DNA of 64,000 nt from Methanosarcina barkeri MS (GTDB taxonomy: Archaea; Halobacteriota; Methanosarcinia; Methanosarcinales; Methanosarcinaceae). The DNA lies in NCBI RefSeq assembly GCF_000970025.1, contig NZ_CP009528.1, positions 372,001 to 436,000 of the forward strand, read 5' to 3'. This document shows positions 1-64,000 of this stretch, in pieces (within the stretch, counting starts at the first letter, position 1; each line of letters opens with the position of its first letter). The position numbers and the translations under genes were made by a program. Below the pieces are notes generated by a model. The model had not been told where the DNA came from. It made no database searches and saw only the letters and a list, made by a program, of their open reading frames with translations.

Positions 1-333
1 AACCTGTTTTTTGGGATCCGGTTTTGAGGTAGTGATTACGATTTCCCCAAACTGGGAAGGGAACCCTTTTTTTGGAAGATCGGATACTGACAGGTAGTTT
101 TTTTCATAAAGGATTTTGAGATAACTTCCCGATTCTCCTATTGTGGTTTTTTCCATCACATAAGCTACCAGTTCTTCTGCGGTCATCTTAAAAGGAAAAT
201 CGTAAAGGGCAAGGTGGAATCCAAAAGCATGGCAGATCGGAGCAGCTCTTGCTATTGCTCGATAATGAGCATCTAGAACTTTGATTTTATCGTAGGTATT
301 TACTATCCCTAGGGTGAGCATAAGGTGCTTCAT
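1..333 (-). CDS. DUF531-like archaeal protein, 5' part (runs off the left edge)
   Basis: The first 111 codons of a gene read leftward from an ATG at 333 and leave the window open. The N-terminus, MKHLMLTLGIVNTYDKIKVL, followed by a stretch containing AHYRAIARAAPICHAFG, resembles the archaeal DUF531 family, which has no established function. A second in-frame ATG at 321 could also be the start. There is no clear Shine-Dalgarno sequence, so the mRNA may be leaderless. The family call is from memory of its N-terminal pattern; a Pfam search would settle it. Confidence 0.6.
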   Translation of the reverse strand, partial: MKHLMLTLGIVNTYDKIKVLDAHYRAIARAAPICHAFGFHLALYDFPFKMTAEELVAYVMEKTTIGESGSYLKILYEKNYLSVSDLPKKGFPSQFGEIVITTSKPDPKKQV

Positions 334-564
334 TATTCTTTTTCGTAAAATAATGTTTCGTCAACTTTTAGTGATTTTTCTTAAGTTTTTTGGTTTTAAT
401 AATTCCTTGAACAGTCAGTTACTTAGACTGCATTTAAAATAATGGCCTTCAAATACGATAAAAGGGATAAAGCTCCTGTTCTTCAGTTTGATATTTTACT
501 AGTTAATTCACAGCAAAACAAAAAACAGAAGTTTGTCAGCGTAACCTAATAACTCTGAATAATT

Positions 565-753
565 CTATTCTAGTTCTGTATTTAAAATTTCAGAGGCTTC
601 TTGTAAAAAATAATTATAAATTCCACAGTAGTTTTTATCCAATGTTTTTGTACATGTGTAAGAATCAACTTTATACCCAGCGCACCTATATCTGTATTCA
701 CATTTATTATGAAACAGATTTGTTGTCCCAATAGCTATGTTAAAAAATTTCAT
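565..753 (-). CDS. small cysteine-rich hypothetical protein (62 aa)
   Basis: The 62-residue product has five cysteines (two in CEYRYRC, then C34, which pairs loosely with YCGIY). It has no signal peptide or membrane segment. AT-rich, TATA-like DNA lies directly upstream and there is no ribosome-binding site, as in a leaderless gene. I do not recognise the family. The non-random, cysteine- and tyrosine-rich composition favours a real small protein, but the short length keeps this uncertain. The gene stands alone between the DUF531 gene and the surface-protein cluster. Confidence 0.4.
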   Translation of the reverse strand: MKFFNIAIGTTNLFHNKCEYRYRCAGYKVDSYTCTKTLDKNYCGIYNYFLQEASEILNTELE

Positions 754-1419
754 ATATAATATTTACTTTTTACATATTTAAATTTATCAAACCGTATCAG
801 GCTATGGAACTCCTCTAATGATAGTTTTCGCTTTTTTATGCATCAGTTTTATGAACCTATCCTAAACCTTTTTTATTCTGAATACTCACGAATTTTCATG
901 ATCATTTTTCTATGATCATACATTCAATTAACTGTTCCAAATCTGAGATTCAAAAATCAAATTGTGAGTTTCGGTATAGATTCATGTCTAAGTTCTGCAC
1001 TTATTTTTATGCTTAACCTTTTTACTTATTTTTCAATATAATATGCTCATTTTTTAGAGAGTTAAATATTTCACATGCTACTGGCTATACCATTATTAAA
1101 AAACTGAAAAATGTCAAAAATTTCTTGCTTAAAATTCTAACTATTTACAATGGTCATTATATAAACAACATGTCCTCCTATAAAATACTTTAAAATCTTT
1201 TTATATTAGGTATCTTGGTATAAAAAGTGAGAAGACAGCGGAAAACATATCAGATTGGCTTAAAATATATAATATAAGTAGATTCTAATATCAGTTATTA
1301 AAAAATTGTAAAAATATAATTCTCAAATCTGACAAAAGAACTACTTTCTCCTTTTTATCAGATTTGAGCAATGATCATACATATCCTTTTAACCTTGATC
1401 TTTTATTTCATTTTTCGGT
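754..1419. other. AT-rich intergenic region with orphan leader/promoter and a 3' hairpin
   Basis: No gene is visible. The region holds a hairpin at about 1326-1369 (AAATCTGA pairing with TCAGATTT around an AAAAG/CTTTTT core), which is the 3' end of the propeller gene to the right. It also holds a copy of the conserved promoter/leader that precedes the other cluster genes: a minus-strand TATA element at 1178-1188 and leader similarity around 1070-1150. No surface-protein start codon follows at the expected position near 990. Confidence 0.5.
1326..1370 (-). terminator. conserved 3' hairpin of surface-protein gene
   Basis: The inverted repeat (AAATCTGA and TCAGATTT flanking AAAAG/CTTTTT) is about 50-90 bases beyond the stop codon. 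Near-identical hairpins occur at 3428-3477 and 5558-5607 behind the paralogues, so it behaves like a conserved 3' processing or termination element. Confidence 0.5.
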
Positions 1420-3102
1420 TTAAGGAGTTATTTTGCTTTTAGAATATATACCCGGCCTTGTGGTTGTTGTCACTTTTATGTAATTTGTTTTTGTTACGGT
1501 ACTGCTGCCTGCAACATTGGTCACCGTAAGTGTAATCTTATAGTTTCCTTCCTGTGAATACTGATGTTTTGGATTCTTTTCTCTTGAAATTGTTCCGTCT
1601 CCAAAACTCCATTTCCATTTAGTCGGTATTCCCGTACTTTTATCCGTAAAGGCAACATTTAATGGCGCTTTTCCTGTAGTTGGATATGCAGAAAATGCAG
1701 CAACCGGCTTTGTTACTACATTTATATAATCTTTCTTTGTTACAGTGTTACTGCTCTCAGCGTTCTTTACCGTTAAGCTAACAGTATATTTTCCTACTTT
1801 TGAATACTTGTGGATCGGATTCTGGAGGAATGACTTTGATCCGTCTCCAAAGTTCCAGAACCAGGAAGTTGGGGAGCCGGTGCTTGTATCGGTAAAGGCA
1901 ACATTTAATGGTGCTTTTCCTGTATTTGGAGATGCAGAAAATGCAGCAACCGGAGAACTTTTCGAAAGAGTACCCATATAGATATCAGGATTTCCATTGC
2001 GCATATCTGTCCATACTATCCTGTCACCATAGATTGCAGGATAGTACTGATCTGATTTATCAGTAGTATGCCATTTCTGACCAGTGGCTAGATCATACAC
2101 GTAGACATCCCAGTTTCCTTTGCGATTATTATTCCACACGATTCTGTCACCGTATATTGCAGGATAAAGTGAATCTGATGGACCGGTGGTGATCTGAGTT
2201 TCCTTTTTAGTGGTAAGGTTATACATGTAGATATCCCAGTTTTCGTTGCGGGAATCCATCCACACTATTTTGTCACCATAGATAGCAGGGCACATCTTCT
2301 CTGATTCATTGTTAGTAATTTGAGTTTCCTTTTTAGTAGATATATCGTACATGTAGACATCAGTATAGCCATTGCGATAGTCTACCCATACTATTTTGTT
2401 ACCGTAGATTGCAGGATAATATGAGCATCCGTTGTCAGTTATCATTTTTTCGTTTTTGGTGGAAACGTTGTACATGCAAATATCGTAAAAATCGGAGAGG
2501 TCGCCGTAGGGACAAGCTGTCCAGACCATCTTGTCATCATAGATTGAGGAGCTCCACAGATATCCTTCATTGTTTGTGATCTGAGTTTCCTTTTTAGTGG
2601 AAAGGTCATACATGTATATATCAGAGTTTCCACTGATGTCTTCAGGGTTTCTATTTCGCTCATCTACCCACACTATCCTGTTACCGTAAATGTAGGGGCT
2701 ATACTGATCTGATACATTTGTAGTGATCTGAGTTTCCTTTTTAGTGGAGAGATCATACATGTAAATATCCCAGTTTCCATTGCGATTATCATACCACACT
2801 ATCTTGTTATTATAGACAATAGGATCCCACTGTTCCAATTTATTGGTGGTGATTGGAGTTTCAGTGAGCTTTAACGCGGTAGCTTGTATAGATTCTGGGG
2901 TTGTAAGATTTCCCTCTGTAGATAACTTATTTAAAGCAACTGTGTCATTGGAAGAGTCTCCTGATCTGCCGGTGATTTCTGGTACGGTGAATTTGTGATC
3001 TCTTCCATTAATCGGTGCCGCTGTCGCAGATGAAACCAAAATTAAAAATATAATAAATGTTGACGCTAAAGCTATTGAATACGCTTTTTCTTTCTTTTTC
3101 AT
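1420..3102 (-). CDS. secreted seven-bladed beta-propeller/PKD surface protein, copy 1
   Basis: Extracellular protein of 560 residues. A signal peptide (MKKKEKAYSIAL, then a hydrophobic stretch ending ATAAP) leads into seven copies of a blade motif of the type IYGDRIVW, then DIYMYDLSTKKETQIT, i.e. a complete seven-bladed propeller at about residues 60-370. Two PKD domains follow (FGDGSKS, FGDGTIS). There is no C-terminal membrane anchor. An ATG at 3102 preceded by GAGGAAG is preferred; the reading frame runs open to 3147, but that extension lacks the signal peptide's place. Methanosarcina surface proteins are known to combine propeller and PKD domains, so a cell-envelope or adhesion role is likely, though the ligand is unknown. 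It is the first of four tandem paralogues and is closest to the 3528-5231 gene. Confidence 0.85.
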   Translation of the reverse strand: MKKKEKAYSIALASTFIIFLILVSSATAAPINGRDHKFTVPEITGRSGDSSNDTVALNKLSTEGNLTTPESIQATALKLTETPITTNKLEQWDPIVYNNKIVWYDNRNGNWDIYMYDLSTKKETQITTNVSDQYSPYIYGNRIVWVDERNRNPEDISGNSDIYMYDLSTKKETQITNNEGYLWSSSIYDDKMVWTACPYGDLSDFYDICMYNVSTKNEKMITDNGCSYYPAIYGNKIVWVDYRNGYTDVYMYDISTKKETQITNNESEKMCPAIYGDKIVWMDSRNENWDIYMYNLTTKKETQITTGPSDSLYPAIYGDRIVWNNNRKGNWDVYVYDLATGQKWHTTDKSDQYYPAIYGDRIVWTDMRNGNPDIYMGTLSKSSPVAAFSASPNTGKAPLNVAFTDTSTGSPTSWFWNFGDGSKSFLQNPIHKYSKVGKYTVSLTVKNAESSNTVTKKDYINVVTKPVAAFSAYPTTGKAPLNVAFTDKSTGIPTKWKWSFGDGTISREKNPKHQYSQEGNYKITLTVTNVAGSSTVTKTNYIKVTTTTRPGIYSKSKITP

Positions 3103-3147
3103 TTTTCTTCCTCTTTTCCATTTTTTTAGTGTTACTGTTCTAAACAA

Positions 3148-3527
3148 TTGCTGAAACCAGGCATTGATATATCTAGCATCGATTTTGATTGCAATAGGCT
3201 ACCATTGCCAGAAAAACTGAAAAATACAAAAATTTCTTGTTTAAAACCCCAACTAATTGGAATGGTTATTAAATGAATGCTAAGATCCTGTATAAAATAC
3301 CTTGGGATTTTTTAATATTAGATATATTGACCTAAAAAGTATGAAGAATGCGAAGAACACCTCAAGTTAGCTTAAAAAACTAAAGAGCTGAATTTTAAGA
3401 CCGGCTATTTAATATTGTAAAAAAGGAATTCTCAAATCTGACAAAAGGATTACTTTCGCCTTTTTATCATATTTGATTGATGATTGTATATACCCTTTAG
3501 ACTCGATCTTTTATCCCGTTTTTCGGT
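3148..3527. promoter_or_regulatory. promoter, long leader and upstream gene's 3' hairpin
   Basis: No gene. A minus-strand TATA element lies at about 3289-3300, roughly 190 bases before the ATG at 3102, implying a leader of about 160 bases. The leader has the GGCTACCATTG block also seen upstream of the other paralogues. The 3' hairpin of the preceding gene occupies 3428-3477. Confidence 0.5.
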
Positions 3528-5231
3528 TTAAGGATTTATTTTGCTTTCAGAGTATATACCTGGTCTTGTATTTGTTGTCACTTTTATGTAATTTGTTTTT
3601 GTTACGGTACTGCTGCCTGCCGCATTGCTTACTGTAAGTATAATCTTATATTTTCCTTCCTGTGAATACTGATGTTCTGGATTCTGTTCTCTTGAAATTG
3701 TTCCGTCTCCAAAACTCCATTTCCATTTCGTGGGGTTTCCTAAACTCTGATCAGTAAAGGCAACCGTTAATGGTGCTTTTCCTTCGGTGGGTTCTGCAGA
3801 AAATGCAGCAGTAGGTTTTGAGACTACTACTATGTAATCTGTTTTTGTTACCGTGTTACTGCCCGCAGCATTCTTTACTGTTAAGTTTACAGTATATGTT
3901 CCTGCCTTTGAATACTTGTGAGTTGGATTCTGGAGGTATGACTTTGATCCATCTCCAAAGTCCCATTTCCAAGAAGTTGGGGAACCAGTACTTGTGTCAG
4001 TAAACTTAACCTTCAGTGGTGCTTTTCCTGTAGTTGGAGCTGCAGAAAATGCAGCAACTGGAGAGCTTTTCGAAAGGATACCCATATAGATATCAGCATT
4101 TCCATTGCGCATATCTGTCCATACTATCCTGTCACCATAGATCTCTGGCTCGTACTGATCTGATTTATCAGTAGTGTGACATTCCTGACCAGTGGCTAGA
4201 TCGTACACATAGATATCCCAGTTTCCATTGCGAGAGTCCGTCCACACTATCCTGTCCCCATAAATATCAAGACCTTCTCCCACTGACCCAGTAGTGGTTA
4301 TCTGAGTTTCTCTGCGAGTGGATAAGTTATACATGTATATATCGAATATATCGTAGTTTCCATCGTCATTGCGAGAATCCACCCATACTATTCTGTCACC
4401 GTAGATAGCAGGAAACCTCTTACTTGATTCATTGTTAGTAATTTGAGTTTCCTTTTTAGTAGATATATCGTACATGTAGACATCAGAATATCCATTGCGA
4501 CAGTCTAACCATACTATCTTGTTCCCGTAGATATCAGGACAGTTTGTAGATCCGCTATTAGTGATCCGAGTTTCCTTGGAAGTAGATAAGTTGTACATGT
4601 AGATATCGTTCATTTCAAAGAGTCCATCTCGACGATAATCTGCCCACACTATTCTGTCCCCGTATATTGCAGGAGCAGAGTAAACTAATGAGTCGTCAAT
4701 TATCCTTTTTTCCTTATTAGTGGAAATATCGTACGTATAAATGTCGCAATCTTCATAGTTTTCATAGTTGTATTCACCGCGATAACCCATGCAGGCAATC
4801 TTGTCACCGTAGATTGCAGGATACCATGTCCTTTCTGCATCAATAGGTATCTGAGTTTCCTTTTTCGTAGAAAGATTGTACATATAGGCATTAGCTTCTC
4901 CATTACGAGTATCTTCCCACGCAATTTTGTTACCATAGATAGCAGGGGAATACTGCTCTGCTGCACTGGTGATGATACGCTTTTCAGTGATCTTAAGCGC
5001 GGCAGCTTGTATAGATTCTGTAGTTACATTGTTTTCTTCTGTAGATAACTCATTTAAAACAACTTTGTCATCGGAAGAGTCTCCCGCTCCACCTGTGATT
5101 TCTGGTACGGTGAAGTTAGGAGGATCTGTTTCGGTTTGGAGTGCCGATGCCGTAGATGAAACAAAAATCAAAAATAAAATTATAAACGTTAAAGCTAAAG
5201 CTATTGAACACTCTTTTTCTTTCATTTTCAC
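3528..5231 (-). CDS. secreted seven-bladed beta-propeller/PKD surface protein, copy 2
   Basis: Product of 567 residues: signal peptide (MKMKEKECSIALALTFIILF, ending SSTASA), seven propeller blades, then two PKD domains (FGDGSKS, FGDGTIS) and a short tail without an anchor. Start: GTG at 5231, five bases after GGGGAAG. The same GTG context is found in the paralogue at 10856, although an ATG two codons later is possible. Promoter, leader and signal peptide are nearly those of the 8715-10856 gene, whereas its C-terminal end matches copy 1. Probably exported to the cell envelope; its partner is unknown. Confidence 0.85.
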   Translation of the reverse strand: MKMKEKECSIALALTFIILFLIFVSSTASALQTETDPPNFTVPEITGGAGDSSDDKVVLNELSTEENNVTTESIQAAALKITEKRIITSAAEQYSPAIYGNKIAWEDTRNGEANAYMYNLSTKKETQIPIDAERTWYPAIYGDKIACMGYRGEYNYENYEDCDIYTYDISTNKEKRIIDDSLVYSAPAIYGDRIVWADYRRDGLFEMNDIYMYNLSTSKETRITNSGSTNCPDIYGNKIVWLDCRNGYSDVYMYDISTKKETQITNNESSKRFPAIYGDRIVWVDSRNDDGNYDIFDIYMYNLSTRRETQITTTGSVGEGLDIYGDRIVWTDSRNGNWDIYVYDLATGQECHTTDKSDQYEPEIYGDRIVWTDMRNGNADIYMGILSKSSPVAAFSAAPTTGKAPLKVKFTDTSTGSPTSWKWDFGDGSKSYLQNPTHKYSKAGTYTVNLTVKNAAGSNTVTKTDYIVVVSKPTAAFSAEPTEGKAPLTVAFTDQSLGNPTKWKWSFGDGTISREQNPEHQYSQEGKYKIILTVSNAAGSSTVTKTNYIKVTTNTRPGIYSESKINP

Positions 5232-5656
5232 TTTTTCTTCCCCTTTTCCATTTCTTTTAGTGCTTATTATTCTCAGGAATTGCCGAAATAGAGCAGTGGT
5301 AAACTAAACATTGATCCTGCTTGCAACCGGCCACCATTGATGAGCAACCCGAAAACATTAAAAATTATATTATATTAAACCATAATTAGTTTTAATTGTC
5401 TTTAAATGAATTTAGAGTCCCTATATAAAATACTTACGATTTTTTAATATTAGATGCCTTGACGCAAAAAGTAAGGATAGAACGGAGAACATTTCAAATT
5501 AGCTTAAAAAGCTAAAGAGCTGAATTTTAAGATCAGTTATTGAAAATTGTGAAAAAATATTCAAATCTGACAAAAGGATTACTTTCGCCTTTTTATCAGA
5601 TCTGATTGATGATCATACATACGCTTTAGACTTGATTTTTTATCCAGTTTTTCGGT
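5232..5656. promoter_or_regulatory. promoter and long conserved leader of copy 2
   Basis: No gene. A minus-strand TATA element (CTATATAAAATAC on the plus strand, 5421-5433) lies about 190 bases before the GTG at 5231. The leader is closely similar to 10857-11040 upstream of the 8715-10856 gene. The hairpin of the truncated PKD remnant lies at 5558-5607. Confidence 0.5.
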
Positions 5657-5983
5657 TTAAGGATTTATTTTGCTTTCAGAGTATATACTTGGTTTTGTAT
5701 TTGTTGTCACTTTTATGTAATTTGTTTTTGTTACGGTACTGCTGCCTGCAACATTGGTCACCGTAAGTGTAATCTTATAGTTTCCTTCCTGTGAATACTG
5801 ATGCTTTGGATTCTGTTCTCTTGAAGTTATTCCGTCTCCAAAACTCCATTTCCACTTTTCTGGTAAACCTGCACTTTTGTCAGTAAAGACGACAGTTAAT
5901 GGTGCTTTTCCTGAGGTAAAATATGCAGAAAATGCAGCAACGGGTTTTGCGATTTCATTTTTTAGATACTGTGACATCCACAA
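5657..5983 (-). pseudogene. truncated surface-protein remnant: one PKD domain
   Basis: An open frame of 108 codons contains only the last PKD domain and tail of the copy 1/copy 2 type ([16 protein letters not shown], ending SESKINP). Signal peptide, propeller and first PKD are missing, and the 3' hairpin is retained. Its first 15 or so codons derive from DNA that is elsewhere the 3' flank of a paralogue: 5965-6073 matches 8603-8714 up to the junction. It therefore looks like a deletion or recombination scar, and expression as a protein is unlikely. Confidence 0.75.
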
Positions 5984-6073
5984 ATGACTTTTGTTTTTGT
6001 ATTACTGCATTTTGTATCTTTACCTGGGAATGAAAAAACCCCAGGAGGTTTACAACCGTTTTCAAAGTAGCAG

Positions 6074-8107
6074 TCACTTTGCCACTTTTATATATTTCCA
6101 TTTTAATTTTGTACTACTTCCTGCTTCATTTGTTGCTATGAGTTTAACCGTGTAAGTTCCTGCTGCTGAATATGTGTGTGTTGGACTCTTTTCTGTTGAA
6201 TATTTTCCATCTCCGAAATCCCATTTCCATGAGGTTGGCGATCCTTTGCTAGTCTCCGTAAATTTTACCTTTAATGGTGCTTTTCCTGATAATGGCCAGC
6301 CCCAGAAATCTGCAGTCGGAGCTTGCGAAGTTCCTGTCACGGTTATATACTTTGATTTTGTTGCTGTGTTGATGCCTGCCGCATTGGTTACTTTAAGAGT
6401 TACTGTGTATTTTCCTGCTTTTGAATACTTATGCGTTGGATTCTGGTGGAATGACTTTGTTCCGTCTCCAAAATCCCATTTCCATTTCGTTGGCGTTCCG
6501 GTACTTTTGTCCGTAAATTTAACGTTTAATGGAGATTTTCCTGATGTTGGAGATGCAGAGAAGGCAGCAACTGGTTTTGCTGTCACGGTTATATACTTTG
6601 ATTTTGTTACCGTGTTACTGCCTTTAGCATTCTTTACTGTTAAGCTAACAGTATATACTCCTGCTTTTGAATACTTGTGAGTCGGATTCTGGTGGTATGA
6701 CTTTGATCCATCTCCAAAGTCCCATTTCCATTTTGTGGGTGTTCCTGTACTTGTGTCAGTAAATTTAACCTTCAGTGGTACTTTTCCTGAAGTAGAAGAG
6801 GCTGAAAAGGCAGCAACTGGTTTTGTTATCACTTTTATATATTCTGTTTTTGTTACTGTGTTACTACCTGCCGCATTCTTTACTGTTAAGCTAACAGTAT
6901 ATACTCCTGCTTTTGAATACTTGTGAGTTGGATTCTGGTGGAATGACTTTGATCCGTCTCCAAAGTCCCATATCCACTTTGTGGGTGTTCCTGTGCTTTT
7001 GTCAGTAAATTTAACCTTCAGTGGTGCTTTTCCTGTAGTTGGAGCTGCAGAAAATGCAGCAACGGGTGGTACTGATCCTGGTCCTTTGCTTGAAATAGTG
7101 CTCATGTAAATATCGGACTTTCCATTATGATCATCGGTATATACTACTGTGTTACCATAGATAGCAGGATCACTTTTACTTCCACGGCTGGTAATTTTAA
7201 ATTTCTGATTAGTGGAAAGATCGCACATGTAGATACCATGATATTCCCCACCATCGTCCTCCCCACCATCATCCTTCCACAATATCCTGTTACCATAGAT
7301 ATCAGGAGACACCTGGTTATCTGGACTGCTGGTTATCTGGGTTTCCTTTTTAGTAGAAAGATCATACATATAGATGTCATAGTTTCCTTTGCGGTCATCA
7401 GAGTATACTATCCTGTTACCATATATAGCAGGACAGTCAGCGGATCCGCTGGTGGTTATCTGAGTTTCCTTCTTAGTGGAGAGGTCATACATGTAAATAT
7501 TCGAATCAGTCCCTTTGCGAGGGTGGGATACGTAATATACTATTCTGTTACCGTAGATAGCAGGACACAATGCATCGTGGCTGATCAAAGTTTCCTCTTT
7601 AGTAGAAAGATCATACATAGAAACACCCCAATCCTCATCGTAAAGATCTTGCCACACAATCTTGTCGCCATAAATATCAGGTTGCCCCTCTGCCACGAAT
7701 TCCTCAAGACGGGCGGGAATCTGAGTTTCCTTTTTAGTAGAGAGATCGTACATATGTATATCGGATAAGTCCCAAGATGGAAGCATGTGGCTATCGTCTT
7801 CCCACACTATTTTATCACCGTAGATACATGGACAATTTGCAGATCCATTGGTGGGAATCTTAATTTCCTCTTTGGTAGAGATATTGTACATGTAGACATC
7901 GTTGTTTCCATTGCGATAGTCGACCCATGCTATTATATCATTATATATATCTGGATCACTAGCTGATCCACTGGTGGTTATTCGGGTTTCAGTGATTGTA
8001 GGCAAAACACTTTCCGCTGTATCTGCTGATGCCGTAGACAAAAACAAACACAAAACGAAGGCTATTAAAATTAAGCTTGTAGTACAAAAGGTCATTGGTT
8101 TATTCAT
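6074..8107 (-). CDS. secreted seven-bladed beta-propeller protein with four PKD domains, copy 3
   Basis: Product of 677 residues. Signal peptide MNKPMTFCTTSLILIAFVLC ending STASA; its sequence differs from the other copies. Seven blades follow (IYGNRIVY/IYGDKIVW type, with more acidic inserts than the paralogues), then four PKD domains (FGDGSKS, FGDGSKS, FGDGTKS, FGDGKYS). No membrane anchor. An ATG at 8107 has GAGATGATA just upstream. The last three PKD domains and 3' flank are nearly the same as those of the next gene, while the propeller is divergent. Presumably an envelope or adhesion protein. Confidence 0.85.
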   Translation of the reverse strand: MNKPMTFCTTSLILIAFVLCLFLSTASADTAESVLPTITETRITTSGSASDPDIYNDIIAWVDYRNGNNDVYMYNISTKEEIKIPTNGSANCPCIYGDKIVWEDDSHMLPSWDLSDIHMYDLSTKKETQIPARLEEFVAEGQPDIYGDKIVWQDLYDEDWGVSMYDLSTKEETLISHDALCPAIYGNRIVYYVSHPRKGTDSNIYMYDLSTKKETQITTSGSADCPAIYGNRIVYSDDRKGNYDIYMYDLSTKKETQITSSPDNQVSPDIYGNRILWKDDGGEDDGGEYHGIYMCDLSTNQKFKITSRGSKSDPAIYGNTVVYTDDHNGKSDIYMSTISSKGPGSVPPVAAFSAAPTTGKAPLKVKFTDKSTGTPTKWIWDFGDGSKSFHQNPTHKYSKAGVYTVSLTVKNAAGSNTVTKTEYIKVITKPVAAFSASSTSGKVPLKVKFTDTSTGTPTKWKWDFGDGSKSYHQNPTHKYSKAGVYTVSLTVKNAKGSNTVTKSKYITVTAKPVAAFSASPTSGKSPLNVKFTDKSTGTPTKWKWDFGDGTKSFHQNPTHKYSKAGKYTVTLKVTNAAGINTATKSKYITVTGTSQAPTADFWGWPLSGKAPLKVKFTETSKGSPTSWKWDFGDGKYSTEKSPTHTYSAAGTYTVKLIATNEAGSSTKLKWKYIKVAK

Positions 8108-8384
8108 ATTATCATCTCTAACGTTATATTTGAGAATTTTAATTCAATTAGTAAAAATTTAGAGATTATACTTAAATTTTTTCTTTTAGATCTTATATTT
8201 ATAAAAGTTGATATTTTTAGATTTTATACAGGGAAAAGTGATTTTATAATCTAATATCTGTTTAAAAAATAATGAAAATATATTATCTATATGTAAAATA
8301 AAAGTATAAATATTCACAAAAGTTCAAAAAAGAATGTTAATTACTTAGATTTTTGTGAAATTGAATATCCATTAGCAAGACCTT

Positions 8385-8573
8385 TTAGTACTTTGATTCC
8401 GAAATAGGTTCATAAAACTTGACTTTTGAATAGAAACTGGGATCATGGATTTTTCCAGGAAATAAATAATCTATTTTGGAATCGAACCACCTAGGATATT
8501 TCAGACTTACCTGAGTATATCCTTTTCGCGAGATTCGATTAATAAGCCCCCACTCCTCTCTACCTTTGAACAT
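8385..8573 (-). CDS. hypothetical 62-aa ORF between surface-protein genes
   Basis: Starts MFKGREEWGLINRISRKG and is rich in aromatic and basic residues, without signal peptide or membrane segment. I do not recognise it. No ribosome-binding site is visible. It begins just where similarity between the two paralogous 3' flanks (5984-6073 and 8603-8714) stops, so it may be a fragment carried in or cut by the rearrangement rather than a functional gene. Confidence 0.25.
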   Translation of the reverse strand: MFKGREEWGLINRISRKGYTQVSLKYPRWFDSKIDYLFPGKIHDPSFYSKVKFYEPISESKY

Positions 8574-8714
8574 TTATATCTACTTTTGAATCTCAAGCTC
8601 ATTTTTAGATACTTAACATCCACAAATGACTTTTGTTTTTGTATTACTACATTTTTCATCTTTACCTGAAACTGAAGAACCCCAGAAGGTTTACAACCGT
8701 TTTCAAAGTTGCAG

Positions 8715-10856
8715 TCACTTTGCCACTTTTATATATTTCCATTTTGATTTTGTACTACTTCCTGCTTCATTTGTTGCTATGAGTTTAACCGTGTAAGTTC
8801 CTGCAGATGAATATGTGTGTGTTGGACTCTTTTCTGTTGAATATTTACCATCTCCGAAATCCCATTTCCATGAGGTTGGCGATCCTTTGCTCGTCTCCGT
8901 AAATTTTACCTTTAGCGGAGCTTTTCCTGATAATGGCCAGCCCCAGAAATCTGCAGTCGGAGCTTGAGAAGTTCCTGTCACGGTTATATACTTTGATTTT
9001 GTTGCTGTGTTGATGCCTACAGCATTGGTTACTTTGAGTGTTACTGTGTATTTTCCTGCTTTTGAATACTTATGCGTTGGATTCTGGTGGAATGACTTTG
9101 TTCCGTCTCCAAAATCCCATTTCCATTTGGTCGGCGACCCTGTACTTTTGTCAGTAAATTTAACGTTTAATGGGGTTTTTCCGGAGGTTGGAGATGCAGA
9201 AAATGAAGCAACTGGTTTTGCTGTCACGGTTATATACTTTGATTTTGTTACCGTGTTACTGCCTTTAGCATTCTTTACTGTTAAGCTAACAGTATATACT
9301 CCTGCTTTTGAATACTTGTGAACCGGATTCTGGTGGTATGACTTTGACCCATCTCCAAATTTCCATACCCATTTAGCAGGTATTCCTGTACTTGTGTCAG
9401 TAAATTTAACCTTCAGTGGTACTTTTCCTGAAGTAGAAGAGGCTGAAAAGGCAGCAACTGGTTTTGTTATCACTTTTATATATTCTGTTTTTGTTACCGT
9501 GTTACTACCTGCAGCATTCTTTGCTGTTAAGCTAACAGTATATACTCCTGCTTTTGAATACTTGTGAGTTGGATTCTGGTGGAATGACTTTGATCCGTCT
9601 CCAAAGTCCCATATCCATTTAGTAGGTGTCCTTGTGCTTGTGTCAGTAAACTTAACCTTCAGTGGTGCTTTTCCTGTAGTTGGAGCTGCAGAAAATGCAG
9701 CAACTGGAGAGCTTTTCGAAAGGGTACCCATGTAAATGTCGCGATTTCCATTGCGCATATCTGTCCATACTATCCTGTCACCATAGATCTCTGGATCGTA
9801 CTGATCGGATTTATCAGTAGTGTGACTTTCTTGGTGAGTGGCTAAATCGTACACATAGATATCCCAGTTTCCATTGCGAACATCAGACCACACTATTCTG
9901 TCACCATAGATTTCAGGATAACAGGTAGTTTCATGATTTGTGATCGGAGTTTCCTTTTTAGTGGAAAGATCATACATGTAGATATCCCAGCTTCCATTAC
10001 GATTATCCATCCACGCTATTCTGTCACTGCAGATAACAGAATACATCTTCTTTGATTCATTGTTAGTAATTTGAGTTTCCTTTTTAGTAGATATATCGTA
10101 CATGTAGACATCAGTATATCCATTGCGAGAGTCTACCCATACTATCCTGTTATCGTAGATAGCAGGATAGTTTGCAGATCCGCTATTAGTGATCCGGGTT
10201 TCCTTGGAAGTAGATAAGTTGTACATGTAGATATCGTCCATTCCAGTGGATCCATATTGGCGATTATCTTCCCACACTATTCTGTCCCCGTATATTGCAG
10301 GAGCAGAGAAAACTGCTGAGTCGTCAGTTATCCTTTTTTCCTTTTTAGTGGAAATATCGTACGTATAAATGTCGTAACCTTCATAGGGTTCACCGCGATA
10401 ACCCATGCAGACAATCTTGTCACCGTAGATTGCAGGAGCAAATGTCCCTTCTGCATCAATAATAGATATCTGAGTTTCTTTTTTAGTAGAAAAATCGTAC
10501 ATATAGATATCCCCATTTCCATTGCGCTCATCATACCACAAGATTTTGTTACCATAAATAACAGGGTCAGACTGCTCAAAGTTATTAGTGGTAATACGCT
10601 TTTCAGTGATCTTGAGCTCAGCAGGTTGTATCGATTCCGTGGCTGTATCGGTTTCTTCGGTAGATAACTCATCGGATGGAATCTGATCATCTGAGGGATC
10701 GCCTGCTCCACTGCTGACCTCCGGTGTGGTGCTCAATGTGGTGTTATTACCTATTATATGTGTGAATGCCGATGCCGGAGATGAAACAAAAATCAAAAAT
10801 AAAATTATAAATATTGAAACTAAAGCTATTGAGTACGCTTTTTCCTTCTTTTTCAC
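8715..10856 (-). CDS. secreted seven-bladed beta-propeller protein with four PKD domains, copy 4 (chimeric)
   Basis: Product of 713 residues: signal peptide (MKKKEKAYSIALVSIFIILF, ending SSPASA), seven blades, four PKD domains ending in FGDGKYS and the tail KYIKVAK. GTG start at 10856 after GGGGAAG. Promoter, leader, signal peptide and propeller resemble the 3528-5231 gene, but PKD2-PKD4 and the 3' flank resemble the 6074-8107 gene. The switch lies inside the first PKD domain (about 9650-9720), where all copies share sequence. This is best explained by recombination or gene conversion between neighbours. Function as for the other copies. Confidence 0.85.
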   Translation of the reverse strand: MKKKEKAYSIALVSIFIILFLIFVSSPASAFTHIIGNNTTLSTTPEVSSGAGDPSDDQIPSDELSTEETDTATESIQPAELKITEKRITTNNFEQSDPVIYGNKILWYDERNGNGDIYMYDFSTKKETQISIIDAEGTFAPAIYGDKIVCMGYRGEPYEGYDIYTYDISTKKEKRITDDSAVFSAPAIYGDRIVWEDNRQYGSTGMDDIYMYNLSTSKETRITNSGSANYPAIYDNRIVWVDSRNGYTDVYMYDISTKKETQITNNESKKMYSVICSDRIAWMDNRNGSWDIYMYDLSTKKETPITNHETTCYPEIYGDRIVWSDVRNGNWDIYVYDLATHQESHTTDKSDQYDPEIYGDRIVWTDMRNGNRDIYMGTLSKSSPVAAFSAAPTTGKAPLKVKFTDTSTRTPTKWIWDFGDGSKSFHQNPTHKYSKAGVYTVSLTAKNAAGSNTVTKTEYIKVITKPVAAFSASSTSGKVPLKVKFTDTSTGIPAKWVWKFGDGSKSYHQNPVHKYSKAGVYTVSLTVKNAKGSNTVTKSKYITVTAKPVASFSASPTSGKTPLNVKFTDKSTGSPTKWKWDFGDGTKSFHQNPTHKYSKAGKYTVTLKVTNAVGINTATKSKYITVTGTSQAPTADFWGWPLSGKAPLKVKFTETSKGSPTSWKWDFGDGKYSTEKSPTHTYSSAGTYTVKLIATNEAGSSTKSKWKYIKVAK

Positions 10857-11278
10857 TTTTTCTTCCCCTTTTCCATTTCTTTTAGTGCTTATTATTCCTA
10901 GGAGTTGGCGAAATAGAGCATTGGTAAACTAAGCATTGATCCTGCTTGCAACTGGCTACCATTGCTAAGCAACCCGGAAAACATCAAAAGTTACTTCACT
11001 TAAACTACCCATTATTTCCAATAGTTGTTAGATTAAAGAAAATGATAGCCCTATATAAAATATTATTGAAATCTTTTTCATTCCTTCGTAGATCATAGAA
11101 AATAAAATCGTAAAAACTAGATAGAAATTCGACTAATGGAGGAACGATTAATCAAAAACTAAAACATGGAAAAAAGACTCCTGTTTTCTCGATTTTCAGA
11201 ATGAAAAGACACTAAATAATTTACATCGAGATACAGGTCAATATTTAGGAATGAAGACTTAATAATTGAGCTGGAAAT
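10857..11278. promoter_or_regulatory. promoter and leader of copy 4
   Basis: No gene. A minus-strand TATA element is present at 11051-11063, about 195 bases before the GTG at 10856, with a leader shared with copy 2. The remainder to 11278 is AT-rich and shows nothing else I can support. Confidence 0.45.
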
Positions 11279-11722
11279 TCAATACTTGCAAGAATATTTC
11301 ATTGCATGCTGCGTGCACTTATCAAAATGCTCACAATTTTCGCAATCTTTCCAAAAGGATAACTTTTCAGTATTATCTATTTTTGTAAAATTTAGTTTTT
11401 CAAAAAAGATAGGGGCAGTTGTCCTGACATACAAGTCGCAGTACTGGTCTCCAATAGTTGTTAGAAGGTGCTTAACAAGCCTGGTTCCAATCCCTTTTCC
11501 ACGGAAGTTCGGATGGACTGCAATAGAATGAATTTCCAGAAAATCTTTACCGTAGGATTCGGATTTTATAAGGGCAGCGCATCCTGTAATTTTTTCATTG
11601 ATCTCAGCCAGCACGAAATTTTCCAGTTCAAGTTCTTCCATGTCAAGAAAGTAAGTTGACAGTAACCTCTGAATTGCCAGCAGGTCAGATTTTCTGGCTT
11701 TTCGGATATGGATTTCTCTCAT
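11279..11722 (-). CDS. GNAT-family N-acetyltransferase
   Basis: Acetyl-CoA-dependent N-acetyltransferase of 147 residues. It begins MREIHIRKARKSDLLAIQRL and carries the GNAT acetyl-CoA motif (VHPNFRGKGIGTRLVKHLL, with the RGKGIG loop). The C-terminus is cysteine-rich (CENCEHFDKC), which is unusual for a plain GNAT and could bind a metal. The frame is open upstream to 11794, but that extension is made from a tandem duplication of the 3' end of the neighbouring LarE gene. I therefore place the start at the ATG at 11722. Substrate unknown; the arrangement suggests co-transcription with the LarE-like gene just upstream. Confidence 0.8.
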   Translation of the reverse strand: MREIHIRKARKSDLLAIQRLLSTYFLDMEELELENFVLAEINEKITGCAALIKSESYGKDFLEIHSIAVHPNFRGKGIGTRLVKHLLTTIGDQYCDLYVRTTAPIFFEKLNFTKIDNTEKLSFWKDCENCEHFDKCTQHAMKYSCKY

Positions 11723-11756
11723 AATTTCCCTTGTTTTTCTTAGTTGTTTTTTGGTA

Positions 11757-11846
11757 GTCAGACTGTCTTCATCTGGTAAGCAGGTTTTTTTCAAAGTATA
11801 AGGTCAGACTGTCTTCATCTGTTAGTCAAGTTTTTTAAGGTATAAG
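11757..11846. repeat. tandem duplication of about 46 bp covering the LarE stop codon
   Basis: Two imperfect copies, beginning GTCAGACTGTCTTCATCTG at 11757 and again at 11803, lie between the LarE-like gene and the GNAT gene. The right-hand copy contains the last codons of the LarE-like gene and its TGA. Confidence 0.8.
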
Positions 11847-12642
11847 GTTCGTCCATGCTCCCGCTCCGAAAGCCCTCAAGATCGAGGGTTACGTAGTCAA
11901 ATCCCAGGGATTTCAAACGCCGTGAAATTTTCTCTCTTTTCAGCAAAGCATCTTTCAGCTCATTCTGAATAACTTCTATCCGGGCGAGATTTTCGTGCAT
12001 CCTGACTCTGAACTGAGTAAAACCCAGGGAAAAAAGAAATTCTTCGGCTTTTTCGATTTTTTGAAGAGCCTCTGCCGTTATTGGCTTCCCATAGGGAATG
12101 CGGGTGGCAAGACAGGATGCAGACGGTCTGTTAGCTGCCGAAAGAGAAAGTTTGGAAGCGACTTCCCTTATTTCTTCTTTTGTCACGTTAAATTCCAGGA
12201 AAGGAGAAAAAATCTTTTCTCCGGCTTCTTGGACCGCCCTGTATCCCGGACGGTTTTCCCCGTGTATTTCAGAGTAATTAGTGCCCTCAAGTACAGCATT
12301 ATATCCCGCTTTCTCCGAGAAATCGAGCAAGGTTTCAAGCAGAGCCTTTTTACAGAAATAACACCTGTTTATTCTATTTGCGGAAAAATAAGGAAGACTC
12401 AATTGAGAGAAAGAGAGTATTTTGTGCTCAATTCCTATCTCGCAGGCTGTCTCGACAGCTGTTTCAAGTTGTTTCTTTGGAAAAAGTGGGGAATTTATGG
12501 TTACGGCAAGAGCCTTTTTCCCAAGTACCTCAAAAGCAAGGGCTGCAAGAGTCGCACTGTCTACTCCTCCTGAAAATGCAATGACAGCACTTTCTCTGGC
12601 TTTTATGGCTTCCTTTATCAGTTCTATCTTTTCATTGGTCAT
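11815..12642 (-). CDS. larE: LarE-like ATP-dependent sulfur transferase (PP-loop)
   Basis: Product of 275 residues of the LarE/TIGR00268 type. The N-terminal PP-loop ATP-pyrophosphatase motif SGGVDS (24-29) adenylates the substrate. Conserved Cys motifs follow: NRCYFCKK near 95, and the RPSASCLATRIPYG segment that carries the Cys which in characterised LarE is sacrificed, or in other archaeal/bacterial forms helps hold an iron-sulfur cluster. LarE proteins donate sulfur to the nickel-pincer cofactor of lactate racemase. No larB/larC or racemase lies nearby, so the acceptor here may be another molecule. Confidence 0.8.
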   Translation of the reverse strand: MTNEKIELIKEAIKARESAVIAFSGGVDSATLAALAFEVLGKKALAVTINSPLFPKKQLETAVETACEIGIEHKILSFSQLSLPYFSANRINRCYFCKKALLETLLDFSEKAGYNAVLEGTNYSEIHGENRPGYRAVQEAGEKIFSPFLEFNVTKEEIREVASKLSLSAANRPSASCLATRIPYGKPITAEALQKIEKAEEFLFSLGFTQFRVRMHENLARIEVIQNELKDALLKREKISRRLKSLGFDYVTLDLEGFRSGSMDEPYTLKNLTNR

Positions 12643-12923
12643 TATTAATTGGTTTTTAGCTAATAAGATATATGTATTTTCCAGTCCTATAATCAGGCAA
12701 CTTGAAACAGCCGACAGAGGGGATTAATGGTTTTACTTAACGGACACTATTTTTAAGTTTGAGAATCTTCTCAAAAAAGCGGTATCTTGAAATCGTTGTA
12801 ATGTTTTCATTACCAGAGCTTTGTTTTATATTAGAGATTTATTTGTTATAATAATTCAAATTAAAGAACAGATTTGCCCGAACGGCAGAATTTTCATTCA
12901 AATTACAAAGATGGAGATCTTAC

Positions 12924-14282
12924 ATGGCATTATTCGGAACTAATGGTGTACGTGGTATCGCCAATGAATATATAATTCCAGAGTTGGCAGTCAATTTAGC
13001 CAGAAGCCTTGGTACATATATGGGTTCAAAAGGCACGGTTGCTATAGGCTGTGATACCCGGATTTCAGGCCAGATGCTGAAGTCTGCCGCAATTGCCGGG
13101 GCTCTTTCAACAGGTCTGAATGTAATTGACGTGGGAACGCTTCCTACTCCTTCTATTCAGTACTATGTGCGTGATCACGCCGATGCGGGGATCGTTATTA
13201 CTGCGTCTCACAACCCAAGACAATATAATGGAATCAAGTTAATTGCCGGAGATGGTACGGAGTTTCCCAGGGATGGAGAAAGAGATATCGAAAAAATTTA
13301 CTCCTCTGGAAAATATTCCATTGTATCCTGGGAGAAGACCGGTAGTTTCAGGGTCGATCCAGGAGTCAATGACTATTATATCAGAAATATTATTAACGCA
13401 GTAGATGCCGAAAAGATTCGCAGCCGCAAACTCAAAGTAGTCATTGATACAGGTTCCGGAGCAGGTTCACTTACTCTTCCCTTCCTGCTTAGAGAACTGG
13501 GCTGCAATGTGCTGACTCTTGGAGCTCAACCCGATGGGACTTTCCCCTGGCGAAATCCCGAACCAATACCTGATGCTTTAACCGAGCTCTCCAAACTTGT
13601 AAAAATTACTGGAGCCGATCTAGGAGCAGCTCACGATGGAGATGCGGATAGGATAGTCTTTATGGACGAAAATGGTGAATTCTTAAATGAAGAGGTTCTG
13701 CTTGCCATGATGGCAAAATATATGCTCGAACGCGAAAAAGGGCCTATAGTAACTCCTGTTAGCTCCTCACAGCGGATGGCCGACGTAGCAAAAGAAGAAG
13801 GTGTCGAGCTTTACTGGACAGCAGTTGGCTCCATCAACGTCGCTCGAAAGATGATGGAAGTAAATGCAGTATTCGGAGGCGAGGGCAATGGAGGCCTTAT
13901 TTTCCCCAAGCATCAGTATTGCAGGGATGGGGCAATGGCCTGTGCCAAAATCCTTGAAATCCTGGCTGGTGGGAAAAAGCTTTCCGAGCTTGCAAAGAGT
14001 GTACCTCAGTACTTCAACGCAAAAACCAAAGTCCCCTCCGTAAACACACAAGCTACAATGGAAAAAGTAAAATATGAAGCTTCAGGCCTCGGGCTTAAGA
14101 TGGACACCATTGATGGGGTCAAAATCTGGTACAAAGATGGCTGGGTCCTTATCCGGCCCTCAGGCACGGAACCGATTTTCCGAATCTTTGCCGAAGCAGA
14201 GAAACAAGAACGAGCCGAAGAACTCATGCAGGAAGGCCTACAAATGGTCATAAGAGCAGAAAAGGCTTCAACTCCCAAATAA
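12924..14282 (+). CDS. glmM: phosphoglucosamine mutase / phosphohexomutase
   Basis: Alpha-D-phosphohexomutase of 452 residues, normal length. It has the phosphoserine loop TASHNPRQYNG (Ser95), the metal loop DGDADR near 240, the sugar-specificity loop GEGNGG and the C-terminal phosphate loop RPSGTEPIFR. The MALFGTNGVRG start and the GEGNGG loop favour glucosamine-6-P to glucosamine-1-P isomerisation for UDP-GlcNAc synthesis, as in archaeal GlmM; a phosphomannomutase role cannot be excluded. ATG at 12924 is preceded by GATGGAGATC. A short hairpin with a T8 run follows at 14296-14323. Confidence 0.8.
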   Translation: MALFGTNGVRGIANEYIIPELAVNLARSLGTYMGSKGTVAIGCDTRISGQMLKSAAIAGALSTGLNVIDVGTLPTPSIQYYVRDHADAGIVITASHNPRQYNGIKLIAGDGTEFPRDGERDIEKIYSSGKYSIVSWEKTGSFRVDPGVNDYYIRNIINAVDAEKIRSRKLKVVIDTGSGAGSLTLPFLLRELGCNVLTLGAQPDGTFPWRNPEPIPDALTELSKLVKITGADLGAAHDGDADRIVFMDENGEFLNEEVLLAMMAKYMLEREKGPIVTPVSSSQRMADVAKEEGVELYWTAVGSINVARKMMEVNAVFGGEGNGGLIFPKHQYCRDGAMACAKILEILAGGKKLSELAKSVPQYFNAKTKVPSVNTQATMEKVKYEASGLGLKMDTIDGVKIWYKDGWVLIRPSGTEPIFRIFAEAEKQERAEELMQEGLQMVIRAEKASTPK

Positions 14283-14295
14283 GTCCTTAACCTCT

Positions 14296-14323
14296 CTTGA
14301 AGTTTTTGCTCAAGCTTTTTTTT
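14296..14323 (+). terminator. hairpin plus T-run after glmM
   Basis: The stem CTTGA/TCAAG with a nine-base loop is followed by eight T residues, 14 bases past the stop codon. The stem is short, so confidence is modest. Confidence 0.45.
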
Positions 14324-15087
14324 CAAAAGGCTTGTGAGCAAATCTTTTTTTAGAAGAGTTGCGCCACAACCGCTGTGTCGATTGATCACCCCGACCATCT
14401 TGTTACTGGAGTTTTCGATCAAGCCTTTTTTCAAAAGGGTTGTGCCACAACCGTTGCGCAGGTTGATCACGCCTATAGAGTTTAGGAATAAGGTTCTCAA
14501 GCTCAAATGCAACCGTTGCACCAGATGATCACCCCGACCATAAAGTTGCTAGGTTTTTGATCAAACCTTTTTTAAAAGACTTAAACCGCTTTGAGCCTTT
14601 GATTAAGTTTTTCCCGGGAAGGTTGCAGAACTTAAATGAATATTTTAATTAATTAGTATGTTTTAATTTTAAATTAGTAACAATAAATTATAAATACATT
14701 AATTACTTTATTATATATAGGACTAAAAATAAAAGGTCCTCTTTTATATAAGTATGTCAGTATAAGAGCCTCCTAAGCTCAAAGCGTATACATTCTAAAC
14801 TGAGAATGCAGTAAAAATTCTAAGTATTAGTTTGATTAAAGGAACAGCCGGTAGTACAAGATCAATCGAAAGTGCAAGACCAACAAATAAAAGACCAACA
14901 AATAAAAGACCAACAAATAAATTTAAAAAGTGAATATGCAGTCAAAATGAGAACAAATAGAACCTATTCCAAAAATAAACTGTGAACTGAAACTCTGGAA
15001 TAAAACTCGAATTCAGGTTATGGAGTTGATAGGAAAAGATAGTAACAGGATCAGATTAGATAACATGTGCGTAAATTTCCAAAATAA

Positions 15088-15187
15088 AGGCTCTTCGTTG
15101 TTTGTGGATATCCCATAATGTCCTCATAAAAACCAATGTGGTATTGAATTGAAAATTATCTCATCCATAGAGAATAATGAAGAGCCT
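15088..15187. mobile_element. 100-bp MITE-like element with inverted ends
   Basis: The ends AGGCTCTTCGTTGTTT and the reverse complement of the right end, AGGCTCTTCATTATTC, agree in 13 of 16 positions. The element has no coding capacity. Only one copy is visible in the window and the target duplication is unclear, so it could also be the fused ends of a deleted insertion sequence. Confidence 0.45.
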
Positions 15188-15326
15188 AAATATATAAATA
15201 AGTGTAAATAAATAAATAAATTGTGCTTAACGTCTCAGGGAATTTATAGAATCCAGAACAATGAGATTTGGTTTCAAAGCCGATACCAGAATCCATATAT
15301 CGGCCTCCAACCTTATCTCTCTAATT

Positions 15327-16460
15327 TTACTTTTTATCAAATTTCCGGTGTTTTTCCCAGTATCCTGTAAGTTTGCCCCCAAAGGCAAGTTTTCCAAGCT
15401 CTCTTCTTACCAGATCACTTACTTCTGAGGGGACAGCCGATGCATATGGAGTTCCCGGCAGGGGAGTAAGATAATGGGCCCTTACAGTGCCTCCTTTCTT
15501 GCAGATCCAGCGGACAAGGTCGAGGCTTTTTTCCTGGTCCTCTTCAGTTTCAGTGGGAAGGCCAAAAATGAAATCAACAGTGGGAATAATTTCATGTTCC
15601 AGACAGCACTCAACTGCTGAAATGCTGTCTCCAACCGTATGTCCTCTGTGGATTTCCTTTAGAATTCGATCACTGCCGGACTGAGCCCCAAGGCTAAGAC
15701 TATCGTTTGCGCAGTATTTTCTCACGAGCTCAACCGATTCATTGGTTACGAATTCAGGACGCACTTCCGAAGGAAAAGTCCCAAAAAAGATTTTCTTATC
15801 AGGTATTTTATAAAGTGCAGAAAGCAATTTTTCCACTTTATCAAACCTGGGATGAATTCCATCACTACCGTAACCAAAGGCATTGGAGGCTATAAAGCGA
15901 AGGTCATTATAGTACCCCGCATTTTTCACAATGGAATCTACGCTTCTGTGCCTGACTTCTCTTCCGAAAAGCCTGGGAGTCTGGCAGTATTTACAGCCCC
16001 AGGGACATCCCCTGCTAATTTCAATAGGAGCCCGGAGTTTATGAGGGTCAAAGCAGGGATAGGAATCAAGATTTGCATACGGCCTTTTTGGAGTTCTGCC
16101 AACCTTGCCTGTTTCTGCATCCCTGTATGCAATGCCAGGTACTTTTTGAGGGTCTTCCCTTCCCTGAATTGTTTTCACAAGTTCCGGAAGGGTTTCCTCC
16201 CCTTCTCCTATCACAACATAATCGAAGTATTCGAGTGTCTCTTCCGGAGCGCCGGATGGATGAGGTCCTCCGGCAATAAAAATTGAATCCGTACCTGCAT
16301 TTTTCACTTCCATAAATACCTTTGCTGCCTGACGCGTTGTAAAACTGTAGATCATGATCCCATCTACAGGTCTGTCTACAAAACCAGCTTCAGGCAGTAA
16401 AGGCGAAAGTACTGCAAAGCTGTAAGAGTTTTTCTTGCTGTACCGGAAGTGCACATTCAT
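15327..16460 (-). CDS. B12-binding-domain radical SAM protein (TIGR04013-like)
   Basis: Product of 377 residues. An N-terminal cobalamin-binding-like Rossmann region (IFIAGGPHPSGAPEETL, then GEGEETLPELV) precedes a radical SAM domain whose cluster motif CPWGCKYC (152-159) binds the 4Fe-4S cluster. The layout and length match the MJ_1487-type family of uncharacterised archaeal B12/radical SAM proteins; substrate unknown. ATG at 16460 lies seven bases after GGAGGAG. The M50 protease gene ends 37 bases upstream, so the two may be co-transcribed. Confidence 0.8.
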   Translation of the reverse strand: MNVHFRYSKKNSYSFAVLSPLLPEAGFVDRPVDGIMIYSFTTRQAAKVFMEVKNAGTDSIFIAGGPHPSGAPEETLEYFDYVVIGEGEETLPELVKTIQGREDPQKVPGIAYRDAETGKVGRTPKRPYANLDSYPCFDPHKLRAPIEISRGCPWGCKYCQTPRLFGREVRHRSVDSIVKNAGYYNDLRFIASNAFGYGSDGIHPRFDKVEKLLSALYKIPDKKIFFGTFPSEVRPEFVTNESVELVRKYCANDSLSLGAQSGSDRILKEIHRGHTVGDSISAVECCLEHEIIPTVDFIFGLPTETEEDQEKSLDLVRWICKKGGTVRAHYLTPLPGTPYASAVPSEVSDLVRRELGKLAFGGKLTGYWEKHRKFDKK

Positions 16461-16497
16461 TATTTTTCTCCTCCGTTTTTTAGAAATCCAGACTCTT

Positions 16498-17661
16498 TCA
16501 GGAAATTGGCTTAAAAGGTATCAGAGTAAAGCAGAGTAAGCCCAGGATAAAGGTAATGATCCCTAACAAGATGCGTTTTTTGTCCAGTTCGACTTTATCG
16601 TGCAGGGGAGACGGATGCCCTATCGCAGCAAAAATCCAGAGGAAAAGGGCCCAGGAAATCCATATAAATCCGTCTTCCTTCATCCAGTAAATTACATAAA
16701 GCCCTATCAGAAACAGGACACGCGGCATCATAAATGAAACCTTTTCCGCTTTCTTACCCAGCATAGCCCTTAGGATGTGCCCACCGTCAAGTTGCCCCGC
16801 AGGAAGGAGATTGAGCAGGGTCACGAACATTCCTACCCAGCCTGCAAAGGCTACGGGATGAAGGTTTTCTCCTGTAACTCCAACAAGGTTCTGGATAAAC
16901 ACGAAAAGGGGAGGAAGGCCAAGACCAAGCATCATGGAATCCGACAGGGGGTTTACTGCAGGTGCTTTAAGGTTAAGTCCTATTACCGTCACTGCAACTG
17001 ACATGAAAAGGCCTACCAGTGGTCCTGCAACTCCCACATCAAAAAGCGCTTTTCGACTGGGTACAGGCCCTCTGTAGCGGATTAGTGCTCCCATAGTGCC
17101 AATAAAAGTCGGAAAAGGAATGAAATACGGAAGAGATGCCTTCATCCCATGGTATCTGGCCATTACATAGTGAGCCATCTCATGGGAACCAAGAACTGTC
17201 ATTATCGCAAGGGTAAATGGTAAGCCTCGGATAAGCTGGGAGGGATCGATTTCGAGGTCTGCTCCTGACATCCAGGCTCCGCAAACCATGGTTGTAAAAA
17301 AGGTTGCTATGAAAAGAACAAGGTTTATCCAGTTCTTTTCCTTTGCCTTCTTTTCAGGAAAAACCAGCAGTACATATTCTCCAAGCTCATACTTCAACGT
17401 ACATCCGAACCCAAAATGCTGTAAAGGTTCCCATAGTTCTCCTGTAACATTTTCGGTATTGGTTCTAGGGGTTCCATAGAAGTAAAGAGCTTCCCCGGAA
17501 TTCTGGACCTCATAAACGTCGAATACCCTGAATATGTAAGGATATAAACGTGAGACCGTTTCCTCGGCATTGAATTTGTCTTTGCCTTTCTTATGGTTTT
17601 CCGGGTTCATTTTGAAGTTCCTATTTCCCATCTTAAAACTTAATTTTTGGGCTTTATCCAT
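16498..17661 (-). CDS. M50 site-2-protease-family membrane metalloprotease
   Basis: Integral membrane protein of 387 residues. A soluble N-terminal region of about 110 residues precedes several hydrophobic segments. The zinc motif HEMAH (160-164) lies in one segment and the second ligand motif LLPAGQLDGGH is near residue 290, the classic S2P arrangement for cutting peptide bonds within the membrane. Substrate unknown. The start is uncertain: ATG at 17661 has no ribosome-binding site, and ATG codons at 17631 and 17610 are alternatives. An 8 x 14-bp tandem repeat lies directly upstream. Confidence 0.8.
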   Translation of the reverse strand: MDKAQKLSFKMGNRNFKMNPENHKKGKDKFNAEETVSRLYPYIFRVFDVYEVQNSGEALYFYGTPRTNTENVTGELWEPLQHFGFGCTLKYELGEYVLLVFPEKKAKEKNWINLVLFIATFFTTMVCGAWMSGADLEIDPSQLIRGLPFTLAIMTVLGSHEMAHYVMARYHGMKASLPYFIPFPTFIGTMGALIRYRGPVPSRKALFDVGVAGPLVGLFMSVAVTVIGLNLKAPAVNPLSDSMMLGLGLPPLFVFIQNLVGVTGENLHPVAFAGWVGMFVTLLNLLPAGQLDGGHILRAMLGKKAEKVSFMMPRVLFLIGLYVIYWMKEDGFIWISWALFLWIFAAIGHPSPLHDKVELDKKRILLGIITFILGLLCFTLIPFKPIS

Positions 17662-17670
17662 TAATTTTAT

Positions 17671-17782
17671 TAGTTCAATTTTATCAGTTCAATTTTATTA
17701 GTTCAATTTTATCAGTTCAATTTTATTAGTTCAATTTTATTAGTTCAATTTTATTAGTTCAATTTTATTAGTTCAATTTTAT
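17671..17782. repeat. 14-bp x 8 tandem repeat upstream of the M50 protease gene
   Basis: Eight units of TAGTTCAATTTTAT, differing only by T/C at the first base, end nine bases before the protease ATG. Two decayed units continue to about 17810. The array occupies the expected leader or promoter. Confidence 0.9.
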
Positions 17783-17853
17783 CCGTTCAGCTTTACCCGT
17801 ACAGCTTTCAGGACTTAAATAACCATTTTTTGTTTGCTAGTTATTTTTCAGTT

Positions 17854-18291
17854 TTACTCGTTTTCAGTTTTAATGGTTTCCTGTTTGAGAAGTTCAATGT
17901 ATCCTTTACTTCCGTTAACCAGAACAAAGTCTCCATTATTTAATACTTCGTAAGGGTTTCTCTCAAGCATATCAACAAGTGGAATTTCGGAAATAATGGC
18001 TCCAACTGCAACTATTGGCTCGGTTTCCAGGTTTATTATCGCTGCAGGTGCGACTCCATTTTTCTTCAGTTGATACATAACATACGAGCCAACTGTAGAG
18101 CCTTTACCGTGCGGAAAAACAAGAACTTTATTCTGGATTGATTTTCCTTCAAGGGCGTGATTCTCTTCAATTACGACCCCTGTTTTTGGGTCTACATTCC
18201 CAAGGAATGAAATAGGGTCTCTGGAAAGCAGTACTTCTCCTTTTGCACATCCTCTTGAAATCTTCCTGCCTTTAAGTTTAATTGGAATCAC
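17854..18291 (-). CDS. phosphomevalonate dehydratase small subunit (DUF126, aconitase-X swivel domain)
   Basis: Small subunit of 145 residues with the DUF126 pattern GRKISRGCAKGEVLLS and the GKGSTVGSYVMYQL segment. With the large subunit encoded just upstream it dehydrates (R)-5-phosphomevalonate to trans-anhydromevalonate 5-phosphate in the archaeal mevalonate pathway. The gene overlaps the large-subunit gene by 14 bases. The only canonical start is a GTG at 18291 that sits inside the Shine-Dalgarno-like AAGGGAGGTG, an awkward position; initiation at a non-canonical codon just downstream is possible. Confidence 0.85.
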   Translation of the reverse strand: MIPIKLKGRKISRGCAKGEVLLSRDPISFLGNVDPKTGVVIEENHALEGKSIQNKVLVFPHGKGSTVGSYVMYQLKKNGVAPAAIINLETEPIVAVGAIISEIPLVDMLERNPYEVLNNGDFVLVNGSKGYIELLKQETIKTENE

Positions 18292-19495
18292 CTCCCTTCT
18301 TTGCTACATTCTTTGCTGCTCCGCCTACTGCTTCCTCGACACAGGCTTCCATACTTCCATATACGGCTTCAGCTCCGCACATTCCAGGAACGTAAGCAAG
18401 TGCTTTTCCTGAGTTTACCATAACGCAGGAATAGCTGTTTGTAGCAGGAGAAACTACCATGCAGGTATCACAGACAACCTTAGCTCCACTTTCTTCGATG
18501 GTCCCGACATACTCCGGATAGCGTTTTGCAAGTTCCCTTGAGGTAAAGATCCAGAACTCTTTTGAAACCGTTTTTCCTCTCAGGAGTTTGGCTGCTTTTT
18601 CAAGTTCCGCTGCAGAGCAGTGAGGACACCCTATGGTTATCAATTCGGGCTCTTTGCAGGCTTTTTTCAGGCTCTCATAAACCTCGTCAAGCTGGCTTTT
18701 CTCAATAGTTATTTTTTCTGACGGCTCTTCAAAATTCACCCTGCAAATCTCAGGCGTGACTTCTTCAACGTGATAAAGGGCAACTGCTCCCGAAGCTGCC
18801 ATTGCAGCTCCTAGCGCTTTTAACTCATCCGCATCCGGAGTGCTCCTTAGATGAAAAACAGGCACCTTGCTCCCTGCAAGGTTCCCAGCTACATAACCTA
18901 GTGCACCGTAATCCGATCCTTTAAGAGGATACTCTACATCAAATGAAATCTCAGGCACACGGTTTTCATCCAGATGGAAACCATAGTTTGCGGTTTTTCC
19001 AAGAAGTGCTGCAGAAAGGGCTGACGGCCCACCTTCCCGGTTCGTCCTGGCCCCAAGTACGGAATTTGCATAGGAGACAGCTGATGATTCGCTCCATGCC
19101 AGGTGGTCTCCATAACCTACATCAAAACCCTCAAGAGTATATGGCGTGCATGTGCACTCACACCGAATTCCTAGTTTTTCGTATGCCTGAACAATCAACT
19201 TTTGTTTTTCCGCAAACTCGGGCGAGATCCTGAGCCGTTCCCAGTCTTGCAGGTCCATCCCGGCAGGGTTTAAAATCGCAGGAACCTTAACCTTCCCCTG
19301 CAGGTCTGAAATCCACTCAAGACCTGCATCGCCCATAGTTTTGTAAGAAACCCCTGCTATCTGAGCACTTTTGATGGGGATAAGCCTGTCTGCACCGTAA
19401 ATGTCTCCAAGAGTCACCAGGATTTCAATAGCCTGCCTTAGAGTCTCACCGGCGTCTCCATTCAGGATTTGCTCTTCTTCTTTTGTAAGATACAT
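18278..19495 (-). CDS. phosphomevalonate dehydratase large subunit (aconitase X)
   Basis: Catalytic subunit of 405 residues of the aconitase-X (DUF521) family. It carries the iron-sulfur-type cysteine segments IGCPHCSAAELEKAA and VVCDTCMVVSPATNSY, and the conserved ARTNREGGPSA region. It forms trans-anhydromevalonate 5-phosphate together with the DUF126 subunit downstream. The decarboxylase acting on that product is encoded 58 bases upstream, so the operon follows the reaction order in reverse. Known biochemistry comes from Aeropyrum and Methanosarcina enzymes; the assignment here rests on family and context. Confidence 0.88.
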   Translation of the reverse strand: MYLTKEEEQILNGDAGETLRQAIEILVTLGDIYGADRLIPIKSAQIAGVSYKTMGDAGLEWISDLQGKVKVPAILNPAGMDLQDWERLRISPEFAEKQKLIVQAYEKLGIRCECTCTPYTLEGFDVGYGDHLAWSESSAVSYANSVLGARTNREGGPSALSAALLGKTANYGFHLDENRVPEISFDVEYPLKGSDYGALGYVAGNLAGSKVPVFHLRSTPDADELKALGAAMAASGAVALYHVEEVTPEICRVNFEEPSEKITIEKSQLDEVYESLKKACKEPELITIGCPHCSAAELEKAAKLLRGKTVSKEFWIFTSRELAKRYPEYVGTIEESGAKVVCDTCMVVSPATNSYSCVMVNSGKALAYVPGMCGAEAVYGSMEACVEEAVGGAAKNVAKKGGDSN

Positions 19496-19553
19496 TGAAA
19501 TTCACTCGTTAATTGCCAGAGGTTTTAAATAATTTTTACCTATTCTTTCGGAA

Positions 19554-20819
19554 TTATTCCGGAATTACTGCCCTTTCAAAATTTTCCTTTTCTACGAGCA
19601 CTTTTGTAGCATCAATTCCCACTTTTGTGGTTGTTCCGTCAGGAGCTCCTCGTGGGTCAAGGGAACTTCCCCGAACATTGGGTATAATAAGAATATCAAT
19701 ATCGCCTTTTACCCTGGTAGCAATTGCAAACTCGACATCGTTCGGGTCAAAAATATTTATATCTTCGTCCACAACCACTACATGCTTAAGGCTTGTATGG
19801 GCTGCAAAGGCTGCCATGATAGCGTTTTTTCCATCTCCTTCAGTCTGCTTCTCAATCTGGACGACTGCATGGAGATAACAGCATCCTCCCTCGGTCAACA
19901 CCACGTTTTTGACCGTAGTAACCTCTCCTACAGCCCTGTAAATCCTTGGCTCATAAGGCACTCCCATCATCAGGAGATGCTCAGGGCCGGCTGGCAGAAT
20001 TCCGTGATAAATCGGGTCTTTTCTATGAATAATTCGGGTGATATGGATAACAGGTTCTTTTCTAACAACATCGTAGGTTCCGGTTATATCAACAAAAGGT
20101 CCTTCATCAATTCTCTCTACGGGGTCGATATAACCTTCAAGCACAATCTCGGCATGAGGAACTTTTAACCCATTTGCACACTCAAAAAGTTCAACAGGAG
20201 CTCCACGCAAAGCGGCTGCGTATTCGAATTCTTTTCCTACAGGAACCCTTGTCGAAGTCGCGTAAATAATTGTTGGGTCGCAGCCAAGTACAATTGCAAC
20301 AGGTAGAGGTTCGCCTTTTTCGGCGGCTTTTTTGTGCAGGAGATAAGTATGCCTTGGAGGGACTAGGCGGGCTGCAAGTTTATCTTTTCCTACTAGCATA
20401 AGCCGGTGGATTGAAGCATTAATCGTGCCTCCGTACTCGGAAACTACAATTCCTGCTGTTATATAAGGAGCTCCGTCTTTTTCAAAATGTGTAAGGATAG
20501 GAAGTTTTGTCAGATCAACTTTGTCTTCTATGACCTCAAGGGTTGGAGATTCTGATACAAGCCGCACTTCCCCTTCAGGAGAAACTTCCGAAAGCTTCTT
20601 TATAATCTCTTCTTTAGGAACTCCGAGCATGGAGGACAGTTCATCCCTTGACCCAAGGAGGTTCATAATCACCTTCGAACCTGAGATATCATGGAAGAGA
20701 ACGGGAGCTTTTGTGTTTTTTGCAATTCTTGAAGCTTCAAACCTCGGGGATACAGGTTGGAGAATTTCTACCAGTTTTCCATTTTCTTTTAACTGGTTGA
20801 TGAAAGTTCTAAAACTCAT
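19554..20819 (-). CDS. UbiD-family anhydromevalonate phosphate decarboxylase
   Basis: UbiD-type decarboxylase of 421 residues (MSFRTFINQLKENGKLVEI, the GPFVDITGTYD segment, EGGCCYLHAVVQI). Family members use prenylated FMN supplied by UbiX. Because the gene is upstream of and co-directional with both phosphomevalonate dehydratase subunits, it most likely converts trans-anhydromevalonate 5-phosphate to isopentenyl phosphate plus CO2. Isopentenyl phosphate kinase, not in this window, would then make IPP for archaeal lipids. Without that context it would be an unspecified UbiD. Confidence 0.85.
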   Translation of the reverse strand: MSFRTFINQLKENGKLVEILQPVSPRFEASRIAKNTKAPVLFHDISGSKVIMNLLGSRDELSSMLGVPKEEIIKKLSEVSPEGEVRLVSESPTLEVIEDKVDLTKLPILTHFEKDGAPYITAGIVVSEYGGTINASIHRLMLVGKDKLAARLVPPRHTYLLHKKAAEKGEPLPVAIVLGCDPTIIYATSTRVPVGKEFEYAAALRGAPVELFECANGLKVPHAEIVLEGYIDPVERIDEGPFVDITGTYDVVRKEPVIHITRIIHRKDPIYHGILPAGPEHLLMMGVPYEPRIYRAVGEVTTVKNVVLTEGGCCYLHAVVQIEKQTEGDGKNAIMAAFAAHTSLKHVVVVDEDINIFDPNDVEFAIATRVKGDIDILIIPNVRGSSLDPRGAPDGTTTKVGIDATKVLVEKENFERAVIPE

Positions 20820-21234
20820 GGGTATCTGGATATCAGAAAGCTGTCAGATGATAAAAAGATTATCTGATTTTAGGAATAAAACTCCCTTCTCTGTTAACCA
20901 ATGTAAGTTATCACATTGTAGTGAAAAAGACTTTTACCGTGAAATCTAATCTGTATATCCAAAATTAGATCTTTGGGAACTTTGAAAGTGACGTTTTCCA
21001 CTTGTTACCTCTTGTCTGACATTTACTTTATACCCAATATAGTGTTAGGTTGTATACACACCATAAAGATGCACTATTTTGGTACTGGCTGGTAATATTG
21101 AAATATCCACATCGATTGAAATATCCGCATCGCAAAGAAAAACTGTTTTCATAAGAATTTTCTCCTCCCAGCAACAATACAAATCCTTTAAAATCTTTAT
21201 ATTTTTTGCGAAAAACATTTTAAAATCATAATTC
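20820..21234. other. intergenic region
   Basis: No supported gene. A 68-codon frame at 21045-21251 is AT-rich, repeats ISIDVDISI-like residues and has no start context, so I do not call it. The stretch separates the mevalonate operon from the glycosyltransferase operon. Confidence 0.4.
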
Positions 21235-22113
21235 TTAATAAGTGGTATCAAATTGCTTTTTTACTTTTTCATAAAACGTTTTTTCATTTTCTCCTATGTT
21301 ATATAGTTCTTCGTTAGTCATATTACAGACAGTCTTTAATGTATCATAAATACTATTTTTGTCTGCGTTTATGAATGGAATTTTTATTTCATACAATTCT
21401 GGATTTACATAACAGACTACGGGCACCCCCATAAAAGCGCACTCAAGAGATGAGACACCGTATGTCCCCAAAAGTAACTGGTCTATGTATACGTCACATT
21501 GAGACATTAGTTTTAATGCTTCTTCATGAGAGATGTTCTGAACCATTGAATACTCTATTTCATATCCCTCTTCCTGTAATCTTTTTACTGCAGAATCTAT
21601 GAACTCTGAGCCTTTCACTGCTGGGTTGGAAGGAATATGTAACAGCTTTATTTTTTCCCCAGTTCGTTGTCTATTTTTTGGAGGAATTTCTTTATCGTTT
21701 AGAAGATTTGGAACCCAGACTGCATCCACATATTTCATCAGATCGGGAGTAGATACGTATTTTTTATCCGCTAATTTATGTAAAAATGGTTGTCTTTTTC
21801 CTCTTATATCAGTTCCATGATAATGAAATATGACTTCTTTTCCTAGCAGTTTGAATATAAGAATCTCTATTCCTTTTAATGGAGCTTTTTCATGGATGTG
21901 AATTCTATCGGCTTTGGTACATTCACACAGGTACCTGCAAGAGTTTACTGCAGAATGGAAATTGAAGCCATCAATGAGAAAGAATTCATCTCGATTAAAT
22001 TTGAACGGATGTGGGTATGTTTGGATAACCTTAGACTCGTGCCCTCTTTTTTTATCAATATCACTAAGAGCGGAAGGAACTCCAGCAATTACTCCAATGT
22101 GATTTATTTTCAT
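21235..22113 (-). CDS. glycosyltransferase (group 1-like)
   Basis: Product of 292 residues starting MKINHIGVIAGVPSALSDI. A GT-B-like organisation is suggested by an N-terminal half with KEVIFHYHGTDIRG and a C-terminal donor-binding half with GTYGVSSLECAFMGVPVVCY, the usual place of the nucleotide-sugar glutamate. It probably adds a sugar to a surface glycan or lipid; donor and acceptor unknown. The start is ATG at 22113: GGGAGGGA precedes it, and it overlaps the stop of the previous gene as TAATG, so translation is coupled. Confidence 0.75.
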   Translation of the reverse strand: MKINHIGVIAGVPSALSDIDKKRGHESKVIQTYPHPFKFNRDEFFLIDGFNFHSAVNSCRYLCECTKADRIHIHEKAPLKGIEILIFKLLGKEVIFHYHGTDIRGKRQPFLHKLADKKYVSTPDLMKYVDAVWVPNLLNDKEIPPKNRQRTGEKIKLLHIPSNPAVKGSEFIDSAVKRLQEEGYEIEYSMVQNISHEEALKLMSQCDVYIDQLLLGTYGVSSLECAFMGVPVVCYVNPELYEIKIPFINADKNSIYDTLKTVCNMTNEELYNIGENEKTFYEKVKKQFDTTY

Positions 22114-23264
22114 TATTCCCTCCCAATCTGTGAAGTTGAACGTAATATGATAGCCACAGATCCACCAATGTATTTCCATGAATACCTACATTCCACTAAA
22201 TGTCTTCCATTTTCCCCCATCTTTATTGTTTCTTCGGGAGCCTCTAGTAACCTTATTATTGCTCCTGCCAGTTTTTCCGGATTTTCGGGGTCTATGAGAA
22301 CTCCAGCATTGAATTTTTCAATTTCATCCAGATTGTTTATCCTTGAAGATACTATTGGTTTCCCACAGGCCATGTACTCTACAATTTTCATAGGGCTTAT
22401 CCCTATCTTATCATTTCTTTCTTTTATGAAAGGAGCTACACATATATCTGCCAGATTAATAAGTTTTACAAGGGTTTCTTGAGGGACCGCAGGAATGAAA
22501 ATTACATGTTCAGAGACATTAAGAGAATTTGTGAGTGTTATAAGTTTATCTTTTTCTGGTCCATCTCCAACAATTAATAAGCTTATATTAGGGCACTTTT
22601 CTACAATTTGAGGAACAGCATTAATTAAATTCTCTAGTCCCTGCCAATTTAATAAAGATCCCTGGAATAAAATAAATTGTTTTTCTGCTGTGTTTTTTAC
22701 TGGTTTAAATAATTCTATGTTTACTCCATTGCAGACAACTTCTATTTTTGATTCCGAAAGATTATATCTTTCGCATAGCAACTTTTTTAATCCGGGTGTT
22801 ACACATATTATTTTTTCTGAATGCGAATAATAGAGTTTCTCTGAAAGGTATACCAATTTTATATATAATGGAGGAGACTTCTTCATCCTTATTTCATCTA
22901 TTAAATTTCCGTTTACTTCCATAACTAATCGGACATTAAAAAGTTTAGAAAAAATCACAGATGGAGCAAGAAGCAGTGAACCGTCAAATCTTTGGTAGAT
23001 TACATCCGGGCGGTTTTTTAGTAAGTAAAAGGGATATAATAACAAGAAGCCTAAATTTAAGATAGCCATTCTTGCCATACCTTTTAATCCAAAAGTAGGG
23101 ATCACACACTGATAATTAAATTTTATGTTATCTGTAGGAGTAGGGCAAATAACGTCCACTTTGTTTTCTCGCTGAAGATGTTTTACAATTTCCAGCGTGT
23201 GAGTTGTGCCTGCATTCCTCTCTCCTAAATAGATATCTGTAAGATAGTGAATTCTCAATTTCAC
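22113..23264 (-). CDS. GT4-family glycosyltransferase
   Basis: Cytoplasmic glycosyltransferase of 383 residues with typical GT4 features: an N-terminal acceptor domain (RNAGTTHTLEIVKHLQR), IVCNGVN-like linker (VVCNGVNIELFKPV), FQGSLLNWQGLENLINAV, and the EX7E donor site in MKIVEYMACGKPIVSS. Probable role in surface polysaccharide or glycoprotein/glycolipid synthesis. Its start overlaps the stop of the 113-codon gene by four bases (ATGA) and its stop overlaps the next gene, giving a tightly coupled three-gene operon. Confidence 0.85.
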   Translation of the reverse strand: MKLRIHYLTDIYLGERNAGTTHTLEIVKHLQRENKVDVICPTPTDNIKFNYQCVIPTFGLKGMARMAILNLGFLLLYPFYLLKNRPDVIYQRFDGSLLLAPSVIFSKLFNVRLVMEVNGNLIDEIRMKKSPPLYIKLVYLSEKLYYSHSEKIICVTPGLKKLLCERYNLSESKIEVVCNGVNIELFKPVKNTAEKQFILFQGSLLNWQGLENLINAVPQIVEKCPNISLLIVGDGPEKDKLITLTNSLNVSEHVIFIPAVPQETLVKLINLADICVAPFIKERNDKIGISPMKIVEYMACGKPIVSSRINNLDEIEKFNAGVLIDPENPEKLAGAIIRLLEAPEETIKMGENGRHLVECRYSWKYIGGSVAIILRSTSQIGRE

Positions 23265-23602
23265 CCCTCTTGATAGTTTTGAATTTCTGTATTTAGCTTA
23301 TCTATTTTCTGGTTAAGTCTCTCGAACTCTTTTTTAATAGGGGACTCGTGAACCCAAGCCTGCCTATTTCCATATTGGAGCATAGAAGGAAAAGTAACAA
23401 TATCGTAGACTCCCCACCATAAAGCAGAGGCAAAACAAATTAACAAAATTCCAGTGTATAAGGAAATGTAATTTTTAAGGAATTGATTATATACAGTAAG
23501 CGTTGTATTTACAAATGTTATAAAGTTACATAAAAACATAGATTGAATTACAACTTGAATAACACCCCCTATCTGGTCGTTATCTACATGAATTTGTTTC
23601 AT
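23261..23602 (-). CDS. small membrane protein with C-terminal coiled coil
   Basis: First gene of the glycosyltransferase operon: 113 residues, one or two hydrophobic segments (SMFLCNFITFV and ISLYTGILLICFASALWWGV), then a charged, coiled-coil-like tail (IKKEFERLNQKIDKLNTEI). ATG at 23602 lies six bases after GAGGGA, a good ribosome-binding site. I do not recognise the family. Coupling to two glycosyltransferases suggests a scaffold or membrane anchor for glycan assembly, which is inference only. Confidence 0.65.
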   Translation of the reverse strand: MKQIHVDNDQIGGVIQVVIQSMFLCNFITFVNTTLTVYNQFLKNYISLYTGILLICFASALWWGVYDIVTFPSMLQYGNRQAWVHESPIKKEFERLNQKIDKLNTEIQNYQEG

Positions 23603-23702
23603 TTCTTATCCCTCATGATTTGTAAAAACTTTATTTTGATTCAATTTCATGCTCAGTTTTTGATACTATTAAATAAAAGTAAAATTTATCTTAATTCAAT
23701 TC

Positions 23703-23892
23703 CATACGTCTTCGGTTAAGCGAGAAATCGTGACAAATTGCACCAATTTCCTCAACATTTATCAAATATTTCTATAAATTATGACTTGGAACCGAGTATC
23801 GATTTCATGTACATAGGCCAAAATCTAAGGCTAATTTCTAATGCAAAATCGATAGCTTTCAGGCAAGAAAATTCTTTAACCGATGGCCAATA
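23703..23892 (+). mobile_element. 190-bp MITE, copy A
   Basis: Starts CATACGTCTTCGGTTAAG and ends in the inverse of CATCGGTTAA, forming terminal inverted repeats. It is flanked by AATTCAATTC (23693-23702) and AATTCAATTT (23893-23902), a 10-bp target duplication with one mismatch. No coding capacity. Confidence 0.88.
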
Positions 23893-24684
23893 AATTCAAT
23901 TTAATTTCACATTTTTTCTGTTGCACTTAATACAACAGTATTGATTTCTACGTTATGTTATATAAACTTCTGGATATTTTTAAATATATTAATTAAAAAA
24001 GTTAAATAGTTAAAACCATGAATAAAATCACACAAACAAATTTTGTAAACTTCGTTGCATAGGTTGTTGGTATAAGTACCTACTCATAAATGTAAAACTG
24101 ACTTTCTTTATTCGACATGTTCAAAAAATAGCATTTTTTGTATCTTCTCAAATTCGAGGGATAATTTTCCAATTCAAAAACTGTGCAACAATTTTATCCT
24201 ACAGTTATAAAGTTGAATACTTCGCTTGAAGTTGTTTCTCACACTTGGTTAAATTCTCAAATTTTCAGCAAATACATGAAATTTACTTTTACCCGCACAA
24301 TATGGAGACAATTTCTCATGTTATTGTGTTTGTGAAATTATTCAAAATTTTGCAGTTATTATATCAACAGAAGATTCTGTATAGTTCTGGTGAAAGTTTT
24401 TAATAAAAGCAAAAAACCGAAAACTTTGGAATATTTTAAAAATATGCACTTGAGTAACCAAGATGGTTTTCAGAAATACCGATAGCATGAAAAATTCTAA
24501 AAGTTGAAAGGATATCTGCAGAAAGTCTGGTAAAATGGAACATACTTAAAATTGCATAACCGGGGCACGACTATGCAAAGAGCAATATATCAGATCACAT
24601 GCTTTAAATAAACTGATGCACGGAAAAGTTAGTAAAAACTAACTGAATAGGCGGCTTGTGCATCTGAAAAAGTAAAACGCTCTT

Positions 24685-24873
24685 CATGCGTCTTCGGTTA
24701 AGTGAGGAATCATGACAAATTGTATCAATTTCTCAACGTTTACCTAATAGTTTGATAAGTTCTAAGCTGGAATTGGGCATCGATTTTACGTAAATAGGCC
24801 TAATCTTTAAGCAGGATTTTGGTACAAAATCGATATCTTTCAGGCAAGAAAATTTCTTAACCGATGATCAATG
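24685..24873 (+). mobile_element. 190-bp MITE, copy B
   Basis: Starts CATGCGTCTTCGGTTAAG and ends CTTAACCGATGATCAATG. Flanks are AAACGCTCTT (24675-24684) and AAACCCTCTT (24874-24883), nine of ten matching. It is the most diverged copy internally. Confidence 0.88.
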
Positions 24874-25289
24874 AAACCCTCTTTAAACTCAAAACACATT
24901 TATATTTTTTTGTAAGATTGTTATGCCTTTGAAAGGGGCTATTCGCTATTTCGGGTAGGCAACTTATATTCATACCTATATATTGAAGTAACATGCTCAA
25001 AATTTAGAAACATATATTATTGAATCTCAGATTCAAATTCAACGGTTTTCATTTATCGGACAACTGTGCAACTAATGAATTATTATTCACCTATGAAAAA
25101 CAGCAAAGAATCAAAAAAGAATGCCTATAAAAGTATATTCCTGTGAATTATTTGGCTCTGTTCTAAAATCTACGATTTTTTCATTTTTTGATTGAAAATC
25201 TGAATTTGCAAGAAGAATCCAGTTTTCATCAAAATCAATATTCGACATCTAAGACTTCAACCCCTAAGTTGTCTCTCAAGGATTATAAT

Positions 25290-25529
25290 CAATTACAAAA
25301 TCTAGTGTTAAGTCAATTACAAAATCTAGTGTTAAGTCAATTACAAAATCTAGTGTTAAGTCAATTACAAAATCTAGTGTTAAGTCAATTACAAAATCTA
25401 GTGTTAAGTCAATTACAAAATCTAGTGTTAAGTCAATTACAAAATCTAGTGTTAAGTCAATTACAAAATCTAGTGTTAAGTCAATTACAAAATCTAGTGT
25501 TAAGTCAATTACAAAATCTAGTGTTAAGT
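25290..25529. repeat. 24-bp x 10 perfect tandem array
   Basis: Ten head-to-tail copies of a 24-bp unit beginning CAATTACAAAATC and ending GTTAAGT. The array is bordered on both sides by TCAAGGATT. The identity among units indicates recent expansion. No gene is present. Confidence 0.95.
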
Positions 25530-25865
25530 CAATTATCAAGGATTCAATTATTCCAAATAATTGTAATCGATTTTATACGACATTTTGTAATTGACTCGAT
25601 ACTAGTGATTTTTAATTTTCTGTTCATCACTGAATTTTGGTACTGAGTCGATTATTTACTTCTGGAAATATATTGTTTCATTTTTAACTTTTAATCTGTT
25701 TTTGAACCTGTTTTGCCTGAAAAAACAGTTTTATTTCTGGTTCTTGGCTTTCATTTGACAACTACTGTCTGCCAGATCCAGTCTCCCATATCTGTGTGTT
25801 TTTTTTCGACTTTTTCTATTCCATTTTTCTTTGCTAGTTTTCAGACGCAACAGGTTTTTAGGATT

Positions 25866-26933
25866 TCAACATTCATCGAGCATGAAAGCCCTGGGCCTTA
25901 TGACCTTTTTCTTTTCGTACTGGTCAAAGCAGTGAGCTATCCAGCCTGAGACCCTGCCGATTGCAAAGATTGATGTTGCAAGTTGAGGGGGAATATCCAT
26001 ATACTTGTAAATGACTCCAGAATAGAAATCAACGTTAGGATAGATTGGCTTTCCTTTCTTTTCTACAAGTTCACGGATAACAGTGTTTTCTACTACTTCG
26101 GCAATGTTGTACCAGTGCATATCCCCTTTTGCTTCTGCAAGTTGTTTAGCAAGCTGCTTGAATATCGTCCCTCTAGGATCGTAAGTTTTGTAAACTCTAT
26201 GTCCAAAGCCCATAATTTTTTCTTTTTTACTCAGCTTATCGAGGACATAACTCTCTGCATTTTCTGGATAAGCAATTTCTTCGATCATGGCTGTAACTTC
26301 TGCCCTTGCCCCTCCATGCAGAGGGCCTTTAAGGGTGCAAAGTCCGGAAATAACAGCAGAATAAAGGTCTGAAAGGGTAGAGGCAGTAACTCTTGAAGAA
26401 AAAGTAGAGGCATTTAGTTCATGTTCGGCGCTGAGGATAAAGTCTTTTTCCATGATCTCAGCTTCCAGCTGACTTGGCTTTTTTCCTCTTAGCATATAAA
26501 GGAAGTTAGCTCCGTGAGAGAGAGATGGATCCGGGGGTACAGGTTCTTTTCCGTTTGCGATTCTATAATACGTAGCAACTATGGTTGGTATCTTGGCAAT
26601 TAACCGTATAGCTTTTCTCATATTTCCTTCAGGAGAGCTGTCGTTAATGTCCGGATCGAACTGTGATATAAAAGAAACAATTGTACGCAGCGCTTCTATA
26701 GAGTCAATATTGAAATTGCACATATGGATAACGTCTATCACCTCCCTGTTGACTTCACGCTCCCCATGCAGGCAGGCTGAATACTCGGCAAGTTCCTGAT
26801 CTCCAGGGAGATCGCCGAGGATAAGTAGATAGGAAACGGCATCATAGGGAAGATCAACCAGCTGGTTAATGTCTATATCCCTGTATTTCAGAATGCCCTC
26901 CAACCCATCTATGAAACAGATATTTTTACTCAT
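25866..26933 (-). CDS. citrate synthase
   Basis: Si-type citrate synthase of 355 residues, normal for archaeal forms: MSKNICFIDGLEGILKYRDI start, catalytic His segment GPLHGGA, and the active-site stretch GFGHRVYKTYDPRG. It condenses acetyl-CoA and oxaloacetate into citrate. The frame is open to 27071, but ATG at 26933 has GTGAGGT upstream and fits the family N-terminus. The aconitase gene lies upstream on the same strand. In Methanosarcina these enzymes supply 2-oxoglutarate by the partial oxidative branch for glutamate synthesis. Confidence 0.9.
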   Translation of the reverse strand: MSKNICFIDGLEGILKYRDIDINQLVDLPYDAVSYLLILGDLPGDQELAEYSACLHGEREVNREVIDVIHMCNFNIDSIEALRTIVSFISQFDPDINDSSPEGNMRKAIRLIAKIPTIVATYYRIANGKEPVPPDPSLSHGANFLYMLRGKKPSQLEAEIMEKDFILSAEHELNASTFSSRVTASTLSDLYSAVISGLCTLKGPLHGGARAEVTAMIEEIAYPENAESYVLDKLSKKEKIMGFGHRVYKTYDPRGTIFKQLAKQLAEAKGDMHWYNIAEVVENTVIRELVEKKGKPIYPNVDFYSGVIYKYMDIPPQLATSIFAIGRVSGWIAHCFDQYEKKKVIRPRAFMLDEC

Positions 26934-27354
26934 TTTATACCTCACAGTTATACCAAGAGGATTTTCAAAAAACTTTGAAGTTTGGGGAATCCTCTGCTTA
27001 TATGTGGAAAATTTAACGCGAAGGGCCATATAAGACCCAAAAATAGGGTGACAATGCATTCCTATTATCATCGAATAAGTATATTAAATTTGTTGAAATT
27101 ATATTTCTGAATCATTATAATTATTTTTTGATATTAAGAAAGCAAAGACCTTAAGCCTCGCGGTTATATTAAAATAAAATATGCTGTTTTTAGAATAAAG
27201 TTTTCCTTAAAATGTCCGTAAGAATTAAAATAACTCTCTATTGCTCTCTTTCCGATCAGGAAAATGAAAAGGTTTCAAGAAAGCAGGAAACTTATGAAAG
27301 CTTAAGAAACCTTTTCAAAAAGATTCTTTATTTAATTCAGGTATTGATAACCTG
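26934..27354. other. aconitase-citrate synthase intergenic region
   Basis: Contains AT-rich DNA with the ribosome-binding site of citrate synthase near its left end. No gene is supported; the long gap suggests that citrate synthase has its own promoter. Confidence 0.35.
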
Positions 27355-30159
27355 TTATTTTTTCTTCACTGAATCCCGCAGGAACTTGTGCAAAATCCCA
27401 CTGTTGATGTAATACTCGATTTCAACAGCCGAATCCAATCTCAAGGTTACCTGGAATTGTACTTCGTTCCCTTTTTCGTCCTTTGCCCTTACAGTAAGAT
27501 CTCCATGGGGTTCCATGTATTCAATGCCCAGAATATCATAGCTTTCCTTTCCTGTAAGGCCCAGGGTATCGGCATTCTCGCCTTCTTTAAATTGCAATGG
27601 AAGAACTCCCATGCCGACAAGATTACTTCTGTGAATACGCTCGAAAGACTCAGCAATAACTGCTTTAACTCCGAGCAGGAACGTACCTTTAGCTGCCCAG
27701 TCCCTGGAACTGCCTGTTCCGTATTCCTTTCCTGCAATAACGATCAGAGGAATATTATTTTCTGCATAAAGCATAGCAGCATCATAAATCGGTATTCCTT
27801 TACAGGGTTCCTCGGGGAAGTCTTCTTCCCGAGAATGGTATACTGTCCATCCTCCTTCCTTTTCCACGAGCCTATTCCTGAGCCGAATATTCCCAAAGGT
27901 TCCACGCATCATTACCTCATGATTACCCCTTCTGGACCCATAAGAATTGAAATCTTCAGGGCTCACACCCCAGGAAATCAGGTACCTGCCCGCAGGACTG
28001 TCTGAAGGAATGGCACCTGCAGGGGAAATATGGTCCGTGGTAATGCTGTCCCCGAAAAGGGCCAGAACTCTTGCATTCTTTATATCCGCAGGTGAAGGTG
28101 GAGCAGGCGGGAAGTCCATGAAGTATGGAGGTTCCTGAATATATGTGGACATAGGGTTCCAGTCATAGAGGGTACCTGTTGGAGCTTCCAGCTCTTTCCA
28201 ACGTTTGGAACCCTCTAAAGCACCCGAATATTCTTTTTCGAACATTGAAGGTTTGATGCTGTTCTTTTCAGCGTCCTTTATCTCCTCCTTTGCAGGCCAG
28301 ATATCCTTGAGGTAAACAGGACGTCCGTTGGGATCATAAGCAAGAGGATCGGTTTCGAGGTTGATGTTTACAGTGCCTGCGATTGCATAGGCCACAACAA
28401 GAGGCGGAGAAGCAAGGTAGTTTGCCCTGACAAGAGGATTAATCCGTCCTTCGAAATTCCGGTTTCCACTGAGTACGGCTGCGACAGTAAGGTCATTTTC
28501 CTTAATTTCTTTTGAAACCTTTTCAGGTAAAGGTCCACTGTTTCCTATACAGGTTGTACAACCGTAACCAACCTGGTGGAAACCAAGGGCTTCGAGATAG
28601 GGCAAAAGGCCTGCAGCTTTCAGATATTCCGTAGCTACTCTTGAACCTGGGGAAAGGCTTGTTTTTACAAAAGGCTTGACATGCAGGCCCTTTTCTACAG
28701 CCTTTTTGGCGAGCAGCCCGGCTCCTATTAAAACTGAAGGGTTTGAGGTGTTGGTACAGGAAGTAATTGCTGCAATCACTACGGAGCCATGTGTTACCCT
28801 GAAAGCCTTTTCCGAAGATTCCTTTTTTTCCTCTTCGGCACCGAGAATTTCAGGTTCCTTTAAAGGTGTCCCTCCGTCTTCTGTCCAGCGCTGGTAAGCA
28901 GGATCCTGAGGAAGTTCAATCCCTGACTCTTTCTTTCGGATAAAGGTCTGCTTCATAATTTCATGGTAGTTTTCAGGCATCTCACTCAAGAAAAGCTGAT
29001 CCTGAGGACGCTTCGGGCCTGCAAGACAGGGCTTTACCGTGCTCATATCAAGTTCTAGGGTAGTGCTGAAAACGGGATCCGGCTCTTGAGGTGAATAGAG
29101 AAGGCCCTGAGCTTCCAGATACTTTTTCACAAGGTCCACCTGCTCTTCACTCCTGCCAGTTCTTCGCAGGTAGTCAAGCGTCTCGGCATCAGGTGGGAAA
29201 ATTCCAAGGGTTGCACCATACTCAGGAGCCATGTTGGAAATCGTTGCCCTATCAGGAAGACTCAGTGAGTTTAACCCGGGCCCGTAAAATTCAACGAATT
29301 TGCCGACAACTCCCTCTTTTCTGAGCATCTTCGTAATTGTCAGGACAAGATCGGTGGCAGTAACTCCAGGCGCAGTTTTTCCGTAAAGCTTGAAGCCCAC
29401 TACCTGAGGCACAGGCATATAATAAGGCTGCCCGAGCATTACAGCTTCGGCTTCTATGCCTCCTACTCCCCAGCCGAGTACTCCAATTCCGTTAATCATT
29501 GTAGTATGGGAGTCTGTCCCTACAAGAGTATCAGGAAATGCAGATAACTCCCCGTCTTTCTCTTTAAGATGCACAAGCGGGGCCAGATACTCAAGGTTCA
29601 CCTGATGGATAATGCCCCTTCCTGGAGGCACGACTCTAAAATTATCAAAGGCTTTCTGAGCCCATCGCAGGACGGAATAGCGTTCCGTGTTGCGTTCAAA
29701 TTCTTTTTTTTCGTTTTCTTCAAGGGCATATGCCGTGCCGTAGGAGTCCACCTGGACCGAGTGGTCAATAACAAGATCGGCAGGGATAACAGGGTTTATT
29801 TTTGCGGGATCGCCTCCAAGGCGCTGCATTGCCGAGCGGAGGGCTGCCAGGTCTACTACGGCTGGAACGCCTGTAAAATCCTGCATGATTACCCTTGACG
29901 GAATGAACGGAATATCCCTGTCACTTACATTTTCCGGGCTCCAGCGAGCAAGAGCCTCCACATCTTCGGTAGTTATTATATGCTTTTCAGTATCCGCATG
30001 CCTGAGCAGAGATTCCAGCAGGATCCTTATGGAGTAAGGAAGTAGGGAGATTCCCTCATAGCCCTTTTCTTCCAGTTTACCCAGACTGTAAATCGTAGCT
30101 TTTCCGGCAGCTGTTTCAATAGTGTCTCTGACCCCAAATGGGTCCGGACCTTCTCTCAT
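27355..30159 (-). CDS. acnA: aconitate hydratase (AcnA type)
   Basis: Full-length AcnA-type aconitase of 934 residues isomerising citrate to isocitrate. The cluster cysteines are visible in TSCTNTSNPS and in GYGCTTCIGNSGPLP, the N-terminal domain has DHSVQVDSYGT and the C-terminal swivel domain carries GKEYGTGSSRDWAAKG. It is followed by citrate synthase on the same strand, forming the citrate-to-isocitrate segment of the incomplete TCA pathway used for 2-oxoglutarate. No unusual residues seen. Confidence 0.93.
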   Translation of the reverse strand: MREGPDPFGVRDTIETAAGKATIYSLGKLEEKGYEGISLLPYSIRILLESLLRHADTEKHIITTEDVEALARWSPENVSDRDIPFIPSRVIMQDFTGVPAVVDLAALRSAMQRLGGDPAKINPVIPADLVIDHSVQVDSYGTAYALEENEKKEFERNTERYSVLRWAQKAFDNFRVVPPGRGIIHQVNLEYLAPLVHLKEKDGELSAFPDTLVGTDSHTTMINGIGVLGWGVGGIEAEAVMLGQPYYMPVPQVVGFKLYGKTAPGVTATDLVLTITKMLRKEGVVGKFVEFYGPGLNSLSLPDRATISNMAPEYGATLGIFPPDAETLDYLRRTGRSEEQVDLVKKYLEAQGLLYSPQEPDPVFSTTLELDMSTVKPCLAGPKRPQDQLFLSEMPENYHEIMKQTFIRKKESGIELPQDPAYQRWTEDGGTPLKEPEILGAEEEKKESSEKAFRVTHGSVVIAAITSCTNTSNPSVLIGAGLLAKKAVEKGLHVKPFVKTSLSPGSRVATEYLKAAGLLPYLEALGFHQVGYGCTTCIGNSGPLPEKVSKEIKENDLTVAAVLSGNRNFEGRINPLVRANYLASPPLVVAYAIAGTVNINLETDPLAYDPNGRPVYLKDIWPAKEEIKDAEKNSIKPSMFEKEYSGALEGSKRWKELEAPTGTLYDWNPMSTYIQEPPYFMDFPPAPPSPADIKNARVLALFGDSITTDHISPAGAIPSDSPAGRYLISWGVSPEDFNSYGSRRGNHEVMMRGTFGNIRLRNRLVEKEGGWTVYHSREEDFPEEPCKGIPIYDAAMLYAENNIPLIVIAGKEYGTGSSRDWAAKGTFLLGVKAVIAESFERIHRSNLVGMGVLPLQFKEGENADTLGLTGKESYDILGIEYMEPHGDLTVRAKDEKGNEVQFQVTLRLDSAVEIEYYINSGILHKFLRDSVKKK

Positions 30160-30586
30160 ATATTTATTACCTCCAGCAGAAATATGAAACTAAAATTATG
30201 ATATTATAGATTTTCTCTTTATCACGTCAATTTCTTTATCGTGCGAGTCTCTTGATAGTATGAAGCCCCATCTTATCTTCAGACTATTTTATTCCTTCGG
30301 GTTTACTACTCCCTTTTTAATACAAAAGTTTGCTCCCATTGAAATTTTGCCCTATACTTTTTTCCGTAATCCCCGAAAATTGACCCCAACTAAATTATAT
30401 ATTAACCAGTATAATTATTGCTGATTTTTACTTTAACTTAAAATATACTGGTTCTTTAACCTGTATTCTCCAAATGTTATGGTAGGAGTGTTGGTAGACA
30501 AGCAAAGATAATATACAGAGTAAAAATAATTAATAAAGTCCAATGAACCTTACCTGATTCAAGGTAAACTCAGATATTAAATAGTG
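30160..30586. other. intergenic region
   Basis: AT-rich spacer between aconitase and the KAP NTPase remnant. It should include the aconitase promoter near its left end. I see no gene or repeat here. Confidence 0.35.
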
Positions 30587-31456
30587 TTAATTTGGCTGCT
30601 TACCTTTTCTTCTCCCGTTATGTATTTGTGAAAAGCTTTTTAAAAATCTAATATCTTCATTGTCTTCATTGTCTTCATTGTCTTCATTTTCAAAAATTGG
30701 ATTTTCCAAAATGTTGGAATAAATATTGTGAAGCGCGTCATACAAGATACCTGGGTCAATGAGTTCTGCTATTGAATCGTAGTTTTCATTCATAAAAGTC
30801 TTTGATTCACCGCTAGAAGAGTGCATGATCATATGAAAACACTTTAGAAATTTGAGAGAATAACTAGAATCCAAAGAGAATGTTTTTTCGATATATTTAC
30901 TCAATTCTTCTTTGCAACCGCAGTCTCGCAAAAAATGGAATATGAAACCACCACAAGAATATCTTACGTAAATTGGTTCATTTTTAGAGATAATTTCATT
31001 TTTAATCCGATTCTTTATTATATCTTTTAAAGATTCAGTATCTTCTGCTAAAAACTGCATTTCCTCCCCATTAATAGTATAATAAGTATTTAATGCAAAG
31101 CAAATTGATCTAGCTGACTCGATCATTTTTTTGGAGCAAGCAACTCTAGTGGTCAATGGCATTTTTCGTAATAGATCTTCTATAAGATTTAAGCATGAAT
31201 TCTTTGGAAAGTGTTCCGAAAGTTTAGATATCGATAATGCCAGTTTTTGAGAAGTTATAACATCTAGTTTGTTATTTATCCGATAGATCTTTGAAATAAA
31301 TGAGTCTGCAGATCCTGGACCATTGGCCTTTATAAGCTCTATGATTTGAGATGAAATCCCTTCAATTTCTCTATCATCTATTTCTTCGGTTCTAGTAATG
31401 TTTTCAATGAGATGATCGATCTCAAGATCTGATATATCTCCTGCTGGGGACTGCAT
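30587..31456 (-). pseudogene. KAP-family P-loop NTPase, C-terminal part (frameshifted)
   Basis: A 289-codon frame whose first coding residues (AGDISDLEIDHLI) continue directly from the end of the upstream frame at RYFSYAVP. Removing one C from the CCCC run at 31446-31449 joins the two frames into one KAP-type protein of about 700 residues. The C-terminal part is helical and ends in a short acidic EDNEDNEDNED repeat. No independent ribosome-binding site is evident. Either a decaying gene, a sequencing error or a programmed frameshift. Confidence 0.75.
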
Positions 31457-32726
31457 AGGAAAAGTAGCGATTAAAATAGCGTAAAGAAGAAATTCTTCTC
31501 TTTCTTGCTAATGATTGTTGATTTTCCACTGGATAAGAAGAGTATGAAGTATTAGAGAACCGCTGTGATCCAGGAAATAAAAAGGCTATCAAATCTCGAA
31601 ATGGATCTCGTTCTTGAAAAGGTAAACTTTCAATCTCATTATTTATTCTTTCAAATGATTTTTTTAACTCCGTCTCAAGTAATAAATTACTATTTATAAA
31701 TACCTCTGCATTATTTTTTATTAAATCGTACATTTTTGGGTAAAATACCCTAACGCCTTCAATAAGCATCAAGTCTACAATATTTACTTCATCTTCCAAT
31801 ATCGGAAGAGCAAAAATTAGAGCATTTTGATAACGTTTAGCCATTCTAGGAGTATTAAGTCTTACTTGTAGTCCTTTTCTGAACTGCTTGATAAATACTT
31901 CGTGCTCTTCTTCTGTGAATTTCTGTTTAATCATTGGAAGAACGTTATTGTCGATGCCATCACGCAAATAATAGAATAAAGCTGTTTCACCAATTTGTGG
32001 TAAATGTAATGGAACACTGATTATTTTTTCCAGAAAATTTCTACCGGACTCAATATCATTAGAACCATATTTGTCTCCTATTGCAGATGCAACCATTTCT
32101 TCATCAAAGGCTAAAATATAGTCTAGATAATAAAAGTCTGCCGATAATTTCACTAACTTGAAAATACTTTGAATTTCATTCTTGTCGAGTCTGTCTATAT
32201 CATCCATCAGCACAACAATCCTAATATTGCAACTTTTTAAGATTGCTTGAATTTCTTTCTTAGATTCGGTTAAATCCAAAAAAGAATCTGATGAAAATGG
32301 ATTAAACTGTAAGGGTCCAAGATTAATAGTAGTGGATTTACTTGTGGCAAATTGGGAAATATGTTTTCCGTATTTTTTGACTTGTGCTTTTAAATCATTA
32401 GAAGAGCTTACCTTTTCAAGTTTTCCCGCAAGGACATTAAAAAAGTCTTGGAGCAACATTACTTCATCTGAGTAATACCACGGATTATATCTAATACAAA
32501 TAATATTCTCGGTTCTTGTTAATTCGTTTTCGATGAAATTTAGTACTGTAGTTTTCCCTTCTCCCCATTTACCATAAATTCCTACGACGATACTACTTGG
32601 CTCCTTTCGTGAGACTATAATATTTGATATTTGTTGAGCAAAAGGTTTTCTTTTAAAATAGTCTTTTTCGACTTCGGGATCATCTGAAATAAATGATTTT
32701 GAGAGTGTAGAGGAGGTATCTTCCAT
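31422..32726 (-). pseudogene. KAP-family P-loop NTPase, N-terminal part with NTPase domain
   Basis: A 434-codon frame with Walker A GKWGEGKTT (52-60), Walker B IVVLMDDIDRLD (about 170-181) and the YNPWYYSDE segment typical of KAP NTPases. These are membrane-linked STAND-related ATPases, often found in phage-defence or mobile contexts. It ends prematurely with SRRYIRS because of a one-base shift; the correct continuation is in the neighbouring frame from 31445 down. The promoter side carries MITE copy C. Function unknown. Confidence 0.8.
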
Positions 32727-33106
32727 AATATCTGTTTTAAATGATTTACATATTTATGAACTATTCCAAAACTAACTTTTTCTTGATCGGTGGGATTTTA
32801 AAGATCATTTTTAGAATTAGATATTCAATCATGCGTCTTCGGTTAAGCGAAGAATCGTGACAAATTGCGTCAATATCCTCAACATTTATTAAATACTTTA
32901 ATAGATCCTGAGCTTGAACTTGGTATCGATTTCATGTAAAGAGACCATCATTTAAGGTCGGTTTCTAATGCAAAATCAGTAGCTATCAAGCAAGAAAATT
33001 CCTTAACCGATGACCAATGGATATTCAATTGGTCACTCAAATACAAGACTTAAAAAAGCAAATTTTGAGTCTTGAAATAGCTCAAAAGAAAAAAGGTGGA
33101 AACTGC
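32727..33106. other. intergenic region containing MITE copy C
   Basis: No gene. It holds MITE copy C (32830-33019) with perfect 10-bp flanking duplications between the KAP gene's 5' side and the 3' end of the surface-protein gene. Confidence 0.6.
32830..33019 (+). mobile_element. 190-bp MITE, copy C, perfect target duplication
   Basis: Starts CATGCGTCTTCGGTTAAG and ends CTTAACCGATGACCAATG. It is flanked on both sides by GATATTCAAT (32820-32829 and 33020-33029), ten of ten identical, which fixes the element boundaries and length (190 bp). Confidence 0.93.
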
Positions 33107-34552
33107 TTATTTTTCAGCATCTCCAATTGTTACGGTATAATCAAAGCTCTCGGTATTTTTGGGAAAGATCGAAAGGGTCCATTTTCCTGCAGCTCCAGGC
33201 GTGGTATAGGTTTCAACAAAGGTTGTGGTGCCTCCCTGATAATTTCCCTGGTATCTAGTTTCCATATTGCTTGTAACTCTTGAGGATATATATGGAAGAG
33301 AATACGACATCTGTGGATACGTATCATCCACTATGTTTATCGAGCCACTACATTTTGTGTTTACAAGAGTAGGGGTAACCTCATTTCCTGAAGGATCTGT
33401 TAGGCTCACATTAAAAGAAGGCTTAAGATTCTGGTTTCCTCCGGTAGTATACAGGCCGTAATCATACTGATTGGCTTTGATATCCAGGGTGATAGGGCCG
33501 TCTGTCCCGGCTTCAAAGGTATTTTCATAAGGTTTCCCAGGCACTGGAAGAATACGGAAATTCAGGGAAATCCTTTCCTCACATTCACGAATCCCAGGGT
33601 CGTCAATATTCAAGTCAAAGCTGCCTCTATAGCTGCCTTTTGCATCAGCAGGAACCGCAAGTTCAAGTTTTACGATAGCTGTTTGTCCGGCTTTTATTTT
33701 CTCAGGAGCTTCGACACGTAACGCATCGTCTCCAAAGACCTGCTGCGACATTCCTGCAGAGAAACCTGCGTCAGCGGAGATGATGCCTCCTTCAGTAAGC
33801 TCAGGGGAAATTGCAATATCTTTATTGCCTGTGTTCTTGAGCTTTATTTCATAAGTATAATCCTTTCCGGCTTCAACAAGGTCATTTACATAAGGTGCAA
33901 GAATCTGGACTGAAGGCTTGACCCATAAATTTAAGTTCATCTGCATTGTGCCTGGGAAATTCGGACTCCCGGCTACATCTCCTTCAGGTACCTTTTCCGT
34001 GAAAGAAAGGAGCACGGCATAGTTTCCAAAATCAGCATCTTTTGGTATGTTCACTTCTACCTGAAATTCCTGTTTTTCGCCAGGCTTCAGAGTCCCCTCT
34101 GAAGGACTTATTCTGATCCAGCTTTCGTTTATGAAATTTTCCGTGTAAGGAGGGATTACAGATTTCGGCTTCAACTCGATTGTCTTGTTGTCTTTGTTCT
34201 CAACGGTTACAATAAAGTTTTCACGGTCTCCAGGTTCAAGTTCAAGTTGCTTATAAGCTGGATCAACCCTTACTTTCTGAAACTCGGGGAAGTAATCCCC
34301 GGCATAACTCGAAGATGATGCACTGCTGCCACCACTACTCCAACTCGAAGATGATGAACTGCTGGAAGCACTGTCCCAACTCGAAGACGATGCACTGCTG
34401 GAAGCACTGACCCCGACTTTTGACTGCACTTCTTCTGTTGCAGGCACGGAACTATTTTCATTCTCTGCCCCTGTACAGGCAATCGAAAGTATTGCTACAA
34501 CAAGGAGCACGCATACGATTCCTTTTAACGCCTTAGTATCCATTATGTGCAT
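33107..34552 (-). CDS. putative surface lipoprotein with Ser-rich linker and Ig-like domains
   Basis: Exported protein of about 481 residues. The hydrophobic leader GIVCVLLVVAILSIACTG has a lipobox-like Cys. A low-complexity serine linker (SSSSWDSASS type) of about 40 residues follows, and then beta-rich repeats with tracts such as LEPGDRENFIVTVENKDNK and IKAGQTAIVKLELAVP, typical of NEW3/alpha-galactosidase-like Ig folds. ATG at 34552 is placed eight bases after GAGG; ATG codons at 34570 and 34543 are alternatives. Role at the cell surface inferred; no known enzyme motif. Confidence 0.7.
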   Translation of the reverse strand: MHIMDTKALKGIVCVLLVVAILSIACTGAENENSSVPATEEVQSKVGVSASSSASSSSWDSASSSSSSSSWSSGGSSASSSSYAGDYFPEFQKVRVDPAYKQLELEPGDRENFIVTVENKDNKTIELKPKSVIPPYTENFINESWIRISPSEGTLKPGEKQEFQVEVNIPKDADFGNYAVLLSFTEKVPEGDVAGSPNFPGTMQMNLNLWVKPSVQILAPYVNDLVEAGKDYTYEIKLKNTGNKDIAISPELTEGGIISADAGFSAGMSQQVFGDDALRVEAPEKIKAGQTAIVKLELAVPADAKGSYRGSFDLNIDDPGIRECEERISLNFRILPVPGKPYENTFEAGTDGPITLDIKANQYDYGLYTTGGNQNLKPSFNVSLTDPSGNEVTPTLVNTKCSGSINIVDDTYPQMSYSLPYISSRVTSNMETRYQGNYQGGTTTFVETYTTPGAAGKWTLSIFPKNTESFDYTVTIGDAEK

Positions 34553-34570
34553 ATTTTTAACCTCGCTCAT

Positions 34571-34981
34571 TATTTACTAAGGCTTGAAACTTATAAAATA
34601 ATTTCCTAAACTGCCAATTAATTTGCAGTTATTTTTACAAAATAAGGGATTAAATAACTTAATTTCTGTTATCCGTTTTTTATATGTTTTGCTTCAAAAA
34701 AGGCAGATGATTGTTCGCTTGGCTCTGATATTTCCTAGCCAAATCTGCAAACTCAAACTTTGCTGAAAAGAGATAAACAGAAAAAGATATCAAGTCTCAA
34801 TATTAAACTCCTGATAGATAATTAAGTTAATACGCAGTAATCAAAATTAATACGCAGGTAATTTAATCTTATATTTAACGCGGGTTGATACTAAAGTTGC
34901 CGACTACTAATCATTTCCGCGCAAGTAAAGTTTTTTGTTTTAAGAGGGAAGGCATTTATTTTCAGGAAGGAGTGCATTTTC
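34571..34981. other. divergent intergenic region
   Basis: Divergent promoter region between the surface lipoprotein gene and the rightward 253-codon gene. No gene or repeat is evident apart from the AGGAAGGAG ribosome-binding site near its right end. Confidence 0.35.
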
Positions 34982-35743
34982 TTGCTTAAAGACAGAGTAT
35001 TCGACAGACTTTCAGATGCAGGGTTCAGGATCCGGAATAAATCCAAATCCAGAAAGGCTTCATCGCGTGAAGCTATCTTTGGGTCCAGTCCTATAATTGA
35101 TGCTGATTTCGTTGAGGTAGATGACGTTGAAGTAGATGGCATTGAGGTGGATAAGGGCTTTTTCCACGATCCGAACTCCTCTTATGAAGCGGATTCAGAG
35201 CCAATCGACTTGGACCTTCTGGAAAAACTCCGAGAATACCTTAAAACGAGGTCTGAGGAGGAAATTTTGGAGATCTTTAGAGAGGTCCGTGAAATTCTGG
35301 AAAGCAGAGGCTCTGAAAATGATTTTCGAAAGGCGTCTGGAGAGGAGATCCCTATTAATCACAGAGCAAGACTAAAAAAGATCTCAGAGAATGCTTTCAA
35401 AATCTTCCTGGAAACGGCTTCTTATGGCAGAAAACAGATAATTAGCGCCTCAAAAGTAGCTTCCTCAAAAGCCTCAACAATAGCATTCGAAGGAAAAGAA
35501 TCAATGATTGATTCCTCAAAAAAGATCAACGAAAAATGGAATAACCTGAGTCCCAGAGATCAAAAAATCATTTCCGAATTAATTGTTGCAATGATCGAAA
35601 TTGGGCTGCTTAAAGGAGCTAGTCGGAGTAAACAGGCTGCATTTTCTGTCCTGTCAAGCATATCCAGGCGCCAGACCCCAGCACGGAAAGATCTGGACGA
35701 TTTTGGAGAAGGTCTGCAGAAACTTTTCAAGCACAGGCATTAA
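34982..35743 (+). CDS. hypothetical charged protein, TTG start
   Basis: Product of 253 residues with no recognised family. The N-terminal third has an acidic, valine-rich tract (DADFVEVDDVEVDGIEVD), the middle is helical and charged (LEKLREYLKTRSEEEILEIF) and the C-terminal half is basic. No signal peptide or membrane segment. TTG at 34982 follows AGGAAGGAG by 11 bases, and no ATG lies near it. It converges on the VWA gene; the MoxR/VWA pair next door gives only a weak context. Confidence 0.55.
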   Translation: MLKDRVFDRLSDAGFRIRNKSKSRKASSREAIFGSSPIIDADFVEVDDVEVDGIEVDKGFFHDPNSSYEADSEPIDLDLLEKLREYLKTRSEEEILEIFREVREILESRGSENDFRKASGEEIPINHRARLKKISENAFKIFLETASYGRKQIISASKVASSKASTIAFEGKESMIDSSKKINEKWNNLSPRDQKIISELIVAMIEIGLLKGASRSKQAAFSVLSSISRRQTPARKDLDDFGEGLQKLFKHRH

Positions 35744-35858
35744 AGCACGAAGGATCATAATATATCTACAGTGTGAAGAACTAAAAACATCTTAAAAAAT
35801 AACACGCAGTAATAAATGTTCGAAAATCAAAAATATTCGGGAACTTATATCCGGGAGC

Positions 35859-37715
35859 TTAAAACCTGTAAGGTTTGCTTATAGCTTTCACAAAACTTGC
35901 AGGGCTTTCTGCAACATCCCAGTTTTCGGCATTCCCTATAAGATACGTGTGATCCGAAATCTGTTGCAGTCCGCCGGCATCATAATTTCCGATAATCAGG
36001 GAAAAGATCCGGGCTTTTCTTTCGGCTTTTATCTCATTCCATTCCCGAATAAGGGGCCTTTCTGAGAGTTCGGAATAGCCATCGGTAAGGAAGAGAAGAT
36101 CGGCTCCCTCGAAGGCTTTTTCGTTTTTCATAGACTTAAGGCCTGCGCGAAGTGCGGTATTAAAATCGGTGCCACCGCCAAAAGTAAACTTCAGGAACTC
36201 CAGAAACTCCCCGCCCATGCGCTTTTTATTTGTAAGTTCAATTTCAACGGTCTGCCACTTAGAGGAGAAGAGGATCACCTTAACATCCCTGTTTTCTGTT
36301 AACATTCTTCTCGTAACTGCCAGAACTACGGCTTTTGCAAGAAGCTCTGGGCTTCCCCGCATCGACGCCGAGGTGTCTACAAGGGCGACTACAGGCCCTT
36401 TTCTCTTTTTTCCGGCACTATCCGAGTTCCAGTTTTCTCCTTTTAGCTGGTAGGTCAGGAGTTTTCCTTCAAGCATATCAGCATAGAATTTACGCTTCAG
36501 GAGAGGATTTATTAGCTTTACGGTTTCTGCTGGAAGTAATGTCTGGAGGTCGCCTGAAAAGGTAACCGAATGAACTTCGCTTTTACTGTGCGGAGATAAA
36601 CTCAGCTTTTTTGAGCCGTACTCAAGTTCGATTCTTCCTACCTGCTCAAGAATTTCGTGGATGTCCGAGCTCTTTCTAAGAAGTGCGGCGTATTTTTCAA
36701 GGTTTCCGAAGTATTCTCTGTGAAGAGCCTTCAAGGAGTAATCCCAGGCTCTGCCCGGAAAGAGCATTGAGAGAATTTCTAGCATTTCAAGGTGGTCTTC
36801 AAGCACAGGGATAAGCTCTTCAATTTTTGCAGCTATGCTTTCTTCTATAACAGAATCAAGAGCTTCTCCTGCCTTCTCTGAAGACATGAAGTTCAGAGTC
36901 ATTGAAGCAAGCCTTTCGGACCCAGCAGTATATCCAGGCTGCATATATGGATTTTCCCAGTTTTCATGCTCAGGGTCTTGCAGGGAACTTTCCTGTTTGA
37001 GAGAATTTTCTTCTTTGAGAGAATTTTCCTGCTGGAAGGAACTCTCTTGTGTAAGAGAACTTTCCTGTGTAAAGGAACTTTCTTGTTCGAGGAAACTTTC
37101 TTGTTCGAGGAAACTTTCTTGTTCGAGGGGACTTTCCGGTTTGTTTTCTTGAGTTTCCTGTTGATTGGATATGTTAGGATTTTCCTGCAACCAGAAATTT
37201 TCCTCAAGATCTCTTATTCTGTTTCGTTCCCATGCCGATTGAGTTTCATCGATTAGCTTCCTCAGAGCTTTAAGGCTTTTTTCCATGTTTTTTGCGAACT
37301 TTTTTGAAAATTCAGATTCTATTTTTCCATAGTCATCCAGAAGTGTAAAAAGTTCTTCAAGCAGGGCTCTGAGTATAAAAACACCTGCCAGGTTGTTGGC
37401 TCCGGCAAGAGTTTTTATTTCAGCCCAGACCCCAAAATTTCTTAAACCTAAAAAGATTGGATAAAAAGCTCCAAATTTACTCATAAACAGCTTTTCATCT
37501 TTTATTTCGTACCCATCTTCTGAAAAGAGCTCATAAACAAGAATTTCTGCAATTTCTTCCCTGACTTGCCTCGGCATTTTTCGTGGAGTCGCCAGGACAT
37601 CCCTGAGTTCAATATTCAATATTGTGGAAGGATTGAAGGCATGGCTAAACGATAAAGATGAGCCTGATCCGTGAATACCCTCGAAATCTTCCTTCCGCTT
37701 TTTAAATTCCTGCAT
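35859..37715 (-). CDS. VWA-domain protein, ViaA-like partner of the MoxR ATPase
   Basis: Product of 618 residues ending in a von Willebrand A domain whose MIDAS motif reads DTSAS (in VALVDTSASMRGSP), preceded by an all-helical region as in ViaA. A central low-complexity tract repeats QESSL/EQESF about nine times (around residues 200-260). ATG at 37715 follows AAGGA; the frame also opens at a TTG at 37742. VWA proteins of this type work with MoxR AAA+ ATPases as chaperones for metal or membrane complexes; its ATPase partner is encoded just upstream. Confidence 0.8.
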   Translation of the reverse strand: MQEFKKRKEDFEGIHGSGSSLSFSHAFNPSTILNIELRDVLATPRKMPRQVREEIAEILVYELFSEDGYEIKDEKLFMSKFGAFYPIFLGLRNFGVWAEIKTLAGANNLAGVFILRALLEELFTLLDDYGKIESEFSKKFAKNMEKSLKALRKLIDETQSAWERNRIRDLEENFWLQENPNISNQQETQENKPESPLEQESFLEQESFLEQESSFTQESSLTQESSFQQENSLKEENSLKQESSLQDPEHENWENPYMQPGYTAGSERLASMTLNFMSSEKAGEALDSVIEESIAAKIEELIPVLEDHLEMLEILSMLFPGRAWDYSLKALHREYFGNLEKYAALLRKSSDIHEILEQVGRIELEYGSKKLSLSPHSKSEVHSVTFSGDLQTLLPAETVKLINPLLKRKFYADMLEGKLLTYQLKGENWNSDSAGKKRKGPVVALVDTSASMRGSPELLAKAVVLAVTRRMLTENRDVKVILFSSKWQTVEIELTNKKRMGGEFLEFLKFTFGGGTDFNTALRAGLKSMKNEKAFEGADLLFLTDGYSELSERPLIREWNEIKAERKARIFSLIIGNYDAGGLQQISDHTYLIGNAENWDVAESPASFVKAISKPYRF

Positions 37716-37904
37716 GTTTTTCCTTTTCCGGAAATTCTCCAAAGTTTTAGGAGTTTTTGATAAGTTATAGGAGTTTTTAGTTAAGTTGTCTTCTTATCTA
37801 TTATATTTCAGAGATTTTTCAGTTCGATTTCAGAGACTTCTTATTTATATTTTAAAATTTTTCAGTTATATTTCAAAAGTTTTTCAGCTATATTTTGGAA
37901 ATAT

Positions 37905-39425
37905 TCAGGTTTCAGCTATCTCTCCTGCTTTTTCAATGGTTACATCAAATACCCTGGGTTTTTCGAGCAGGAGCCTTACCTCGTTTAGACTGTTTGCAAT
38001 CTCGTAAACATCGGTATTTTTGGAGCGATATTTCATCAGGATTTCCTGGCTGTCCTGCCCTGAAACCCAGATATTTTCCCGAAGGGTTTCCTCAAGCGCT
38101 TTTTCTTCTTCCTGGATTTGCTTTTTGAAATAGTTCAGTTTTTCTTCAAGATTTTCGTACTCTTTTTCATAGAGCTTCTTATCTCCATAATCAAGGCTGA
38201 TCTTGAATTCAAACCCGTATTTTCTGCGGAATTGTTCTGCCAGGGATTCGAAGCTCAGGGAACTGTTGACATTGCTATAATCAAGCCCGAAATTGTAAGT
38301 ATGGGTCGGAAACTCGGCATGGTGTTTCAGCAGGTCAAGGGAATTGTCGAATGTGAGGCTCCTCTGCGCTTTGACCCCTGAGAACCTTGAACTTTTCAGG
38401 CTGTTTGTTGTTCTTCTCTCTTCTTCGTAGCATTTATTACAGGCTACAAGATCCGGCAGTTCCTGCTGTAAACAACCGTATATGGAGTTTTTCAGATCAA
38501 GGACATCCAGTTTCAATTTGCCAGTATCCGTGCCCCCTGAAACAACCCTGTCCAGAATAAGTTTCCTGATTGCTTCCTTCTGTTCCGGCACTTCCCAGAG
38601 TACGTGCTGCAGCAGGACAGCAGTCATCCGGTCTACACTGGTATGACCGTTTACGAATGAAGCTACTCTGAGTACATTTACAATTTTCTTCCAGCGCCTG
38701 TCCGAGACAAAAATATTTGAGTTCCTGAGTTCTCTCCGGAGTGCCTTTATAATTGACCGAACCTCAGGATCAACAGGGAGGTCTCTTGCTCTCTTCTGGG
38801 TTTCCTTTATATCTTCTATGCTGAGTTTCGTTGAGGGCACGAAATCTTCGGTGTTTTTGAAGATCAGGTCTTCAAGGTTCTCTTCGTGCTGGATATAATC
38901 CACTTTGTATCGGAACAAAAAACGGTCGTAAAGGGCTTCGAGGCTTTCATCTTCTTCCGGCAGCTCGTTGGAGGCCCCAAAAACGGTAAAAAGAGGTACC
39001 TCAATAAGCTCTTTGCCGTTATGGTATTTTCTCTCATTCAGTACAGTCAACATACTGTTTAAGATGGAACTGTTTGCCTTGAAAATCTCGTCAAGCAGAG
39101 CTATATGCGCAGTTGGAAGGTAACCTTCTATCCGCCTGCTGAACTCGTCCCTCTCAAGCGCCTTAAGGGAAAGCGGTCCAAATATCTCTTCAGGCGTGGA
39201 AAAGCGGGTCAGAAGATAATGGAAAAAGTTTCCTCCTTCTATAGTTTCGCAGATTTTGCTTGCAAGCAGAGTTTTTGCAGTCCCGGGTGGTCCAAGTAAA
39301 AGGACATGTTCACCAGAAAGGAGTGCAAGAAGAGACCCATTAATTTCAGCATCTCGTTCTTTGAAGTAGCCTGAAAACTCCTGTTTGATATTGATAACCG
39401 TATTCTTTAAATCCAGGACTCTCAT
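37905..39425 (-). CDS. MoxR-family AAA+ ATPase (RavA-like)
   Basis: ATPase of 506 residues: Walker A GPPGTAKT, Walker B ALLDEIFKA, the sensor segment GASNELPEED and the arginine-finger region LYDRFLFRY, followed by a helical lid and a long C-terminal extension with coiled-coil character (EKEYENLEEKLNYF). This order is that of RavA. With the VWA gene 189 bases downstream it forms the usual RavA/ViaA-like pair. ATG at 39425 is preferred over the TTG at 39434 because the latter is too close to AAAGGT. Client unknown. Confidence 0.85.
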   Translation of the reverse strand: MRVLDLKNTVINIKQEFSGYFKERDAEINGSLLALLSGEHVLLLGPPGTAKTLLASKICETIEGGNFFHYLLTRFSTPEEIFGPLSLKALERDEFSRRIEGYLPTAHIALLDEIFKANSSILNSMLTVLNERKYHNGKELIEVPLFTVFGASNELPEEDESLEALYDRFLFRYKVDYIQHEENLEDLIFKNTEDFVPSTKLSIEDIKETQKRARDLPVDPEVRSIIKALRRELRNSNIFVSDRRWKKIVNVLRVASFVNGHTSVDRMTAVLLQHVLWEVPEQKEAIRKLILDRVVSGGTDTGKLKLDVLDLKNSIYGCLQQELPDLVACNKCYEEERRTTNSLKSSRFSGVKAQRSLTFDNSLDLLKHHAEFPTHTYNFGLDYSNVNSSLSFESLAEQFRRKYGFEFKISLDYGDKKLYEKEYENLEEKLNYFKKQIQEEEKALEETLRENIWVSGQDSQEILMKYRSKNTDVYEIANSLNEVRLLLEKPRVFDVTIEKAGEIAET

Positions 39426-39434
39426 AAATTCCAA

Positions 39435-39932
39435 GACCTTTATAAATTTCTTTTTTTCAGCATCCCGCCTTTAGTATATGAGAAAGATGCTGCAATATTG
39501 AACTGCAATAGCCGGTTAGAATAATGTAAAAAAAATGAACTTCCTATTTTTATGGGCCTTGCCTTAATTAATTTTTCTAATAATTCTTGCCCCTACCACC
39601 GATATGCCTGCGGCTCATGTTTCATCCCAAAGATATACCTTTCTGCTTTGAGATATATCTTTCTGCTTTGATACTACTGAATACCAGATTTTTATCCGAT
39701 TTTATGTGCTGGGCTGGTATCCACTTTGATTAAAGTTGGGCTGGTATCCACTTTCATAATTAGAGTTCATGCAGATCCTGCTGATCCTTCCTTTTATGAG
39801 AGCCGAAGAGATTATGCATAAGAAAGGTGATGATTAAGGAGAATGATTCAAATTCAACTGAGCGAGAATATTCCAGGTGACGAAAAAATAGAAATCGTAT
39901 CCTGAAAATAGATTGAATTCCGGAGTCCTTGC
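39435..39932. other. intergenic region
   Basis: No gene supported. A pair of related 24-base stretches (ATACCTTTCTGCTTTGAGAT type, 39633-39675) and a second pair (TGGGCTGGTATCCACTTT, 39710-39753) are small local duplications. The region lies between divergent genes and should hold promoters for both. Confidence 0.4.
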
Positions 39933-40676
39933 ATGAATGATTTCGAGCGTGAAAAATACAGTCGGCAGATCCTTCTTTTTGGGGAAGAGGGGCAGGAAAA
40001 GTTGAAGAATGCAAAAGTGCTGGTTGCCGGGGCAGGCGGACTGGGAAGTCCAGTTTCCACCTATCTCGCAATAGCAGGAGTCGGAAAAATAATTCTTGCA
40101 GATTTCGATTCCGTGGATCCCAGCAATCTAAACAGACAGTTTCTTCACCATCAAAAGGACATCGGAAGGCTTAAAATAGAGTCCGCAAAGGAAAAACTGC
40201 TTTCCATGAATCCGGATATTGAGGTTGAAACCATAGTAGAGATGCTTACCGAATCAAATCTCGAAAACCTGGTTCCTGAATGTGATGTTATAGTTGATGC
40301 GCTTGATAATCTCGAAACTAGGCATATGCTTAACAGGCTTGTCGTAAAAAGAAGGATTCCTTTAATACATGGAGCAGTTACAGGCTATGATGGTCAGGTA
40401 ACAACAATAGTACCTGGAAAAACTCCCTGTTTTTACTGTATTTTCCCACGCATTTCCAAAAAAGAAGTTTTTCCGGTTTTAGGGGCAACTGCAGGGATTA
40501 TCGGGTCTATTCAGGCAAACGAAGTAATTAAATTTTTGACAGGACAGGGGAAGCTTCTGGAAGGCCGCCTTTTGTTCTGGAACGGGCTTTCAGGAAATTT
40601 CAGTGAAATTTCACTTTCAAAGTTAAACAATTGCCCTGTTTGTGGAAATCTTACAGAAACCCGTGTAAATAAATAA
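39933..40676 (+). CDS. ThiF/MoeB/HesA-family E1-like adenylyltransferase
   Basis: Product of 247 residues of the ubiquitin-activating-like superfamily: nucleotide-binding loop VAGAGGLGSP, substrate-aspartate region DALDNLETR, and two CxxC zinc pairs (CFYC and CPVC). It adenylates the C-terminal glycine of a small sulfur carrier protein (SAMP/ThiS/MoaD type) for molybdopterin, thiamine or tRNA thiolation. No carrier gene is adjacent, so the pathway cannot be fixed from context. ATG at 39933 is eight bases after GGAG. Confidence 0.88.
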   Translation: MNDFEREKYSRQILLFGEEGQEKLKNAKVLVAGAGGLGSPVSTYLAIAGVGKIILADFDSVDPSNLNRQFLHHQKDIGRLKIESAKEKLLSMNPDIEVETIVEMLTESNLENLVPECDVIVDALDNLETRHMLNRLVVKRRIPLIHGAVTGYDGQVTTIVPGKTPCFYCIFPRISKKEVFPVLGATAGIIGSIQANEVIKFLTGQGKLLEGRLLFWNGLSGNFSEISLSKLNNCPVCGNLTETRVNK

Positions 40677-40808
40677 GAGATTTTCCGGTTTTAACCAGGG
40701 CAATCCTTTATTTCAATTCCCGGCCGTATATTAACCAATTTATATATATCTTCAGTAATAATACTTATTGGGTATCTTATTACAGGGGATCTTGTGCGAG
40801 GGAATTTT

Positions 40809-41801
40809 ATGACAAAGAAGACCATGCCAGTTAAGAAGGAAGTCAATGGTTTGAACGGGAACTCAAATTTATGGTCTTATGGATTTCAGGATCTGAATAT
40901 TTTCTCACCTGCTTCACTTCCTGCTTCACTTCCTGCTTCATTTCTTGCTTCACTTCCTGCTCCTATCCCGAATGCACCTTATTTTGACCTTCGGATCTAT
41001 AGGGAACCTATGATAAAGTCGTTGATCAAGGTACACAGTAAAGATATGTACCGGCTGCTTGAGGAGGTTCACTTTGATGGAAACTACTATAGGGTAAAGT
41101 GTGTAAGTTCAGGGGAGTGGGAGTATTGCTGGGATTTGGCTGTCAGGATTCAATTTTTCGGAAAAATGCTGGGAATGACTCTTTATCCCAAGCGCCTGGT
41201 CTCACAGAAAGAAAAAAGGATTGTTTACAGGTCTATGATCCTTGTTAACCCTTATCAGCTCTGGGACGAGGCTCTCGTAAACAAATTCTGGAATTTGCAG
41301 GAAAGGGTTGAGTTCCTGATAGCCAGAATTCTTTTTCACGAGTGTATTCACGTTATGATCTCGCTTGGAAACATCCTGCCTTCAGGGTTCGGAAATACGG
41401 ACATTTACCTTGAATTCAGGAAGATGCTGGAGGTCTCGGTTTCCGAGAATCTTTCTCACGAGCTTCATAATGTGCAGTTCCGCCTCTGGAATCTTGTGCT
41501 GTTTGGATATTCAGGGTCAGAAAGTGAAAAAAAACTACTTGAAAGAGTTCAGGAAATATATGAATTTCTGATCAACGAGAAATACACGAACCAGAAAACT
41601 GGAAAAGCTTTCCGTTTCCCCTCAAACAACAAAAAAATTGCCAGAAAGTACTCCTGGATAGCAGCCGTTAAAGCCGGGGGAGACAAGCAGGTTAGCAAAA
41701 GAGTCTGGCAGGTAGAGGTCCGCAGACTCAGGATAGCACTGAGAGAACTCTTTGAGGGAATTGATACGGAATTAAGTAATATAGGATTTACAATGAAGTA
41801 A
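40809..41801 (+). CDS. HExxH-containing hypothetical protein
   Basis: Product of 330 residues with an HECIH motif (177-181) in a helix (IARILFHECIHVMISLG), suggesting a zinc-dependent peptidase-like active site; the third ligand is not clear. An N-terminal low-complexity stretch repeats SLPAS/SLPAP (about 33-53). No signal peptide. ATG at 40809 follows GCGAGGG by seven bases; the frame opens earlier at a GTG (40794). A tandem repeat begins in its last codons. The family is unknown to me; do not read this as a proven protease. Confidence 0.6.
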   Translation: MTKKTMPVKKEVNGLNGNSNLWSYGFQDLNIFSPASLPASLPASFLASLPAPIPNAPYFDLRIYREPMIKSLIKVHSKDMYRLLEEVHFDGNYYRVKCVSSGEWEYCWDLAVRIQFFGKMLGMTLYPKRLVSQKEKRIVYRSMILVNPYQLWDEALVNKFWNLQERVEFLIARILFHECIHVMISLGNILPSGFGNTDIYLEFRKMLEVSVSENLSHELHNVQFRLWNLVLFGYSGSESEKKLLERVQEIYEFLINEKYTNQKTGKAFRFPSNNKKIARKYSWIAAVKAGGDKQVSKRVWQVEVRRLRIALRELFEGIDTELSNIGFTMK

Positions 41802-41863
41802 TATGGGATTTACAATGAAGTATGGGATTTACAATGAAGTGAAATGGGATTTACAATGGAGTG
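41785..41863. repeat. imperfect 20-26 bp tandem repeat across a stop codon
   Basis: Four copies of a unit with ATGGGATTTACAATGAAGT at its core, differing in spacing, begin in the last codons of the HExxH gene and run 60 bases past its TAA. Confidence 0.8.
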
Positions 41864-42042
41864 AACGAAATAAGTGGATAATTCGGGGTAAATTAAATGA
41901 AAAAAGTTGAATAATTATAGAATTGATGGATTTTCTGACCTTTTTCTTTTTCCAGCCTTCATTCTATGATTCGTAGTTTACTTTTCTCCTTATTTCTTCC
42001 TGTAATTTTATTACTTACTTTATCTCTCTATTGCTTTGTTTT

Positions 42043-42519
42043 TTAGAGCTGAACTTTACTCCCTTGTTCCAGAATTCTTGCAATCTTTGCCATATCAGGA
42101 AGTTCGTGCACAGGATATTCTTCGAAGAATATAACCTTCTGTTCCTCGTCGATAATTATGTTCGCCCTCTGAGAAACCCCTTCTTTTTCTCTGAATATCC
42201 CATATGCTCTGGCAACCTCCCCATGCGGCCAGAAGTCCGAAAGAAGCTTGATGTGCGTAATTCCAAGTTCCTTAGTCCAGGCTCTTTTTGAAGGTATAGG
42301 GTCCACACTTATGCCAAAAGCCACCGTGTTCAATCTGGTGAACATTTCGTGGTTTTCCTCAAGTGATTTCATCTGTTCTGCGCACACGTTTGTCCAGGCG
42401 AGTGGATGGAATGATAAAAGAACCTTCTTGCCAGCGAAATCATAGAGGTGCACCTCTTTCTGTTTCTGGTCTCTTAGCCTGAAATCCTGTATTTTATCCC
42501 CGATATTAATTTTGCTCAT
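42043..42519 (-). CDS. peroxiredoxin (AhpC/TSA family)
   Basis: Thiol peroxidase of 158 residues. The thioredoxin-like fold is indicated by VLLSFHPLAWTNVCAEQMKSL, in which the cysteine occupies the peroxidatic position (the usual PxxxTxxC is here LAWTNVC). A resolving cysteine is not obvious, as in 1-Cys types. It reduces hydrogen or organic peroxides in the cytoplasm. The gene stands alone with its own promoter; no redox partner adjoins it. Confidence 0.85.
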   Translation of the reverse strand: MSKINIGDKIQDFRLRDQKQKEVHLYDFAGKKVLLSFHPLAWTNVCAEQMKSLEENHEMFTRLNTVAFGISVDPIPSKRAWTKELGITHIKLLSDFWPHGEVARAYGIFREKEGVSQRANIIIDEEQKVIFFEEYPVHELPDMAKIARILEQGSKVQL

Positions 42520-42850
42520 AATAATCTCCCCAATTTAATAAAATCGCCTATGTTTTATAAATTGTCTGCTTGCTGACCTGTTTAACAATGCTGGCAGTTT
42601 TGCATCTTTGACAACGAGAAGTAAAGATTGGAATGTAAAAAAGGTTCAAAACTGGTATAAGATGTGAAAATAAAGTGAAGAATGGTTTATATTAAAAAAG
42701 AGTCGGGAAACAAAAGTAAAAGTAGTATAAATAAAAAGGACTAAATAATCAACAGCCTTTAAATGATTATAAAAACTTTGTTTCTCTTCTCTACCTAAAA
42801 CGCATAGTGAACTTGAAATTATAGTAAAATTAATTTTTAATCTTATTTAC
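42520..42850. other. intergenic region
   Basis: AT-rich spacer between the peroxiredoxin gene and the small basic protein; I see no gene or repeat. The peroxiredoxin promoter should lie in its left part. Confidence 0.35.
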
Positions 42851-43000
42851 TTAATTCTCTGAGTTTTTTTTCTTGAGAAGGCTCTTGCATTTTTCAATTA
42901 TACCTTTATTATCCGATGCCGGTTTGCTATTATTCATTCTATTGCGTTTCATTTGATCGTGTTCTCTACGAGATATTGGTTTAGAAGTTTTTTTGGACAT
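42851..43000 (-). CDS. small basic hypothetical protein (49 aa)
   Basis: Starts MSKKTSKPISRREHDQMKRN, very rich in lysine and arginine, without hydrophobic segments. I prefer the ATG at 43000 over 43063 because the upstream extension is compositionally different and the shorter form starts like a small basic cytosolic protein. A weak CGGTGT precedes it. Family not recognised; it may bind nucleic acid, which is inference from charge only. Confidence 0.45.
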   Translation of the reverse strand: MSKKTSKPISRREHDQMKRNRMNNSKPASDNKGIIEKCKSLLKKKNSEN

Positions 43001-43292
43001 TGTTAAACACCGTTTAAATGTAATAAAATCAATCTTTCTTAGGTTATGCCCGTGAATTGTCAATCAATTATAAAAAATGAGTAGATTTGTTATTTTGAGT
43101 AAACATAGAGAAATTCTTATACGTGTGATTTTTCAATAACTGACAGACATTGTTGTTCTTATTTATATCCAGAGTTGGTGCAATAACCGGTGAAATGTTA
43201 GTGACTCTAACCTTTTCTGAAGATTGAAATCATATACCCATATTTACTATACAACTTAAATATAAGAGTAACGAAAGTCCCTGAGAAAATTC

Positions 43293-43437
43293 TTATTCGT
43301 TTTCCGGTATTGCAAATTTTATAACAAATTCAGTTCCAGAACCTCTTTTTAATTCAAGTTTGCCTTCTAGCTGGTCTACAAGGATAGCAATTAACTGAAA
43401 ACCGAGAGTGTCAGAATCTTCTAGAATTAATAGAATT
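43293..43437 (-). pseudogene. histidine kinase, C-terminal ATPase fragment
   Basis: About 48 codons ending at a TAA encode DTLGFQLIAILVDQLEG, then LELKRGSGTEFVIKF, the final ATP-lid and G-box part of the HATPase domain typical of Methanosarcina sensor kinases. A stop codon lies just upstream in frame and no dimerisation/His box is present. A 5'-deleted remnant. Confidence 0.75.
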
Positions 43438-43645
43438 TAATTGGCTTATATACAAGTATTTTTGGTAGCCACTGCACAAAGTTCAGCCCCCAATAACATA
43501 CTACGACAATGCCACGATATCTGTAATTGATACAGCCACAAAAAGGAGGTTAGGAACAATTGTCGTGTAGTTTTCTGCAGTTGTTGGACAAATTCACGTC
43601 CTGGCATCAAATTGAAGATTACTTGACTGAATAAAGTATACTCTT

Positions 43646-43826
43646 AAAACTATCTTCCGTCTGGATTCAAGTTAATTGCAATTTTGGAGCACTTATAACA
43701 ACGTTCCAAAATGAAAATGGTTTCAATCTCCAATCAGTTTTTAAGTTAATTGCAATAATAAGCAGCGATTATTATAATACTAAAGAAATAGTCTCACTCT
43801 CTATTGAGTCTTCAAGTTAATTGCAG
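43646..43826 (-). CRISPR. decayed CRISPR array: three 36-bp repeats, two spacers
   Basis: Repeats at 43646-43681, 43720-43755 and 43791-43826 are each 36 bp and spaced by 38 and 35 bp of unrelated sequence. All end in AAGTTAATTGCA(A/G) on the plus strand. Read on the minus strand the middle one ends GATTGAAAC, the usual CRISPR repeat end. The outer repeats are diverged in their other half. No cas genes are present in the window, so this is a relic or an isolated mini-array. Confidence 0.65.
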
Positions 43827-43866
43827 TTTACCGGCATTTCAAGATCGTCACAAGAAGGCATAAACC

Positions 43867-44064
43867 ATGAAGATAAAAACTATATTTAGAACTATACTTA
43901 GAACTATATTAGACATATTAATTTTATGTATAATAGGTATATGTCTTTCTGCCATCGTTTTACTGAGCAGAGACCCAAAAAATCAACTGACTTGCGCTTT
44001 GTTGGTTGGTCTGTGTCTTTCAATGGTGTATATTCTTTGTGGTGCAGTGGAGAAATTCAAATGA
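43867..44064 (+). CDS. small membrane protein (65 aa)
   Basis: Two hydrophobic helices (ILDILILCIIGICLSAIVLL and LTCALLVGLCLSMVYILCG) separated by a short charged loop, with a basic N-terminus. AAGAAGG lies about eight bases before the ATG. No family recognised. Located between the CRISPR relic and the Cache-channel gene. Confidence 0.45.
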   Translation: MKIKTIFRTILRTILDILILCIIGICLSAIVLLSRDPKNQLTCALLVGLCLSMVYILCGAVEKFK

Positions 44065-44142
44065 TGAGGCAATTAAGCTGATCATTTGCAAATTTCAGAG
44101 AGTAGAATCTCCAAACCTTACTAAGCTCAAAGACTTAAAGAC

Positions 44143-44196
44143 AATCGATTTTATACGACATTCTGCAGTTGACTCGACACTAAGCATGATTCTGTT
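44143..44196. repeat. 54-bp dispersed motif, second copy at 25566-25618
   Basis: AATCGATTTTATACGACATT and the following GTTGACTCGA are shared, with scattered mismatches, with DNA just to the right of the 24-bp tandem array. Its origin is unknown. Confidence 0.6.
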
Positions 44197-44314
44197 CTAA
44201 GATGATAAAGAGCCTGATCCAGACTTTCTTTTTTTCTACTTATGTAAAAAATATGGGGTAATTATTACTGAGAAAATTGGATAACGATATCAGTTTCCAA
44301 ATAAAATTAATCCA

Positions 44315-46414
44315 TCAATAGAAATTCAGGAGCGTAATCATCAACAGAAATCCCGCAATTATAGGCCAGTAAAGCACTTTCATATACAGATTATCCTTTG
44401 TATCAATAAAAGGGATATTTATATGGGACGCAAATACTATTGAATTCAGAGATACAGCTAGAATTGCCAGATACAGTATAAGGTAGAAATATTCAAGGTA
44501 AATCATACAATTCGTAGGGATTTTAGCCCTGAGGGAGGCATGGGAAACAATAAGGACAAAAAAGAGAGAGGCACAATAGGTCAAGACTCCCGAAGATTTA
44601 AACCCAAACTGATTTTTCTCTTCTTCCCTGGTTGTTATCAAAAGCACCACAAACAGAAGGATGACTACTACTATTATGGGCAGCAAGTCGGAAACAAATG
44701 GAGACTTTAGGTCTCTTTTGATAGCAACATTGAAGTAAAGCTCGGGTAAGTTCTTATGTTTAAAATCTTTTACCCCAAAATTGGTATTATAGGAATTTAT
44801 CCTGTAACTGAAAAAAGTTTTTTGTGGCTTCCAGCCTTCAAGCACGAGAGAGTTTTCTAGGCCGAGAAGTTTTTCCGGAGCCAGGCTGTCATAGGAATCA
44901 AAATCTGGGATCAGAACACTTTCTTCAGAAGTGTTGTTCCAGAATTTAATCCATATATTTTCCTCGTCAAACGGATATCTGGAATAATCGAATTGCTGGC
45001 GCAAAATAGTCGTGAAACGCCAACCTACGATATTCTTGTCCTCATCCACATAGGCCTTTTCAACTGTGCTTTCTTTTGATTCCGGGAAACTAAATCTCGG
45101 CGAAGCCTTCTCAGCACTCAGCCCTGAAATATTTTGCCAGACATACCCAGTCATGGTGATGTCATTAGAAGTCGAAAACTCTATGGACTGGATAAAGACC
45201 CCCGTGGGAATCCTGAAAGCTTTCGGGTTTGTATCGGATTTTAGCATTACTGTTTCAATATCTACCATGTCGAAAACAACAATATTATCATTCTCGTCGA
45301 CTTCAATCGACGATTCATTTAAAGTAAAGTGCCAGATGATGCCCATTCCCAGGATGCAGAGGGATGAAAAAACAAGAGCCAACAGCCAGAGACTTCTATC
45401 GTCATAACTGAAAATGGAGACAAAAAGCAGGGACAGGAAGAATAAAAAAGCAAAAGTTAAAAGCATGACCTGAATAATAGAGCGATCCTGCTCTATATCT
45501 TTGTTCAGCAAAATTTCTTCTTGAGGAAGGGCAGTACCCAGTATCCAGTCTGTAGAAAGAATATTTTTGTAAAATACCCAGGAAGATTGCCCTGTCCGAT
45601 CATTTTCTACAACTCGGCCTGTCATGTTTTTGCTTATGTTTTCGCTTATAAGGTTAAGTTCAGTGTCTTCTTTTGCCAGTTTGTGAATATTTCTGAGTAG
45701 ATAATACTGAACAGGATAGGAAACGATTAAGCCTTCCTCAGAGAAGATAAAACCATAACCCGTATTTCCAAGATCAAGGCTTCCTATCTGCGTTCTTATT
45801 CCTTCAATAGAACGGCTCGCACACACAACTCCTGCAACTTCGCTCCCGTTTTTGAATTCTGCAAGATAAAATGGAGTTGAATAATCTATCAGATAAGTAC
45901 CATCTGCGATCCCGAAATAAGGCTGGTCCCAGACTCCACACTTCTTTTTTATGGCATTATTATACCAGGTTGTTGTTTCTTCACTATTATTCGTATAGTC
46001 GTACAGGATTGGAGAATCCAGGATATTTGAACCATTCTTTTTGAAATGAAGTGAATGAAGTTTCCCATAATATTCAGGGGAATACGCAATGACAATGCTG
46101 TAAATATTTGGATTTCCCTTCATTTTATCCAGGATATGCTGCCTGATAATGGAATCATTTTTCAGTTCTCCAGAACGCAATTCTTTTGCAATTCCTTCAG
46201 TAAGGAGACTCGTCGAATTAAGTTCGCTCGATATATTTTCCAAAACAACGCTAGCTTTGTTGTACGCATCTACCTTTGTCTTTTCTAGAATTTTATCGTC
46301 TGTATTGTTGCTATAATATTCATATCCAGCATGTATTGTCAACAGAAAACTGATCAGGCAGAGTATTAATGCAGTATAAACTACAGTTTTTCCCCAACTA
46401 TTCGATGCAGTCAT
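44315..46414 (-). CDS. Cache-domain sensor fused to a pentameric ligand-gated ion channel module
   Basis: Membrane protein of 699 residues. Order: TM1 (11-28); extracellular Cache-like ligand domain (about 35-300, with WYNNAIKKKCGVWDQPYFG and GYGFIFSEEGLIVSYP); TM2 (313-336) and TM3 (342-362); an extracellular beta region (about 365-570) with the Pro-loop signature FDYSRYPFDEENIWIKF, which aligns with the Cys-loop FPFD motif of receptor channels; then four hydrophobic segments M1-M4 (571-593, 606-624, 635-658, 677-698) with SLRAKIP after M2. No kinase or methyl-accepting domain follows. Predicted to be a ligand-gated cation or anion channel with an added sensor. No partner gene adjoins. The start at ATG 46414 is supported by the TM1 pattern. 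Confidence 0.7.
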   Translation of the reverse strand: MTASNSWGKTVVYTALILCLISFLLTIHAGYEYYSNNTDDKILEKTKVDAYNKASVVLENISSELNSTSLLTEGIAKELRSGELKNDSIIRQHILDKMKGNPNIYSIVIAYSPEYYGKLHSLHFKKNGSNILDSPILYDYTNNSEETTTWYNNAIKKKCGVWDQPYFGIADGTYLIDYSTPFYLAEFKNGSEVAGVVCASRSIEGIRTQIGSLDLGNTGYGFIFSEEGLIVSYPVQYYLLRNIHKLAKEDTELNLISENISKNMTGRVVENDRTGQSSWVFYKNILSTDWILGTALPQEEILLNKDIEQDRSIIQVMLLTFAFLFFLSLLFVSIFSYDDRSLWLLALVFSSLCILGMGIIWHFTLNESSIEVDENDNIVVFDMVDIETVMLKSDTNPKAFRIPTGVFIQSIEFSTSNDITMTGYVWQNISGLSAEKASPRFSFPESKESTVEKAYVDEDKNIVGWRFTTILRQQFDYSRYPFDEENIWIKFWNNTSEESVLIPDFDSYDSLAPEKLLGLENSLVLEGWKPQKTFFSYRINSYNTNFGVKDFKHKNLPELYFNVAIKRDLKSPFVSDLLPIIVVVILLFVVLLITTREEEKNQFGFKSSGVLTYCASLFFVLIVSHASLRAKIPTNCMIYLEYFYLILYLAILAVSLNSIVFASHINIPFIDTKDNLYMKVLYWPIIAGFLLMITLLNFY

Positions 46415-46661
46415 TCTTATCTCTCAAATATCTGCCACTTGTTGTGAATTTCTACTGAAATATAGGAAAGCATAAGCAGGTACTGAAATATCAAGTACTG
46501 ACGTATCAAGTGCTTAATTTTTTAGAGATGTTTATCAACTCTCTAACAAGTGTTAAGTTTTTTAAAAATTATTTTTAATTAGGCAATTTCAAGCGACACA
46601 TTTTGAGCAATTGAATCTGAATTGATACAGTTCAGAAAAAATATTCTTGTATACTTCTTAT
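46415..46661. other. intergenic region
   Basis: AT-rich spacer between the channel gene and the class V aminotransferase gene; I see a promoter-like AT-rich stretch but no gene or repeat. Confidence 0.3.
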
Positions 46662-48206
46662 TTATGGTCCTCTGTTCAGGAATACTCTTCGCTTTACCTT
46701 TTCTGCTTTTAGAACTCTGATCTCCGGTTCATGCATCAGTCCTTGAAGGAAGTTCATAAATCGATAGACGTCTGAGAAGTTTGTCACAAGACCAAGCGAT
46801 ACACGTATGCTTGACATTTTAGTTTTTACAGCAAGGCAGGATTCCTGGTTCTTGCAATCTGAGCCATAGGGATACCTGCTGGAAGGTTTCAAATTCTCAA
46901 AGCATGAAGCCATTTCTTTTCTGGTGATATTATGGCTTACTTCACCGTCTCCAGGATTACAGAAACAGCCGGTTCTTAAAGAGATGCCTGCTTTATTTGC
47001 AGCCTCCTGAACTGTCTGGCAATCAAAAGGCGTTCCGTCTGCATGGTAGAGGTTAAAAGCAATTGTCCCTCCTCGCCTCTCAAGTCCGGATGGGCCGTGA
47101 ATCTTTACCATAGCCTGGCCATTGGGATACTCCAGAGCCTGCATCTTATCCAGCAGCCAGCCAGTAAGGCACATCACTCTTTTGTGAATGACATCCACAC
47201 CAATCCCTTCGATGTGCTTCAATCCTATTTCCAGGGCAGGTATGCTGAGATAATTGACAGTGCCGTCTTCAAAAGCCTCAAATGCTTCAGCGCCCTGATG
47301 AAGGCAATACCAGTTTTCTTTCTGGACAGAAACTATGCTGATAGTACCCCCGGAAAACCAGGGCCTCTTTAGTTTATTCAAAGCATCTTTTCGGACAATA
47401 AGACAGCCGAGACCAGTTGGGTAGCCAAAAATTTTGTAAAATGAAATTGAGACAAAATCGGGGTGCCACTGACTCAAGTCAAGGCGGTTAGTAGGTACGA
47501 AGGCAGCAGAATCCAGCAAGACATCCCAGTTTTTTTTCCGGGCTTTCTCAATCCAGTCCAGGGGATGCTGTACTCCCGAAAAGTTGGATTGAGCTGGATA
47601 AGCAAACAGGTTGTTTCTCTCAGGTCTGGCCTGGTCAAGATAAAACTCCAGCTTTTCTTCATCCACTCTCAGCTCAGGGGAAATCATAGGAATGTAGCTT
47701 ACGGAAGATCCTTTACTTTCTGCAAAAACTCTAATGCCATTGACGGAGTTATGATTATCTACGGTTAACAAATACCTATCTCCTTTTTCGAACGGATAGG
47801 CTTCTCCTACTAACCTGAGAGCACCTGTAGCATTGGGAGTAAAAATAGCTACATATTCATCAGGAGACGCATTAAAAAAGCTTAATATTTTAATTCTGGC
47901 TCGCTCCACAAGCTTTGTCATAGCTATTGAAGTCGGATTGTCGGAATGAGGATTCCCAAAAACATTGCATCGAAGCAATTCCATATGTTTGAGGAGCTGA
48001 CTATTAGCGTATAGCCCTCCACCTGTATAATCCAGATATATTTGATCATGCCAGTCCAGGCGTGCGTATTCAAGGTCCCTTAGCTCATCGAGAATGTGCG
48101 TTGTTTCAAACTCCGGATAATCCTGCTTGAACTCTGCAAAAGAGCTATTCATTTTTTCGGGACTGAAATCAAGTGGTACTTCTAGATATTTCTCTGGTGA
48201 ATGCAT
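46662..48206 (-). CDS. class V aminotransferase, MOCOS/cysteine-desulfurase-like
   Basis: PLP enzyme of 514 residues with the fold-type I pattern: VDNHNSVNGIRVFAE, Asp in VLLDSAAFVPTNRLDL, and the PLP lysine in SFYKIFGYPTG (K258). The C-terminal half has RTGCFCNPGDGE, like the catalytic Cys loop of molybdenum cofactor sulfurases, so it may mobilise sulfur from cysteine. No molybdenum-enzyme genes are adjacent. ATG at 48206 lies nine bases after GGGGAG, the last unit of a tandem repeat. A length longer than a plain desulfurase supports the MOCOS-like reading. Confidence 0.75.
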   Translation of the reverse strand: MHSPEKYLEVPLDFSPEKMNSSFAEFKQDYPEFETTHILDELRDLEYARLDWHDQIYLDYTGGGLYANSQLLKHMELLRCNVFGNPHSDNPTSIAMTKLVERARIKILSFFNASPDEYVAIFTPNATGALRLVGEAYPFEKGDRYLLTVDNHNSVNGIRVFAESKGSSVSYIPMISPELRVDEEKLEFYLDQARPERNNLFAYPAQSNFSGVQHPLDWIEKARKKNWDVLLDSAAFVPTNRLDLSQWHPDFVSISFYKIFGYPTGLGCLIVRKDALNKLKRPWFSGGTISIVSVQKENWYCLHQGAEAFEAFEDGTVNYLSIPALEIGLKHIEGIGVDVIHKRVMCLTGWLLDKMQALEYPNGQAMVKIHGPSGLERRGGTIAFNLYHADGTPFDCQTVQEAANKAGISLRTGCFCNPGDGEVSHNITRKEMASCFENLKPSSRYPYGSDCKNQESCLAVKTKMSSIRVSLGLVTNFSDVYRFMNFLQGLMHEPEIRVLKAEKVKRRVFLNRGP

Positions 48207-48210
48207 ACAT

Positions 48211-48315
48211 TTATTCTCCCCTAAATTATTCTCCCCTAAATTATTCTCCCCTAAATTATTCTCCCCTAAATTATTCTCCCCTAAATTATTCTCCCCTAAA
48301 TTATTCTCTCCTAAA
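48211..48315 (-). repeat. 15-bp x 7 tandem repeat carrying Shine-Dalgarno sequences
   Basis: Seven units of TTATTCTCCCCTAAA (minus strand TTTAGGGGAGAATAA); the last differs by one base. Each unit contains GGGGAG, and the unit nearest the gene is its ribosome-binding site. Confidence 0.92.
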
Positions 48316-48878
48316 TTCGTGACAATTCATGCTTTTCAGCTCATCTTCCTTTCTTTTTCAAACAGGAACGGTCCTTTTGAATGATCTCATAATTGAACGG
48401 GAACGAGGCTTTGGACTGGCTACCTGATAGAAAGCATGTTTAAAGCCTATCCAAGCAGTTAACTTTCCAATTTATTTTTAAATAAACCGTTTTTTATGTC
48501 AATTAATTCAAATGTTTTCACGCCGTTATATTAAATTAGATAATAGGGGGATAGATAAAGCAATAAGAATATTTTTTCCTTAATATTATTCATTAACGAA
48601 AATTAGGACAATGTAAAATATTTTTAATGTTTCCTTTGAAGAGCATTTCGATATACCATAAGTTTTGATAGATTATACATAAACAATTTAACTCGAGAAG
48701 CATGATGAGAAAAACACGAGAGTAGCACATAGTAAACAACGAGACTTTTTATTATTTTCTGGTCTCTTTCGATTTCCACTTTAAATCGTGCAAAACAATA
48801 AAATTTTAATTTTATTGAAATAAATTATTTGTTATGATAAGAGGAAACAAATAAATCAATCAATCAATCAATAAGTCA
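48316..48878. other. intergenic region upstream of the transposase relic
   Basis: AT-rich spacer between the aminotransferase repeats and the transposase relic, with a CAAT tetranucleotide run just before 48879. The transposon's left end should lie here but no inverted repeat could be fixed by eye. Confidence 0.35.
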
Positions 48879-50537
48879 ATGGTAAAAACGGTATTTGAAG
48901 GCAACATATTAATTCCTTTGCCAAAATTATTGGTTGAAAATCGCTTTCATTTTCTATTTTCTATAATATTTCCTAATCATTGCGATTTTTGCGGTACAAA
49001 ATTAAATGTGAACTCTCACTATACCCGTTTTATTCTTACTAGTTATGGAACCATAACTCGCAATATTACATACTGGATTTGTCCTAACTATAATAAGAAT
49101 TTTTAGGATCAGATAATTGTCTTTTCTGGATCCGCAAATTACAGTGATTAGTTCTATGACAAACAAAAGTTTATCAGATACGATGGCAGATGCAGCCTTA
49201 ACAATTCCTGTAGAATAGGTGAAAGATATACAGAAGGCTTGACTGATATATGTGGGAGAGCTCCTTATGTCTCTTCATTATGGTTGCATGAGCAAAAACA
49301 AGCAGTAATTTCTAAGCAAGAACTTTTAGATCAAAATGTAGATTTTGACCGGAGTTTCTAAAATGTTGAAAAATAAAGGTGTCTGCTACGATAATTCAAA
49401 GTATGATAAAAAATAGATTGAGTTGCATACATCGTCTTATTCAAGTCTTGTTGTCGCCTAATATTGAATTGGTTTTCTGAGACCGTAATCATTATTTATG
49501 TGATTTGTTATCTTCTTATAGGGAAGGTACCCGTTTTACTGCGTTTTATTTTAATTATTATCTTTTAGACTCTACAATTGAAGAAGTCTTCAATTTTCAC
49601 TATGCTGACTATAAATAAATCAGTTTGATATATCTCTATTTAGTATTAAACATTTTGGAACTGCTTGCCAACATAATTAATTCTTTATTGATCCCTAAAA
49701 AAGTTCCTCTTGATATGGTTTTATGTATGAAAGTATAAACTTCGGTTTGATGGAATATTGTATGTCGATGGAGATTGGAGCAAGAAAGGATGGAAAAAGA
49801 AGTTTGAAACTCTGATCGGAAGAGATATTACAGTAAAAGAGTGGAAAAAGATGCGATATAAATCCGTTTACGTTATCGCCACAAAGGAAAAGGTAATTTT
49901 GGATTTTGAGGTAACCGACAGGTTACCAACAATTGAAGCTCTGATTCCTCTTTTCGTACGAATAAAAAACCGATTTCCAGAAGGCAAAATTCAAAAAATC
50001 GTTTCTGATGAAGATAAAGCAATTATTGTAGCTGTAAAAAGTGTTTTTCCTGAAGTGGCTCATTCTTTTTGTGTGTTTCATCAATTAAAAAACGTTAGCA
50101 AGAAATATAGTGATGAATTTAAATATAAAGAAAATATTCCAGATAATGATAAACTTGTTTACGATGAGATATGCAAGTTAATACATTCTGACACAGTCAT
50201 CAATTCTGTTGTGTGTTTTCAAAATACCCTAAAATTGGAATCTAATCTGGAACTTTCAAAAGCGTCTCATAAAGCGATTTCTTATGCAAAAGAGATTTTC
50301 GAGAAGAACATAAGCTTTTTGAAAAAAGAATTTACACCTGAGACGGATAATACAATGGAACAGATATTTTCTTTGATAGGAGATATTGTAGACAAAGTAA
50401 GATCATTCAAAACTGATAATGGTCTAACTAATTTTTGTTGCAATTTATTTGCTTATTTTAATAAACTGTGTTTTCGCACTGGAAAATGGGCAGTATTTTC
50501 ACCATTGATGAGGCAAGATTCCAGTATGGATAAATAA
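48879..50537 (+). pseudogene. degenerate MULE-like transposase
   Basis: Two open stretches in the same frame, 48879-49106 and 49758-50537, separated by DNA with in-frame stops that still translates recognisable residues (FYDKQKFIRYDGRCSLNNS, later SLWLHEQKQAVISKQELLD). The right-hand part carries the likely catalytic Asp pair (YVDGDWS and VSDEDKAI), the CVFHQLKN motif typical of MULE transposases and NTMEQ with the likely Glu. An N-terminal zinc-finger-like part (CDFCG) is present. It is inactive as it stands. Family assignment to MULE is from motif pattern only. Confidence 0.75.
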
Positions 50538-51008
50538 AGTGCGAACAGAAAATTCAATTTAAATTGGAACTCCATAGCGATTGCTATCGAATAATTATGG
50601 CAAAACCGCATGTTTATCTAAAAAATTTGGATATTAATATATAATATTTTCAAAATGATATAGAGAGTTAAATGAATTTGGATGAAATGCTATTGTTCTT
50701 TTGAAATTGGAGATAAACCAGAAAAATTAAAAAGACTCGTTTACATAGAAGGAAGAAAAATAATTAAAGATGAGCCTTTAATTGTAACTACGCCATAAAA
50801 TTTTGTTAACATAGAGGGAACTAAGAAGAAAATTTTGGTATTAACTCCTTAATAAGCTAGGAATAATAGATATTTAAGGCAATAAATAAATCAATTAACT
50901 GATTGTAAGTGAATATTTATCATCAGTTAATATGTTGATATGTGGTAATTAGCATTTTTGATGACTAGAGAAGTAAAGGGCAAGAGAGAAACTGAGAAAG
51001 GTGAAATA
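50538..51008. other. spacer between transposase relic and RT gene
   Basis: No supported gene. A possible 38-codon frame at 50682-50798 (MKCYCSFEIGDKPEKLKR) has a non-random look but no recognised family. Retron-type RNA elements were not evident by eye. Confidence 0.4.
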
Positions 51009-52610
51009 ATGGTTAAATTTAACGAAGACTCTCTTCTATGGGCAAAAAAATCATTAATGAAGCAAGGTGATTCTGATCTTTTCCCAACGCCTTTTGAAAT
51101 TGAAGCTATAAACGACAAGTGGGAATTCGTAAGAAATAAATTATTAGAAAAAGATATGATTTTAAATGGTCGTGATTTAGAAGTAAATACTAAATACCAT
51201 TGGGTAGGGGGTAGAAGAGCAATTGCGCCAAAAGGAAGATTGTCCTTTAGAGTAGCCACCCAATTAGATCCAATTGATAGCGTGGTATTAACTTCTTTAA
51301 TTCATCAATATGGTCAAAAACTTGAAAATACTAGGATACCAATTACTAAAAATAAGGTATTTAGCTACCGTTTTAAACCTGATACAGATGGACATCTGTA
51401 TGATCAAAATAATTCTTGGATTAATTTCTGGAAATTTTCTTTAGAATATGCACAAAATCTGCCTGATGGATATATCTTGGTAGCTGATATTTCAGATTTT
51501 TATAATCAAGTATACCATCATACTGTTGAAAACGAATTAGATAGAGCAAGTATACCTCCTGAAATCAAAAAATTGATAATTGAATTGCTCAGCAAATTGA
51601 CAGATCGGGTTTCAAGGGGTATTCCAGTTGGGCCACATCCTTCACATTTACTTTCAGAAATTTCATTGAACCCAATTGACCATTTACTTGAATTAAACAC
51701 ATATCACCACTGCCGATACAGTGACGACATACATATTTTTTGCAAAAATGAGATACAAGCACAGATTGCCCTATATGACTTAGTAAATTATCTAGATAAC
51801 AACGGTAGGTTAGTTTTGCAAAAAAGTAAAACCTCAATTATGCCTTCTAAAGATTTTTGCAAATATGCAGAAGAGAAAATAGAAGATATAACTACAAGCG
51901 ATTTAGAAGGAGAAATATTGAGAATTATAGACAAATATTCATTTGGAGATCGTTATGCTAAAATAAGATATAATACTCTGAGTCTCCAAGAAAGAGCTTT
52001 ATTCACAGAAGAGAACTTAGAAAAGATCTTTGTAAAATATGTCGATGATAAAGATCCTAATTTTAAGCGTCTTAGATGGTTACTCCGAAGATTAGCACAA
52101 GTAGGACCACCTGAAGGAATTCCTTTTTTAATTACAAATCTTAAAGATTTAATGCCAGCGTTAGAGGACATTTGCACCTATATTATATCAACCGAAAATA
52201 CATACTCTGGTCGATGGGAAGAGTTAGGTGATGAATTGATCTTAGATCTTGAGTTACCAATAGTTAACCACAGTGAATATTTGCAAATGACACTGATAAG
52301 TCTTTTTAGTAAAATTTCAGATTTGAATCATATAGATAAATTATTGTCTATGTATGATAAGAGCTCACCAACTGTTAGAAGAAAAATAGTAAACGCAGCT
52401 ACAAAAGCCCATGAAAATTATTGGTTATTTAGTAGGAGAGATCAATTAAGAGAATCAGGAACTTGGTTGAGGCGGTCAATAATCCTAGGAGCTTCAACAT
52501 TTACCGTTGATGAAAGAAATGCGTGGTTAGCAAAAATTATAAAAGATTCGAATTATACATTTTTAGAACAAATTGTTGCTCAATGGGTTAAAAATGGAGG
52601 TAAGATATAA
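51009..52610 (+). CDS. reverse transcriptase with C-terminal helical repeats (UG/Abi-like)
   Basis: Product of 533 residues. The RT palm is clear: VADISDFY (158-165, first catalytic Asp), RGIPVGPHPS (203-212) and the YSDD box (237-240). The remaining 290 residues are helix-rich with HEAT-like repeats (LRWLLRRLAQVGPPEGIPFL, then paired leucine-rich helices). There is no maturase or HNH domain and no retron VTG motif. Such RT-plus-helical-repeat proteins are known among the UG/Abi group, several of which protect against phage by protein-primed or untemplated DNA synthesis. ATG at 51009 has AGGTGA five bases upstream; the frame opens at 50958. It is flanked by transposase debris and a tRNA. Confidence 0.75.
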   Translation: MVKFNEDSLLWAKKSLMKQGDSDLFPTPFEIEAINDKWEFVRNKLLEKDMILNGRDLEVNTKYHWVGGRRAIAPKGRLSFRVATQLDPIDSVVLTSLIHQYGQKLENTRIPITKNKVFSYRFKPDTDGHLYDQNNSWINFWKFSLEYAQNLPDGYILVADISDFYNQVYHHTVENELDRASIPPEIKKLIIELLSKLTDRVSRGIPVGPHPSHLLSEISLNPIDHLLELNTYHHCRYSDDIHIFCKNEIQAQIALYDLVNYLDNNGRLVLQKSKTSIMPSKDFCKYAEEKIEDITTSDLEGEILRIIDKYSFGDRYAKIRYNTLSLQERALFTEENLEKIFVKYVDDKDPNFKRLRWLLRRLAQVGPPEGIPFLITNLKDLMPALEDICTYIISTENTYSGRWEELGDELILDLELPIVNHSEYLQMTLISLFSKISDLNHIDKLLSMYDKSSPTVRRKIVNAATKAHENYWLFSRRDQLRESGTWLRRSIILGASTFTVDERNAWLAKIIKDSNYTFLEQIVAQWVKNGGKI

Positions 52611-52944
52611 TTTTTTAGGTAATAACAAAATCACCAAAAATTTGGATATATTGGGATTTCTTAGATCACAGATGCTCTGTAATCCTTTTATTTCTTATTT
52701 AATTGGTGGTCCACCAATAATCAGTTGATATTCCAAGGTACTCACACATTCGCATTCCGTTTTCTTTTCTTGCTTTATGGGCACTCAATTTTCTGTACGC
52801 GGGTAAACTTAGAAAATCCCTTAAAAACGGCTAGCAGAATGTGTAGGAGTTGAAAATTGATATTCTAGGGCTTATGCCTTTAATGAGCTACCAAGGGAAG
52901 ATTAAGACAAAATAGAAAGAAAGTACTTTAATCAAAAATTTAGA
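52611..52944. other. spacer between RT gene and tRNA
   Basis: Contains a short leftward open fragment (52699-52836) described separately. Otherwise no gene or repeat. This is the 3' side of the tRNA, the usual place for an attachment site, but I could not identify a matching second copy. Confidence 0.4.
52699..52836 (-). pseudogene. unidentified coding remnant
   Basis: About 44 codons ending in a TAA read DFLSLPAYRKLSAHKARKEN, then MRMCEYLGIST. The composition is that of real protein but a stop lies directly upstream, so this is a 5'-truncated piece. I do not recognise the family. Confidence 0.3.
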
Positions 52945-53018
52945 AGCCCCGTGCGTGATTTGAACACGCGACCTAGTGATTACAAGTCACTCGCTCTACC
53001 GGGCTGAGCCAACGAGGC
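52945..53018 (-). tRNA. tRNA-Thr (anticodon TGT)
   Basis: The minus strand folds as a full cloverleaf: acceptor GCCTCGT/ACGGGGC (with one T-G pair), D stem GCTC/GAGC, anticodon stem AGTGA/TCACT around loop CTTGTAA (anticodon TGT), T stem GCGTG/CACGC with TTCAAAT. The discriminator is T; CCA is not encoded. No intron. Confidence 0.93.
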
Positions 53019-53215
53019 AATTAGAAAATGCTGCGACTTATCTAAATACAATACTCACAGATAAACTTTATGGCTGAATTCTTTATCTGAAAGCCACTCG
53101 TCTTAATCTGATTGTGATCTGTTCTCTTTTTTGTCAGGTTCCAGAGGTCATAAGTACATAAACCTTAGAGAGTCCTGTGTTTATCTCGTTTAAGACATTA
53201 TATCCAGGGTAACTA

Positions 53216-53392
53216 ATGTTCCGTAATGAAGATACTAAATTCAAGTTTGCGGCACTGAAACATGACCCTATATTCATAGAGTGGATTGATACAACAAATC
53301 CCAAAAAACAACTGAACACTTACGTAAGAGCACTGGAGATTTACACTGAATATACTGGAATCCCCGGAGTAATTAATTACATAAGCAGATAA
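53216..53392 (+). pseudogene. site-specific integrase, N-terminal fragment
   Basis: A 58-codon frame, MFRNEDTKFKFAALKHDPIF, then IEWIDTTNPKKQLNTYVRAL, then EIYTEYTG, reads like the SAM-like DNA-binding N-terminus of archaeal tyrosine recombinases; the catalytic domain is missing. It lies 197 bases from the tRNA-Thr gene and marks a lost integrative element. Confidence 0.6.
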
Positions 53393-53524
53393 GAAGGATC
53401 CGGCTCTTATGATTTTTATTCTTGAAGCAGGAAAAATAGAGATATTATGGAGAGTAGCAAAGGAAGCACCGGAAAGAAAAAGACTTTATGAGAAGTGAAA
53501 AAAGAAAGTTTACGAGGCTTAGTC

Positions 53525-54079
53525 ATGGATCGAAGACAACGTTTTAAAAAACACGACTTGTTACTCTCAAAAACTCAAAGCATACTTAAACATTATAGCT
53601 GTCCTGAATCATGTAATGCGAGTTGCTGCAAACATCATATTATTGATTTTCATAGAAAAGAATATGAAAAAATTTTAAAAAATGTAGATAAAGAAAGTGC
53701 GAATATTTTAAAATCGAATGTGGTAAAATCAGAGTTAGAAGGATGTTATAAAGCAATAAATGCCGTCGAACAGTGCCCATTACTGGTAAATTCAAAATGT
53801 AGAATATACGATAACAGGTCGGAAGCATGTAAAACTTTTCCTTTTGTAATATTTCAGGATGATGAAGCCGGATTTGGTTTAACGTTGTTATTGTGTCCGA
53901 TGTCTGTTAACATAATTCACGATTATGCACAATGGTATAAATCAGTAAACTTAACAATGTATAATCAATTAATTTCCATGTACGAACAGTATAAAAACAT
54001 AGACAAAAATAATGATTTTTGTATTCAAATGAAAGAGCAAAATTTAGATTCTTTCATAGAATTTCTTGAAAGGAAGTAA
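53525..54079 (+). CDS. YkgJ-family cysteine-cluster protein
   Basis: Product of 184 residues. It has the YkgJ/zinc-iron-chelating pattern: CPESCNASCCKHH near the start, and CPLLVNSKCRIYDNRSEACK, then FPF. The cysteines probably bind iron-sulfur or zinc; the family's role is not settled. ATG at 53525 has GAGG eight bases upstream; a GTG at 53495 extends it by ten residues. The gene has no evident operon partner and sits beside the integrase fragment. Confidence 0.85.
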   Translation: MDRRQRFKKHDLLLSKTQSILKHYSCPESCNASCCKHHIIDFHRKEYEKILKNVDKESANILKSNVVKSELEGCYKAINAVEQCPLLVNSKCRIYDNRSEACKTFPFVIFQDDEAGFGLTLLLCPMSVNIIHDYAQWYKSVNLTMYNQLISMYEQYKNIDKNNDFCIQMKEQNLDSFIEFLERK

Positions 54080-54392
54080 TCATTAATTTTTCTTTTTTGA
54101 GTAATATTCTTAGAAGAAGAGCAGGTATAGTATTTTAGAGGTTCCTGTTATTGATGACCACAAGGACCCTAAGGGTCTTTTGAAGAATAGATCTGAGGTT
54201 AGTGTGTCCATTAAGCATACGCTCAAAACTGGTGAAGTTTCATAAAATTAAAAAGATAAAATGGATTATAGTTTCAGATTTTTTAGACATTATGAAGAAA
54301 AAAAGGATTATTAAAGCCTATTTTTTAGAAACATAACCTCGAACTTATAAGCAATATGTATTATTAACCAAAGGTATAATATACCGCTTACG
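54080..54392. other. intergenic region with coding remnant
   Basis: The rightward stretch at about 54120-54245 translates without a start as LEVPVIDDHKDPKGLLKN, then RSEVSVSIKHTLKTG and a stop. It looks like the tail of a lost gene, family unknown. No intact gene. Confidence 0.35.
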
Positions 54393-54962
54393 ATGTGGCA
54401 GGAAATTGCAAAATATGGGCGCAAGCTAGTTGAACACGGGCTTGTCGAATCTAACTTTGGAAATATCAGCAGCAGGGCTGGCGACAGGATGCTTATCACC
54501 CGGACAGGTGCCGCACTTGACGAAATCACAGAGAATAACGTTGTTGAAGTTGATGTTTGGGACACTTCTTCCCTTGATATAATTGCATCTTCCGAAACTG
54601 TCGTACACCGGGAAATTTACAGGCAGACCTCAGCACTTGCAATCATTCACGCTCATGCTCCCTATGCGGTTGTTGAGTCCCTGCTCGCAGGCCCTGAAGG
54701 AAGAATTTCACCTGTAGATAGTGAAGGACAGTACTTCCTTGGTGAGATCCCGGTCGTCGGAGGAGGGATAGGTAGTTGCGAGCTTGCAGGAAATCTTGCA
54801 AATGCGCTCTCAAGGCATAGAGGCGCTATAGTTTACAGTCACGGAACTTTTGCAATCGGGAGAACGCTTGGAGACGCCTATATAGTGACTACGCAGCTTG
54901 AGCATTCCTGCAAAGTTAAGTACCTGTACGAGCGTGCGAAAACAGAAAGGGAAAGTAAATAA
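54393..54962 (+). CDS. fucA: class II aldolase / L-fuculose-1-phosphate aldolase-like
   Basis: Product of 189 residues. Zn-binding histidines in IHAHAPYAVV and in YSHGTFAIG, the conserved ESNFGNISSRAG phosphate-binding start, and the catalytic Glu in SETVVHREIYR mark a class II aldolase of FucA type. In methanogens the MJ1418 homologue cleaves fuculose 1-phosphate to lactaldehyde and DHAP, feeding the lactate part of coenzyme F420. That role is from related enzymes, not proven here. Normal length. Confidence 0.85.
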   Translation: MWQEIAKYGRKLVEHGLVESNFGNISSRAGDRMLITRTGAALDEITENNVVEVDVWDTSSLDIIASSETVVHREIYRQTSALAIIHAHAPYAVVESLLAGPEGRISPVDSEGQYFLGEIPVVGGGIGSCELAGNLANALSRHRGAIVYSHGTFAIGRTLGDAYIVTTQLEHSCKVKYLYERAKTERESK

Positions 54963-55293
54963 ACTATAAACGCTCGATTGCAAACGCTTGCTCGTTTGAC
55001 CCTCGTTTATCCGTAAGATTGTGTGACAGCAGAGAGAGAAAATGAGTAGACATAAACGTTCGCTTGTTTAATCCATGATTAGAAGTAAAAGCATGAGAAA
55101 CAGGAAATAGAATGAGTAAACTTATCTATCGAATAAGCGGATAATCATACAGCTTAAGTATAAATATAAAAAAGCAGGTAAACACAGAAACGAATAAAAG
55201 CGAATCCAAACCCGAATACCGAGTAAGATAAGACGCCTGTTTCCTGGGCGACTTTCTGTTACGGGTATTACCTAAAGAAAAATCTCGAGTACC
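54963..55293. other. intergenic region
   Basis: Spacer before the archaetidylinositol phosphate synthase gene. A short repeated motif (AAACGCTCGATTG / AAACGTTCGCTTG, near 54968 and 55055) is the only structure seen. Confidence 0.35.
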
Positions 55294-55905
55294 ATGACGT
55301 TTAACACCTTGAGACCTTTTGCCTCAAAATTTATCGATCCACTGGCAGACTATTTCGTCAGATATGAGGTCTCACCCAACACGGTTTCCATAGCTTCCCT
55401 TATATGTGCATTCTTTGCAGGACTGAGTTTTTATTACTCACCTGCGTCTAGGGAATTTATCCTGCTGGCAGGCATCCTGGTAATACTTAACTCTATTTTT
55501 GACGCCCTTGACGGAATAATTGCAAGGAAATCAAATAGGGCAACTCCAAGAGGTGACTTTCTGGATCACGTGATTGACCGTTACTCGGATGTTTTTATAA
55601 TATGTAGCATCTTTTTTGCAGGTTATGTCTCCTGGCAGTTAGGAGTTACGGCAATTGTAGGTGTGCTGCTTACCAGCTATCTAGGGACCCAGGCCCAGGC
55701 ACTTAGCCTTGGAAGATACTATGGTGGGATAATGGGCAGGGCTGACCGACTTGTAGTTATAATTTTTGCGTCTTTCGGCAACTTTGCCTTTCCAGTGCCA
55801 ATTGCAGGTTTTTCAATTCTTGGCTGGGCCGTCATCCTGATTGCTGTAACCAGCCACATAACAGCAATCCAGAGAATCTACTATATATGGAAAGAGCTGC
55901 AGTAA
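55294..55905 (+). CDS. archaetidylinositol phosphate synthase (CDP-alcohol phosphatidyltransferase)
   Basis: Polytopic membrane enzyme of 203 residues. The CDP-alcohol phosphotransferase signature is intact, DALDGIIARKSN followed by RGDFLDHVIDR, i.e. D-x2-D-G-x2-A-R-x8-G-x3-D-x3-D. About six hydrophobic helices are visible. Length and sequence fit the archaeal enzyme joining CDP-archaeol to inositol 3-phosphate to make archaetidylinositol phosphate, a polar-lipid precursor. Other headgroup enzymes share the motif, so the acceptor is by similarity. Confidence 0.85.
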   Translation: MTFNTLRPFASKFIDPLADYFVRYEVSPNTVSIASLICAFFAGLSFYYSPASREFILLAGILVILNSIFDALDGIIARKSNRATPRGDFLDHVIDRYSDVFIICSIFFAGYVSWQLGVTAIVGVLLTSYLGTQAQALSLGRYYGGIMGRADRLVVIIFASFGNFAFPVPIAGFSILGWAVILIAVTSHITAIQRIYYIWKELQ

Positions 55906-56001
55906 TAACATCCTTTTTTAATAATTTTACAATTTAGTTTTATTTCACCTAGAGTTCTATCTATATTCATTGACTAAGTTCGTTGTTTATATTCCATTGT
56001 T

Positions 56002-56079
56002 TAAGTTCGCTGTCTAAGTTCATTATCCAGGTTCTTTATCTAAGTTCACTATCTAGGTTCGCTGTCTAAGTTCATTTTT
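56002..56079. repeat. 13-bp x 6 imperfect tandem repeat
   Basis: Units TAAGTTCGCTGTC, TAAGTTCATTATC, CAGGTTCTTTATC and so on lie in the spacer 83 bases before the archease gene. Confidence 0.8.
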
Positions 56080-56162
56080 AAAGTTAAGGGACATTCTTTA
56101 GGTCTGAAAACAGATTTATGCGGTAAATAAGTTAATGTAACAAAGAACACAATTACCTGGCT

Positions 56163-56603
56163 ATGTCATCTCAAGGAAAACAGTATGAGTATCTGGATCA
56201 CACTGCAGATATCAAATTCCAGGCTTTCGGAAAAACCAGGGAAGAAGTATTTGAAAATGCGGCTCTCGCGATGTTTAATGTTATAATTGATACAGAAAAA
56301 GTCTCGGGAGACACCGCAAGAGAAATTGTTCTCAAGTCGCCTGACCTGGAATCCTTGCTTGTGGACTGGCTTTCTGAGCTTCTATATCTCTTTGAAGTTG
56401 ATGAAATTGTTTTCAGGGATTTTCGGGTTAAGATAATCAGGGAAGTAAATGGTGAATATTCAATAACAGCTCAGGCACTGGGTGAGAATTACTCTCTCGA
56501 AAGCCTTCCTTTTGAGACTGAAATTAAGGCTGTTACCTATAACCAGTTAGAAATAACGAAGACTGCTGATGGCTGGAAGGCTCAGGTTGTTGTGGATATT
56601 TAA
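56163..56603 (+). CDS. archease (RtcB activator)
   Basis: Product of 146 residues, normal length, starting with the conserved YEYLDHTADIKFQAFG and containing SLLVDWLSELLYLFE. Archease binds metal through acidic residues of the DHTAD motif and its C-terminal end and helps the RNA ligase RtcB to form and turn over the RNA-guanylate intermediate in tRNA splicing. The RtcB gene follows 430 bases downstream on the same strand, in keeping with the frequent pairing of the two. Confidence 0.93.
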   Translation: MSSQGKQYEYLDHTADIKFQAFGKTREEVFENAALAMFNVIIDTEKVSGDTAREIVLKSPDLESLLVDWLSELLYLFEVDEIVFRDFRVKIIREVNGEYSITAQALGENYSLESLPFETEIKAVTYNQLEITKTADGWKAQVVVDI

Positions 56604-57032
56604 GGGAGCAAAAGCTTTTCCCCTATCCCCCGTAATTGGTTTGCCAAATACTGGCTGGTTCTCCTCTGACTACTTGCACCATGCATATCTTCATGTATAG
56701 GAATTATCCTATTCTGCACTACATATCTCAAGTACTATAATATTTCAAGTATATTTCAAGTATATTTCAAGTATATCTCAAATATATCTCATGTATATCT
56801 CAAGTTGAGTTATCTAGTCCTGAATTGGTTCAGTCGTATTTAGATCGACTTTGTTATCTCGAACCGATCTTAATCAGCCGTTTCCAAAATTCATTGTGGC
56901 TTTAATCCAGCCTGATACAATGTATCTTGATCACGTTTCCAAGGCAATTTGCAGAACCTGTGGGAAACGGAAGATAAATTAGTAGTTCCAGAATTATATC
57001 TAAAGCATAAAGGAGCAGGGAGAGCATAAATC
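56604..57032. other. archease-rtcB intergenic region
   Basis: No gene. It holds an imperfect 12-bp tandem repeat (ATTTCAAGTATA type) at about 56741-56808. The gap implies a separate promoter for rtcB or a long leader. Confidence 0.4.
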
Positions 57033-58535
57033 ATGGTAGAAAGTGAAGATACAGCTATTGAGGAATTAAGCACGGAAAACGTACAGAAAGAGGTGAAGGG
57101 TATGGTCAGGAAACTTTCTGAAAATGAATGGGAAATTCCTGTTGGGCACATTCCTAACATGCGGGTTCCAGGCCGCCTGTTTGTATCCCAAAATTTGCTT
57201 GAAGGCATTGAACCCGGGACTATTGACCAGATTGCAAATGTGGCAACCTTACCTGGTATTCAGAAGTACTCTATGGCAATGCCTGATGCTCATCTTGGCT
57301 ATGGCTTTGCTATAGGGGGAGTTGCCGCTTTTGATGCAGAAGAAGGAATTATCAGCCCTGGCGGGGTGGGCTTTGATATCAACTGCGGGGTAAGGCTCAT
57401 TCGTACCAATCTTCAGAAAGAAGAGGTAGTTCCAAACATAAAAAGGTTAACCGACGAGCTTTTTAGTAACATACCCGCAGGCGTTGGTTCCAAAAGTCGG
57501 ATCAGGGCTTCGGACCAGGAACTGGACAGTGCTTTTCTAGAGGGAGCAAACTGGGCTGTAGAAGCCGGATATGGCGTAGAAGCTGATGTCAAACACTGTG
57601 AAGCTAATGGATCTATGGAAGGAGCCGACCCTGCCCAGGTAAGCACGAAAGCCAGAAAAAGAGGAAAACCTCAGTTAGGAACTCTTGGAAGCGGCAATCA
57701 CTTCCTTGAGGTTCAGTACGTTGATAAGATCTATGATCAGGAAATAGCTTCGACCTTTGGGCTTCAGGAAGGCCAGGTTACGGTAATGATTCACTGCGGG
57801 TCAAGAGGTGCAGGGCACCAGATTTGTACTGACCACTTAAAGGAACTCTCTCAGGCCGTAAAGAACTATAAAATTGAAATTCCGGACAAACAACTTGCCT
57901 GTGCCCCTGCCCAGTCAAGGGAAGCCCAGAACTATTTTAAAGCCATGCTCTGTGCTGCAAATTATGCATGGGCAAATCGTCAGATAATTACTCACTGGAC
58001 AAGGGAATCATTTGAAAAAATATTTGGAAGAGATGCTGACGATCTGGGCATGGATCTGCTTTATGACGTTGCCCACAACGTGGCAAAACTTGAAAAACAT
58101 ATTGTGGACGGCAAGAAAAAAGAGGTGTATGTGCACAGGAAAGGAGCAACAAGAGCCTTCCCTCCAGGGCATCCCGAGGTTCCTGCCGTATACAGAGATG
58201 TAGGTCAACCGGTGCTGATTCCTGGAAGTATGGGGACTCCTTCTTATATACTATGCGGTTCAGAAGAGGCTATGAATGTTTCTTTCGGTAGTGCCTGTCA
58301 TGGGGCTGGTAGAGTCATGAGCAGAGCACATGCAAAGAAAGAATTCCGCGGACAGAGCATAAAAGAAAACCTTGAAGCTCGGGGTATTACAGTAAGAGCC
58401 ACCCATCCTTCAGTCATTGCAGAGGAAGCTCCAGATGTATACAAGTCTAGCAGCGAAGTGGTAAATGTCGTGCACGAACTCGGAATTGCCCGTAAGGTTG
58501 CAAGAGTTCTTCCTTTAGGGGTTACAAAAGGTTAA
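57033..58535 (+). CDS. rtcB: RNA-splicing ligase RtcB
   Basis: Product of 500 residues, typical length. Catalytic metal-binding motifs: GVGFDINCGVR (Cys118) and MIHCGSRGAGHQ, GNHF in LGSGNHFLEV, and the guanylate-accepting histidine in FGSACHGAGR. It joins 2',3'-cyclic phosphate and 5'-OH ends after intron cleavage, using GTP and Mn2+, in pre-tRNA splicing. The archease gene is upstream. No intein is present. Confidence 0.95.
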   Translation: MVESEDTAIEELSTENVQKEVKGMVRKLSENEWEIPVGHIPNMRVPGRLFVSQNLLEGIEPGTIDQIANVATLPGIQKYSMAMPDAHLGYGFAIGGVAAFDAEEGIISPGGVGFDINCGVRLIRTNLQKEEVVPNIKRLTDELFSNIPAGVGSKSRIRASDQELDSAFLEGANWAVEAGYGVEADVKHCEANGSMEGADPAQVSTKARKRGKPQLGTLGSGNHFLEVQYVDKIYDQEIASTFGLQEGQVTVMIHCGSRGAGHQICTDHLKELSQAVKNYKIEIPDKQLACAPAQSREAQNYFKAMLCAANYAWANRQIITHWTRESFEKIFGRDADDLGMDLLYDVAHNVAKLEKHIVDGKKKEVYVHRKGATRAFPPGHPEVPAVYRDVGQPVLIPGSMGTPSYILCGSEEAMNVSFGSACHGAGRVMSRAHAKKEFRGQSIKENLEARGITVRATHPSVIAEEAPDVYKSSSEVVNVVHELGIARKVARVLPLGVTKG

Positions 58536-58959
58536 CTAAAACAAGGGTTAAACCATAAGTTCCAGTCACAGAATAACCTATGCATATTCCCGATTGGGCA
58601 TTTTGATTTTCACTATCAAAGTCGCCAATCAAAGTTGCAATAAAGTATAAGTTGCATAGTTTATTTCGTTGCGGGCACTAAGCATCAGAAATTATAGGCT
58701 TCAGTGCCTGAAGCTTCTATGGGAACTGTAATCTATGGGCTAAAGTTTTATCTTTAATTTTACCCCTTTATTTTACCCCTTTATTTTACCCCTTAATTTT
58801 TTCAATTGAGTAAATTAAAATATTTTAGCAATTTTCGGGTTCTGGCCAATAGATCTTTAAACTCCAGTAGACCTTTGAACTTCTTCAGGTTATTAGGATC
58901 AGGTTATTAGATAGGTTATTAGAGTTAGGTTATTAGAGTTAGGTTATTAGAGTAGGTTA
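58536..58959. other. convergent intergenic region with tandem repeats
   Basis: No gene. Three copies of a 14-bp TTTTACCCCTTTAT-type unit near 58758-58798 and six of AGGTTATTAGAGTT type at about 58887-58956. The latter ends at the stop codon of the leftward gene. Confidence 0.55.
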
Positions 58960-60069
58960 TTAGGGCTCTTCCATTGATTCCATCAAATATAAATCTGAAC
59001 TGTCAGGTTCCTGCTCCTGGAAAAACCGAAATACAATCATGCTTGAATATGAAAATGTTTCAAAAGGTGAGCCGTTTTCCCTAAATATGTTTGAAAAATA
59101 CTTCACAAGATTACGAATAACCCTTTCATCTTTGAAGTCATGAAAAATGGTTACTGATTCGTTTCCAGTTTCAAGGGAGATTTCTATATTTTTGACAAGC
59201 TGAGTTGCAAGGTACATTTTTCTAAAATTAACCAGCAAGTCCGGAAGAGTCATGTCACATATCGACTGTTTGCAAAGACGTTCAAGGATTTTTGTCGGGT
59301 TTGGGACTTCTCCAGTTGCAAAAACTTCAAACTGGCTCCGATGAAGAGTCACAAGGTTGAACCTCTCAGCATTATAAGTATACATTAGCTGAGTCCAGAA
59401 TTCGGTATTGTCGTCCAACTCCTTACATAAAACATCAAGATATCCGAAATGCTTTCGGATTCCGGGCATGATCTCGCTTGATGAGATAGAGGTATTTCTT
59501 TTGAAAGAAATCTGGGTTGAGTTTGATCTCCTGAAAACATGCTCAACGTCAAGATGTTTCCATTTGGAAAGGAAATGAGCTACCAGCTGAGCAAAAAAGT
59601 CTCTACTGTGCACTGTCGAGTTGGAAATAAGTACCAGTGCAGATTCAGGATTATTAATATCTTCGCACTTTATTGAAGTTTGAATTACCCATTGATAGCT
59701 TCTGGAAACCCTATTAAGGTAATCTTCGAGTTGTTTCATATCCTGAATCTCAAATGGATTGATAAGCTCATTAACAAGCTCTTCATCCGTAATCCTACCC
59801 TTTGTACACCTAAACAGCCATTCCAGCATCGTTTTATTTATAACGATATTTTCTCCGTTCTGGATTGTCTCGTTTAACTCTTCTTTTGCAGGAGTTTCTT
59901 TTAAAAATCGAATTGCTTCATCAATACTTTTATGATATAAAAGAGCTGTATCCGCAACTTCAATGGTATCCCTGACTGCAGCACTCAAATTTCCATTATT
60001 GGCATCCAGAAGGGGCTGTAACTTTTTAAGGTATTTATCATCCAGGGAAATGTTCTTTCTGATCAGCAT
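58960..60069 (-). CDS. hypothetical protein with ribbon-helix-helix-like N-terminus
   Basis: Product of 369 residues. The first 45 residues (MLIRKNISLDDKYLKKLQPL, then NGNLSAAVRDTIEVAD) resemble a ribbon-helix-helix DNA-binding module, followed by a mostly soluble helical and mixed region. It has no membrane segment. This could be a transcriptional regulator, but only the N-terminal similarity supports it. The TAATAA stop lies inside a tandem repeat. Transcribed towards the RtcB gene; I do not recognise the large C-terminal domain. Confidence 0.55.
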   Translation of the reverse strand: MLIRKNISLDDKYLKKLQPLLDANNGNLSAAVRDTIEVADTALLYHKSIDEAIRFLKETPAKEELNETIQNGENIVINKTMLEWLFRCTKGRITDEELVNELINPFEIQDMKQLEDYLNRVSRSYQWVIQTSIKCEDINNPESALVLISNSTVHSRDFFAQLVAHFLSKWKHLDVEHVFRRSNSTQISFKRNTSISSSEIMPGIRKHFGYLDVLCKELDDNTEFWTQLMYTYNAERFNLVTLHRSQFEVFATGEVPNPTKILERLCKQSICDMTLPDLLVNFRKMYLATQLVKNIEISLETGNESVTIFHDFKDERVIRNLVKYFSNIFRENGSPFETFSYSSMIVFRFFQEQEPDSSDLYLMESMEEP

Positions 60070-60520
60070 ATTTCCACCCGATAGATCCGGTTTCCTGGCT
60101 ATTTATGCTATGATCCGTTTTGATACCCGTAATATCAGAACTTTTTATGGTTTCTGGTTAGCTATTGAAAGACATTTTTTTCTAAAGCAGTACACCATGA
60201 ATCCTAAAAGTTCTTATTTAGGGCTCTATTTATAGTTCTTATTTAGGTTTCTATTTATGGTACTGGTAAGTGCTACCGAATATTAAATCTTTCTATTTAT
60301 TACTACTATTTGATGATTATAATTAAAAGATGTTCCATTCAAAGTCTCAATTAATTTTAAAATATAATACAATACTGTCATCTCTATAAATTCCGTCAAA
60401 TTGCCTGGATGTATATTTTTATATACTGTTTTGCTTTTGAAACTTAAATAAGTTTTTCATAGAATGTTAAGCTAAAAGCTTGACAAACGATCCGAAACGA
60501 ATGGTACTGGTTCACAACTC

Positions 60521-60900
60521 TTTATATATATATGTTAAGAAAGTGTACAATATGTACCTTAAAAATATTGGGATGTAAGTTGGACTGCTATAACCTGGAA
60601 GATTGCATTATTGATTTCACCCTATCCTTATAGTTTACTTAACCTTCAATTATCTACCCGAATTTAATTTCGAGGACATAGGTTGACATGTTAATGTTAA
60701 AAAGCCGTGAGTTTCTGAGTAGATTGTATAGCTCCTGCTTAAGCGCAGGGTAAAAACTCACAGGTTATTACAATTTTCCTGAGAACTCACAATCTTCAGA
60801 GGTGATAACAGTCCCAAAAAGCGAGTTTGGGAGTGGTTTCATAGTACCTGGCAGGTTCAGATCGGATTATTTAGCCAGCCAGGGACTTTTCTCCTGAGAA
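60521..60900 (+). ncRNA. candidate structured non-coding RNA with promoter
   Basis: TTTATATATATA at 60521-60532 would start transcription near 60555, and no open frame of meaningful length follows. Two structured units are visible: GTGAGTTT (60707-60714) pairs with AAACTCAC (60754-60761) around an inner CCTGC/GCAGG stem, and AGTCCC (60810-60815) pairs with GGGACT (60882-60887) around CTGGC/GCCAG. No known class is recognised; boundaries are approximate. Confidence 0.4.
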
Positions 60901-60915
60901 AAACAGAAGCTTTTT

Positions 60916-61105
60916 CATTGGTCATCGGTTAAGGAATTTTCTTGCCTGAAAGCTATCGATTTTGCACTGGAAGTCAGCCTTATATTTTGGCCTATTTACA
61001 TGAAATCAATACCTTGTTCCAGCTCATAACTTATTAAATTATTTGGCAAATGTTGAGGACATTGACTTAATTTGTCACGAATTCCCACTTAACCGAAGAC
61101 GCATT
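60916..61105 (-). mobile_element. 190-bp MITE, copy D (inverted)
   Basis: Starts CATTGGTCATCGGTTAAG and ends in the inverse of TGCGTCTTCGGTTAAG. Flanks GAAGCTTTTT (60906-60915) and GAAGTTTTTT (61106-61115) form a 10-bp target duplication with one mismatch. The copy is inserted in the opposite orientation to the other three. Confidence 0.9.
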
Positions 61106-61429
61106 GAAGTTTTTTTAATATTCTCATCCTTTCCGTTCTAGCTCATCCATAACATATTTTTTTGCCCACAAATTCATATTTTTCTTCACCTGGCATTATT
61201 TTTCTCTGGCTTATCAAAAAATGCTATTTCAGGTACATCTGGAGATTATGCTCAAAAGTAGGCAAAAAAAGCGTTTTCAAGTAGACAGGCAGAATATCCT
61301 AAAAGTAAACAATCTAAATATATATTTTTTTAAGGTGATGCCGAGAATTAAAAGAAAAAGTACTGAGGACAGCAAAAACCAGAAGATCAAGAATAAGAAC
61401 CTTAATTAGCTAAAAAACTACAAAACTTT

Positions 61430-61463
61430 TTAAAAAAATAAAGCAAAGGAAAATTTCCTCTGC
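61430..61463 (-). terminator. terminator of the mtr operon
   Basis: On the minus strand GCAGAGGAAA pairs with TTTCCTTTGC (61443-61463), followed by a T-rich tract down to 61430. It lies 40 bases beyond the mtrH stop codon, with a smaller hairpin (GAGTC/GACTC) between. Confidence 0.7.
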
Positions 61464-61503
61464 TTTTGAGTCCTGAGACTCTCTGTAATTTTCTCCTTTT
61501 TAT

Positions 61504-62454
61504 TTATGTCAGCTTGGTTACCGGGTGGTTTTCCAGGTCTGCGATCTCGACGCCAAGATCCTTTGCAGTTTCTCCAAGCATGATGTCTACCATTGCAACT
61601 GCTGGGAAAATCTGGTTGACGTTCTCGATAGGTCCGTAAAGGAGGTAGTCAGAACCTGCAATCTGGGCTACCAGGTTGGTACCAATGTCTGTAGGCATGT
61701 AGATTGCCTTGGGGTCAGGCTGAGTCTTCTTGAATTTGCGGAGCCAGTCCCAGGCTGAGGCCATGTTGTGGTATCCGCCACCGATTGGCAATCCGAATTT
61801 TGCTTTCAGTGTGGGTATCGAACGGATTGTAGGACCGGAACCTGCACCAAGAGGCATTGCAGCGACGTCGATTAAGGGATACTTGATTCCGCATTCTTTT
61901 GCGACCTGGAGCATACCCTTGGTCTGTCCGGAACCACCGACTTCAAGAATGTCCATCTTTCCTTTTACGGTCGGGTCGGTTGCGTTGAAGGCAAGAACGA
62001 TTGCAGATTCCACATCACTTTCTGTGAGGACATCGATTTCTTCCTGTTCAATACTTGCGTTGATCGAGTTGTGGATTGCCCTGTCTGCAACACCGATTTC
62101 AGTACAGTACTGTGCTGCGGCTGCACGCACATTTCCGGCTGAGGAGTCGATCAGGAAGGGAGTCCTGTCGTCAATCTCAACGAACCAGTCAATATAGCGC
62201 TTGATTGATTCGGGAGTTTCTCCTACAATCTGATTTACGTAGGGGTTTCCAGTGGCATCGCTCAGTGAGACCTGGGTGTTCCAGAGGGTTTCTGCAGCAG
62301 CTCTGTCGAAAATACCCTTATCTTCATCAGTCACAATCTTGTGCCTTGCATAGAACATCGTACTGACTAACACGGTTGGGAATTCACCCGGCTGTCCGCC
62401 GAATTTAACTCCACCGATTTCAAAAACTTCCTGTTTCTTGTCAAACTTGAACAT
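61504..62454 (-). CDS. mtrH: methyltransferase Mtr subunit H
   Basis: Subunit of 316 residues that transfers the methyl group from methyl-tetrahydro(sarcino)pterin to the cobalamin of MtrA in the Na+-pumping N5-methyl-tetrahydromethanopterin:coenzyme M methyltransferase. The TIM-barrel pterin-binding fold is indicated by FLIDSSAGNVRAAAAQYC and GLPIGGGYHNMASAWDWLRK. GAGGGATC precedes the ATG. It is the last gene of the operon, 13 bases after mtrG, and is followed by a terminator. Confidence 0.95.
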   Translation of the reverse strand: MFKFDKKQEVFEIGGVKFGGQPGEFPTVLVSTMFYARHKIVTDEDKGIFDRAAAETLWNTQVSLSDATGNPYVNQIVGETPESIKRYIDWFVEIDDRTPFLIDSSAGNVRAAAAQYCTEIGVADRAIHNSINASIEQEEIDVLTESDVESAIVLAFNATDPTVKGKMDILEVGGSGQTKGMLQVAKECGIKYPLIDVAAMPLGAGSGPTIRSIPTLKAKFGLPIGGGYHNMASAWDWLRKFKKTQPDPKAIYMPTDIGTNLVAQIAGSDYLLYGPIENVNQIFPAVAMVDIMLGETAKDLGVEIADLENHPVTKLT

Positions 62455-62467
62455 TTTGATCCCTCAC

Positions 62468-62686
62468 TTACATGAACATTGATGATACCACAGTATATAT
62501 CAGGAAGAGCAACAGGCCAATAAATCCGCCGTACAGAATTCCAATATCCCTTCCTACTTTCTTTCCGATTTTTTGTGCAACTTCACTGTTGACAAACTCA
62601 ATCTTTTCATCTATCTTATCGAGCCTTTTCATTACTTCGTTAAATTCACCTGGCTCTACAAATGCTGCTGGTGCTTTTCCATCCAT
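62468..62686 (-). CDS. mtrG: methyltransferase Mtr subunit G
   Basis: Small membrane subunit of 72 residues: soluble N-terminal helix rich in charges (FNEVMKRLDKIDEKIEFVNS) and one C-terminal hydrophobic helix (ILYGGFIGLLLFLIYTVVSS). Part of the membrane-bound Mtr complex. GAGAGGTGA lies six bases before the ATG. mtrF precedes it by 13 bases. Confidence 0.93.
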   Translation of the reverse strand: MDGKAPAAFVEPGEFNEVMKRLDKIDEKIEFVNSEVAQKIGKKVGRDIGILYGGFIGLLLFLIYTVVSSMFM

Positions 62687-62699
62687 GTTATTTCACCTC

Positions 62700-62915
62700 T
62701 CACCAGAACAGTAACGGGAGTACAATGACCATCAGCAGCGAAAAGAGGAAACCTGCTGCAAAGCCGGCCATCCCGGTAGCCGCAACCCCGGAATCCAGCT
62801 TCTGGTTTCTCGCAATCAACTGTGCTCTATATCGAATACTCTCAACAGTAGCATCAATTGCTCCCATCTGAGGGGCAAGCACCATTGGGACGCCTTTATC
62901 GTATTCTTCTGCCAT
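62700..62915 (-). CDS. mtrF: methyltransferase Mtr subunit F
   Basis: Subunit of 71 residues with a soluble N-terminal part and a single C-terminal membrane helix ([20 protein letters not shown]). ATG at 62915 is preferred to 62921 because GGGAGG would sit too close to the latter; the 62921 ATG overlaps the mtrA stop as TAATG. It belongs to the stalk-forming peripheral subunits of Mtr. Confidence 0.92.
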
Positions 62916-62920
62916 TTTCA

Positions 62921-63643
62921 TTACCTCCCTAGCAGTAATAATCCAAGCAGGGATATGGTTATTGTCAACCCTATCATGGCGCCTTCGATCTTTCCTGCGT
63001 GAACTCCTGAGTGGAACTTGTTCAAGTTTCCTATATCCATCATACGGGCTTCAATTGCCTTCAGTCTGCCGCGGATAACTGCAATTTCCCCGGAAACCGG
63101 CCTGACAACACCGCCTTCTTCTTCTTCTTCGCCTTCCTCACTGATCTCCACGATCATAGGTTCTGCATCAAAAGCACCCGGGTCTTTTGAGGCGAGTTCT
63201 TTCACTTTGGAGGTTATGGCACCCATATCCTCGGTATCAAGAAGGTTGACAACCTGAACCTGTTCCTGGAAACGAGTAATTGCGTCTGCATTCAGGTTTT
63301 CCACATATGGAATTGCACCCAGTGCTCCTGAAATCCTGTTGTCTTTTACACCGTTTGCATGAAGGCTCATTATTGACTGACCGGTAATGTGCCCTTTAAC
63401 CTCAGAGCCGGTCACAAGCAAGTACCTGATGTTAGGGTTTGAGATAATGTGAGCAACTACCTTTTCAATACCGAGATTTTCGGTTTTACAGGATCCGGTA
63501 ACGGCTGCTCCTGCATCAAGGATTGACCCGCCTGGAAGATGTGACCCGCAGGTAATTACCAGTACACAGTTTTTGACATCGCCTACTTCATATTCTCCTT
63601 TCAGGATAGGCCATCCTGGGGCTGGTTCTCTTTTATCTGCCAT
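62921..63643 (-). CDS. mtrA: methyltransferase Mtr subunit A (corrinoid protein)
   Basis: Corrinoid-carrying subunit of 240 residues. The cobalamin-binding domain includes [20 protein letters not shown] and the [12 protein letters not shown] segment with the ligand histidine. An acidic linker ([11 protein letters not shown]) leads to a C-terminal membrane helix. It accepts the methyl group from MtrH and gives it to coenzyme M, coupled to Na+ export. ATG lies one base after the mtrB stop. Confidence 0.95.
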
Positions 63644-63644
63644 T

Positions 63645-63971
63645 TTACACCACCCCTTTCATCAAACTTGCTATATATATGACAAGGGCAAGCAGCCCGC
63701 TGAAAGCAAGCCCTATAACGACTCCGTAGAAAGTGTTCCCATAAAATCCTGCCATATAGGAGGTGTTCTCACGGCCTGGCCAGGAGTTAAGAAGCGGCTT
63801 ACTGGGCGAAAGGGAATTCACCAGATCGTCTGCAATTGCATCCAGTTTGTCCACTCTCTCAAATACGGATTCCATGGAATACTGAATCGAGTCTTTCCGT
63901 TCTTGTGTTATGGTTCCCGTTTCCGGATCCATAACTAAATTTAACTCGGGAGCTATTCTAACCATGCTCAT
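63645..63971 (-). CDS. mtrB: methyltransferase Mtr subunit B
   Basis: Subunit of 108 residues with a soluble N-terminal half ([20 protein letters not shown]) and a C-terminal membrane helix ([20 protein letters not shown]). It binds the Mtr core. GGAGGAAC precedes the ATG at 63971, which overlaps the preceding gene's stop as ATGA, so translation is coupled to mtrC. Confidence 0.95.
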
Positions 63972-64000
63972 TGTAGTTCCTCCGAACTAGGCAGCATACC
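63968..64000 (-). CDS. mtrC: methyltransferase Mtr subunit C, 3' end (partial)
   Basis: The last ten codons ([10 protein letters not shown]) and a TGA overlap the mtrB start as ATGA. Assignment rests on the conserved mtrEDCBAFGH order; the rest of the gene is beyond the window. Confidence 0.55.

Follow-up and report, generated by a model that had tools for sequence, protein, structure and literature searches.

A 190-bp MITE family of Methanosarcina barkeri with a probable partner among ISH8-type insertion sequences

Four copies of a short inverted-repeat element

The window (the whole 64-kb stretch of Methanosarcina barkeri MS DNA that was analysed) contains four copies, A to D, of a MITE, of which copy C is the element under study (Table 1). 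An earlier note, made from the sequence alone, had reported all four and their flanking 10-bp duplications (10/10 at C, 9/10 at A, B and D), and both the copies and the duplications were found as it described; a sequence search revealed no fifth copy within the window. Pairwise identity among the copies is 78-84%. The terminal inverted repeats are 18 bp long and imperfect (15/18 matching), and such 18-mer ends would turn up by chance 0.03-0.07 times in the window. The ends that the note considered common to all four copies are indeed conserved, but slightly less uniform than claimed: copy A begins with CATACG and ends with TATTGGCC, copy B ends with CATTGATC, and copy D starts with AATGCG. At a length of approximately 190 bp the MITE is below the limit of about 500 bp for such elements, and it has no transposase gene: the open reading frame list of the window shows no frame of at least 80 amino acids inside copies A to D, and an 88-aa frame at position 33017 overlaps just the final 3 bp of copy C. 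A transposase associated with the MITE ends is absent from the window, as had also been noted, and was located elsewhere in the host genome.

Table 1. Positions of MITE copies and associated features in the window
Feature	Position	Strand	Remarks
MITE copy A	23703..23892	+	flanks aattcaattc / aattcaattt, 9/10
MITE copy B	24685..24873	+	flanks aaacgctctt / aaaccctctt, 9/10
Degenerate copy of second dispersed repeat	32758..33083		ends GAGCCTATCCC; interrupted by MITE copy C
Target duplication of copy C, left (10 bp)	32820..32829		GATATTCAAT
MITE copy C (element under study)	32830..33019	+	gatattcaat in both flanks, 10/10
Internal inverted motif, arm 1	32924..32932		TATCGATTT; from alignment of diverse copies
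Internal inverted motif, arm 2	32973..32981		degenerate in copy C, AAATCAGTA; from alignment of diverse copies
Target duplication of copy C, right (10 bp)	33020..33029		GATATTCAAT
Target duplication of copy D, left (10 bp)	60906..60915		9/10 vs right
MITE copy D, inverted	60916..61105	-	duplication 9/10; orthologous site empty in five species
Target duplication of copy D, right (10 bp)	61106..61115		9/10 vs left

Empty sites and nested insertions

In five other species, the sequences that flank copy D run on without a break at the orthologous site, which has a single copy of the target and no MITE; these are the empty-site alleles in relatives that the earlier note had named as confirmation of mobility. 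Copy C interrupts a second dispersed repeat, other copies of which, in the host genome and in relatives, are unoccupied where copy C sits. Nesting also occurs in the opposite direction: one MITE copy (L169) is interrupted by a member of the second repeat family, and another (L171) has a different small inverted-repeat element inserted close to its left end. The second repeat is approximately 138 bp long with inverted ends GAGCCTATCCCRAAAC and is numerous in Methanosarcina genomes (L157-L162, L169). It is possibly the IS5-linked 140-bp MITE that has been listed for M. acetivorans (ISMma12; PMC3852290).

Family size, duplications and target sites

At least 40 MITE matches are dispersed over the host genome (4.57 Mb, two contigs); all of the best 40 scored candidates are matches, and 36 of them span at least 176 of the 190 bp. 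Matches are present in 26 of 31 congeneric genomes, and the search of the host and other Methanosarcina genomes with the consensus, which had been suggested as a check, returned many copies with conserved ends. Within the host's family, matches to the 190-bp consensus occur in 46 of 112 genomes and 9 of 14 genera; 10/10 duplications flank several copies from two genera other than Methanosarcina.

When the left and right flanks of 58 full-length copies from several species were compared at varying lengths k, flank identity peaked at exactly k = 10 (0.805, versus 0.28-0.44 at other k). Direct flank repeats of at least 9/10 were found at 37 of these 58 copies, versus 0.4% of mismatched flank pairs taken from different copies. 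The absence of duplications from other genomic copies, which by the earlier note would have spoken against the family, is not what was observed. The target sites have a symmetrical AT-rich preference, R-A-T-N4-W-T-Y (A/G-A-T on the left, A/T-T-T/C on the right). A sister family, whose MITEs are 186 bp long and have the ends CATTTGTATTCGGTTAAG / CATTGGTCATCGGTTRAG, is represented at L213:3001-3186, where the duplication is 10/10, and at L095:626-811; by eye, it has a recognisable version of the internal inverted pair described below.

The ERIC repeats of enterobacteria are short non-coding sequences of fixed length that are conserved across genera of one family, and the MITE resembles them in all of these respects. 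Both its length and its internal dyad are conserved across genera, and the DNA strand of the consensus folds better than shuffled sequences (z -3.6), features that a conserved regulatory or structural repeat, whether an RNA element or ERIC-like, would also have in place of a transposable element. Such an identity is nevertheless highly improbable: unlike ERIC repeats, the MITE has a transposase partner and duplicates 10 bp of its target, and insertion is directly evident from these duplications and from the empty sites. A conserved RNA was rejected as a candidate, the RNA folding of a 144-nt part being at chance level (z -0.17), with no covariation (a compensatory change in 1 of 11 predicted pairs) and no Rfam match for the MITE. 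As the sole explanation of the family, a regulatory or structural repeat is refuted.

The partner insertion sequence and its transposase

A scan of the host genome for the MITE ends detected end pairs approximately 1450 bp apart. These pairs delimit copies of a single insertion sequence, 1453 bp long (range 1445-1453), whose ends, CATGCGTCATCGGTTAAG / CATTGGTCATCGGTTAAG, are nearly the same as those of the MITE. A full-length insertion sequence with inverted ends like those of the MITE, which the earlier note had recommended looking for, is therefore present in the host genome, and its duplications are of the same 10-bp length. Three host copies are 99.7-99.9% identical, and perfect duplications (aattacgttt, aattgaaata, gatatttttc, cataaaaatc) flank copies in the host genome; across genomes, 15 of 27 copies have 10/10 duplications and one more has 9/10. 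Together with the recurring 10-bp duplications of the MITE, its empty sites and its multicopy genome matches, the partner insertion sequence supports the interpretation of the earlier note that the MITE is a non-autonomous transposed element. Two shorter loci, L075 (1143 bp) and L076 (848 bp), are versions of the insertion sequence that have lost internal parts; their flanks do not match, and they are probably immobile or rearranged.

The transposase of the insertion sequence is a 435-aa DDE protein that matches the NCBIfam model IS4_1 (248.5 bits, cutoff 115) and the Pfam family DDE_Tnp_1 (1.3e-21), and the YREK motif (Y-2-R-3-E-6-K) can be read directly in its sequence as YEARWDIELLFKELK; no sequence-related solved structure was found at E<=1. 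Within the IS4 family, the ISH8 subgroup is characterized by a length of 1400-1800 bp, ends of the form CAT-----------T, the YREK motif and 10-bp direct repeats (PMC2266710). Most intact copies of the partner are 1441-1454 bp long with CAT ends (CATGCGTCATCGGTT), fitting the length range and the end pattern, and the T at position 15, the YREK motif, the duplication length, the size (1453 bp) and the euryarchaeal host are likewise shared, so that the partner appears by published features to match the ISH8 subgroup. Whereas ISH8 has been described as lacking apparent target specificity (PMC2266710), both the MITE and its partner prefer R-A-T-N4-W-T-Y sites, those of the insertion sequence being AT-rich and similar to this pattern, although less strict than those of the MITE.

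The MITE and the insertion sequence have 18-23 bp in common at each end, while the MITE interior of approximately 150 bp is unrelated to the insertion sequence, and position 9 of the left end is T in the MITE but A in the insertion sequence. The MITE is very probably moved by the ISH8-subgroup transposase encoded in the same genome, which would act on it in trans. The transposase most likely binds the common ends of approximately 18-20 bp. Cut-and-paste transposition has been described for the IS4-family elements IS10 and IS50, and by analogy the enzyme would then cut the MITE out; its insertion at an AT-rich R-A-T-N4-W-T-Y site would leave the 10-bp duplication behind.

The unrelated interior and the single differing position in the terminal inverted repeat would also fit a MITE that belongs to a different autonomous element, lost or unsampled, with similar ends, the present insertion sequence being just a cousin. 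The same can be said of the dyad in the interior and the subterminal stretch on the right, which are conserved across genera and absent from the insertion sequence, and of some MITE-rich genomes that have only transposase fragments. However, no autonomous element with the subterminal or internal sequence of the MITE was found among the insertion-sequence loci of many Methanosarcina genomes or at solo MITE right ends, and archaeal MITEs usually have only the terminal <20 nt in common with their partners (PMC3852290). An origin from a different element is considered improbable, and mobilization by the resident ISH8-type transposase is preferred.

At E<=1e-40 the transposase was detected in 22 genomes of four genera, and the transposase-encoding loci in named genomes are all from Methanosarcina (21/21), in keeping with the genus of the host. 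With matches in 46 genomes of nine genera, the MITE was detected more widely than the enzyme. Across the 31 congeneric genomes, MITE abundance correlates with transposase abundance (Spearman rho 0.80, p 6e-8, ignoring kinship and with some MITE counts being lower bounds). In several genomes with MITEs no intact transposase gene was found; among these, G013, G014, G026 and G030 contain full-length MITEs with 91-95% identity to the consensus. A lost or different partner is therefore possible for some lineages.

A survey by Filee et al. in 2007 reportedly lists 26 families of archaeal MITEs. In the literature searched, the 2007 archaeal survey and ISfinder aside, no earlier report of an IS4 MITE of Methanosarcina was found, and among the Methanosarcina entries in the 2013 list (Table 4 of PMC3852290) there is none with IS4 ends, a length of 190 bp or 10-bp repeats. 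Like the present family, the MITEs of Methanosarcina and other archaea in that table are short and multicopy, with inverted repeats that match an autonomous insertion sequence and an unrelated interior, and some have direct repeats. The present family is a further example of this already published kind, the Methanosarcina MITEs. It is an ordinary kind of element, and its reading as a MITE with an ISH8-type partner, apparently intact and encoded in the host genome, is well supported.

A conserved internal inverted motif

An alignment of 36 diverse MITE copies, in which those of other genera were scored against the Methanosarcina consensus, revealed an inverted pair in the interior, TATCGATTT at consensus positions 95-103 and AAATCGATA at positions 144-152. 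Copies from the other genera agree with the Methanosarcina consensus better at the MITE ends (identity 0.92-0.94) and in the two internal arms (0.92 and 0.97) than from arm 2 to the right end (0.85) or elsewhere in the interior (0.65). The hexamer ATCGAT has no occurrence in the insertion sequence. Because RNA folding gives no support and Rfam no match, a role of the internal pair at the DNA level is more likely. Common descent and recent transfer between genera may account in part for the conservation of the motif, but they leave the contrast between the internal segments and the rest of the interior unexplained.

A copy with a piece of a host gene

L079 (G000:C2:3088907-3089404) is a 498-bp MITE copy between perfect duplications (aattctagtc), and consists of a complete MITE in which an insert of 309 bp separates positions 68 and 69. 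At 95% identity, this insert matches another locus of the same genome, L109 (G000:C2:3153300-3153621), a single-copy donor comprising the upstream region and the 5' part of a host DUF4325 (STAS-like) gene that has orthologues in relatives. Compared with all aligned orthologues, the coding part of the insert has deletions of 6 and 3 bp, and L079 retains an open chimeric frame of 103 codons that runs from DUF4325 into MITE sequence, where it ends. A template switch while the gap left by excision was being repaired may have given rise to such a structure.

The perfect 10-bp duplications of L079, and the frame that runs from DUF4325 into the MITE, would also be expected if the MITE had been derived by deletion from a longer DUF4325 cassette, similar to the mobile insertion cassettes of Bacillus. 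This derivation is barely credible, as the 309 bp are 95% identical to the DUF4325 locus that the genome itself has in a single copy, and no other MITE copy contains the DUF4325 piece. Both halves of the MITE are complete in L079, and therefore the gene piece is an addition and not a remnant; the cassette origin was rejected, the extra DNA being traceable to the resident host locus.

Mobile insertion cassettes (MIC231-like) and Pack-type elements resemble L079 in having DNA of host genes between their ends, no transposase and perfect duplications on the outside, whereas the gene piece in L079 is truncated and L079 is present as one copy only. It is the single cargo copy of its type among the 31 genomes, with no sign of having been mobilized with its cargo, and because there is only one copy it is not classed as a mobile insertion cassette or Pack-MITE. 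Further gene captures were not found in G001, G003, G004 and G030, where the inserts are small inverted-repeat elements or short tandem duplications.

Significance

The association of a widespread non-coding repeat of methanogens with a specific transposase makes trans-mobilization testable in the genetically tractable Methanosarcina. The clean capture of a host upstream region and gene fragment raises the question of how archaeal MITEs gain cargo, and the family-wide constraint on the internal motif raises the question of what a prokaryotic MITE requires beyond its ends. One tentative answer, on the whole unlikely, is that the interior is more than filler: the internal dyad and the right subterminal 20 bp would be under selection as a cis-acting site, on which a host factor acts or the transposase assembles. 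Such a site would keep the 190-bp MITE recognizable in nine genera and allow it to survive in genomes in which no intact transposase gene was detected. A further part of this reading is that the MITE also captures host genes. If so, the family would be an archaeal counterpart of gene-capturing MITEs.
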